Below, in pieces: positions 1 through 32,626 of a DNA stretch of 32,626 bases; position 1 is the first letter of the stretch; every line of letters starts with the position of its first letter. The notes beneath the pieces are model-generated. The model saw only the letters and a program-made list of their open reading frames with translations. It did no database searches and had not been told where the DNA came from. The translations under genes were made by a program, and so were the position numbers. The stretch covers positions 1 to 32,626 of the IMG/VR virus record IMGVR_UViG_3300017752_004237; one strand, 5' to 3'. This DNA comes from a virus.

Positions 1-213
1 ATGCCAAGCATTGATGCCAGGAATATCTCTTGCACCTGGAATCAAACGCAGTGTAATTTTTTCGCCAAGATGCTTTTCAAGTTCTTTTTTTACAATGTCT
101 GCCCATACTGTTGTGCCTTGACCAGGCTTTTGTGGAACAACCATTGTTACTTCTGCCATTGCTGAAGTAAACATAAACAAGGATGCTACGATCCCTAGTA
201 CTAGATTTTTCAT
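1..213 (-). CDS. tctC: TctC-like periplasmic substrate-binding protein (N-terminal part)
   Basis: The first 71 residues are visible; the rest runs off the left end of the window. The protein starts MKNLVLGIVASLF and has a Sec signal peptide (Lys-2, hydrophobic core, SAMA|E cleavage around residue 20). The mature part opens with VTMVVPQKPGQGTTVWADI, which fits the start of Bug/TctC binding proteins (a beta strand followed by a Pro-Gly-Gly-type ligand loop). The family binds small carboxylates such as citrate or other organic acids in the periplasm and hands them to TctA/TctB. It lies 9 bases downstream of tctA, so the two are probably co-transcribed. The start ATG at 213 is the only sensible one because it opens the signal peptide. 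The substrate cannot be told. Confidence 0.85.
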   Translation of the reverse strand, partial: MKNLVLGIVASLFMFTSAMAEVTMVVPQKPGQGTTVWADIVKKELEKHLGEKITLRLIPGARDIPGINAWH

Positions 214-222
214 TTTTATCTC

Positions 223-1677
223 CTATACAAAATCTATTCTTGCTTTATTAAAAAATATTCCCCATATTGCAGCACTAACTGCTAGTGTGAGGAATATAAG
301 TGGAAGTGGTTCAAGTAGCAAGTTTCTCCAACCATAACCAAATGTGTCAAACTGAACCCAACTGGATTCTAGTCTAGCACTTAAAATATAACCGATTAGA
401 AAACTAACACGGCTAAACTTAGTAAACTTTAGTACCATGCCTGCACAGCAACATATTGCCAGCATAGCATAATCATTAAACATACCTGTGTACTGTGTGC
501 TTGCCCAAATCAAACTAGCAAGTATGGGCCAAAAGTAATAACGGAAAGGAATGTTTGTAATATAAACTGCGTACTTAATAAATCCATAACTGATAGGCAG
601 AATTATTAATAAACTCCAAAGGTAACTGCTGAGTAGTACTTCAAAAAATTTTTCATCTTCTAGTACGCTTGGTGTGCCTAACTCAAGACCAACATACATT
701 AACAGTCCCATCACAATTACTTCAAACGGTGCGCCGGGTATCCCAAACAACACTGTGGGGACATAACTGGTTGCTTTTTGGGCATTGTTAGCGCCTTCAC
801 ACCCAATAACACCACGCACATGCCCTTGTCCAACATTTTCACCATCACGTTTACCTAGTGCAACTGTTTGGCTGTATGCAAACCAATCTGCAATAGCGCC
901 ACCAATACCCGGAATCAATCCAATGAACCCTCCTATAAAGCCTCCACGCAATCCATCCCATCTATAACGCCAAGTGTCTTTTATGCCTTGTATTAGCTGT
1001 GCTACAATAACACCATTTGTTAGTTTGATCTTTTCTGCTTTCATCCAGTAAGCACTTAATAGTTCTGGAAACGCTAATACCCCTGCCATAATAGGAATAA
1101 TCTGCACACCATCACCTAGGTATTCCCAACCCATTGTCCAGCGTGGACTTGCAGTGTTTGGATCCATACCGATATGTCCTACAGCAACGCCTAGTATCAA
1201 TGCAAGTGCACCACGGAACCAATACTTACTGCTAACAAATATAACACAGGTCATAGCAAATATTAAGAAACTAAACATTTCTACAGTACCAAAATATAAC
1301 ACAATATTAGTATACCAAGGCAAGAACAAGAACACCAACAGTCCCCAGATTAAACCATTTACCCAGCTGGTGCTTATAGCAGCACTTAAAGCTCTGGCGG
1401 CTTCTCCTCTTCTGCTCATAGGAAATCCATCAACCATTGTTGCTGCAGCACCGCCTGCTCCGGGTATATTCATCACAATTCCACAGAAGCTGTCACCAAT
1501 GCTACTGGTGACAACAACTGCAGTAGTAAACACCACTAACATGTACGGGTCTTCAAAGTAACCTACAAAACTGTAGATTGCAATCAATCCAGTAGTAGCA
1601 CCTGCTACTGGTATCAGTCCTATAAAGAAGCCATAAAAGACTCCGAGTAGCAGTACAATGACGTATGTTTCAATCAT
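223..1677 (-). CDS. tctA: TctA-family large membrane subunit of a tripartite tricarboxylate transporter
   Basis: This 484-residue protein is close to full family length (about 500). It is very hydrophobic, with roughly ten or more membrane segments. TctA hallmarks occur in two halves: GLIPVAG (20-26), NIPGAGG (70-76), DGFPM (83-87) and GEAARAL (91-97), then GLIPGIGG (253-260), EGANNA (294-299) and GIPGAP (312-317). TctA is the permease that moves a carboxylate across the inner membrane using an ion gradient, fed by TctC. The small four-helix subunit TctB is not seen next to it, although many systems have the order C-B-A. The start overlaps the stop of the sulfotransferase-like gene upstream by ATGA, so it is coupled to a phage-type neighbour. 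It looks intact. Confidence 0.92.
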   Translation of the reverse strand: MIETYVIVLLLGVFYGFFIGLIPVAGATTGLIAIYSFVGYFEDPYMLVVFTTAVVVTSSIGDSFCGIVMNIPGAGGAAATMVDGFPMSRRGEAARALSAAISTSWVNGLIWGLLVFLFLPWYTNIVLYFGTVEMFSFLIFAMTCVIFVSSKYWFRGALALILGVAVGHIGMDPNTASPRWTMGWEYLGDGVQIIPIMAGVLAFPELLSAYWMKAEKIKLTNGVIVAQLIQGIKDTWRYRWDGLRGGFIGGFIGLIPGIGGAIADWFAYSQTVALGKRDGENVGQGHVRGVIGCEGANNAQKATSYVPTVLFGIPGAPFEVIVMGLLMYVGLELGTPSVLEDEKFFEVLLSSYLWSLLIILPISYGFIKYAVYITNIPFRYYFWPILASLIWASTQYTGMFNDYAMLAICCCAGMVLKFTKFSRVSFLIGYILSARLESSWVQFDTFGYGWRNLLLEPLPLIFLTLAVSAAIWGIFFNKARIDFV

Positions 1678-2213
1678 GGTTTATAGGTTGCTAAAAATAT
1701 ATCACTATGAACTTCGTGCTGAGTCCACTTAAGCTTATGTTTTTGCCCAAAATCTAATATTAAATAATTCTGTTCCTCAATACGTTTCATCATTGTCTCT
1801 TCATCTATGTACCAATCATAGTTTGGGTATGAGATGTTAAAACCACCTGCTTGTTTCCACCATAGAAAGCTTGCTAAATCTGGTCTGTAAATTAATTGGA
1901 CCCATGCATCTGAATACCTTTGTGTAATTTCTTCAAAATGATAGGGCCACTCATGACTCATTAGCAGTTTACAGCCTGCTGAGGTGCTCCAATCACCGAA
2001 AGGTCTGTTTAAATTTGCCTGATCTAAGCTACAATCAAATTCCATTCCTGTTCCAAAATAAGCATCAATGTGACCACTATACTCACCATGCAAGTATTTA
2101 CGATTTGGAGTTCGATCTGTTTTGTTATAACTAGGATTTTGTTTAATTTCTTGAGCAATGCCACTCCAACGAGATCCTGGCACGCCTGTAAAAAATATCA
2201 TATCTGGTAACAT
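1674..2213 (-). CDS. Sulfotransferase-like protein of unknown role
   Basis: This is a 179-residue soluble protein. Its N-terminus, IFFTGVPGSRWSGIAQEI (residues 6-23), is a strand followed by a glycine/serine loop and a helix, like the PAPS-phosphate-binding loop of sulfotransferases. A YRPDLASFLWW segment near residues 109-119 resembles the region that holds the 3'-phosphate in that family (an R..D..S pattern). This is an inference from motif shape; the protein is shorter than typical sulfotransferases. It is the first gene after a terminator and is coupled to tctA by a 4-base overlap, which makes it a candidate member of the tct cassette. It could equally be a conserved phage protein of another P-loop type. 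Confidence 0.45.
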   Translation of the reverse strand: MLPDMIFFTGVPGSRWSGIAQEIKQNPSYNKTDRTPNRKYLHGEYSGHIDAYFGTGMEFDCSLDQANLNRPFGDWSTSAGCKLLMSHEWPYHFEEITQRYSDAWVQLIYRPDLASFLWWKQAGGFNISYPNYDWYIDEETMMKRIEEQNYLILDFGQKHKLKWTQHEVHSDIFLATYKP

Positions 2214-2225
2214 AATTTAGCCCAT

Positions 2226-2257
2226 AAAAAAATCCATGCCCTGAAGAGCACGGATTT
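2226..2257 (-). terminator. Rho-independent terminator after the methyltransferase gene
   Basis: Reading the minus strand, AAATCC (2257-2252) pairs with GGATTT (2235-2230), extended by TG/CA after one mismatch. The loop is about 10 bases and seven T follow, partly overlapping the stem. It lies between the stop of the methyltransferase (2302) and the start of the sulfotransferase-like gene (2213). It would separate the phage operon from the downstream sulfotransferase-tctA-tctC set. Confidence 0.65.
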
Positions 2258-2262
2258 GAAAA

Positions 2263-2295
2263 GTTTAACGAACTTCTAAAAGAGCGTTGTTAAAC
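2263..2295. repeat. 7-base inverted repeat upstream of the terminator
   Basis: GTTTAAC (2263-2269) and GTTAAAC (2289-2295) are perfect reverse complements separated by 19 bases. They sit in the 88-base gap between the methyltransferase and the sulfotransferase-like gene. It may be a second RNA hairpin ahead of the terminator or a protein-binding site. No promoter with clear -35 and -10 boxes is obvious in this gap. Confidence 0.5.
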
Positions 2296-2301
2296 TATAT
2301 A

Positions 2302-2985
2302 TTAATCGAAAGGTTTTGACCAAACGAAGTAAAGTCTACCATTATTATCACTTTTTATATCGAGAATGTCAACCCCAAAATAATCAGCACAATTCACTAT
2401 AAAGTTTGTTGACCACGGATAAAATGAAATCCATTTAGATTCTGGGGGATCGTGAGGTAATCCTGGATTTACTCTGAAAAATAACTTACCATTTTTTGCC
2501 GTAAGAGATACAGCTTTTTCTAATTCAGAAAAAACTTTATCTGTAGAACCAAAATTAATACTTCCAAAAGCTATAATAGCATCATACTTTTCATCAGTGA
2601 CATAGTTTAAAATAGAAGTTGAAATATCTGCACACTTATTATAAGGATCTACTCCAGTAAGATTATGAATCTTACTTTTAAATTCATTGTAGCCACAACC
2701 TACATCTAACACAGCACGTGGATTTAAGTTATTTACTTCATTTATAATCGATAATCCAGAATATTTAAAGGACTTTGTTTTTGGTTGCCAAATTTCACTA
2801 AAATATTTGTGTAAAACTTCTTCATCAATTCTATCAACTAGTTCTCCTACGTTAGTAAATTTAACATTATCAATACTAATATTAAATATACCTTGAATTG
2901 CTTGTCGTAGTTTTTCATCGTTTCTCAAAAGTTGTGGAGATGTATGAAACATCTCTTCTAACTTAAAAAGTATTTTATTGTTCAT
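2302..2985 (-). CDS. Class I SAM-dependent methyltransferase-like protein
   Basis: This 227-residue protein has an unassigned N-terminal part of about 85 residues, followed by a Rossmann methyltransferase core. SAM motif I is VLDVGCG (92-98). An acidic strand end, LTGVDPY, follows near residue 110, and a motif IV-like strand, YDAIIAFGSINF, near 135-146. The acceptor is unknown. Its start overlaps the DUF3310-like gene by 11 bases. It is followed by a terminator, so it is the last gene of this long minus-strand run before the tct cassette. Confidence 0.7.
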   Translation of the reverse strand: MNNKILFKLEEMFHTSPQLLRNDEKLRQAIQGIFNISIDNVKFTNVGELVDRIDEEVLHKYFSEIWQPKTKSFKYSGLSIINEVNNLNPRAVLDVGCGYNEFKSKIHNLTGVDPYNKCADISTSILNYVTDEKYDAIIAFGSINFGSTDKVFSELEKAVSLTAKNGKLFFRVNPGLPHDPPESKWISFYPWSTNFIVNCADYFGVDILDIKSDNNGRLYFVWSKPFD

Positions 2986-3445
2986 TTTCTATATCATGCA
3001 CGTAAAGCTGAAGTAAAGCATAATGAAGAACTTTCATTATATCTTTACGAGCATCATCTTGTGTACCTTTTTTACCATATCTTTGTGCGTATTTTAATAC
3101 ATTACCAATACAAAATCCTGTTCCATGTCCTCCATCCATAATAAATTCTGTAGCTTGAAACTTATCACGAGAATAGTGTTGACTATAGGTAGCATCAATA
3201 TACTTTTTGAACTCTTTGATCAAAGCATCTTCATTATACTTATAGTTCGGCATTCTAGCTCCTTCAAGAGTGATAGTAATATCATCTATACTAAGTGTTG
3301 GGCTCTTAATTTTAGTGCGTTCGTCACTACCAAAATTACGTTTGTACACGGTTTTACCCTTATCAGGAGACTCAAATATTTTGTTATGTTGTTTTTCTTC
3401 ACGCATTCGGCGTTTCATATATTCTTCATGTTTTTCGTGCATCAT
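2975..3445 (-). CDS. DUF3310-like phage protein
   Basis: This is a 156-residue protein with a charged, disordered N-terminus (rich in Glu, Lys, Arg and Met for 45 residues). The C-terminal domain holds FCIGNVLKYAQRYGKKGTQD, followed by ARKDI...LHYALLQLY. The G-N-x-x-K-Y-x-x-R-x-G-K-K-x-x-x-x-D pattern is that of DUF3310, a small helical domain common in phage genomes and sometimes annotated as a nucleotide kinase without firm proof. The start may be Met-1 or Met-2, which are adjacent. It lies 7 bases after the bL33-like gene. Confidence 0.65.
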   Translation of the reverse strand: MMHEKHEEYMKRRMREEKQHNKIFESPDKGKTVYKRNFGSDERTKIKSPTLSIDDITITLEGARMPNYKYNEDALIKEFKKYIDATYSQHYSRDKFQATEFIMDGGHGTGFCIGNVLKYAQRYGKKGTQDDARKDIMKVLHYALLQLYVHDIENEQ

Positions 3446-3452
3446 ATACTAC

Positions 3453-3659
3453 CTATTTAGAGTGGGGAGGCATTCTAGTTTCTACAAACCAGACGTGTTG
3501 CCTTAAACCAGGATGGTATCTACGAATACGTAATTTTTTACCGTCCCTAAGTTGGCTTAAGGTTTTTGCGTATATAAAATGATATGAGGCACTATTACGG
3601 CTCTCGCCTTCTGGCACCATATGCACTTTATTTAGTTTATTTTTCTTTTTTGAGGCCAT
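3453..3659 (-). CDS. rpmG: bL33-like ribosomal protein
   Basis: This 68-residue, strongly basic protein opens MASKKKNKLNKVHMV, like MAK...KIKLVS in bacterial bL33. Its C-terminal half, KLRIRRYHPGLRQHVWF (42-58) plus ETRMP (60-64), lines up with the bL33 signature (KLelkKyDPvvRkHvxykEtKi), including the invariant Pro, Arg, His and Glu. It is about 13 residues longer than the usual 50-55, mainly through an insert around residues 17-25 and a short tail. The four zinc-binding Cys of some bL33 forms are absent, as in the common C-minus form. bL33 sits near the E site of the large subunit. A phage copy could exchange into host ribosomes. The start overlaps the upstream stop by one base (TAATG). I did not verify the homology by search. 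Confidence 0.65.
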   Translation of the reverse strand: MASKKKNKLNKVHMVPEGESRNSASYHFIYAKTLSQLRDGKKLRIRRYHPGLRQHVWFVETRMPPHSK

Positions 3660-3967
3660 TACTTTATCTTTTGTTTGATTGCGTTTAATAACTTAAAAAG
3701 ATTTTCTTTTTTATTGAGGTTAACTCCATCAACATCAATCTCTAGAATATCTTCTAATTCACGAAGCATAACCTTTACAGTCTGAGACTTATCTTCGTCT
3801 TCTATAATAGGTTTTTCGTAAATTTTAAGTTGAACTAACTTACTTATAACACTTCTATAACCTTTTGAGAAGTGCGATGCTAATTCATGCACGTCTTTTA
3901 GGTCTTCCTCATTATATAATTTAATTAATTCTGCTTCTTGTTCGTCATTCCAAGCTTTTACACTCAT
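3659..3967 (-). CDS. Small helix-turn-helix/SANT-like DNA-binding candidate
   Basis: This is a 102-residue acidic protein. Residues 6-50 (W-x-x-E-Q-E-A-E-L-I-K-L-Y ... ELASHFSKGYRSVISKL) have the pattern of a Myb/SANT-type or short HTH module: a Trp-led helix, a turn, and a recognition-like helix beginning at the Gly-Tyr-Arg-Ser. The C-terminal 45 residues are Lys/Glu/Leu-rich and probably helical. It lies between the bL33-like gene and the PC4-like gene with 1- and 4-base overlaps, so the three are translated together. A regulator role is inferred only. Confidence 0.5.
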   Translation of the reverse strand: MSVKAWNDEQEAELIKLYNEEDLKDVHELASHFSKGYRSVISKLVQLKIYEKPIIEDEDKSQTVKVMLRELEDILEIDVDGVNLNKKENLFKLLNAIKQKIK

Positions 3968-4233
3968 TTTTGCTCCAATTCTAGCTCAAGCTGTGTATTC
4001 CATATATATCTTTGAGCTACCGCATCACTTGCGTCTTCTAATAAGGGGACAAGAGAACTCACTTCATCTGCAGGAATTGAGAATCCTGATTTTGTAGGAT
4101 ACCACTGTCCTGTGTCTCCATCCATTGAGTATTCTCTAATATGTAGATAGAGTTTGTCTCTAAATTCGTTTATTGTTACTTTTACAGCGTTTCCATTAGG
4201 TTTGTGAAAAGCTGTGCCAAAATCAATATTCAT
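3964..4233 (-). CDS. PC4/p15-like single-strand DNA-binding transcription cofactor
   Basis: This 89-residue protein matches the PC4 C-terminal domain: a strand with VTINEFRDKLYLHIREY (19-35), then the hairpin end WYPTKSGFSIP (44-54) and a helix VSSLVPLLEDA (58-68). The [I]REY...PTKKGxxL pattern is diagnostic of the family. PC4-fold proteins bind single-stranded or melted DNA as dimers; bacterial and phage homologues exist. In a phage it could aid replication or transcription. It overlaps its neighbours by 4 bases on both sides. Confidence 0.75.
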   Translation of the reverse strand: MNIDFGTAFHKPNGNAVKVTINEFRDKLYLHIREYSMDGDTGQWYPTKSGFSIPADEVSSLVPLLEDASDAVAQRYIWNTQLELELEQK

Positions 4234-4814
4234 AAAATTACCGTTTGTTCCGTGTTAATGAAGTCTTTTAACCAAGGGGAAACAGGATATGCTTTAAATA
4301 TCTGTACTAATGAATATCTAGTTTTTGTTTCTGATTGATTTATCATCCCATGTCCTACTAAATCAGGATCAAATAATACTGTTTCACCTTTTTTAAGGCT
4401 AAATTGTTCAATAGAACCTTCGTGGTTAAACTGATATATAAAGTCATCACTTTCAGTTAATGCTGTAACTGCTCTAAGTCTAAAATCTTCGTTGGTTTTT
4501 GCATTAATATTATTATCATCTGTATGAATGGGGATAGTCTGTCCTGGTTCTTGTTTATGAATTCTTATCCTAGTTGTCTCAAACTCAAAGTAAGTTATTA
4601 AAGAACTACATAATTTATAGTATTTTGTAAACCTAAAGTCATTAGGATTTTCAATAGGTTTATTTCTATAAAAACTATGAATACCACCATCATTACTTTT
4701 AATTGATACTGCATCTACGTTACCTGCTAAATCCTGATCATCATGACCTTTAAAATTTAACTGTTTTAACCACGAAGTATCACACTCAATTTTAGTCTTG
4801 GCTATTATAAGCAC
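4230..4814 (-). CDS. 2OG-Fe(II) dioxygenase-like protein (aspartyl hydroxylase type)
   Basis: This is a 194-residue protein with a double-stranded beta-helix iron site: H97-x-D99 (in IPIHTDD), H155 (in LVGHGMINQS) and R166 (in TKTRYSL) as the 2-oxoglutarate-binding residue. This spacing fits the Asp/Asn beta-hydroxylase branch. The start is GTG at 4814, with AAAGGA about 8 bases upstream. It overlaps the preceding gene by 23 bases and the PC4-like gene by 4. The substrate is unknown; candidates are a peptide side chain, a nucleic acid or a small molecule. Confidence 0.7.
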   Translation of the reverse strand: MLIIAKTKIECDTSWLKQLNFKGHDDQDLAGNVDAVSIKSNDGGIHSFYRNKPIENPNDFRFTKYYKLCSSLITYFEFETTRIRIHKQEPGQTIPIHTDDNNINAKTNEDFRLRAVTALTESDDFIYQFNHEGSIEQFSLKKGETVLFDPDLVGHGMINQSETKTRYSLVQIFKAYPVSPWLKDFINTEQTVIL

Positions 4815-6171
4815 TTATATAATCCTTTAATCTAGCACCTTCTGCAGGTTGGTCTAGATAGTCTTTACCTAAAATCCATATATTAGGATTTTTATAATTA
4901 ATCTGCTCAAGCCAAGAATCATAACAAGATTTAACACCTGACAACCCTCTTAAATATTGAGCACCTACTGTATGAAAAGCATTACTCCACCATATAACTG
5001 AATTATCATTAGGTGTAATTGTGGATGTAATTTTTTCAGGATTAGAACATATGTCACAATGGATAAATTTATGAGGTAACTGCTTGTACCTATCCCAATG
5101 TTCTTTAATAGCTTTCTCAGAACCCCACCACTCTAACTCTCTTTCCCATAATTCTTTTCTAGATAAGTGCTGGGTTTCATTTCCGCCTGTTTCGTTTATT
5201 CGATATTTCTTTTGAGCGTAGTCAAGAAACTTAGGATAATCTTCTCCATCCCATTCTGTGACTAGCATTTTTTTAAATGCTAAAGCAGATTTACTATAAT
5301 CATAATAGATAACTTCACAATTGTCCGTAAAATTGTAGTGATTTAGAATCATATTAGGTTTAAAACTTGCAGCAACAGCGTATAATTTCTCTATTGGCTT
5401 TTCTATATTTACGTATTTTAAATCAGAGTAATTTTCTGTATTCCAAAAGAAAACACAGTCTTGTGCATAGTCTACTATATTAGTAATCCAAGATAACTGA
5501 TGTTCTAACTCAGCAGCACTGGTTGTTGGGTATAAATATTGTTTGTGTTCTCTGATTTTAGGATGAAAATTATATACAGTTAGATCATTAGCTAAACTAG
5601 TATTAATAAAATTCCACCCATCTACTAAAGGTGTACATATCGTAAGTTCTTCTGTTGGTTTCAAAGACAAAGGAGTATAGTCGTCGTGTATGTCTTTAAT
5701 ATGCCTTTCAGCCTTGATTACAAACTCTTCTCCTGAACTTTTATCACCAAACACGGGTTTATCAAATTTTTTATAATACTTAAGATTTACTAACATACAT
5801 TGTTTATGTAATCCATAATATCCTTCTTTGCCTTTTGGATTATTCATGTTCTTTTTATTCTTATCCATTATGTGACCAGTAATAAAAAAATCTTGTTTAT
5901 CTACCCATTTCTCAATAAAAGTAAAGAAATCTGCATCTTTAATGATATGTCCTACACTTTGAACTATACAATAATCTACGTCATAGTTTAAAGCTTCGTC
6001 TAAAACTTCATTAATATTTTCTTTAACAATGATTGGTCCAAAATATTTGAATCTAGTAAAGAATTCAGTTATTTCTTTATTTTTTTGCGCTTGGGTTAGG
6101 TTATGAGACATTCTCGTATCATCATAGATGCCTACCACATAATTTTTATTTTTACCCATTAATCTTTTCAT
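4792..6171 (-). CDS. Large conserved phage protein of unknown function
   Basis: This is a 459-residue soluble protein that I do not recognise. Residues 10-165 look like an alpha/beta nucleotide-sugar-type domain (NYVVGIYDD at the start, then DVDYCIVQS ending a strand near 70). The C-terminal 90 residues include FIHCDICSNP, a predicted strand VIWWSNAF, and ILGKDYLDQP near residue 435. It is rich in Trp, Tyr and Asn. It sits between two 2OG oxygenase genes and overlaps both (20 and 23 bases), so a shared pathway is possible. GAGAA precedes the ATG at 6171 by about 4 bases, which supports that start over Met-5. Confidence 0.5.
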   Translation of the reverse strand: MKRLMGKNKNYVVGIYDDTRMSHNLTQAQKNKEITEFFTRFKYFGPIIVKENINEVLDEALNYDVDYCIVQSVGHIIKDADFFTFIEKWVDKQDFFITGHIMDKNKKNMNNPKGKEGYYGLHKQCMLVNLKYYKKFDKPVFGDKSSGEEFVIKAERHIKDIHDDYTPLSLKPTEELTICTPLVDGWNFINTSLANDLTVYNFHPKIREHKQYLYPTTSAAELEHQLSWITNIVDYAQDCVFFWNTENYSDLKYVNIEKPIEKLYAVAASFKPNMILNHYNFTDNCEVIYYDYSKSALAFKKMLVTEWDGEDYPKFLDYAQKKYRINETGGNETQHLSRKELWERELEWWGSEKAIKEHWDRYKQLPHKFIHCDICSNPEKITSTITPNDNSVIWWSNAFHTVGAQYLRGLSGVKSCYDSWLEQINYKNPNIWILGKDYLDQPAEGARLKDYISAYNSQD

Positions 6172-6784
6172 AACTTCTCACAACTAATTCTTCAAATTGT
6201 TTTGTTTTAACACCATGAATAATCATATGATATCTGTCTTCATTACTTTTATTAATGTAAGCATGGGTATTGCCAACATCTAGTAACATAGCAGACCCAG
6301 GTTTAAAAGGTACATACCCCTCATGACCGTCCATCTTCATTAAACAACCTTTTGGGTGGTTTAAAGCTATATTTATTGGTGATAGCTTATGCTCATCTGT
6401 ATCTTTATGAGGAGTAATAAAACCTCCTGGTTCTAATAACATAAATCTTAATCTGTAATACGTTTTATAAGGAAAAACCTCTTTAAAAAACTTAGTAGTA
6501 ATAGGACACATATCAGCAATTTCTGTCCATTTATAAGGAGTTTCTTTATTAGATGTATAACCATACTGTTCATAATGGTTAGTTTTATCAGAATCAATTC
6601 CGTGAATACATAAGCTACGCCAACCTTTATGTCTATAACTACCGGCACCGTCTTGATCTCTATGTTTTACGAATAGATGTTTTATAGCTTTTGCTTCTTC
6701 ATACATTTCGTCATAAGGAAAATCTATATCAAGCTCAAGCCATGCTAATTTACTATCATTAACTATCCAACTAAACGTTTTCAT
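6152..6784 (-). CDS. 2OG-Fe(II) dioxygenase, aspartyl/asparaginyl hydroxylase-like
   Basis: This 210-residue protein has a clear cupin-type iron site: H126-x-D128 (in ITPHKDTDEHKL), H174 (in VGNTHAYINKS) and R184 (in NEDRYHMI). The G-x-F-I-x-P-H-x-D and N-x-x-x-H-x-x-x-N-x-x-x-x-x-R-Y arrangement is typical of the Asp/Asn beta-hydroxylase family and of relatives common in marine phages. The reaction would be hydroxylation using O2 and 2-oxoglutarate. It overlaps the Fe-S carrier gene upstream by 14 bases. The substrate is unknown. Confidence 0.8.
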   Translation of the reverse strand: MKTFSWIVNDSKLAWLELDIDFPYDEMYEEAKAIKHLFVKHRDQDGAGSYRHKGWRSLCIHGIDSDKTNHYEQYGYTSNKETPYKWTEIADMCPITTKFFKEVFPYKTYYRLRFMLLEPGGFITPHKDTDEHKLSPINIALNHPKGCLMKMDGHEGYVPFKPGSAMLLDVGNTHAYINKSNEDRYHMIIHGVKTKQFEELVVRSYEKING

Positions 6785-7304
6785 ATAGATCTAATAACTC
6801 CTCATCAAAAGCGAAACTAGTTCCACAACCGCAAGAGGCTTTTGCTCCTGGATTGACTACTTTTAACATTTTATTCATACCTGAATCTTCTAAATCAATA
6901 CTTGATCCATATAAAAACTTAAGACTTTCTGGATCAATTATAGCTACAGGATCAGTGCAGAAAGTAATATCATCATCTTCTCTGACGTCTACTGCTTCAA
7001 AGAGATAATTAAATCCTGAACACCCACCCCCTGCTACTGCAAACCTAAAGAATTGATTAGGTTCTAAGTTTTGTAGAATAAATATTTTTGCTTTGGCAGT
7101 TAGCGATGGTAGTTTTCCGTCGAATTCAGAATCAATAATAGGTGCGTTACCGTGAAAATCTGCTAAAACTTTTTCTTCTAAGCTTGGTTTATGTCTTTCA
7201 AGTACGTTTTGTGCAAGCCTAGCTACTTCGTCTTTATCTAAACTAGCTTCTAATTCTTCAAACCACTTATCTAAATCGTCGGGGCTTGTTATCTGTTGCG
7301 ACAT
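6771..7304 (-). CDS. A-type iron-sulfur carrier protein (IscA/ErpA/HesB-like)
   Basis: This 177-residue protein has an extra acidic helical N-terminal segment of about 65 residues, followed by an A-type carrier domain. The three conserved cysteines are present: C95 in AVAGGGCSGFNY, and C158 and C160 in GAKASCGCGTSF. A-type carriers take Fe-S clusters from a scaffold and pass them to target enzymes. Homologues are common in marine myoviruses. Possible local clients are the radical SAM protein at 19353-20240 or host proteins. Its first 38 bases overlap the end of the glycosyltransferase gene. Confidence 0.9.
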   Translation of the reverse strand: MSQQITSPDDLDKWFEELEASLDKDEVARLAQNVLERHKPSLEEKVLADFHGNAPIIDSEFDGKLPSLTAKAKIFILQNLEPNQFFRFAVAGGGCSGFNYLFEAVDVREDDDITFCTDPVAIIDPESLKFLYGSSIDLEDSGMNKMLKVVNPGAKASCGCGTSFAFDEELLDLYENV

Positions 7305-8436
7305 TTGTTAGTACCTCCACATATTGTTTTGCTACATTCTCCCAAGTATTTGGCATATCAAGATTTTTGACTTGTTCAAATTTATCTTTCTTATCGTGAG
7401 AATGATACATCCATTGTAACGCTTTTTCTAAGTGTTGTCCATTAGGTTCGTTAATAATGGTGTGAGAACTCATCATAGTAAATGCGTCTCCTGGTTTTTG
7501 AGCGAATATTTCCGATGAAGATATGTCGATAGCCTTTTGATTTGTTTGAATTCTAATACCAATTTCTTCTGGAATAAAATCTTGATGAGGACCTACGTCA
7601 GGTAAGATAGGCACACAACCACAAGCTACTGCTTCTTGAATATGCATCCCAAAACCCTCTGCTCTGTATGGGTGTACTACAACTTTTGATGCTTTAAAAA
7701 TATCAGCCATAGTTTCGTCAGATACGTTATCGTCAATATATATTACAGGAGCACACTGAGTTTTATACTGCATTTTAACAACCTCATTAAGAACACCGTT
7801 TTGCCCATAGATTGCTGGGTTATCTTTAATAATTAAACGAGCATTATCATAAGACTTAAAGCACTTATGCCACGCATTGATAAGCAAGTCTAAACCTTTT
7901 CTCCACTGAGAATTACCGACATACACAAAGTTAAATTTATCTTTATCTATACCGTAGGGTAAATTTTTTGGCTCCTTTTTATTAAACAGTTGTTCGTTAT
8001 AACCGTTAGGTACTACCGTAATAGAATGTGGGTTTAATCCCCCTCTCACAGCTATGTCTTTAATATAATTAGAGGGTACAATCACATGATCTGCAAAATT
8101 CTCCCATTTATACTGCCACTCAGACAGTAATTTAGGGTATTCCAAAGGTTGAATATAAACTACTTTAGTTCGTTCATTAGTCGGCCATTGCCATACGGGC
8201 GGGTACGAGTGTCTAATTTGTATATCTGGATAACTATTAGCATCTATTTCTTTTGCACTAATATCTTTTAGTTTTTTAACAACTCCTTTATCTAATCCAG
8301 CATTTGGATTATAATCATCTAAAGGTGTTATATATAAATTTATATTATCACTTTCATTAAGGATAAGAGCGATATTTCTATTTATGATAGTTAAAGAATG
8401 ATTATCATAAAATTTTCCAACAAATTCAATATTCAT
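7267..8436 (-). CDS. GT-B fold glycosyltransferase, family 4 type
   Basis: This is a 389-residue protein. The C-terminal donor domain carries VPNGY (142-146), VYVGNSQWRKGLDLLINAW (171-189, with the Arg/Lys pair that contacts the donor phosphates) and the E-x7-E motif in EGFGMHIQEA (260-269), followed by ACGCVPILPD. This is the pattern of retaining GT4 enzymes that move a sugar from a nucleotide donor to a glycan. The N-terminal acceptor half is divergent. It abuts the GT-A gene upstream (1-base overlap) and forms the left end of the glycan block. Confidence 0.88.
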   Translation of the reverse strand: MNIEFVGKFYDNHSLTIINRNIALILNESDNINLYITPLDDYNPNAGLDKGVVKKLKDISAKEIDANSYPDIQIRHSYPPVWQWPTNERTKVVYIQPLEYPKLLSEWQYKWENFADHVIVPSNYIKDIAVRGGLNPHSITVVPNGYNEQLFNKKEPKNLPYGIDKDKFNFVYVGNSQWRKGLDLLINAWHKCFKSYDNARLIIKDNPAIYGQNGVLNEVVKMQYKTQCAPVIYIDDNVSDETMADIFKASKVVVHPYRAEGFGMHIQEAVACGCVPILPDVGPHQDFIPEEIGIRIQTNQKAIDISSSEIFAQKPGDAFTMMSSHTIINEPNGQHLEKALQWMYHSHDKKDKFEQVKNLDMPNTWENVAKQYVEVLTNVATDNKPRRFR

Positions 8437-9287
8437 TAGTAAGCTCTCCCTAAATGTTGAGAAATATAACTTTCAATCTGCTCTGAGGGTACTGCAAATA
8501 AGGTTGGCCACTGTGAACCACCTAGTCCCGATGTTTTAAAGTTTTCTAATTCGTGATAATTATCCCAAGTTACTTGAGTCCAAATTTGATAAAAAGGATC
8601 TTGTTCAACTAAATCTGAATGTCCGATATTATTAATTTTTTCGTGTAACTCTTTATCAGGACGACATAAACTCCAATGAAGCGCAACTAGAGGACTTAAT
8701 AATCTATTATTCCCTGCGGCCGAAGTGTTTGTCCAACGAGCGTAAGTAAAAGTACTTTCTTTAGAGGTAACAAATCCTTGGTTTTCTCCAAAGAACGGAG
8801 AATCATCAGTGTTTGCAATCACGAGTGTTTGTGAATTACCTTCTACATCCTTGACAACTTTATAAGGGGTAGCCCAAGTCATACAGAGATCTACTTTGTT
8901 GTAATATTTTTCTACAAGAGGACAAAAATCAAGAAAGAAATCTTTAGCATTTACAAGCATTTCGTCAGCATCAAAAGAAAAAATCCAATCATGAGAACAC
9001 TGTTCTTTTAAAAAGTTACGTTCATAGTTGTCGTTTTCTATAGCAACTTTTGATTGATGAAAGTCTTCTTCAATAATTGAGATTTTACCATCGCCGTCAA
9101 TCTGTGAAAGTTCACTCCAAAGAGTGTCTTCATCAATAGAAAATTCATTACCACTCCAGGTTATACGATCTTTATCGATTCCAAGTACTATTTCATCTAC
9201 ATAGTTATAATATTTTTTGATAGATTTTGCTAAAAATCTATTAGCATCATAACTAATAAGACCAATTACGCTTTTCTTTTTAGCCAT
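8436..9287 (-). CDS. GT-A fold glycosyltransferase, family 2-like
   Basis: This is a 283-residue protein. VIGLISYDANRFLAKSI (7-23) resembles the first strand and helix of family 2-like enzymes that begin by scanning 'core' glycan residues, and DWIFSFDADEM (100-110) holds the metal-binding DxD (DADE). The C-terminal half is Trp-rich and contains LVALHWSLCRPDKELHEK. The likely role is addition of a sugar to a lipooligosaccharide-type acceptor or to a phage structure. It overlaps the next gene by 8 bases. Confidence 0.75.
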   Translation of the reverse strand: MAKKKSVIGLISYDANRFLAKSIKKYYNYVDEIVLGIDKDRITWSGNEFSIDEDTLWSELSQIDGDGKISIIEEDFHQSKVAIENDNYERNFLKEQCSHDWIFSFDADEMLVNAKDFFLDFCPLVEKYYNKVDLCMTWATPYKVVKDVEGNSQTLVIANTDDSPFFGENQGFVTSKESTFTYARWTNTSAAGNNRLLSPLVALHWSLCRPDKELHEKINNIGHSDLVEQDPFYQIWTQVTWDNYHELENFKTSGLGGSQWPTLFAVPSEQIESYISQHLGRAY

Positions 9288-10044
9288 TATTCACCTTTGT
9301 ATTACTTGTAGGTTTAGTTGTTGCCTTTACAGGTGTCTTAACGGGAGCAGCAACAGCTTTTTTAGTAAAACCTAAAACTCTAATTCCGCTGTAGTACTTT
9401 GTAGCGTCTGCGTTAGATCCTGATACTCTAATCTCTGAGAATTGAGAGTTAATTTTATTCTCATGCTTTTTAAGAGCTTCATTAAGCTGTTCAGCGTGAT
9501 CATTATTAGATTGTTGACTAAAAACAACCGTACTACTTTGTGTTAAAGCAGGCAAAACATGTTCAAAAAAGTCATCATATGAATCACTGTTCACAGGACT
9601 AATATCAAAAAAACAAACACTAAAATTATTTTTAGGCAACTCGGCTGTTTTAAAATCTGATTGTATAATAGAGATGTCATCTCCATTTACTACATCTGGT
9701 TGTAGTCGATATGTATTAATATTAGCTTCTAACTGGGATTTCATATTATCCCAAATAAATCCTTCTGGAGCCCATTTGTCTGCTTCTCTATCATCATATA
9801 AAAAGTTATCTACGCCTACAACTTTTACATCATTGCCTCGTGCAGCTGCGATCAGAGTAGAACCTTTATATGCTCCTATTTCTAAATAGTTGCATTTTTC
9901 AGCAGCACAAAGATTATTAATCAAACACCTTAACCTAGTTGAACTAAGTCCATGGAGTTCGCGTTCGCGTTCTGAGAGTTTAGATCTCTCATTATCTGCC
10001 ATTTCTAGTGAGGCTTTTACCCACTCGTGATTTAGTTTACCCAT
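9280..10044 (-). CDS. SAM-dependent methyltransferase of the CmcI/methyltransf_24 type
   Basis: This is a 254-residue protein. SAM motif I is YLEIGAYKGS (53-62), followed by VVGVDNF (75-81) with the acidic residue that holds the SAM ribose. NFSVCFFDISPVNSDSYDDF, about residues 140-159, holds the metal- or substrate-side motif of this family (FFDI..). The last 25 residues are a low-complexity tail of Ala, Val, Pro, Lys and Thr. Such enzymes methylate sugars or small hydroxylated compounds, and the place within a glycan block suggests sugar O-methylation. That is inference. Confidence 0.7.
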   Translation of the reverse strand: MGKLNHEWVKASLEMADNERSKLSERERELHGLSSTRLRCLINNLCAAEKCNYLEIGAYKGSTLIAAARGNDVKVVGVDNFLYDDREADKWAPEGFIWDNMKSQLEANINTYRLQPDVVNGDDISIIQSDFKTAELPKNNFSVCFFDISPVNSDSYDDFFEHVLPALTQSSTVVFSQQSNNDHAEQLNEALKKHENKINSQFSEIRVSGSNADATKYYSGIRVLGFTKKAVAAPVKTPVKATTKPTSNTKVNNG

Positions 10045-10255
10045 TAAAAATTCTCCTTAAAATATGTGTGTCTATTAGATAGAACGGAATACAAATAACA
10101 AAAAGTAAAAGATATGTTACTACCAAAGGGATTAGCCACAGAATAGTAATAATGATACCGAACCAAGCTAATAATGTAGTAAAAAATCCAGCTTTTTGTT
10201 GTGTGTTATGTAACGCTGATCTAAGTTCTTCTTTTGATATATATACTTTATCCAC
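10037..10255 (-). CDS. Small two-helix membrane protein
   Basis: This is a 72-residue protein with a short charged N-terminus (KEELRSALHN) and two adjacent hydrophobic segments at about 23-40 and 42-62, ending in a basic tail (HILRRIFNG). The start codon is GTG at 10255, preceded by GGAGAT about 5 bases upstream inside the end of the previous gene. The arrangement could fit a membrane anchor, or a holin, but the position inside the glycan block rather than beside the lysozyme does not favour a holin. No homology recognised. Confidence 0.6.
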   Translation of the reverse strand: MDKVYISKEELRSALHNTQQKAGFFTTLLAWFGIIITILWLIPLVVTYLLLFVICIPFYLIDTHILRRIFNG

Positions 10256-10256
10256 T

Positions 10257-10988
10257 TTAAATCTCCTTGTCCAGCGTTTTGTAAAATTTAGAGTTTGCCC
10301 ATTTCGTCTGGAGCCGAGCGAGGTTTCTCGTTTCCATATCTGCTTTACTTTGATCTTTTATTCGTTTGTTATCCCGTGATTCATGGTGATATAGTCGTAC
10401 CGGTATCTGATAGATGTTGAAACCAGCTTGTCTTCCTGCGAGGCAGTAATCCACGTCTCTGTTGTAAGTCCATTCAAAGGAGGGGTCAAAGTTTCCCACG
10501 GAATTGATAAATTCCCGTCTAATGTAGCAACCTCCAAAAGTTGTCCAGGCAACTTTGCGCGTGGAATTATATTGTCCTGTATCAAGTTCCAATTCTGACT
10601 TAAACGTTGACCTGTTTTCAAGTACCAAGCCACTTCCGAAGTGATCTGGTCTTTCATCTGTGAATTTTCCTCCTGCACACTGAATGTAATGTTTGCCACT
10701 TTCGTTTCTTGCTGGGTACAATAACAAACAACCAAACATTCCTGCTTCTGGATATTGCTCAACATATTCAAGCACCTCCTTAAACCACCCGTCATGATGA
10801 GGGCTCATGTCGGCGTGTAGAATAAATATGTCATCTTTAGGGTACTGATTCCATATTTTTTGGAACATCAAATCTGAACCAATTCCAGCAAGATCTTTTT
10901 CATAGTGAATGTCTAGCTCCCAAAATTGTTGTTGGTGTTCTTTAATTTCATTATCAAATACATACGGTGTAATAATCTTAACTGTCAT
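10257..10988 (-). CDS. GT-A glycosyltransferase-like protein
   Basis: This is a 243-residue protein. KDDIFILHADMSPHHDGW (51-68) has the acidic end of a GT-A central strand (HAD). A second signature, VGNFDPSFEWTYNRDVDYCL near 170-189, is the family 2 pattern in which an acidic DxDxxxR/L loop sits after the GGC..R.....G.FD segment. VYHHES-like RLYHHESRDN follows. This is typical of rhamnosyl- or galactofuranosyl-type GT2 enzymes. It has no membrane segment. The 11-base overlap with the small gene at 10978 suggests coupling. Confidence 0.78.
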   Translation of the reverse strand: MTVKIITPYVFDNEIKEHQQQFWELDIHYEKDLAGIGSDLMFQKIWNQYPKDDIFILHADMSPHHDGWFKEVLEYVEQYPEAGMFGCLLLYPARNESGKHYIQCAGGKFTDERPDHFGSGLVLENRSTFKSELELDTGQYNSTRKVAWTTFGGCYIRREFINSVGNFDPSFEWTYNRDVDYCLAGRQAGFNIYQIPVRLYHHESRDNKRIKDQSKADMETRNLARLQTKWANSKFYKTLDKEI

Positions 10989-11136
10989 TATCTTTTATTT
11001 CTATATCTTTTATTCTTTTTTCTATCCACTGTTTAACAATGATAATATCGTCATTTGGGTGCGCATATAATGCCTTTATATCTTCTAATTCTTTTTTAAA
11101 AGTCACTAATATCGCCCAATCACTACTACTAAGCAT
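10978..11136 (-). CDS. Small 52-residue protein of unknown function
   Basis: It starts at ATG 11136, overlapping the stop of the sugar dehydratase/epimerase gene by one base (TAATG), and stops 11 bases inside the next gene. The product begins MLSSSDWAILVTFKKELEDI and continues with a mostly charged helical stretch ending in KDNDS. It fills what would otherwise be the only gap in this operon, and the tight junctions on both sides support a real gene. No homology recognised. Confidence 0.55.
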   Translation of the reverse strand: MLSSSDWAILVTFKKELEDIKALYAHPNDDIIIVKQWIEKRIKDIEIKDNDS

Positions 11137-12158
11137 TAAATTAACTTATCTGTCCATGTTTTAGGGGTGTCATCCATTGTAAATTCTAATGGAAGGTGAT
11201 ATTCAAATTCTTTTGGCTCTCTGCCTTTTATCCAGGCAACCATTTCTTCTAAAGTTTTGTCTACACTAATACTTGCGTTATAATTAAACTCACGCCTAAC
11301 TTTATCTGAAGAACAGTAAGCGTTTTTAACCTCTCTAGGCCTGTCAGGAAAATGATTAAAAGACGGGTAAATAGAACAATGATGCCCTACTTTATAAGCT
11401 AGCTGTTTAATTGATATTTCATTCTCATCAGGGCCAATATTGTACGCTTGACCTATGATATCTTCCCTATCTGAGTTCATAATTTTATATACAGATTCAA
11501 TACAATCACGAACATTTGAAAACGAACGTTTCTGCTCTCCATCACCGTAAATAACAATTGGTTTACCTTGAATACAACGATTAATCATGATACCTACTAC
11601 ATTTCTAAAAGGATCATAATATCTTTGTCCTACGCCTATGACATTGTGAGGCACTACTGTAACAAAATTCAACCCATGTATCTCATTTAACATTTCAAGG
11701 TGTTCTTCCGCCTGCGCCTTAGCTAATCCGTAAGGGTCAACAGGCTTACGAGGCATGTCTTCTGTAAAAGGAGGTTGTTGATCACCGTATCTTGCCATAG
11801 AAGAACAATTTATTAGCAATCTTACTTTATTAGCTAAACAGGCAGAGGCTACCGAAACTGTTCCAGAGACGATAGAGTTTACCGTACATGCAGGAGAAAA
11901 AACACTTAATCCTTCGTAAGGTAGAGCAGCTGTATGAAATACTGTATCCACTCCCTCACATAGTTCTGTTAGTAGCGCTGTGTCTTGAATATCTCCACGA
12001 ATATAAGTAGCTTTTTCAGGTACGTTTCCCTCTACCCCACCAATCATATTATCTATACCAATAACCTCATAACCACCTTTGGTTATTAAGTATCTAGCGT
12101 AGGTACTTCCTAGTAATCCAGAAATACCTGTAATTAATACTTTTGTAGTTTTCACCAC
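11136..12158 (-). CDS. NAD-dependent sugar epimerase/dehydratase (extended SDR)
   Basis: This 340-residue protein has the nucleotide-binding GISGLLG (11-17), an acidic strand end GIDN (34-37), the SDR triad Ser-119/Ser-120, Tyr-143 and Lys-147 (YGLAK), and the substrate-side VVPHNVIGVGQRYYDPFRN stretch with RSFSNVRDCI later. This fits UDP-sugar 4-epimerase or related enzymes. It overlaps the next SDR gene by 7 bases, so two successive sugar-modifying steps may be coupled. The precise sugar is not readable from the sequence. Confidence 0.85.
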   Translation of the reverse strand: MVKTTKVLITGISGLLGSTYARYLITKGGYEVIGIDNMIGGVEGNVPEKATYIRGDIQDTALLTELCEGVDTVFHTAALPYEGLSVFSPACTVNSIVSGTVSVASACLANKVRLLINCSSMARYGDQQPPFTEDMPRKPVDPYGLAKAQAEEHLEMLNEIHGLNFVTVVPHNVIGVGQRYYDPFRNVVGIMINRCIQGKPIVIYGDGEQKRSFSNVRDCIESVYKIMNSDREDIIGQAYNIGPDENEISIKQLAYKVGHHCSIYPSFNHFPDRPREVKNAYCSSDKVRREFNYNASISVDKTLEEMVAWIKGREPKEFEYHLPLEFTMDDTPKTWTDKLI

Positions 12159-13114
12159 ACAAACTCCCTTTTATAATTTTCTACTAATTTAACAATTTCT
12201 TCATCAAATACTTTTTCAGGTCTCCATTGTAATAATCTCAACGGTTCACAGGATATTGCATATCTTATATCTTGTCCTGGCCTATCAAACGATAAATCTA
12301 AAAACTCTTCAATGTTTGGGACGTTTCTGTTTATTCTACCAACAAAATAACTATTAATTATCTTAGTTACTGTTTCTAAATTTGTTTGTTCATATTCTGA
12401 CGATATATTATATATACGGTTTCGTTCAGCTTTTTCGTATAGAGTAATAATAGCACTTGCGGTATCTTCTGAATGCGTCCAAGTTCTTATGGGTTTTCCA
12501 GCATTATGAAGTTTAATTTTTTTACCTCTAGATAGTCTTTTAACTGCTAAAGGAATTAATTTTTCTGGATATTGAAAATAACCATAATTGTTAGAAGGAC
12601 GAGCAATTATGTATTCTATACCATAAGTACGAGCATATGACTGAATTAAAAGATCTGCAGCAGCTTTAGTTGCTGAATAAGGATTTGACGGTTTTAGCTC
12701 TGAACTTTCATCAAAAACTCCTTCTTGTAGATCTCCATAAACCTCGTCTGTTGAGATTTGAAAAAATAACGGTTTATCTGATCGTAAGATGATTCTACTA
12801 TTAATAATATCTAATAAGTTTCTAACTCCATCAATATTTGATTTTATGAATCTATCACAAGATTGATTGCCGATATCTACATCAGACTCAGCAGCAAAAT
12901 TAAAAATTACATCACACTCAGGCAACCACTCTACTTGTCTAATGTCTGTATTTTCAAAGTTAAAATTTTCGTGTTTCTGCTTAGTTAGCTTATTGTTTGA
13001 TACGTGAGTAAATTTATCTATACCATATACTTTCCAACCTTTTTTTAAAAGCTGCATAGTAAAGGTTGTTCCGATAAAACCTGAAAATCCAGTTACAACA
13101 GCTGTTTTAATCAT
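12152..13114 (-). CDS. RmlB-like nucleotide-sugar 4,6-dehydratase
   Basis: This 320-residue extended SDR protein carries GFSGFIG (9-15), FAAESDVD (73-80), the dehydratase signature STDEVYG (121-127) with the Asp-Glu pair used for water removal, and the catalytic YSATK (146-150). ARPSNNYGYFQYPEKLIP matches the substrate-binding loop of dTDP-glucose 4,6-dehydratases. The product would be a 4-keto-6-deoxy sugar nucleotide, the usual substrate of the DegT-type aminotransferase encoded just upstream (8-base overlap). The dTDP or UDP carrier is unknown. Confidence 0.88.
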   Translation of the reverse strand: MIKTAVVTGFSGFIGTTFTMQLLKKGWKVYGIDKFTHVSNNKLTKQKHENFNFENTDIRQVEWLPECDVIFNFAAESDVDIGNQSCDRFIKSNIDGVRNLLDIINSRIILRSDKPLFFQISTDEVYGDLQEGVFDESSELKPSNPYSATKAAADLLIQSYARTYGIEYIIARPSNNYGYFQYPEKLIPLAVKRLSRGKKIKLHNAGKPIRTWTHSEDTASAIITLYEKAERNRIYNISSEYEQTNLETVTKIINSYFVGRINRNVPNIEEFLDLSFDRPGQDIRYAISCEPLRLLQWRPEKVFDEEIVKLVENYKREFVW

Positions 13115-14105
13115 TTAAGCCTTCTGTTACTGGAAAACATATAATTCTATCATAGATTTGTTTAGATACTGGTAATCCTCTAAGTGGGTGATAGTATTTT
13201 TTACACCCTTCGTCTTCTGAAAAATCTGTAACAGCACTAGGTTTATTAAATATAAAAGGCACACAAACAGGTAAAAACTTATCATCATCAGAAAAGTTTG
13301 CGTGAACCACGCCTTCATAATTTTTATTAAGATCAAAAAGTTTATTATAGTAATTATCTAGTAGTTTTTCTTGTAGCTCATTTATATCAAAAGAATCCCA
13401 ATACTGTAAAATAGCTGCTGCAGCTATTTCACTCATTTTAAAATTGCTGCCTCTTTCATTAAACTGCCCGTCTACTAAACCAAAATTACACGCTACTCTT
13501 ACAGCTTCTTCCATGTGTCTATCAACTATAGCTAAACCACCTTCGCCAAATCCAATATGTTTTGTGTGGTGTAACGAAACATAAGAAGCATGTCCTAAAT
13601 TACAAGTATTAATACCGTTTATAAATGTGTAAGGGGTGGCTGCATTATCAAAAATTATAATTTTCTTGTGTTCTTGAGCGTACATCAAAACTTTATCTAA
13701 GTCTTGTACATGTCCGAAACAATTAGTTACAATATAAATCTGTCCATAGTTATGTGCATACTCGTCATATAGATTCATGTTACAATTTGCATCTATATCT
13801 GTTATGATTGGACCTGTTGCAGGTCCTTGAGAGTTTGAGGGAAAAGTAAAATCTTGAGTACATACCCGCATATTAGAGTTATTTCTACGCATCATTGCGT
13901 ATAAAATGGCATGTAAAGCTGTAGTACCTGATGATGTAGCAATAATAGCTTTATCATCTGATATTTTTAACATCTCACGAGCACGTGCTTCCAACACACT
14001 AGTCGCATGCCCTCCGTTAGAAAACTGATTGGTTTCTTGTGCGGGCATTAGATAATTTTCAAAAGTAGTAGTATCTAATTTTTTACGTAATATGTATTGA
14101 GTCAT
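13107..14105 (-). CDS. DegT/DnrJ/EryC1-type PLP-dependent sugar aminotransferase
   Basis: This 332-residue protein is slightly shorter than the usual 370-400. SSGTTALHA (58-66) binds the cofactor phosphate, DNAATP (153-158) holds the Asp that contacts the PLP ring nitrogen, and SLHHTKHIGFGEGG (177-190) contains the Schiff-base Lys-182. The likely reaction is amination of the keto sugar made by the dehydratase next door. The C-terminal part is compressed and ends in ICFPVTEGLND. It overlaps the GT-like gene upstream by 23 bases. Confidence 0.85.
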   Translation of the reverse strand: MTQYILRKKLDTTTFENYLMPAQETNQFSNGGHATSVLEARAREMLKISDDKAIIATSSGTTALHAILYAMMRRNNSNMRVCTQDFTFPSNSQGPATGPIITDIDANCNMNLYDEYAHNYGQIYIVTNCFGHVQDLDKVLMYAQEHKKIIIFDNAATPYTFINGINTCNLGHASYVSLHHTKHIGFGEGGLAIVDRHMEEAVRVACNFGLVDGQFNERGSNFKMSEIAAAAILQYWDSFDINELQEKLLDNYYNKLFDLNKNYEGVVHANFSDDDKFLPVCVPFIFNKPSAVTDFSEDEGCKKYYHPLRGLPVSKQIYDRIICFPVTEGLND

Positions 14106-14856
14106 AAAAACTTTCCCAATTTACTACAGGTGTGAGACAGCCTTCTTGTAGGTGTGTTGAGTGACCTGGGATTGGGCATAAACAGCCTACTTGTTTAAAA
14201 GCTTTCCAAGTCCATGTATCGTCTGCAAAAGCTCCTGCCCGTAGTAGTTCGTACTTATACTGCAACCAAGTAGTTCCTTTTGCAGCAACTGTTAATGTTG
14301 CGCTAGGAATAGATCTAAGATGTCCATAAGGACCTAAATGTACCTCACATATTCTACTAGAATCTAAGGTATATCTGTCAGGATAGTCCTGCGTAGCATA
14401 AAAACCATTATAACCATTCTTAAATACAGCTTTCATAGCTGGAATCGCGTGCGAAAGATGTAGGTAATCATCTTCACAAATATATATAAGTTCATCTGGA
14501 TTTGATTCTGCTACAGCTACTAAATGTTCCATCAGTTCTGGACAAGAATTAGCCATTACAGGATGGTAGTTAGGATAAGGGTCTTTAGCTCTTAGTTCTG
14601 GTAAAGGAGTAATAGGATGAATTCTAAATTGAGCCTTAGTATTATTTCTCATCCAGTCAAGAGTTTCTTTCGTGGTTCTGTCATCTATAATAATAATTAA
14701 ATCACGATCATCAAGACTATGTTGAATAGAGAGGTAACACTTACGAATTATTTCTAACTTATGTTTACCATTCCAGCGAATACCATTACCTGTTACTTCA
14801 TCTCCCAGAGAGCCTGCTTTTAAATTTGCTTCGCAACTTCTAAAGAATATAATCAT
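14083..14856 (-). CDS. Glycosyltransferase-like protein (GT-A style)
   Basis: This is a 257-residue protein. LIIIIDDRT (53-61) looks like the nucleotide-side strand and ELIYICEDDYLHL (122-134) like a strand with a DxD-type metal motif. ADDTWTWKAF near the C-terminus resembles an acceptor-side acidic patch. It is placed in the middle of the sugar operon, with a 4-base overlap with the NeuD-like gene. The fold assignment is reasonable, but the family number is not clear. Confidence 0.6.
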   Translation of the reverse strand: MIIFFRSCEANLKAGSLGDEVTGNGIRWNGKHKLEIIRKCYLSIQHSLDDRDLIIIIDDRTTKETLDWMRNNTKAQFRIHPITPLPELRAKDPYPNYHPVMANSCPELMEHLVAVAESNPDELIYICEDDYLHLSHAIPAMKAVFKNGYNGFYATQDYPDRYTLDSSRICEVHLGPYGHLRSIPSATLTVAAKGTTWLQYKYELLRAGAFADDTWTWKAFKQVGCLCPIPGHSTHLQEGCLTPVVNWESFYDSIHIT

Positions 14857-15482
14857 CTTTTTTCGGGTTTCTCGGTAATTATTCCGTGTTTAAAAAACTG
14901 ACGATCTTCCATATCTTCAAATAAATGTTCTCCAGAACTGAGCGTATTATCATTCCCAAGATTTGTTTTAGATGTAACAGTAACCGCATTTCCAAACCAG
15001 TTATCATCTCCTACATTACAATATCCTAAAACAGTTGCGTATGTAGTAAAAATATTATGACTCCCCATTCTAACATCGTGATGTACTGAAGCGTAACAAT
15101 TTAAAAGGTTAAAATTACCAATATCTGCATTTGCATTAGTCATTGCAAAACAGTTTAGTACATTACCTATACCAAGCCTACTTGTTTGGGATAGATGCGC
15201 TTCATTAGCAATAATATTAGGAAAATGATTTACATTTTGATCATAATACTTAAAAAGGTGTTCTAAAAAAACTTTACGCCACTTACGATGTCCTGTACCA
15301 AGTATAAAGGCAGCTTCTTTAGGATACGTAAAATCATTTATACCTTCGTCATCTATTAAGACTGCTTTACCTTCTTTAAGAATTATGAAGCCCCCAAAGT
15401 CTTCGATTACTCTTCCTAAAACAAATTGCTCAAAACATTCTTGAGCATAACCTCCGTTACCTAAAATATAAGTTTTATACAT
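14853..15482 (-). CDS. NeuD/PglD-like hexapeptide acyltransferase
   Basis: This 209-residue protein has the two parts of the NeuD family: an N-terminal Rossmann-like piece beginning YILGNGGYAQECFEQF, and a C-terminal left-handed beta-helix made of imperfect hexapeptide turns, for example IGNVLN, IGNFNL, MGSHNI, VGDDNWFGNAV and LGNDNT. NCYASVHHDV includes the catalytic His region (the family uses a conserved His in the helix). It would acetylate or formylate an amino sugar, which fits the aminotransferase two genes away. It overlaps its neighbours by 4 and 1 bases. Confidence 0.78.
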   Translation of the reverse strand: MYKTYILGNGGYAQECFEQFVLGRVIEDFGGFIILKEGKAVLIDDEGINDFTYPKEAAFILGTGHRKWRKVFLEHLFKYYDQNVNHFPNIIANEAHLSQTSRLGIGNVLNCFAMTNANADIGNFNLLNCYASVHHDVRMGSHNIFTTYATVLGYCNVGDDNWFGNAVTVTSKTNLGNDNTLSSGEHLFEDMEDRQFFKHGIITEKPEKR

Positions 15483-16624
15483 TATAGAACTTTCTGATAA
15501 ATATCTTCTGCAATTTCTTGGGTTATTTCTCTTGGGTTATTAACCAAAAGTCTTGTTTGTTTCATTGATTCCTCTGCTAGAAAAGGAATATCCTCACTGG
15601 TAATTCCATAGTAACTCATTTGAGTATTGATGTCAGCTAATTCTGCTAGTTCTTTTATGTTTTTACACATAACTTCTACAACATCACTTTTGTAGTAATT
15701 TATCTCTCCTGCATCATTAGGGAATAAGGCTAAAGCTAATGAAGAGTAATCGACTACTTCTTGATTATACGCTAGAACCCCAGGAAGAACCAAGGTATTT
15801 GTTAAACCGTGTGGTAGTTTAAAGTGCCCTCCTAAAGGGTACGCTAAAGCATGTACAGCAGCAACAGGAGAATTACCAAATGCTTGTCCAGCCAACATTG
15901 CTCCATACTGCACATTAGCACGAGCTTCGATATTATCAGGCTCAAGAATAGCTTTTTTAGTTGATTTACCTAACCAATGACAAGCTTCAAGCGCTAACAT
16001 TTTCGAGTACGGATTATTATTAAGACTTTTGGAGGTGAAAGATTCGATAGCGTGAACCATTGCGTCAATAGCGCTATACGCTGTAAGCGAAGGACTACAC
16101 GATACTGTGAGGAGAGGATCTAGTATTGCTGCATCAGGGATGATTTTATGTGATACAATTCCCATTTTAGTCGTTTCACCTGTAGTAATAATTGATACAG
16201 GTGTTACTTCTGATCCCGACCCCGCAGTTGTGGGTATTAAGATAAGAGGGAGTCTAGAACTATGGATGTTATTAACACCCCACATATCATCTAGGTCAGT
16301 TTCTTGTTTTAGTAAAACAGAAGCTACTTTTGCTACATCTAAAGAAGACCCTCCCCCAATACCGATTACGCCGTCAACTTGTTTATTAAGCCCGTACGCA
16401 ACACAATTTAATACATTATCAGTAGTCGGGTCTTGAACTAAGTCACAAAATACGTTAGCAGTATCTGCCCATTTCTGTGCTTCTTTTATTACTTTGGTTT
16501 TTGAGAGGTTTGGACCTGTGACTATAAGTGGGTTCTTAATTCTAAGGTCTGAGAGAAGTGCGCCTAAGTGTTGTAATTTGCTTGTACCGATTACTAGACG
16601 TGGGGTAGTGTTAAAGGTATACAT
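15482..16624 (-). CDS. Iron-containing (group III) alcohol dehydrogenase
   Basis: This 380-residue, full-length protein has the NAD(P)-binding GGGSSLDVAK (90-99), TTAGSGSEVTP (132-142) and the complete metal site D187, H191, H258 and H272 (AIDAMVHAIE, then VHALAYPLGGHF and LPHGLT). The family reduces aldehydes or ketones or oxidises alcohols using NAD(P)H and Fe(II) or Zn(II). Between a cytidylyltransferase and an acyltransferase it could make a polyol or aldehyde-derived glycan precursor, as in CDP-polyol or phosphonate pathways. That is inference. Confidence 0.88.
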   Translation of the reverse strand: MYTFNTTPRLVIGTSKLQHLGALLSDLRIKNPLIVTGPNLSKTKVIKEAQKWADTANVFCDLVQDPTTDNVLNCVAYGLNKQVDGVIGIGGGSSLDVAKVASVLLKQETDLDDMWGVNNIHSSRLPLILIPTTAGSGSEVTPVSIITTGETTKMGIVSHKIIPDAAILDPLLTVSCSPSLTAYSAIDAMVHAIESFTSKSLNNNPYSKMLALEACHWLGKSTKKAILEPDNIEARANVQYGAMLAGQAFGNSPVAAVHALAYPLGGHFKLPHGLTNTLVLPGVLAYNQEVVDYSSLALALFPNDAGEINYYKSDVVEVMCKNIKELAELADINTQMSYYGITSEDIPFLAEESMKQTRLLVNNPREITQEIAEDIYQKVL

Positions 16625-16634
16625 TTAACTCTCG

Positions 16635-17045
16635 TTAGCTGTTTTCGTAAACTCTTTTACGTAAATCTGATGAACTAAAACGATGTTCTCGTTTATTGAA
16701 GAATAATTGAATATCTCTTTTTCGGCAAATATCCTTGCCTGTAAACTCTTTATCTCTATACTCTTCACCTAAGATTCTAACATCAATTTGCAACATAGAC
16801 AAGATGTCTTTTAAATCCTCCTCTGTTGCATATGGAATAATCTCGTCTACATACCCAACTGCGTTTAGTTGTACATATCTTTCTACAATTGTTTGAATGG
16901 GACGGTTTTTTTCTGGACGATCAACACTAGGGTCTGTTTGTAATCCGCAGATTAGATAATCACAGTGTTGTTTTGCTTCTCTAAGCATTGAGATATGACC
17001 TGCGTGTAACAAATCAAAGGTTGAACAAGTAAATCCTACTTTCAT
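16635..17045 (-). CDS. Cytidylyltransferase-like nucleotidyltransferase (TagD/GCT type)
   Basis: This is a 136-residue protein counted from the ATG at 17045, which has AGAGG about 7 bases upstream and gives the standard start MKVGFTCSTFDLLHAGH. HAGH (14-17) is the HxGH active-site motif, and FSSSDLRKR (123-131) is the equivalent of ISSTxLR. This is the form of glycerol-3-phosphate cytidylyltransferase, which makes CDP-glycerol-like donors from CTP. A longer ORF from 17096 exists, but its first 17 codons lie inside the tmRNA and its terminator, so it is rejected. Other sugar or polyol phosphates remain possible. Confidence 0.85.
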   Translation of the reverse strand: MKVGFTCSTFDLLHAGHISMLREAKQHCDYLICGLQTDPSVDRPEKNRPIQTIVERYVQLNAVGYVDEIIPYATEEDLKDILSMLQIDVRILGEEYRDKEFTGKDICRKRDIQLFFNKREHRFSSSDLRKRVYENS

Positions 17046-17055
17046 AATTTCCTCT

Positions 17056-17088
17056 AAAAAATGCCACTTTCTGTTGCTAGGCAGTGGC
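17056..17088 (-). terminator. Rho-independent terminator of the tmRNA gene
   Basis: On the minus strand GCCACT (17088-17083) pairs with AGTGGC (17068-17063) around a 14-base loop, followed by A and six T (17061-17056). It lies 45 bases after the tag stop codon and 11 bases before the cytidylyltransferase start. It probably ends the tmRNA transcript, and its stem may also be part of the 3' end of the coding piece. Confidence 0.7.
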
Positions 17089-17324
17089 CGCCCCATGAGA
17101 TTATGCCGCTAGGCGGTAATCCTCGATTGCGAAATTATCATTTGCAATTGTTTGTTTTCTTGCGGTCAAGGTCGCTTGCGCACCTGCTTCTCGGCATTGT
17201 TTTTACTACGTCTGTCGATCCTATTTCATCCCCTCTGAAACTGTAGTCGCCTACAAATTGGTGGAGATGCGGGGTACTGCCCCCCGGTCCAGTCCGTCTA
17301 TTCTACTACTCCTCAAACGAAGCA
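17063..17324 (-). ncRNA. ssrA: Permuted two-piece tmRNA (alphaproteobacterial type)
   Basis: Read on the minus strand, the acceptor piece comes first and ends in CCA at 17259. Its T-arm is CGGGG (17286-17282), a 7-base loop GGCAGTA, then CCCCG. Next come a 25-base spacer with hairpin TGTAG-GCGA-CTACA (17255-17242) and the coding piece from 17233. The acceptor stem closes perfectly: GGGGATG (17233-17227) with CATCTCC (17269-17263), including the G3.U70 pair that marks alanine charging. The tag frame from GCA at 17145 to TAA at 17101 reads ANDNFAIEDYRLAA. GAAGCA (17190-17185) can pair with TGCTTC (17324-17319) as part of helix 2. Ends are approximate. tmRNA with SmpB frees stalled ribosomes and tags proteins for degradation. 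Confidence 0.93.
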
Positions 17325-17402
17325 CTATTTTTTACCAGAAAGATACTTAGGAGCTCTTTCTTGGGAAAATACTTTTTTAATTAAACTAACAATCCACTTC
17401 AT
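17325..17402 (-). CDS. Possible 25-residue basic peptide next to the tmRNA
   Basis: ATG at 17402 overlaps the end of the 67-residue upstream gene, and TAG lies at 17327-17325, exactly abutting the inferred 5' side of the tmRNA acceptor piece. The product MKWIVSLIKKVFSQERAPKY plus LSGKK is amphipathic and basic. No strong ribosome site is seen. It may be a chance ORF or part of the tmRNA leader. Confidence 0.25.
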   Translation of the reverse strand: MKWIVSLIKKVFSQERAPKYLSGKK

Positions 17403-17592
17403 TAGTTGTCTCCTCAAAAGAAACAATTTTTGTTGATAGGTTAGGTTGTAATTGTTGACTTAGAATACCTGCCTTAGCTTTTGCTTTTGACCAAGATTCA
17501 AGTTTAGTAACTACTTGCACTCCGTCTTCATCGTGCATAAGAACTCCAACATCATCATTTTCTGAATTGTGTATTTCAATAATATACTGCAA
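17386..17592 (-). CDS. Small phage protein, unknown
   Basis: This 68-residue acidic protein starts at TTG 17592 (MQYIIEIHNSENDDVGVLMH). AGG lies about 12 bases upstream, inside the end of the preceding gene. A central VTKLESWSKAKAKAGILSQQ segment is probably a helix, flanked by beta-type sequence. It lies 8 bases after the SH3-like gene. No function recognised. Confidence 0.5.
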   Translation of the reverse strand: MQYIIEIHNSENDDVGVLMHDEDGVQVVTKLESWSKAKAKAGILSQQLQPNLSTKIVSFEETTNEVDC

Positions 17593-17600
17593 TGTAATAC

Positions 17601-17849
17601 TTACCTAAATAGAGTTTCATCTATATCAAATTCCCTTGGGCTGTCATCAGCAGATTTCCAATTAAAAATTCGAAAATTATCAGCCTCTAAATCCCAAACC
17701 AGTTCCATACCTTCTGGATAGTTTTGTTCTGATCCCGCACCAATAACACGAGTTTCTAAAAACTGTTCTGGTAAATCTGCTAATTTAGCAAAAGTCATCT
17801 GTCTAAATTCACCATTCTTTTTCTTAAAAGTACCTTTGTATGCTTTCAT
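17601..17849 (-). CDS. Small SH3/WYL_2-like phage protein
   Basis: This 82-residue protein starts MKAYKGTFKKKNGEFRQMTF. The strand-rich T-F-x-K-K-N-G-x-x-R-x-M pattern resembles the small DUF2693/WYL_2 SH3-like barrels found in T4-type marine phages. The start at ATG 17849 is supported by GGAGAG (17860-17855) 5 bases upstream; an ATG four codons earlier overlaps that site and is less likely. A good sigma70-like promoter lies just upstream. The C-terminus (DDSPREFDIDETLFR) is acidic. Confidence 0.55.
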   Translation of the reverse strand: MKAYKGTFKKKNGEFRQMTFAKLADLPEQFLETRVIGAGSEQNYPEGMELVWDLEADNFRIFNWKSADDSPREFDIDETLFR

Positions 17850-17874
17850 TAATCTCTCCATTAGTTATGGTAAG

Positions 17875-17904
17875 ATTATATTACATATAATGAGCACTAT
17901 GCAA
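17875..17904 (-). promoter_or_regulatory. Sigma70-like promoter TTGCAT-18-TATAAT
   Basis: On the minus strand the -35 box TTGCAT (17904-17899) and a consensus -10 box TATAAT (17880-17875) are 18 bases apart. The start point would lie near 17868, about 20 bases before the SH3-like gene start. The -35 box overlaps the end of the upstream gene. It could drive the small genes and the tmRNA. The same -35/-10 pair recurs at 21723-21751. Confidence 0.6.
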
Positions 17905-18202
17905 GACTGTTTTTACGTAAAGCGCCTGCAAACTGTTTACGGATTGTTTCCCACTGTTCTAATGTAAATCTATAGTGAAATTCATAGTTTTCTGAATATA
18001 GTTTAATTTTTGTAGGAAGTTTTTGGATAGTCCACTTTTTACTATTTATTGATCCTGTCCATTTTACGTCAGGTTGCATCAATAAAATAAAACAATGCAA
18101 CTCAAACACTAAATTATGAACATGATTATCTGATATTCTGAGTGCGAGATGAACGTGTTGAGTTTCTGGATTGATTTGAATTTTTGTTAGGTCTTTGAAC
18201 AT
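17897..18202 (-). CDS. Unknown 101-residue phage protein
   Basis: It starts at ATG 18202 (MFKDLTKIQINPETQHVHLA) inside the end of the bS21 gene, in the +1 frame, with a 77-base overlap. The purine run AGAAAAAAGAAG upstream could act as a weak ribosome site. Alternating beta-type sequence (HVHLALRISDNHVHNLVFEL) and a later LYSENYEFHYRFTL suggest a small beta-sheet protein with a C-terminal helix. The long overlap is unusual but the reading frame is otherwise clean. Confidence 0.5.
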   Translation of the reverse strand: MFKDLTKIQINPETQHVHLALRISDNHVHNLVFELHCFILLMQPDVKWTGSINSKKWTIQKLPTKIKLYSENYEFHYRFTLEQWETIRKQFAGALRKNSLA

Positions 18203-18443
18203 GCTTCTTTTTTCTGCTATTTCTAATCATATTACGCTCTTCGCGTATAAATTTTTGCTCAAGCTGCAATCGTTTCTTTTCCCAACGTTTTTTACCTGCT
18301 TTCTCGGCCAAACGTTTCTTCTCACCTTTAGACCTAAAGAAAGCATTTTCACGCGCTTCTTTCATTACTCCTTCTGCTAGGAGCTTCTTTTTTAGAATAC
18401 GTAAAGCTTTATTTACGTCATTATTTTTTACAAAAATTTTCAT
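18126..18443 (-). CDS. rpsU: Phage-encoded ribosomal protein bS21
   Basis: This is a 105-residue protein from ATG 18443. MKIFVKNNDVNKALRILKKK, followed by LLAEG, matches the bS21 N-terminus (V-x-x-N-x-x-x-x-A-L-R-x-L-K-K-x-x-x-x-E-G), and FFRSKGEKKRLAEKAGKKR matches the basic helical rest. It carries an extra, very basic tail from about residue 70, longer than the usual 60-75. bS21 sits by the anti-Shine-Dalgarno site of the small subunit. Phage copies of bS21 are known, including in pelagiphages, and are thought to exchange into host ribosomes to favour phage messages. An upstream ORF extension to 18503 is rejected. The start overlaps the epimerase gene by 23 bases. Confidence 0.9.
   Translation of the reverse strand: MKIFVKNNDVNKALRILKKKLLAEGVMKEARENAFFRSKGEKKRLAEKAGKKRWEKKRLQLEQKFIREERNMIRNSRKKKHVQRPNKNSNQSRNSTRSSRTQNIR
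18207..18213 (-). other. Slippery heptamer A AAA AAG near the end of bS21
   Basis: AAAAAAG (18213-18207) falls on bS21 codons 78-79 in the correct phase (A-AAA-AAG) for -1 ribosomal frameshifting, as at dnaX. In the -1 frame the product would end after eight more codons or so, giving a shorter tail. No downstream stem has been established. It may only be a purine-rich ribosome site for the next gene. Confidence 0.3.
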
Positions 18444-19356
18444 ATTTACCGTAATAGTCTCTGACTGTTTCCTCATAGTTTGAGTACTCAAAATTAACTC
18501 CAAACGTGTTTAGTAACTTATCACAACTAAGTGTACCACGTGGTTTTCCTGTTGGTCCTAGTTTAAGTTGAGTCTCAAACTCTTTTGGATAGACCGTTTT
18601 TAGCGCGTTTTCTGTTCTTACAAAATTGTATGCTATATTATAGGTTCCAGGAATCCATTTGTCTACAATATTTTTTACTGTATTAACAAAGTCGTCGATA
18701 TAAATACAAGCAGCAGCCTCTACTAGTACAGGTTTATTGATTGCAATCTGTCGCTCTATATTCATCCAGATTGAAAATTTACCATCTCCCATACCATATA
18801 CATGTATGGGTCGCAAAATAATATCTTCTTTTCCGCAGAGAGTTTCTGCTTTTATTTTACTGAGACCATAAGGGTTCTCAGATCCTAAAGAGTACTGCTC
18901 GTCGATTACTTCTTCCCAAGTGCCATAAACCATGCTACTACTTATATGTAGACAAGGCGTATGAGGAAAACGCTGTTTAATTCTAGTTAATCCAGTTACA
19001 ATAGAGTCATGAGTAAAGTCTGGAAAATGTTGAGATAAAATTGCTTCGCTTAACGCTCCGCAATTTATGATTAAATCATAGTTTTCTAAAGGAATATGTG
19101 ATTGAAAAGAGTGGTTGTTAATAATTTTATTAAAACAACCTTTGATTAAAGAAAGTCTATATTTTAAATTTAAATTTCTATGTTTTTTCTCTATATCGTT
19201 TGTTTCTTGTAAGCCTTTTGATCCTCTATGAATATACTTATGTCCAACGTAATCTTGAGTAAATCCATCTAATATATCTATTTCATGTTCTTTTCCAAGA
19301 GCTGCTACTAAATTTGAACCTATAAAACCGAAACCACCAGTTATCAGTATTTTCAT
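18421..19356 (-). CDS. NAD-dependent sugar epimerase/dehydratase-like protein
   Basis: This 311-residue protein opens MKILITGGFGFIGSNLV with GGFGFIG (7-13). HISSSMVYGTWEE holds the catalytic Ser, and ENPYGLSKIKAE the Tyr and Lys of the SDR triad. RPIHVYGMGDGKFS corresponds to the substrate loop. It is the third SDR sugar enzyme in the window. Its start overlaps the radical SAM gene by 4 bases (ATGA). The function could be epimerase, dehydratase or reductase on a nucleotide sugar. Confidence 0.85.
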   Translation of the reverse strand: MKILITGGFGFIGSNLVAALGKEHEIDILDGFTQDYVGHKYIHRGSKGLQETNDIEKKHRNLNLKYRLSLIKGCFNKIINNHSFQSHIPLENYDLIINCGALSEAILSQHFPDFTHDSIVTGLTRIKQRFPHTPCLHISSSMVYGTWEEVIDEQYSLGSENPYGLSKIKAETLCGKEDIILRPIHVYGMGDGKFSIWMNIERQIAINKPVLVEAAACIYIDDFVNTVKNIVDKWIPGTYNIAYNFVRTENALKTVYPKEFETQLKLGPTGKPRGTLSCDKLLNTFGVNFEYSNYEETVRDYYGKYENFCKK

Positions 19357-20240
19357 AGATTTTCCTTTATTTTAGTATTTTTCCATATATTTTTATTTTT
19401 AATGTTTTCAGGACTAGAAGAACACATTCCACATATATCTTCTGGTTTTCTATATGTATCAAACCAAATAGAACGTTCTTCTTCTGTAGCCTCTTTATTC
19501 AGCTCAATATAGTTATTTTTATAAGATAACCATTCTTTAGGATCGTCAAGCGTTTGTATAAAATCCGATAGAAAAGCGGCTTGTGGGCATTTAAATAATT
19601 TACCCTTGTATAATTGAGTACAATGATCCCATCTACATGCTTTATGCGCTTCTACTGGATCAGAATTATATGGTTGGAAATTTTCTGTGTAAAGCCTATT
19701 CCAGTTTTCAACCATATTCCTAAGTTCTATTTTTACTCCTTGTGTCTCGTAAACTTTAGCAAAAGATACTATTGATTTTTCTGTGTTTGATATACTTCCA
19801 TTATCTAAAAAATCAAGTATTGCAGAAGTCAGCAAATCTTTATACCTTTTTTCAACTGAATGAACGCTGATTACTAAAATACAGTTAGTTTCTTTAAGAG
19901 TTTCAAGTAAGTATTTATGTTTTTTAAGTAATAATCCATTTGTAAACAGTCTTAAATCTGTGTTAGGAAATGCTTCTCTACAATGTTTTATAATTTTATC
20001 TAAATTTTTTATTAGGAGAGGTTCTCCTCCTAATATTTGTAGCCTTGTAGGGTTAACATACTGTTTCCAATACTTTACATCTTCAATTAAGTTCTCTTCT
20101 AGTAAATCAGTTCCTTTTATCTTAAGATTTGAGTATGAGTTACAGCTTTCACAACCTAAATTACATCTTAGACTAGTAATAATATTTAAAACATCTACGG
20201 TCTCAGGATAACGCATCAGCAATTTTTTCAAGTTCCTCAT
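19353..20240 (-). CDS. Radical SAM enzyme with SPASM-like C-terminus
   Basis: This is a 295-residue protein. C26-x3-C30-x2-C33 (in RCNLGCESC) binds the 4Fe-4S cluster, and GGEP (71-74) holds the SAM amino group. The C-terminal half has further cysteines, ACRWDHC, LFKCPQ and ICGMC, which is the pattern of a SPASM/Twitch auxiliary-cluster domain. Such enzymes modify peptides, sugars or other small molecules by radical chemistry. It sits between an aminotransferase and an SDR, so a sugar substrate is plausible. The start at 20240 overlaps the aminotransferase by 38 bases; ATG at 20216 (MRYPETV) is an equally likely start. Confidence 0.85.
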   Translation of the reverse strand: MRNLKKLLMRYPETVDVLNIITSLRCNLGCESCNSYSNLKIKGTDLLEENLIEDVKYWKQYVNPTRLQILGGEPLLIKNLDKIIKHCREAFPNTDLRLFTNGLLLKKHKYLLETLKETNCILVISVHSVEKRYKDLLTSAILDFLDNGSISNTEKSIVSFAKVYETQGVKIELRNMVENWNRLYTENFQPYNSDPVEAHKACRWDHCTQLYKGKLFKCPQAAFLSDFIQTLDDPKEWLSYKNNYIELNKEATEEERSIWFDTYRKPEDICGMCSSSPENIKNKNIWKNTKIKENL

Positions 20241-21297
20241 CCATTAAATAATGATGAGAAGGCAGGTGAATAGTAGAAGCACAGAACTCTACAGTTTTTG
20301 GACAATCATCTTTTTCAGGATTAAGCCACGGTAGCAAATGAAGAGGTTCTTTAAAGAATGTTCGTGCAAGACACTTTACAGAGTTAAGTTTTTTTAAAAC
20401 CTCATCAACTTCAAAGGAAGGTACGCTCATTGTATATCTCTCCCAAACATAATTTTCTCCGGGTATATTTCCATAGGGAAGATTATCTTTATACCAAGTA
20501 GCAATCTGTCTTCGACGCTCTCTGTACTGATTTTGCTCAAATAATTCAATCTCTTTTAAGAGTACAGCACAGGATGTCATGTCCATATATGATTTTGTAC
20601 CTACACAATGTATTGCTTTGTCTCTACCTCTCCCATGTGCTGAAATTTCATAGATTCGTTTAGTAATTTCATCTGAATTAGTACAGATAGCTCCTCCAGA
20701 GCCGAGTGTACCTGGGTACTTTGTAAAATCAAAAGAAAAACATGCGGTAGAACTCATAGAACCAGGAATATATGAGTATGGCTCTCCCATGTAAAATGCA
20801 GGAGCTGCGTCTTCAATGATATGAGTTCCATAAGTTTCACAGATATCTACTACCTGATCAACTCGCGCAACTGTCCCAAAGTTATGAACAATTATTACAG
20901 CAGCAGCTTGTGTTGTTCTAATCATTGTTTCAAGTTGATTTAAATCTATATTACCTGTTTCATCTATATCACAGAAACGAATACGCCGATTCATAAATAC
21001 AACTGCATTAGCAAATGCTCGCCAACCATAAGATGGGACTATTACAATGTCATTAGGTTTTGTAAGCGCAGCAATTGAAATTTGAAGAGCATCTGTACAA
21101 CAGTCTGTAAATTGCCAGTGAGCAACACTGCTTAGTTCAGTACATTTATTAGCTAGTGCAAGTTGTACTCCTCGCATTTCTCTACCATCTTCAGTTTGGT
21201 AAGGGTCTTCCATGCTGTCTGAAATAGCACGAAGATACTCTATTCGATGACGTTCTATTCTTTTTTTATGAGGGATAAAAGATATGGCTTTAGGCAT
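20203..21297 (-). CDS. DegT/DnrJ/EryC1-type PLP-dependent aminotransferase
   Basis: This is a 364-residue protein from ATG 21297, which overlaps the upstream stop by one base (TAATG). A longer in-frame start at 21321 lies inside the previous gene and is less likely. FTDCCTDALQISI (63-75), IEDAAPAFYMG (161-171) and FSFDFTKYPGTLGSGG (187-202, Schiff-base Lys-193) give the PLP site in standard family order. It forms or uses an amino sugar, with a radical SAM protein and an SDR directly downstream. This is a second aminotransferase, distinct from the one at 13107-14105. Confidence 0.87.
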   Translation of the reverse strand: MPKAISFIPHKKRIERHRIEYLRAISDSMEDPYQTEDGREMRGVQLALANKCTELSSVAHWQFTDCCTDALQISIAALTKPNDIVIVPSYGWRAFANAVVFMNRRIRFCDIDETGNIDLNQLETMIRTTQAAAVIIVHNFGTVARVDQVVDICETYGTHIIEDAAPAFYMGEPYSYIPGSMSSTACFSFDFTKYPGTLGSGGAICTNSDEITKRIYEISAHGRGRDKAIHCVGTKSYMDMTSCAVLLKEIELFEQNQYRERRRQIATWYKDNLPYGNIPGENYVWERYTMSVPSFEVDEVLKKLNSVKCLARTFFKEPLHLLPWLNPEKDDCPKTVEFCASTIHLPSHHYLMDEELEKIADALS

Positions 21298-21560
21298 TAG
21301 GTAACACGAGCGGCTATCCAATTTACAACTTCAGAATGACTAAGTTTTGAGTGTCTTGTTTGCATACGTGCTTCGTCTTTAAATATCATTATACAAGGAA
21401 CCCTGTTTTTATCGGAAAATTTGGCAAGACGAGAATCTGTATAATCAACTACTTCTACAGGTAGGTCTGGAAGAGAATCATTAATTGCTTGTTTCTGTTC
21501 TGTCATGTATTGTAGATGTACTAAGTCAGAAAACAACACTACTTTATAGTTCGGCATCAT
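21297..21560 (-). CDS. Thioredoxin-fold protein lacking the CxxC motif
   Basis: This is an 87-residue protein. The order strand (YKVVLFS), helix (EQKQAINDSL), strand (VEVVDY), then NRVPCIMIFKD with the cis-Pro motif and a terminal helix (HSEVVNWIA) is that of thioredoxin/glutaredoxin. The normal CxxC is replaced by a segment around DLVHLQYM, so disulfide exchange is not expected; the single Cys follows the cis-Pro. It may bind a partner protein, as phage thioredoxin-like proteins can. It overlaps the coiled-coil gene by 17 bases. Confidence 0.6.
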   Translation of the reverse strand: MMPNYKVVLFSDLVHLQYMTEQKQAINDSLPDLPVEVVDYTDSRLAKFSDKNRVPCIMIFKDEARMQTRHSKLSHSEVVNWIAARVT

Positions 21561-21732
21561 TACCTTCTTTCATTTCTTCTATTTCTGAGACAAGTTGTTT
21601 GACCAGATTTCTTAGATCTGTAATTTCTGAGTGCAAGTAGTTGATATCGCCACCTAAATCATTGGCGACTTCACGAATCATACTTTGCATCTCTTTCGCT
21701 TCCATGCGAACATACTTTTCAGTTGCATACAT
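21544..21732 (-). CDS. Small coiled-coil protein, first gene of the leftward unit
   Basis: This is a 62-residue acidic, helical protein. DINYLHSEITDLRNLVKQLV and the following SEIEEM form heptads with Ile and Leu at core places. It is the first gene leftward of the divergent promoter region at 21733-21787. No function recognised; the heptads suggest an oligomer. Confidence 0.55.
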   Translation of the reverse strand: MYATEKYVRMEAKEMQSMIREVANDLGGDINYLHSEITDLRNLVKQLVSEIEEMKEGNDAEL

Positions 21733-21751
21733 GTCTCTATTTTACTATAAT
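21723..21751 (+). promoter_or_regulatory. Rightward sigma70-like promoter TTGCAT-17-TATAAT
   Basis: TTGCAT (21723-21728) and a perfect TATAAT (21746-21751) are 17 bases apart, the ideal spacing. Transcription would start near 21758, about 30 bases before the ATG at 21788, leaving room for AAGG at 21778. The -35 box lies in the first codons of the leftward gene. Confidence 0.7.
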
Positions 21752-21766
21752 CTATAAACAAGTCAA
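21739..21766 (-). promoter_or_regulatory. Possible leftward promoter TTGACT-16-TAAAAT
   Basis: On the minus strand TTGACT (21766-21761) and TAAAAT (21744-21739) each match five of six consensus bases, with a 16-base spacer. The predicted start lies at or next to the ATG at 21732, so the transcript would be nearly leaderless, which lowers confidence. It interleaves with the rightward promoter. Confidence 0.4.
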
Positions 21767-21787
21767 GTAATATATTAAGGTGTGTAT

Positions 21788-22441
21788 ATGTACTCCAGAA
21801 TTGATGTACTAAAAGCTTTACCTGATAACTTTATCCCAATTTGGTATGAATTTATGTTTAGAGGTAATGCTGTACAAAGAATTTTATCAGCTCATTCAGA
21901 GTGTGCTTGGGAAAAAACCTGGTGTTCTTCTCCCGATCCTTCAAATGTCTATCCTCTTGATTTTCCCGAAACCCATTTGTCTTACTTAGGCAGTGATGAT
22001 AATATTAAAAGATTAGGAGAATCAGAATCTCACGCTTGGGCTCATACAGGGTTTGGTCTTCATCATTTAGATCAAAACACTATTAAGAAGTTCATGCAAG
22101 CTGCTAAAACACATAAAGATAAACTTGTTTTCTTTTCACAACATCCAGACGAAGAGGCTATTATCAGTATAAAAAAACGTAATGTCTTTTTATACTCATC
22201 TAAACCTTTTACTAGACCTTTTAAAGATAAAAAACTTCCACAAACTGTATTACCGATTAATAAAGACAATGTTTTTAATATTGATATCGCTAAGTTGTTT
22301 AGTGATGACTATATAATTTTTTTACAAGAATATAATGAAATTGTAGACTATTTTAATTTCACCCCAAAACCAAACGCAATTCGTGCTTTTATTCTACGAT
22401 ATCTAGAAAGAGAAAAACACGTTTCACTTGCTAAAAGCTGA
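21788..22441 (+). CDS. Sulfotransferase-like or unknown phage protein
   Basis: This is a 217-residue protein from ATG 21788, with AAGG about 6 bases upstream; a GTG at 21782 is in frame but lies closer to that site. FMFRGNAVQRILSAHSECAW is similar in layout to the P-R-S-G-S-T-x-x-Q-R-I-L-S-x-H-P-E start of some sulfotransferases, but the key Lys/Ser-Gly-Thr residues are changed, so activity is doubtful. It is the first gene of the rightward unit. Otherwise unrecognised. Confidence 0.4.
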   Translation: MYSRIDVLKALPDNFIPIWYEFMFRGNAVQRILSAHSECAWEKTWCSSPDPSNVYPLDFPETHLSYLGSDDNIKRLGESESHAWAHTGFGLHHLDQNTIKKFMQAAKTHKDKLVFFSQHPDEEAIISIKKRNVFLYSSKPFTRPFKDKKLPQTVLPINKDNVFNIDIAKLFSDDYIIFLQEYNEIVDYFNFTPKPNAIRAFILRYLEREKHVSLAKS

Positions 22442-22456
22442 TTTTTTCAGTATTAT
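22428..22456 (+). promoter_or_regulatory. Possible promoter TTGCTA-17-TATTAT
   Basis: TTGCTA (22428-22433) and TATTAT (22451-22456) are 17 bases apart at the end of the preceding gene. The start point would be near 22463, about 20 bases before the ATG at 22484. The region is very AT-rich, so a chance match is possible. Confidence 0.35.
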
Positions 22457-22483
22457 ATATTATAACTTAATAAGGAATGACGA

Positions 22484-22660
22484 ATGCATAAACGTCCATC
22501 GCTTTCAGAGGCAAAAGCAGTCCTCTCACAACACTCTCCCGATACAATGAACGAATACGAAGAACTTAAGATCTCTCATGGAGATTTCTTTGCTGCTCGT
22601 TTTATTGTTGATATTGTCGATCATTTTAATCATTTACAGGAAAAAGTAGCTAATGGCTAA
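22484..22660 (+). CDS. Small 58-residue phage protein
   Basis: It starts at ATG 22484 with AAGGA seven bases upstream and ends at 22660, overlapping the next gene by 8 bases. The product starts MHKRPSLSEAKAVLSQHSPD and ends with a helix rich in hydrophobic residues (FFAARFIVDIVDHFNHLQEK). It fills the space between two larger genes. No homology recognised. Confidence 0.6.
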   Translation: MHKRPSLSEAKAVLSQHSPDTMNEYEELKISHGDFFAARFIVDIVDHFNHLQEKVANG

Positions 22661-23003
22661 AGCAAAACCTTTATTCAATACAGGCGGATACTCTGACTGG
22701 TCTATTCGTAGAACTCTTCGTGAAGCGGAAAATGCGGCACGTTGGTCTCCTTGGTGTGCGGTAAAATGGATGGAAGAGGCTAGAAATCGCATTTCTATTC
22801 AAGACCCGTTCTTTGAAGAGTATGATAAAGCAGCGAATAAGATTAACGCACTTTGGCGCTCTTATAACAAATACATTTGGTATGACTCAAAGTCGTTTTG
22901 GAGACAGGGGAACATTTCTCACGCTCCTCAACAGATCCCACTCCTTTCAGATTCGTATAATGAGGCTTCGCTCGACGATTTATCCGAACTGTTAAAATTT
23001 TAA
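22653..23003 (+). CDS. Unknown 116-residue phage protein
   Basis: It is a Trp-rich helical protein (DWSIRRTLREAENAARWSPW near residue 15, then NALWRSYNKYIWYDSKSFW). The acidic C-terminus is NEASLDDLSELLKF. It overlaps the 58-residue gene by 8 bases. Not recognised; the Trp/Arg content could suit nucleic acid or protein binding. Confidence 0.5.
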   Translation: MAKAKPLFNTGGYSDWSIRRTLREAENAARWSPWCAVKWMEEARNRISIQDPFFEEYDKAANKINALWRSYNKYIWYDSKSFWRQGNISHAPQQIPLLSDSYNEASLDDLSELLKF

Positions 23004-23048
23004 TCTTGCCATTCGGCATAAACTTTGCTATTAATAAGAGGTAATAAA

Positions 23049-23423
23049 ATGTTTTTTAAACTGACATCGCGTAATGCATATCGTGATCTAGTACGGAACG
23101 CACGTCGCATTTGCGTTGCTGACATGAGTGAAACAGAGAAAAGCGAAGCTTTTCAAGAGCTGTATAACATGCTCCAACAGAAGTTGGATGAAACTACTAG
23201 GTCTCTTAATGTTCAGCCAGCTTATGCGAAGCGTTGTGACCATTGGAACCAACGTGATATAGCTGTGATGAAGCCTGTCAAGACTGAAAAAAATCCTTGG
23301 CTACGCTTCAAACGTGAGTTTGTTAACGCTATGAGCCAGCCTAAAAATGTTCACGCGAAGCGTGTGTCTACAGCTCTAGCGTGGTTCTATGTGGAACCAT
23401 ATCGTGATGATTGGCTAACCTAG
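23049..23423 (+). CDS. Unknown basic phage protein, 124 residues
   Basis: The start at ATG 23049 is supported by AAGAGG (23036-23041) 7 bases upstream; an in-frame TTG at 23025 lies before that site and is rejected. The N-terminal half is basic and helical (YRDLVRNARRICVADM), and the C-terminal half ends in a Trp/Tyr-rich stretch (LAWFYVEPYRDDWLT). A short palindrome GCAAC-GTA-GTTGC follows the stop (23423-23435). No function recognised. Confidence 0.5.
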   Translation: MFFKLTSRNAYRDLVRNARRICVADMSETEKSEAFQELYNMLQQKLDETTRSLNVQPAYAKRCDHWNQRDIAVMKPVKTEKNPWLRFKREFVNAMSQPKNVHAKRVSTALAWFYVEPYRDDWLT

Positions 23424-23455
23424 CAACGTAGTTGCGCAGCCGGTAGGATAAGTAC

Positions 23456-23809
23456 ATGAAACAGCAAGATGCTAATGATTTAGTTTGGAAGATTCTATCA
23501 GGAATGCCTGTAGAAGTTTTCGATGACGATTCGGGAGACATCTGGTATAATGATTCTTATGAACTTGTTAACCCACGAAGAGAGGGTGACTTTATAGGCT
23601 CAAGAGAGATTGGTTCTGCTAATCTTGTTACTGCACTCAACTTAATTCATCAAAAATTACTTATCAAAAGCACTTCTGACTCTACAGACTTATCCATGAA
23701 AATGTTTAACGAAGCTATGTTTAATCTTCAAGAACAACGATTCATTCGCCGTAAACCAGAGAAGATGAGAGAATCTTTTAAGGTTTATTCTTCCAACACA
23801 ACAACCTAG
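23456..23809 (+). CDS. Unknown phage protein, 117 residues
   Basis: It starts at ATG 23456 with TAGGA upstream. The acidic N-terminal half contains DDDSGDIWYND, followed by a possibly helical middle (NLVTALNLIHQKLLIKS) and a basic end (RFIRRKPEKMRESF). It is 8 bases before the DsbA-like gene, so it is part of the same transcription unit. Not recognised. Confidence 0.5.
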   Translation: MKQQDANDLVWKILSGMPVEVFDDDSGDIWYNDSYELVNPRREGDFIGSREIGSANLVTALNLIHQKLLIKSTSDSTDLSMKMFNEAMFNLQEQRFIRRKPEKMRESFKVYSSNTTT

Positions 23810-23817
23810 AGGAAAAT

Positions 23818-24054
23818 ATGGAATACGCACTTAAATCTGAAGTAAAAAAAGAAATCAGCCGCATTGTTGATTTGATGGTTCAAGCTGATTCAATTCGTGA
23901 ATCAATTGCTGAACTTAAGAAAGATATTAAAACTGAATACTCAATCCCTGTTGCTACAATCACTAAAGTAGCTACTATCATTCGTAAGCAAAGCCTTGAT
24001 GAAGAAGAACAAAAGTGGGATGAAATCAAGGAGTGGGTTGATATCTGTTCGTAA
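23818..24054 (+). CDS. T4 DsbA-like double-strand DNA-binding protein
   Basis: This is a 78-residue charged helical protein. ESIAELKKDIKTEYSIPVAT (28-47), followed by a short basic helix and DEEEQKWDEIKEWVDI near the end, aligns by eye with T4 DsbA (I-K-D-I ... L-G-V-x ... E-x-E-E-V-V-E-L-Y-D). DsbA binds near T4 late promoters and helps their use. AGAGGAAAAT precedes the ATG. Its presence favours a T4-like phage. The match is weak and unverified. Confidence 0.55.
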   Translation: MEYALKSEVKKEISRIVDLMVQADSIRESIAELKKDIKTEYSIPVATITKVATIIRKQSLDEEEQKWDEIKEWVDICS

Positions 24055-24727
24055 GAAAATCTACGTCACAGGCGATTCATGGAGCGCTGGAGAGTGGGAT
24101 ACTTCTAAAGGAGATGATATAAACCTTCACGCAGTTCAGTATTCTCTCTCCAACTATCTAGGCGAAACAGAAAAGTATGAAGTAGTTCATAACCCTTTTC
24201 CTGGTCATGGTGATGCTGTAGCCATAACTCACTTACATGATAGACACGATTTAGATGACTTTGATTACATAGTCTATGTCAAAACCTGTGCTACTCGTAG
24301 CTTTGGCTATCTTAAAGAAGAAAAACATCCTATGTTTTATAAAGAAAAAAATATACTAACAAAAATTTGTTGGATGAATGATAATTTTTATAGACACTTC
24401 ACAGAGATTGGACATAAACTTATTTTACTAGGGGGCATAGAGAAGATAAGATCTAGTTTTGATTGCTTCTTGAAAATTCCTAGTATTACTGAATTTCTCT
24501 ATCCAAATTGGAAAGATACTGAATATTTTGGGGATATCAAATATATTGCTGATATGGCAGACGATGATAAAATAGGATCTGAACTTCTTTTCAATAGTTC
24601 TAAACGTAAGATCGATTTTTGGAAGAAGCATCCTGATTACTTTTATCCTGACGGTGTTCATCCGAATAGAAAAGCGCACAAAAAATTAGCACGATTTATT
24701 GATGATTATATAGGTAAAAATGGTTGA
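24038..24727 (+). CDS. SGNH/GDSL-type hydrolase
   Basis: This protein has about 229 residues. GDS (12-14 in VTGDSWSAGEW) holds the nucleophile Ser, GHGD downstream resembles block II, and DGVHPN near 205-210 (D205, H208) is the block V catalytic pair. SGNH enzymes cleave or form esters on sugars, lipids or peptides. The start is a judgement: TTG 24038 has AAGGAG four bases upstream (24028-24033), ATG 24020 is an alternative, and ATG 23996 would overlap the previous gene more. It overlaps the next gene by 8 bases, beginning a coupled three-gene set with a 2OG oxygenase and a carbamoyltransferase. Confidence 0.78.
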   Translation: MISVRKKIYVTGDSWSAGEWDTSKGDDINLHAVQYSLSNYLGETEKYEVVHNPFPGHGDAVAITHLHDRHDLDDFDYIVYVKTCATRSFGYLKEEKHPMFYKEKNILTKICWMNDNFYRHFTEIGHKLILLGGIEKIRSSFDCFLKIPSITEFLYPNWKDTEYFGDIKYIADMADDDKIGSELLFNSSKRKIDFWKKHPDYFYPDGVHPNRKAHKKLARFIDDYIGKNG

Positions 24728-25298
24728 TTTTATTCATCCTGATTGGAAAGATTGTATTTTTGTAAATACCAATGATCTTGTAAAAAAATCAGTAAAGCCT
24801 CTATTGAAACACATAGAGGCTAACTCTTTTTACGATGATAATCACCAAAAACGAAGAATCTGTAGAATCAATAATAAAACTGCGATACTACTATCAGCAG
24901 GTGATACTTATGGTTGGCACTCAGATTCTTTTTCTTTTACGAATAGATATTTAGAAAATCCTCGTCCAAATCGTTATTGGACACAGATTATTTATTTAAC
25001 AGAGGGCAAACCCTTAGAGTTAGGCAACTTTAATTCACAAGGCGACTTAAACGAAGATTTTGACTATCCAACACCAAAATCAATAATAGCTACAGTCTAC
25101 CCCAAACCAGGAAAGACAATTACTTTTCCTTGTTTTATGGCTCATAGAATACAACCCACCGTTGACAACGACCGATGGACTTTTGTTGACTTTGTTTCAG
25201 TAATGAAGTATAATACTATTAATTCGTCAGAATATATAACTCTAGCTAAAAGGTATTTTAATGAAGATTTTAGGAGTGAGCTCTTATCATCACGATAG
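24720..25298 (+). CDS. 2OG-Fe(II) dioxygenase
   Basis: This 192-residue protein has H67-x-D69 (in YGWHSDSFSF), H142 (in FPCFMAHRIQPT) and R152 (in NDRWTFVDF). The strand order and W-H-S-D site are those of prolyl-4-hydroxylase-type and related phage oxygenases. It would use O2, Fe(II) and 2-oxoglutarate to hydroxylate an unknown substrate. The start overlaps the SGNH hydrolase stop by 8 bases and its end overlaps the carbamoyltransferase by 38, which strongly suggests a shared task. Confidence 0.82.
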   Translation: MVDFIHPDWKDCIFVNTNDLVKKSVKPLLKHIEANSFYDDNHQKRRICRINNKTAILLSAGDTYGWHSDSFSFTNRYLENPRPNRYWTQIIYLTEGKPLELGNFNSQGDLNEDFDYPTPKSIIATVYPKPGKTITFPCFMAHRIQPTVDNDRWTFVDFVSVMKYNTINSSEYITLAKRYFNEDFRSELLSSR

Positions 25299-26628
25299 CG
25301 CAGCCGCATCTTTAGATAATGGACTTATTCAAGGTGCTTCTCACGAAGAGCGATTTACCCGTAAAAAGTTTGATAAATCTTTTCCAGAAAATACTATTCG
25401 TTGGTTAAGAGATCAATATGATGACTGGGAATTTGCGGCTTTTTATGAAGAAACTACATATAATCAATTTAAATCAGATATTAAAAAATTTACATCAGCA
25501 CGCCCTGTATTAGTAGATCATCACGAAGCTCATGCTATGAGTTCTATTTTAACTACTGATTGGACAGAGTGTGCTATTATGGTTGTAGATACAGTAGGCA
25601 ACCGTTATTCAACTTCATTAGGAGTTTATAAAAATGGTCAAATCGAATGGATCAAAAGATTTCGTTATCCAAACTCTATTGGTTTATTTTATTCTAGTGC
25701 TACTCGTTTGTTGGGATTTGAACCTTTAAGCGACGAATGCAAAGTGATGAGTGCTGCTGCTCATGGAAAACCTAAATGGGCTTCTTGGATTAATCAAAAA
25801 GTTGTAGACTACAACGCAGACGGTGATTACACTTTTTTACATAATCTAGAACGCGGAGTAGGCACAGGTACATTAGATTGGGATATTGCAGCTTCTGTAC
25901 AACAAGTTACGCAAAACATACTACTATCTCTTGCTACATGGCTTCAAAAAGAAACAGGATTTACTAATTTAGCTTATGCTGGTGGTGTTGCCTTAAACTG
26001 TGTTGCTAATACTTATCTATTAAAACACTCAGGATTCAATAATATCGCTATTCAACCTGCCGCAGGTGATGCAGGTTGCGCTCTAGGAGCTGCTGCCCTT
26101 ATTACTCGACCTCTTTGGGAAAATGCTTATCTAGGTGTTTCTTCTTCCGCTATCAATATATTTGCAGATGAATGTGCTGATCGAATTATCAAAGGTGAAA
26201 TTGTTCCTGTTATACAAGGACGTGCAGAGTTTGGGCCACGGGCTCTTGGAAATAGATCTTTGCTATGTGCTCCTACTGATGATAACATTAAAAAATTAAA
26301 TCGTATAAAAATGAGAGATACTGATTCTTGGAGACCTTATGCGCCTGTTTGTCAGATTGAAGAAGCTGATAAGTATTTTAAAGTTTATCAACATTCTAAA
26401 GAAATGTTGTTTGTTGCTGATATACTTGAAGGTAATTTTAAAACTCATGATAATACTGCCCGTCTTCAAACTGTTACTGGCTCTTCTAATGCGTATCTTT
26501 GGAAAGTATTAGAAAAAACTAGACAATATGGGTATCCCATTTTAATTAATACTAGCTTAAATGCGAAAGGAAAACCTATTGTCAACACCGTGGACGATTT
26601 TAAAAGGGAAGTACGATTACACGACTGA
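25261..26628 (+). CDS. NodU/CmcH-type O-carbamoyltransferase, short C-terminus
   Basis: This is a 455-residue protein. The N-terminal HHDSAA (10-15), EERFTRKKFD (29-38) and HHEAHA (87-92) are the metal and carbamoyl-phosphate site motifs of the TobZ/NodU Kae1-like domain. YAGGVALNCVAN and the YrdC-like half with QGRAEFGPRALGNRSLL, WRPYAPV and INTSLNAKGKPIVN follow. The enzyme uses carbamoyl phosphate and ATP to carbamoylate a hydroxyl, often on a sugar. The end, VDDFKREVRLHD, is cut short compared with the family, which normally continues about 15-25 residues to a final strand. The last 68 bases overlap the nuclease gene. AAAAGG precedes the ATG by 7 bases. Confidence 0.87.
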   Translation: MKILGVSSYHHDSAAASLDNGLIQGASHEERFTRKKFDKSFPENTIRWLRDQYDDWEFAAFYEETTYNQFKSDIKKFTSARPVLVDHHEAHAMSSILTTDWTECAIMVVDTVGNRYSTSLGVYKNGQIEWIKRFRYPNSIGLFYSSATRLLGFEPLSDECKVMSAAAHGKPKWASWINQKVVDYNADGDYTFLHNLERGVGTGTLDWDIAASVQQVTQNILLSLATWLQKETGFTNLAYAGGVALNCVANTYLLKHSGFNNIAIQPAAGDAGCALGAAALITRPLWENAYLGVSSSAINIFADECADRIIKGEIVPVIQGRAEFGPRALGNRSLLCAPTDDNIKKLNRIKMRDTDSWRPYAPVCQIEEADKYFKVYQHSKEMLFVADILEGNFKTHDNTARLQTVTGSSNAYLWKVLEKTRQYGYPILINTSLNAKGKPIVNTVDDFKREVRLHD

Positions 26629-27262
26629 GGTAGATACCGATACTTTACCTACAGGACGTACTTATCATACACCTGACGGATCTTATCCGTCAATCACTAC
26701 TATACTTGGAAAAACTTCAGATAACACTTGGTTGCAAAAATGGATAGAGAGAGTAGGAGAGGAAGAAGCTCGTCGAGTTTCCAAAGAAGCTACAGATCGA
26801 GGCACTTTAGTTCACGAATATGCAGAAAAGCATTTCAACGGGGAAGACGTATGGCAAGAATTAAGTCAAGAGAGATTAGACGTCAGACAGATGAGTCGTG
26901 ACTTAATTAGAGCAACTGAACGAGGTATTGAAGAGATTTGGGGACAAGAACAAGTACTCTGGTCTAATAAGTATTGCTATGCTGGTCGTTGTGATATGGT
27001 AGGCATTTGGAAAGGCAAACCTACTATTATTGACTTTAAAACATCTAAAAAGAAAAAGTCTACTAAACAAATTACAGATTACTATATTCAAGGTTGTGCT
27101 TACGCTGTAGCACATAATGAAATGTATGGAACAGGAATAAGAAACATAGCAATTGTTATGACTATTGATGGTGCAGATCCTATTATTTTTGAACAAGATG
27201 CTGTACCCTTTTTACCACTATTAAAAAATAGGAGACTACAATATGATAAGTTGGCTACTTAA
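26561..27262 (+). CDS. RecB-like PD-(D/E)XK nuclease
   Basis: This is a 233-residue protein. GTLVHEYAE (81-89) holds the conserved His of the RecB-like branch, GRCDMVG (142-148, D145) and IDFKTS (157-162, D158 and K160) the catalytic core, and YYIQGCAYA the following Gln motif. Phage proteins of this kind are often exonucleases in recombination or host DNA breakdown. The true start is uncertain: ATG 26561 lies inside the carbamoyltransferase; TTG 26579 has AAAGGA about 8 bases upstream. The family-like part begins near residue 33 (TYHTPDGSYPSITTILG). Confidence 0.8.
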   Translation: MRKENLLSTPWTILKGKYDYTTEVDTDTLPTGRTYHTPDGSYPSITTILGKTSDNTWLQKWIERVGEEEARRVSKEATDRGTLVHEYAEKHFNGEDVWQELSQERLDVRQMSRDLIRATERGIEEIWGQEQVLWSNKYCYAGRCDMVGIWKGKPTIIDFKTSKKKKSTKQITDYYIQGCAYAVAHNEMYGTGIRNIAIVMTIDGADPIIFEQDAVPFLPLLKNRRLQYDKLAT

Positions 27263-27461
27263 TAAGTATGAGGATTGGAAGTTCGAGCGAGAATTTCAAA
27301 AAAAGAAAAAACAATTGATGGAACTTGACCCTTTTATTTATGATATCCCTAGTGATTCTGTTATATCAGAGCCGCACCCCTTTGAGGAAAACGGTCCTAA
27401 AGGTCCTGAACCTACTCGTTATAAAACTTGGGAAAATAAAGGTAAAGATATTGACTTCTAA
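27243..27461 (+). CDS. Unknown 72-residue phage protein
   Basis: The protein starts MISWLLNKYEDWKFEREFQK, a helical Trp/charged segment, followed by a Pro/Glu-rich, likely disordered tail (SEPHPFEENGPKGPEPTRYK). AGGAG lies 8 bases before the ATG at 27243. It overlaps the nuclease gene by 20 bases. No function recognised. Confidence 0.5.
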   Translation: MISWLLNKYEDWKFEREFQKKKKQLMELDPFIYDIPSDSVISEPHPFEENGPKGPEPTRYKTWENKGKDIDF

Positions 27462-27657
27462 AACAAGAAGAATAAGAAAGCCTTTAAAGGATTTTTTCGA
27501 TAAACACGCTTTGACGGATGCTGAAAAAGATTTTATACTTGGGTGTATGCTAGCTCAAAGCAGATACCCGCAACTTACCCACAGGCAGTGGCAGATTGTA
27601 AACGATATTAAGGATAGATACGATGGCAAAATACCCAGGAGTGAAGAGATTACCTAG
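27451..27657 (+). CDS. Unknown 68-residue phage protein with a TTG start
   Basis: The best start is TTG 27451 with AAAGG about 8 bases upstream; the ORF extends back to 27325, but that part is only the shadow of the previous gene. The product has a basic beginning (TSKTRRIRKPLKDFFDKH), then LTDAEKDFILGCMLAQSRY and THRQWQIVNDIKDRYDG, a helical pattern. It overlaps the previous gene by 11 bases and the next by 35. Confidence 0.45.
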   Translation: MTSKTRRIRKPLKDFFDKHALTDAEKDFILGCMLAQSRYPQLTHRQWQIVNDIKDRYDGKIPRSEEIT

Positions 27658-27964
27658 CGGTAAAATTGATTACAGAGGAACAAAATTTGATGGATTCAAT
27701 AAACCAAGACGATCAAACAGAGAAGGCAAGAAGGGCATGGTACTCGCCAAAGACGGTGACAAAGTGCGACTTATACACTTTGGAGACTCTTCTATGGGCC
27801 ACAACTATTCTCCAGAGGCACGTAGATCATTTAAAGCAAGGCACGGTCGCAACATCGCCAAAGGAAAAATGTCAGCAGCTTACTGGGCTAATAAAGTCTA
27901 TTGGGCCGGACCTTCAGGATCTAAAAAGTCGCCTCCAAAGAGTCAAAAATATAGGAAAGGCTAA
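27623..27964 (+). CDS. Conserved small basic phage protein (RHGR / YWA motif)
   Basis: This is a 113-residue, strongly basic protein. VRLIHFGDSSMGHNYSPEAR (48-67), followed by RSFKARHGRN and AAYWANKVYW, is the pattern F-x-A-R-H ... Y-W-A-x-K-x-x-W found in small phage proteins near head or packaging genes, in which Cys pairs are often present but are missing here. It could be a structural or DNA-binding accessory. Four bases separate it from the Rieske-type gene. Confidence 0.55.
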   Translation: MAKYPGVKRLPSGKIDYRGTKFDGFNKPRRSNREGKKGMVLAKDGDKVRLIHFGDSSMGHNYSPEARRSFKARHGRNIAKGKMSAAYWANKVYWAGPSGSKKSPPKSQKYRKG

Positions 27965-27968
27965 TTAA

Positions 27969-29057
27969 ATGCCACCACGTAATCATAGTAACTGGACTAA
28001 AAAACCAAAGGTAGAGTACATTAGTAGTGAATGTTATAATAACCATGAAATCTACTTACGTGAACAAGAAGAAATCTTTTCAAAGGTTTGGGTTCCTATG
28101 TGTCACATCTCAGAGATGTACAACCAAGGTGACTTCCGTACAACACAAATTGCAGGACAACGTGTAGTTGCGTGGAACACAGGCAATGGTGTAAAAGCAT
28201 ACCTCGGAGATAATATTACGAGTGTAGCAGGCAACATGGCTAGTAACGAAGTCGCTGGTAAAGAGCTATACTGTGAAGTTTACCATGGTGGTATGGTCTG
28301 GGTAACACTAGATCCTAGCCCAGACTGTAGTGTAGACGAGTGGACAGCAGGAGCATTTGATTGTATTGCTGATGCCATCGACACAGAAGAAATGGAAGTT
28401 TTTCATTATCATAAAGCTGTAATTGACACTAATTACAAATTGTGGCATGACACTAATTCTGAATTCTATCACGACTTTATGCACTATTTTAATCGTGTAT
28501 CAGGGTTTAATGATGAGTATTTCGCTAGAAAAAACATTCCTTTTGAAAATGGGCATGTTAATGTTAGCTCTTTTACAGTCAATTACGAAGAGTATGATGG
28601 ATTTGAAGATAGAGGAGATCTTAGTTTTCCTAATCTCCCGCCAAATCAATGGTATATGGTTGATCTATTCCCTGGATTTAACTTCAACCTTCGTGGTAGC
28701 GCCTATAGGTCAGATTCAGTAACACCACTTGGACCAAATAAAGTATTGATCGAGTTCCGTGGTTATGGACTTAGAAAAGATACACCTGAAGAAAGACAAA
28801 CAAGAATCAAACACCACAACTCTATTTGGGGACCGTTCGGTCGTAATCTACATGAAGATCTTATCGGTGTTGCGGGTCAAGGTACGACCATGAGAGAAGG
28901 TACCGAATCGAGAAACATTCTACATGGTCGCCATGAAAATTCTACAATTCATGATGAAGTTGGAATGAGACATTACTACGAAGCATGGGGAAATATGCTG
29001 GGCGTAAGTCCAATGAATCCTTTATCAACGATCAAAGAAGTTAGGGTAGCAGCATGA
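27969..29057 (+). CDS. Rieske-oxygenase homologue without the Rieske cluster ligands
   Basis: This is a 362-residue protein. The start, YISSECYNNHEIYLREQEEIFSKVWVP with the strand DFRTTQIAGQRVVAWN, and the later YHGGMVWVTLDPSP, match the shape of the alpha subunit of ring-hydroxylating oxygenases. The C-x-H and C-x2-H pairs that hold the 2Fe-2S cluster are not present; the loop around residues 80-97 is short and has no Cys or His. The catalytic half is intact: E165, H168 and H172 (in NSEFYHDFMHYF) and D297 (in HEDLIGVAGQG). It may bind iron and act with another electron donor. The substrate is unknown. Confidence 0.72.
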   Translation: MPPRNHSNWTKKPKVEYISSECYNNHEIYLREQEEIFSKVWVPMCHISEMYNQGDFRTTQIAGQRVVAWNTGNGVKAYLGDNITSVAGNMASNEVAGKELYCEVYHGGMVWVTLDPSPDCSVDEWTAGAFDCIADAIDTEEMEVFHYHKAVIDTNYKLWHDTNSEFYHDFMHYFNRVSGFNDEYFARKNIPFENGHVNVSSFTVNYEEYDGFEDRGDLSFPNLPPNQWYMVDLFPGFNFNLRGSAYRSDSVTPLGPNKVLIEFRGYGLRKDTPEERQTRIKHHNSIWGPFGRNLHEDLIGVAGQGTTMREGTESRNILHGRHENSTIHDEVGMRHYYEAWGNMLGVSPMNPLSTIKEVRVAA

Positions 29058-29281
29058 GGCGTGGTTTGACTCCTACAACATATGATTATATATTAGTTAG
29101 AGTAAAACAACTCAAAGAAGATAGAGAAAAAGCTAGTGACGATCACGATAAGATGTGGTACACAAGATTAATTCAAGAGTTAAACTGGGTTACTAACCAC
29201 AAAGAAAACTGCTCAATACCTCAGACATTTTATTCTAGTCCTGAAGAGCAACGTATTTATGATTTAAGGAAAACTGACTAA
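29054..29281 (+). CDS. Small unknown phage protein, 75 residues
   Basis: It starts at ATG 29054, overlapping the Rieske-type gene stop by 4 bases (ATGA). It is helical and charged (YDYILVRVKQLKEDREKASD), with LIQELNWVTNHKENC and a C-terminal SPEEQRIYDLRKTD. No function recognised. Only 2 bases separate it from the Cys-rich gene. Confidence 0.55.
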   Translation: MRRGLTPTTYDYILVRVKQLKEDREKASDDHDKMWYTRLIQELNWVTNHKENCSIPQTFYSSPEEQRIYDLRKTD

Positions 29282-29283
29282 GT

Positions 29284-29439
29284 ATGGATACAAACAAAAA
29301 AACCTGTAAAACTTGCGGTCACTGCTGCCATTGCTACGGGCCAGAGTGTAATCATTGTTCCTGTGAAGTATGCGACTGTGGTAAAATTGTAAATTCAATG
29401 GATGATATTCCATCCTCATTTGTCAAATCAAACACATAG
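29284..29439 (+). CDS. Ten-cysteine 51-residue mini-protein
   Basis: The protein has C8, C11, C14, C15, C17, C22, C25, C27, C30 and C32, so ten of 25 residues from 8 to 32 are Cys, with His between (GHCCHCYGPECNHCSCEVCD). The density and the C-x2-C, C-x-C spacings are those of a metal-binding knuckle or metallothionein-like module for zinc or another metal. The C-terminal 18 residues are polar. It starts at ATG 29284, directly after the previous stop. Confidence 0.6.
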   Translation: MDTNKKTCKTCGHCCHCYGPECNHCSCEVCDCGKIVNSMDDIPSSFVKSNT

Positions 29440-29446
29440 GTAGGCA

Positions 29447-30178
29447 ATGCCCACAAATAAAACAATTAAATTCCATTTAATACATGATTTTCCTGATCAA
29501 ATTGTATTACCTCCTTTACCTTCTAAAAAAGTTGTACCCCCGTGGTTCAAAAACATTAACCCTAAAGTTGAAGATGACAAGTTAGGCACAATATCTTCTG
29601 TAAAGCGTTGTATGCCTTTTTTAGATGCTATGACTGTTGGCTATACTATGCTAATGCATATGGACGTTGTCATTCAATTAACTCCTGAAGGGGTCATCCA
29701 TCTTCCTTATATTGATAATCATCATAAAATGTTAGTAGAAAAATGGAAACCTATCGAAAGCCACCCTTCATCTCAAGTAAAAGGTTCTGCTTTTGAGAAT
29801 ATGACTATTCTTAAATATATGAATCCTTGGGTTATTGAAACACCAAAAGATTATTCTGTTTTGTATCTTCCATGCATAAATCGTTTAGAGTCTCCCATTA
29901 TACCCTTAACAGGTTTAGTAGACTCGGACGTATATAATAATGTAGTTAATATTCCTTTTTTACATACGGATTTGGAGCCTGGAGGAAAACCCGTTATAAT
30001 TCCTGCAGGTACTCCTATTTGTCAGGTTGTTCCTGTTAAACGAGATAATTGGACACAAAAAGTAACTGTACTTGACAAACAAGAATTAAAAAGTGTTCAA
30101 CGTATGAGAACTGTCATGGACGAAGACAGAGATGATTACTATATGCGCAAGCTACACGAGAAAAAAATGTATGACTGA
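29447..30178 (+). CDS. Conserved phage protein of DUF6065-like type
   Basis: This is a 243-residue soluble protein. KFHLIHDFPDQIVLPPLPSK, then VPPWFKNINPK with SSVKRCMPFLDAMTVGYTML, and a C-terminal IPAGTPICQVVPVKRDNW are features of a conserved phage protein with a double-psi or cupin-like beta core. The Pro-rich opening and 'PAGTPICQV' strand are typical. I do not know its function. TAGGTAGG lies just before the ATG at 29447. Its stop overlaps speD by 8 bases. Confidence 0.55.
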   Translation: MPTNKTIKFHLIHDFPDQIVLPPLPSKKVVPPWFKNINPKVEDDKLGTISSVKRCMPFLDAMTVGYTMLMHMDVVIQLTPEGVIHLPYIDNHHKMLVEKWKPIESHPSSQVKGSAFENMTILKYMNPWVIETPKDYSVLYLPCINRLESPIIPLTGLVDSDVYNNVVNIPFLHTDLEPGGKPVIIPAGTPICQVVPVKRDNWTQKVTVLDKQELKSVQRMRTVMDEDRDDYYMRKLHEKKMYD

Positions 30179-30560
30179 TTTAGTACATAAACACTTACTT
30201 GTACGGGCTGAGATTTTAAATCCCCCTACTAGTACTACTTGGTGTTCCATGTGGCTTACTTCTTTAGTTTCTAAAATAGACATGAAGATTTTAAAAGGAC
30301 CGATTGTTGCTTATTCTGATATGGTTGGTAATAGAGGATTAACAGGTATAGTTATTATTGAAACCAGTCACATAGCTTTTCATAGTTGGGATGAAAGTCT
30401 TCCCGCAGTAATACAACTTGATATTTATAGTTGTAAAGATTTTGAACCAAAACACATATTTAAAGAATTAGAAGTTTTTAAGATAGAAAAGTTAGAGTAT
30501 AAATTCTTAGATAGAGAAAATAATTTTAAAACAATAGAAAGGAACGTATATGAATATTGA
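30171..30560 (+). CDS. speD: S-adenosylmethionine decarboxylase proenzyme (SpeD-like)
   Basis: This is a 129-residue protein from ATG 30171, overlapping the preceding stop by 8 bases. GLTGIVIIETSHIAFHSWDE (56-75) contains S66, the residue that becomes the pyruvoyl group after self-cleavage, then H71, and C88 in LDIYSC corresponds to the catalytic Cys. It would decarboxylate SAM for spermidine synthesis. speD is carried by T4-like cyanophages, so a phage copy is precedented. The residue before the cleavage Ser is Thr rather than the usual Glu, so processing should be tested. Confidence 0.8.
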   Translation: MTDLVHKHLLVRAEILNPPTSTTWCSMWLTSLVSKIDMKILKGPIVAYSDMVGNRGLTGIVIIETSHIAFHSWDESLPAVIQLDIYSCKDFEPKHIFKELEVFKIEKLEYKFLDRENNFKTIERNVYEY

Positions 30561-30993
30561 AAAATTAAGAGAGGAAATTGCAGCTGATGAAGGTGAAGTA
30601 CATGAAATATATCTCGATCATCTCGGCTTGCCTACTTTTGGCATTGGTCATTTGGTTAGGGACGACGATCCGGAAAGCGGATTACCCGTCGGTACACCAG
30701 TCGACGACGATAGAGTCGTTAGTGCCTTCGAATCGGATATCGAAACAGTCTTGTCAGACTGCAACAAGCTATACTCAGACTTTGACGATTTGCCAGAAGA
30801 AGCTCAACGGGTCATAGCTAATATGATGTTTAATATGGGGCGTCCACGCCTATCTAAATTCAAAGGTATGAAATCAGGTGTGGATGCACGTGACTGGAAT
30901 CGTGCCGCTGATGAAATGGTCGATTCTCGTTGGTATCGACAAGTAACTAAACGTGCTGACCGTCTTGTAACGCGGGTTAGAGCACTAGCTTAA
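30550..30993 (+). CDS. T4-type GH24 lysozyme (endolysin)
   Basis: This 147-residue protein matches T4 lysozyme: catalytic E14 (in AADEGEVHEIYLD), D23 and T29 correspond to T4 E11, D20 and T26, followed by GIGHLV; MMFNMGRPRLSKFKGM and SRWYRQVTKRADRLVTRVR follow in the C-terminal lobe. It cuts peptidoglycan for lysis. There is no signal peptide, so a holin elsewhere is expected. AAAGGAACGTAT precedes the ATG inside the speD end (11-base overlap). The BMP gene begins only 13 bases downstream with no terminator between. Confidence 0.93.
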   Translation: MNIEKLREEIAADEGEVHEIYLDHLGLPTFGIGHLVRDDDPESGLPVGTPVDDDRVVSAFESDIETVLSDCNKLYSDFDDLPEEAQRVIANMMFNMGRPRLSKFKGMKSGVDARDWNRAADEMVDSRWYRQVTKRADRLVTRVRALA

Positions 30994-31006
30994 TAAAGGA
31001 AATAAA

Positions 31007-32086
31007 ATGCGTTATTTTGAAAAACTATTTCATACTGTTGTTATCAGTATGTTTATTGGACTTATGTCCTCACTTGCTTTTGCAGCTGACCCTGTAAAAG
31101 TAGGGTTTGTATATGTCGGACCTATTGGTGATCACGGTTGGACCTATCGTCATGATATTGGTCGTCAACAAATAGAAAAAGCATACGGTGATAAAGTAAA
31201 AACAACCTACGTAGAGAGCGTAAAATACGGTCCAGACGCAGAACGCACTATTCGTATGCTAGCAGAAACTAATGATATTGTGTTTGCTACTTCGTTTGGA
31301 TACATGGAGCCAATGTTAAAAGTTGCTAAAGAGTTTCCAAACGTAAAGTTTGAACATGCAACAGGATACAAACAGTCAGATAACATGGCATCATACGGAC
31401 TGCGATTATATCAAGCACGACATGTGCAAGGTATTATTGCTGGTATGATGACTAAAACTAATAAAATTTGCTATGTAGCTGCATATCCTATCCCTGAGGT
31501 TATTCGTGAAATTAACACATATTATCTAGGTGCTAAGAAGATGAACCCAGATGTTGATATTGATATTGTATGGGCTAATACTTGGTATAACCCTAGTAAA
31601 GAAGCAGACGCTGCAAATGTTATGATGGCTGAAGGTTGTGATATGATGGCACAACACACAGACAGTCCTGCACCCCTACAAGCCGCACAACAGCAAGGTA
31701 AGTTAGGATTTGGACAAGCAAGTGATCAGTTTAAATTTGCTCCAAAAGCACAGTTAACAGCAACTATTGACAACTGGGGACCTTACTACGTCCAGAAGGT
31801 CGGACAAGTTATTGATGGCACTTGGACTACAGGTAATTACTTTGGTCATATGAATGATGGTTCAGTACAAATGGCACCGTTTACTAACATGCCAGATAAT
31901 GTAAGGATGAAAGCTGCCGAGATCAAACAAGCAATCTCTGATGGTAAATACTTTGCATTTACTGGTCCTATTAAAGATAATACAGGTAAACTCCAACTCA
32001 AAGCAGGCGAAGTAGCTGACGATACACATCTTAATACAATGATGTATTATGTTGAAGGCATTGACGCTAAAGTGCCAGGAAACTAA
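31007..32086 (+). CDS. BMP/PnrA-like periplasmic substrate-binding protein
   Basis: This is a 359-residue protein. It has a Sec signal peptide (LMSSLAFA|ADP near residue 26) and no lipobox Cys, so it should be a free periplasmic protein rather than a lipoprotein. KVGFVYVGPIGDHGWTYRHD (31-50), ATSFGYM, AQHTDSPAP and GFGQASD are the ligand-loop segments of the BMP (Med/PnrA) family, which binds purine or other nucleosides, or related compounds, for ABC transport. No ABC permease or ATPase is visible. AAAGGAAATAAA precedes the ATG. It is followed 3 bases later by a 2OG oxygenase gene. Confidence 0.9.
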   Translation: MRYFEKLFHTVVISMFIGLMSSLAFAADPVKVGFVYVGPIGDHGWTYRHDIGRQQIEKAYGDKVKTTYVESVKYGPDAERTIRMLAETNDIVFATSFGYMEPMLKVAKEFPNVKFEHATGYKQSDNMASYGLRLYQARHVQGIIAGMMTKTNKICYVAAYPIPEVIREINTYYLGAKKMNPDVDIDIVWANTWYNPSKEADAANVMMAEGCDMMAQHTDSPAPLQAAQQQGKLGFGQASDQFKFAPKAQLTATIDNWGPYYVQKVGQVIDGTWTTGNYFGHMNDGSVQMAPFTNMPDNVRMKAAEIKQAISDGKYFAFTGPIKDNTGKLQLKAGEVADDTHLNTMMYYVEGIDAKVPGN

Positions 32087-32089
32087 ACT

Positions 32090-32626
32090 ATGATTCCAGT
32101 TATTGATTTCCAATCAAGCACAGTACTGGAAGAGATTCGCGAGGCCTACACAACTGTAGGCTTCGCAGTCTTTACTAATACGTTAAATCCTAAAGATCAA
32201 AAAGGTATGAAAGACTGGTTTTCTTATATGAGGCAGTTTTTTCAACTAGGTTTACATATTAAAAAGAAGTATTCATACCAAGCAGAAAATAATCTAGGAT
32301 ATAGTGTTATGGGTGCAGAAAATGTAGACCCCACTGCACCAAAAGATATGAAAGAAAGTTTTAATTACAACAATACTCGTATGCCTGATTCTCTATGGCC
32401 TACTGAGATAGATCTTTTTAAAGATGTAGCACTTAACTCAGTTCGTATAGCAGACGATCTTACACTGCGCATACTTAAAAAGTTTGATACTATTTTAGAC
32501 TGTGGCACTACACTAGTAGATGCTCATCAGAACCCTTTTAATACTACTCGTGTTATTCATTATCCTTCGTATACAGGCCCACTTGAAGATAAACAAATGA
32601 GAATTGGCGAACACAGTGACTACGGC
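32090..32626 (+). CDS. Isopenicillin-N-synthase-like 2OG-Fe(II) oxygenase (N-terminal part)
   Basis: The first 179 residues are visible before the window ends. MIPVIDFQSSTVLEEIREAY matches the start of this plant and bacterial oxygenase family (P-x-I-D-F/L ... L-x-x-A-x-x-x-x-G-F), and the final GEHSDYG has the iron site H175-x-D177. The catalytic C-terminal half with the second His and Arg is missing here. Lying 3 bases after a BMP-family binding-protein gene, it may act on the imported compound, for example a nucleobase or nucleoside. That is inference. Confidence 0.85.
   Translation, partial: MIPVIDFQSSTVLEEIREAYTTVGFAVFTNTLNPKDQKGMKDWFSYMRQFFQLGLHIKKKYSYQAENNLGYSVMGAENVDPTAPKDMKESFNYNNTRMPDSLWPTEIDLFKDVALNSVRIADDLTLRILKKFDTILDCGTTLVDAHQNPFNTTRVIHYPSYTGPLEDKQMRIGEHSDYG

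Follow-up and report, generated by a model that had tools for sequence, protein, structure and literature searches.

Permuted, two-piece tmRNAs are already known from phages. The 2022 description of the methylophage Melnitz counted 402 phages with a tmRNA, corresponding to 133 unique structures, 53 of which are two-piece, and 50 of these 53 came from marine or aquatic samples (PMC9004378). Melnitz infects OM43, a non-alphaproteobacterial host, yet it carries a tmRNA of the alphaproteobacterial type, and its ssrA is accompanied by a glutamine riboswitch (PMC9004378). A 2025 survey gathered 97,179 tmRNA sequences, 11,946 of them permuted; as contents of the spacer it reports one tRNA-Ala and one repetitive element, with no others mentioned (PMC11915505). 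Protein genes nested in permuted tmRNAs are not reported in any of the open-licence papers that we searched.

We analyzed a viral sequence fragment 32,626 bases long (IMG/VR record IMGVR_UViG_3300017752_004237, positions 1 to 32,626), the whole of which is called the window below. Like Melnitz and Pelagibacter phage Mosig, lytic marine phages of streamlined heterotroph hosts (PMC9004378), it carries a tmRNA that is permuted, complete and alphaproteobacterial in type. It differs from both in its gene neighborhood and in having relatives with protein genes in the spacer, and Rfam found no glutamine riboswitch here. With bacterial ssrA (RF01849/RF04321) it shares the order acceptor-spacer-coding, the T loop GGCRGUA, the G3.U70 pair and the ANDN tag, whereas the coding piece of the phage gene has a shorter and divergent 3′ part, and the gene is viral, comes without smpB and has relatives whose spacers carry protein cargo. 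Because phage-borne two-piece tmRNAs were already reported (PMC9004378), the window copy is a further example of a published type, and the novelty implied by the preliminary description of this DNA was overstated, 53 such structures being on record in phages by 2021 (PMC9004378). What appears undescribed is the presence of small protein genes in phage tmRNA spacers.

The tmRNA gene of the window

The preliminary description had proposed a permuted two-piece tmRNA at 17063–17324 without stating the strand. Rfam covariance models place a complete molecule of the alphaproteobacterial type at 17323–17060 on the minus strand. RF01849 (alpha_tmRNA), the top-scoring model of its clan, matched 17372–17060 with 112.9 bits (E 2.7e-30; gathering threshold 50 bits), and RF04321 (tmRNA_permuted) matched 17323–17101 with 109.9 bits (E 7.8e-21; gathering threshold 47 bits). 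Both matches cover the full length of the model (positions 1–355 and 1–213, respectively) and hence both halves of the RNA. The features of the locus are as follows.

17259–17323, minus strand: acceptor piece (5′ part of the gene), with the 7-nt acceptor strand CATCTCC and CCA; the RF04321 model begins at 17323
17270–17286, minus strand: T-arm CGGGG-GGCAGUA-CCCCG, from the Rfam structure line
17234–17258, minus strand: intervening segment of 25 nt in its empty form; the cargo site for small protein genes in relatives
17060–17233, minus strand: coding piece, starting GGGGATGAAATAGGATCGAC at 17233; the RF01849 match runs down to 17060
17186–17190, minus strand: 3′ strand (GAAGC) of helix P2; its partner GCUUC is at 17323–17319, and the helix covaries in relatives
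17101–17145, minus strand: tag reading frame ANDNFAIEDYRLAA plus stop, aligned to the resume region of RF01849
16635–17045, minus strand: cytidylyltransferase-like gene directly 3′ of the tmRNA (PF01467, E 1.3e-16)
17601–17861, minus strand: small phage gene; in 25 of 26 viral loci, a tmRNA lies no more than about 1.5 kb downstream of its homologue
18126–18503, minus strand: frame encoding a domain of ribosomal protein bS21 (PF01165, E 8.6e-9); in the tmRNA operon, upstream of the tmRNA

The acceptor half lies 5′ of the coding half with the spacer between them, as in other two-piece genes, and it is closed by an encoded CCA (17261–17259, minus strand). The acceptor stem GGGGATG/CATCTCC is paired at all seven positions and includes the alanine identity pair G3.U70. 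The 25-nt spacer, ATTTGTAGGCGACTACAGTTTCAGA, forms the hairpin UGUAG-GCGA-CUACA at 17255–17242, with GCGA as its loop, and holds no protein-coding gene, i.e., the window copy itself is without nested cargo. Helix P2 (GCUUC/GAAGC) links the acceptor and coding pieces. The tag frame begins with a codon for a small residue and ends in AA and a stop (ANDNFAIEDYRLAA*). The order of the parts, the CCA, the GCGA hairpin, the seven-pair stem with its G3.U70 pair and the tag frame with its stop had all been read beforehand from the sequence, and each of these readings held. Near the locus, a consensus scan gave promoter-like sites only at the level of shuffled sequences, and terminator-like sites were in slight excess over shuffles, with none on the tmRNA strand.

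Relatives give further weight to this structure. The acceptor stem is fully paired and retains G3.U70 in every one of seven sequences, whose spacers measure 16–256 nt, and P2 occurs as GUCUC/GAGAC, ACCUC/GAGGU and GUUCC/GGAAC. Given an E value of about 1e-30 and these compensatory changes in the acceptor stem and P2, the window tmRNA lies beyond chance. Its score, set against 293.7 bits for a bacterial control, and the lack of an ARAGORN call could still suggest a passenger or a decaying, host-derived copy of no use to the phage, as could a near-identical copy (L091, the same as L301) with a swapped acceptor half and a broken P2. However, ARAGORN was also silent on several relatives with Rfam scores above 100 bits, so its silence is not evidence against the window tmRNA. 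The compensated acceptor stem and P2, the invariant G3.U70, the intact tags and the conserved place across divergent viruses point to long-term selection in phages, and we consider a useless passenger very unlikely.

In L091/L301 (4571–4792, minus strand), the match to the window comprises the coding piece and the genes downstream of it, and the acceptor half and the upstream genes differ from the T-arm on, which would reflect either recombination inside the tmRNA or misassembly. Because of its swapped half and broken P2, some metagenomic copies may be recombinant, dead or misassembled.

In the lineage of the window, the ANDN start and the final AA of the tag are kept and the middle varies; the window tag ends in YRLAA and those of near relatives in RVAA and RIAA. 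Such tags of their own might indicate that the phage tmRNA acts as a competitor or decoy, displacing the host tmRNA and redirecting tagging, for example toward a different fate, instead of simply adding rescue capacity. A tag-less mycobacteriophage tmRNA expressed in E. coli does inhibit the host tmRNA (PMC11915505). The intact tag frame and its canonical small hydrophobic end residues, however, suggest that tagging itself is used, and the decoy role, while possible, seems to us unlikely.

Viral context, SmpB and host

The window encodes a phage lysozyme, a DUF3310 protein, an AdoMet decarboxylase and a carbamoyltransferase of the marine-myovirus kind, along with sugar-nucleotide, glycosyltransferase and transporter (TctA and BMP) genes. 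The TctA gene (1–1677, minus strand), accompanied by a probable binding-protein gene at the edge of the window, and the gene for a BMP-family binding protein (31007–32086, plus strand) are possible auxiliary metabolic genes on this phage contig.

Searches for gp23 and the T4 prohead protease were negative, both for the window and for the contigs whose synteny with it is intact. The lack of structural genes in the window and the presence of the two transporter genes would fit host DNA misfiled as viral, with the tmRNA as a bacterial ssrA. This is extremely improbable, considering the four phage-type genes named first above, the 39 virus contigs that share one window gene, and the phage DNA polymerase and NAD ligase genes held by syntenic relatives; the viral nature of the tmRNA, assumed in the preliminary description, thus stands.

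The place of the gene is conserved. Homologues of the small phage gene at 17601–17861 were found in 30 virus loci; the 26 counted above are those with enough downstream sequence, an acceptor piece alone being accepted where the contig ends, and the sole exception (L194) is the most distant. Among 47 related virus records, 26 have an RF04321 score above the cut-off, as does the isolate Pelagibacter phage HTVC008M, in which the permuted tmRNA (NC_020484, 145161–145370; tag ANFNEYALAA) is unannotated and overlapped by a “hypothetical protein”. Permuted tmRNAs also occur in DSS3_MAL1, where ssrA is annotated, and in Phaeobacter phage MD18 and Caulobacter phage C1, where it is not. In MD18 (L420, 2055–2522, minus strand) and in DSS3_MAL1 (L421, 925–1388, plus strand), a GOLLD RNA in a tRNA cluster immediately precedes the permuted tmRNA. 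The tmRNA region of the window gave only short blastn matches to named phages.

No smpB had been seen in the window, and this observation extends to its relatives: SmpB (PF01668) was found in none of 58 virus records, including the full-length genomes of the four isolate phages HTVC008M, DSS3_MAL1, MD18 and Caulobacter phage C1, and in all ten bacterial controls. The absence of SmpB from all 58 records suggests that the phage would rely on the SmpB of its host.

The host had been proposed to be an alphaproteobacterium. The alphaproteobacterial type of the RNA and the ANDN tag fit this proposal, and such a host is likely from the sequence, but the assignment stays provisional because Melnitz, a phage of the non-alphaproteobacterial OM43, has a tmRNA of the same type (PMC9004378). 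A search of bacterial genomes with TctA returned no relative, and a pattern of the tag region matched only three unrelated loci in the genomes searched, none of them alphaproteobacterial.

Small protein genes in the spacers of related phages

From 170 distinct viral permuted tmRNAs, a set biased by the patterns used to fetch the sequences, we parsed spacers of up to 267 nt, 34 of them at least 100 nt long. Long spacers (100–267 nt) with small protein genes occur in related phages (L287, L290, L295, L297–L300, L317, L340, L351, L352, L359 and others), and two of these phages have tmRNAs ~90% identical to the window copy. The cargo-bearing tmRNAs score above the Rfam cut-off, and the halves on either side of the cargo remain intact and covary. 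In most long spacers, the tmRNA strand itself has an open frame, whose start is often closely preceded by a GGAG-like site. Six cargo families recur.

Family A: 28–34 aa, hydrophobic; nine loci, only nested (9/9); pN/pS 0.26
Family B: 29 aa, basic; four loci, almost identical
Family C: 37 aa, hydrophobic; pN/pS 0.41
Family D: 43–47 aa, Trp-rich; two loci
Family E: 68 aa, weakly DUF2061-like; pN/pS 0.19
Family F: 71–75 aa, Cys-containing; two nested forms with 45% protein identity, omega about 0.22

Singleton cargo longer than expected by chance was found in six more loci (L280, L286, L289, L297, L298 and L396). The contigs of families B, E and F carry phage baseplate, tail and single-strand-binding (gp32-like) genes, and those of family A and of the L298 cargo carry a phage DNA polymerase and an NAD ligase.

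These frames could be chance ORFs within a tolerated insertion rather than genes. The ORF exceeds the expectation from dinucleotide shuffles (P<0.05) in 21 of the 34 long spacers, leaving 13 without an ORF beyond chance, and seven (L276, L277, L281, L291, L292, L293 and L319) lack a convincing ORF; four of these (L276, L281, L291 and L293) look structured and matched no known RNA family in Rfam. Pfam and PHROGs name almost none of the cargo proteins and gave no confident family, the DUF2061 match of family E (E 0.0012) being below the cut-off. Nevertheless, in 33 of the 34 long spacers the sense strand has the longer frame, although related loci among the 34 are not independent. The low pN/pS of families A, C and E and the low omega of family F also speak against chance, as do the ribosome-binding-site-like GGAG that precedes the starts of family A and the free-standing homologues of families E and F. 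By their pN/pS and omega values, families A, C, E and F are under purifying selection; in B and D, the variation is too low for a good test. Chance frames are in our judgment most improbable, and the reading that the spacer slot holds coding genes is well supported at the sequence level.

Cargo is not tied to one backbone. Family E has eight nested loci, spread over three or more acceptor-stem backgrounds, and nine free-standing ones; for family F, there are four nested loci, whose acceptor stems are of three kinds, and sixteen free-standing loci. The coding piece of the window is 93% identical to that of L285, which has an empty spacer, 90% to that of L295, which carries family A (34 aa), and 90% to that of L300, which carries family F (71 aa). 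These distributions indicate that the cargo moves and that one tmRNA backbone occurs with different contents. In L446 and L447, the family E gene lies between spacer arms (AAAACACATTA...TAGTGTGTTTATGA) without the tmRNA halves, like a stand-alone cassette, and in L448 family E lies directly upstream of a tmRNA.

The ends of the long spacers pair as a helix, UAAACAC...GUGUUUA. Native arms gave 7.3 consecutive pairs against 5.1 for swapped arms (permutation P 5e-4) in a set that was partly fetched with a pattern fixing one arm, and 17 loci fetched by protein went in the same direction (5.8 against 3.6). Bacterial spacers were compared through two plasmid-borne permuted tmRNAs; the arms of the Methylobacterium plasmid copy are similar to the phage ones, so that the end-helix, common to both, probably dates from early in the history of the gene.

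The published spacer contents, a tRNA-Ala and a repeat (PMC11915505), contrast with the recurrent small protein genes of several families found here in phages. The homing-endonuclease genes of group I introns in tmRNA genes (PMC11915505) likewise place a protein gene in a removed part of the gene. In the present case, however, the protein gene occupies the segment that the permuted form loses on processing; no intron was found in the tmRNA gene here, and no cargo protein tested matched an endonuclease family.

In all nine family A loci, the frame meets its sole stop codon 13 nt into the coding piece of the tmRNA. Since the frame ends within the coding piece, processing of the precursor would remove its stop codon. 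The spacer might then be a slot for regulated expression, in which the stop-less family A message becomes a substrate of the flanking tmRNA in a self-limiting loop resembling arfA control. If true, this would couple the output of a small membrane protein to tmRNA maturation. We regard this loop as quite doubtful; the placement of the stop codon may be regulatory or simply accidental in a densely packed genome.

Proposed function and significance

We conclude that the window locus is very probably a working permuted ssrA of a marine tailed phage and that, in its lineage, the spacer doubles as a cargo slot. This reading draws on structure, covariation, the intact tag, the conserved location, the nested frames, selection on four families and the outside homologues of two, all taken from sequence. 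In trans-translation, tmRNA undergoes RNase P and 3′-end processing, is charged by AlaRS and is delivered by SmpB and EF-Tu, and the tagged products undergo ClpXP-type degradation. By the same steps, host RNases would trim the phage transcript at two points, the CCA end and the coding-piece start. The spacer would be discarded, with the acceptor stem and P2 predicted to hold the acceptor and coding pieces together. The host AlaRS would charge the molecule through G3.U70, and host SmpB and EF-Tu would deliver it to stalled ribosomes. The tag added would be A-ANDNFAIEDYRLAA, ending in a degron of the LAA type. Ribosomes would thus be freed during infection and tagged products sent to host proteases, presumably to the benefit of the phage.

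In this lineage, the end-helix would be retained and different small protein genes inserted between its arms, the window representing the empty version. The spacer is most likely usable as a cargo site because there is no sequence constraint between its arms. The cargo would be carried and co-transcribed in the discarded spacer, and the nested genes may be expressed from there.

The window copy adds another marine phage with its own ribosome-rescue RNA, presumably dependent on the host for SmpB, and the bS21 gene beside the tmRNA points to phage control of translation. The more important result is that the discarded segment of a structured RNA gene repeatedly houses small phage proteins, which makes the cargo slot a further functional consequence of the permuted arrangement. 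Spacers of tmRNA genes are also a place where gene callers may overlook small phage membrane proteins, and the coupling of tmRNA processing to the expression of small proteins becomes a testable question.
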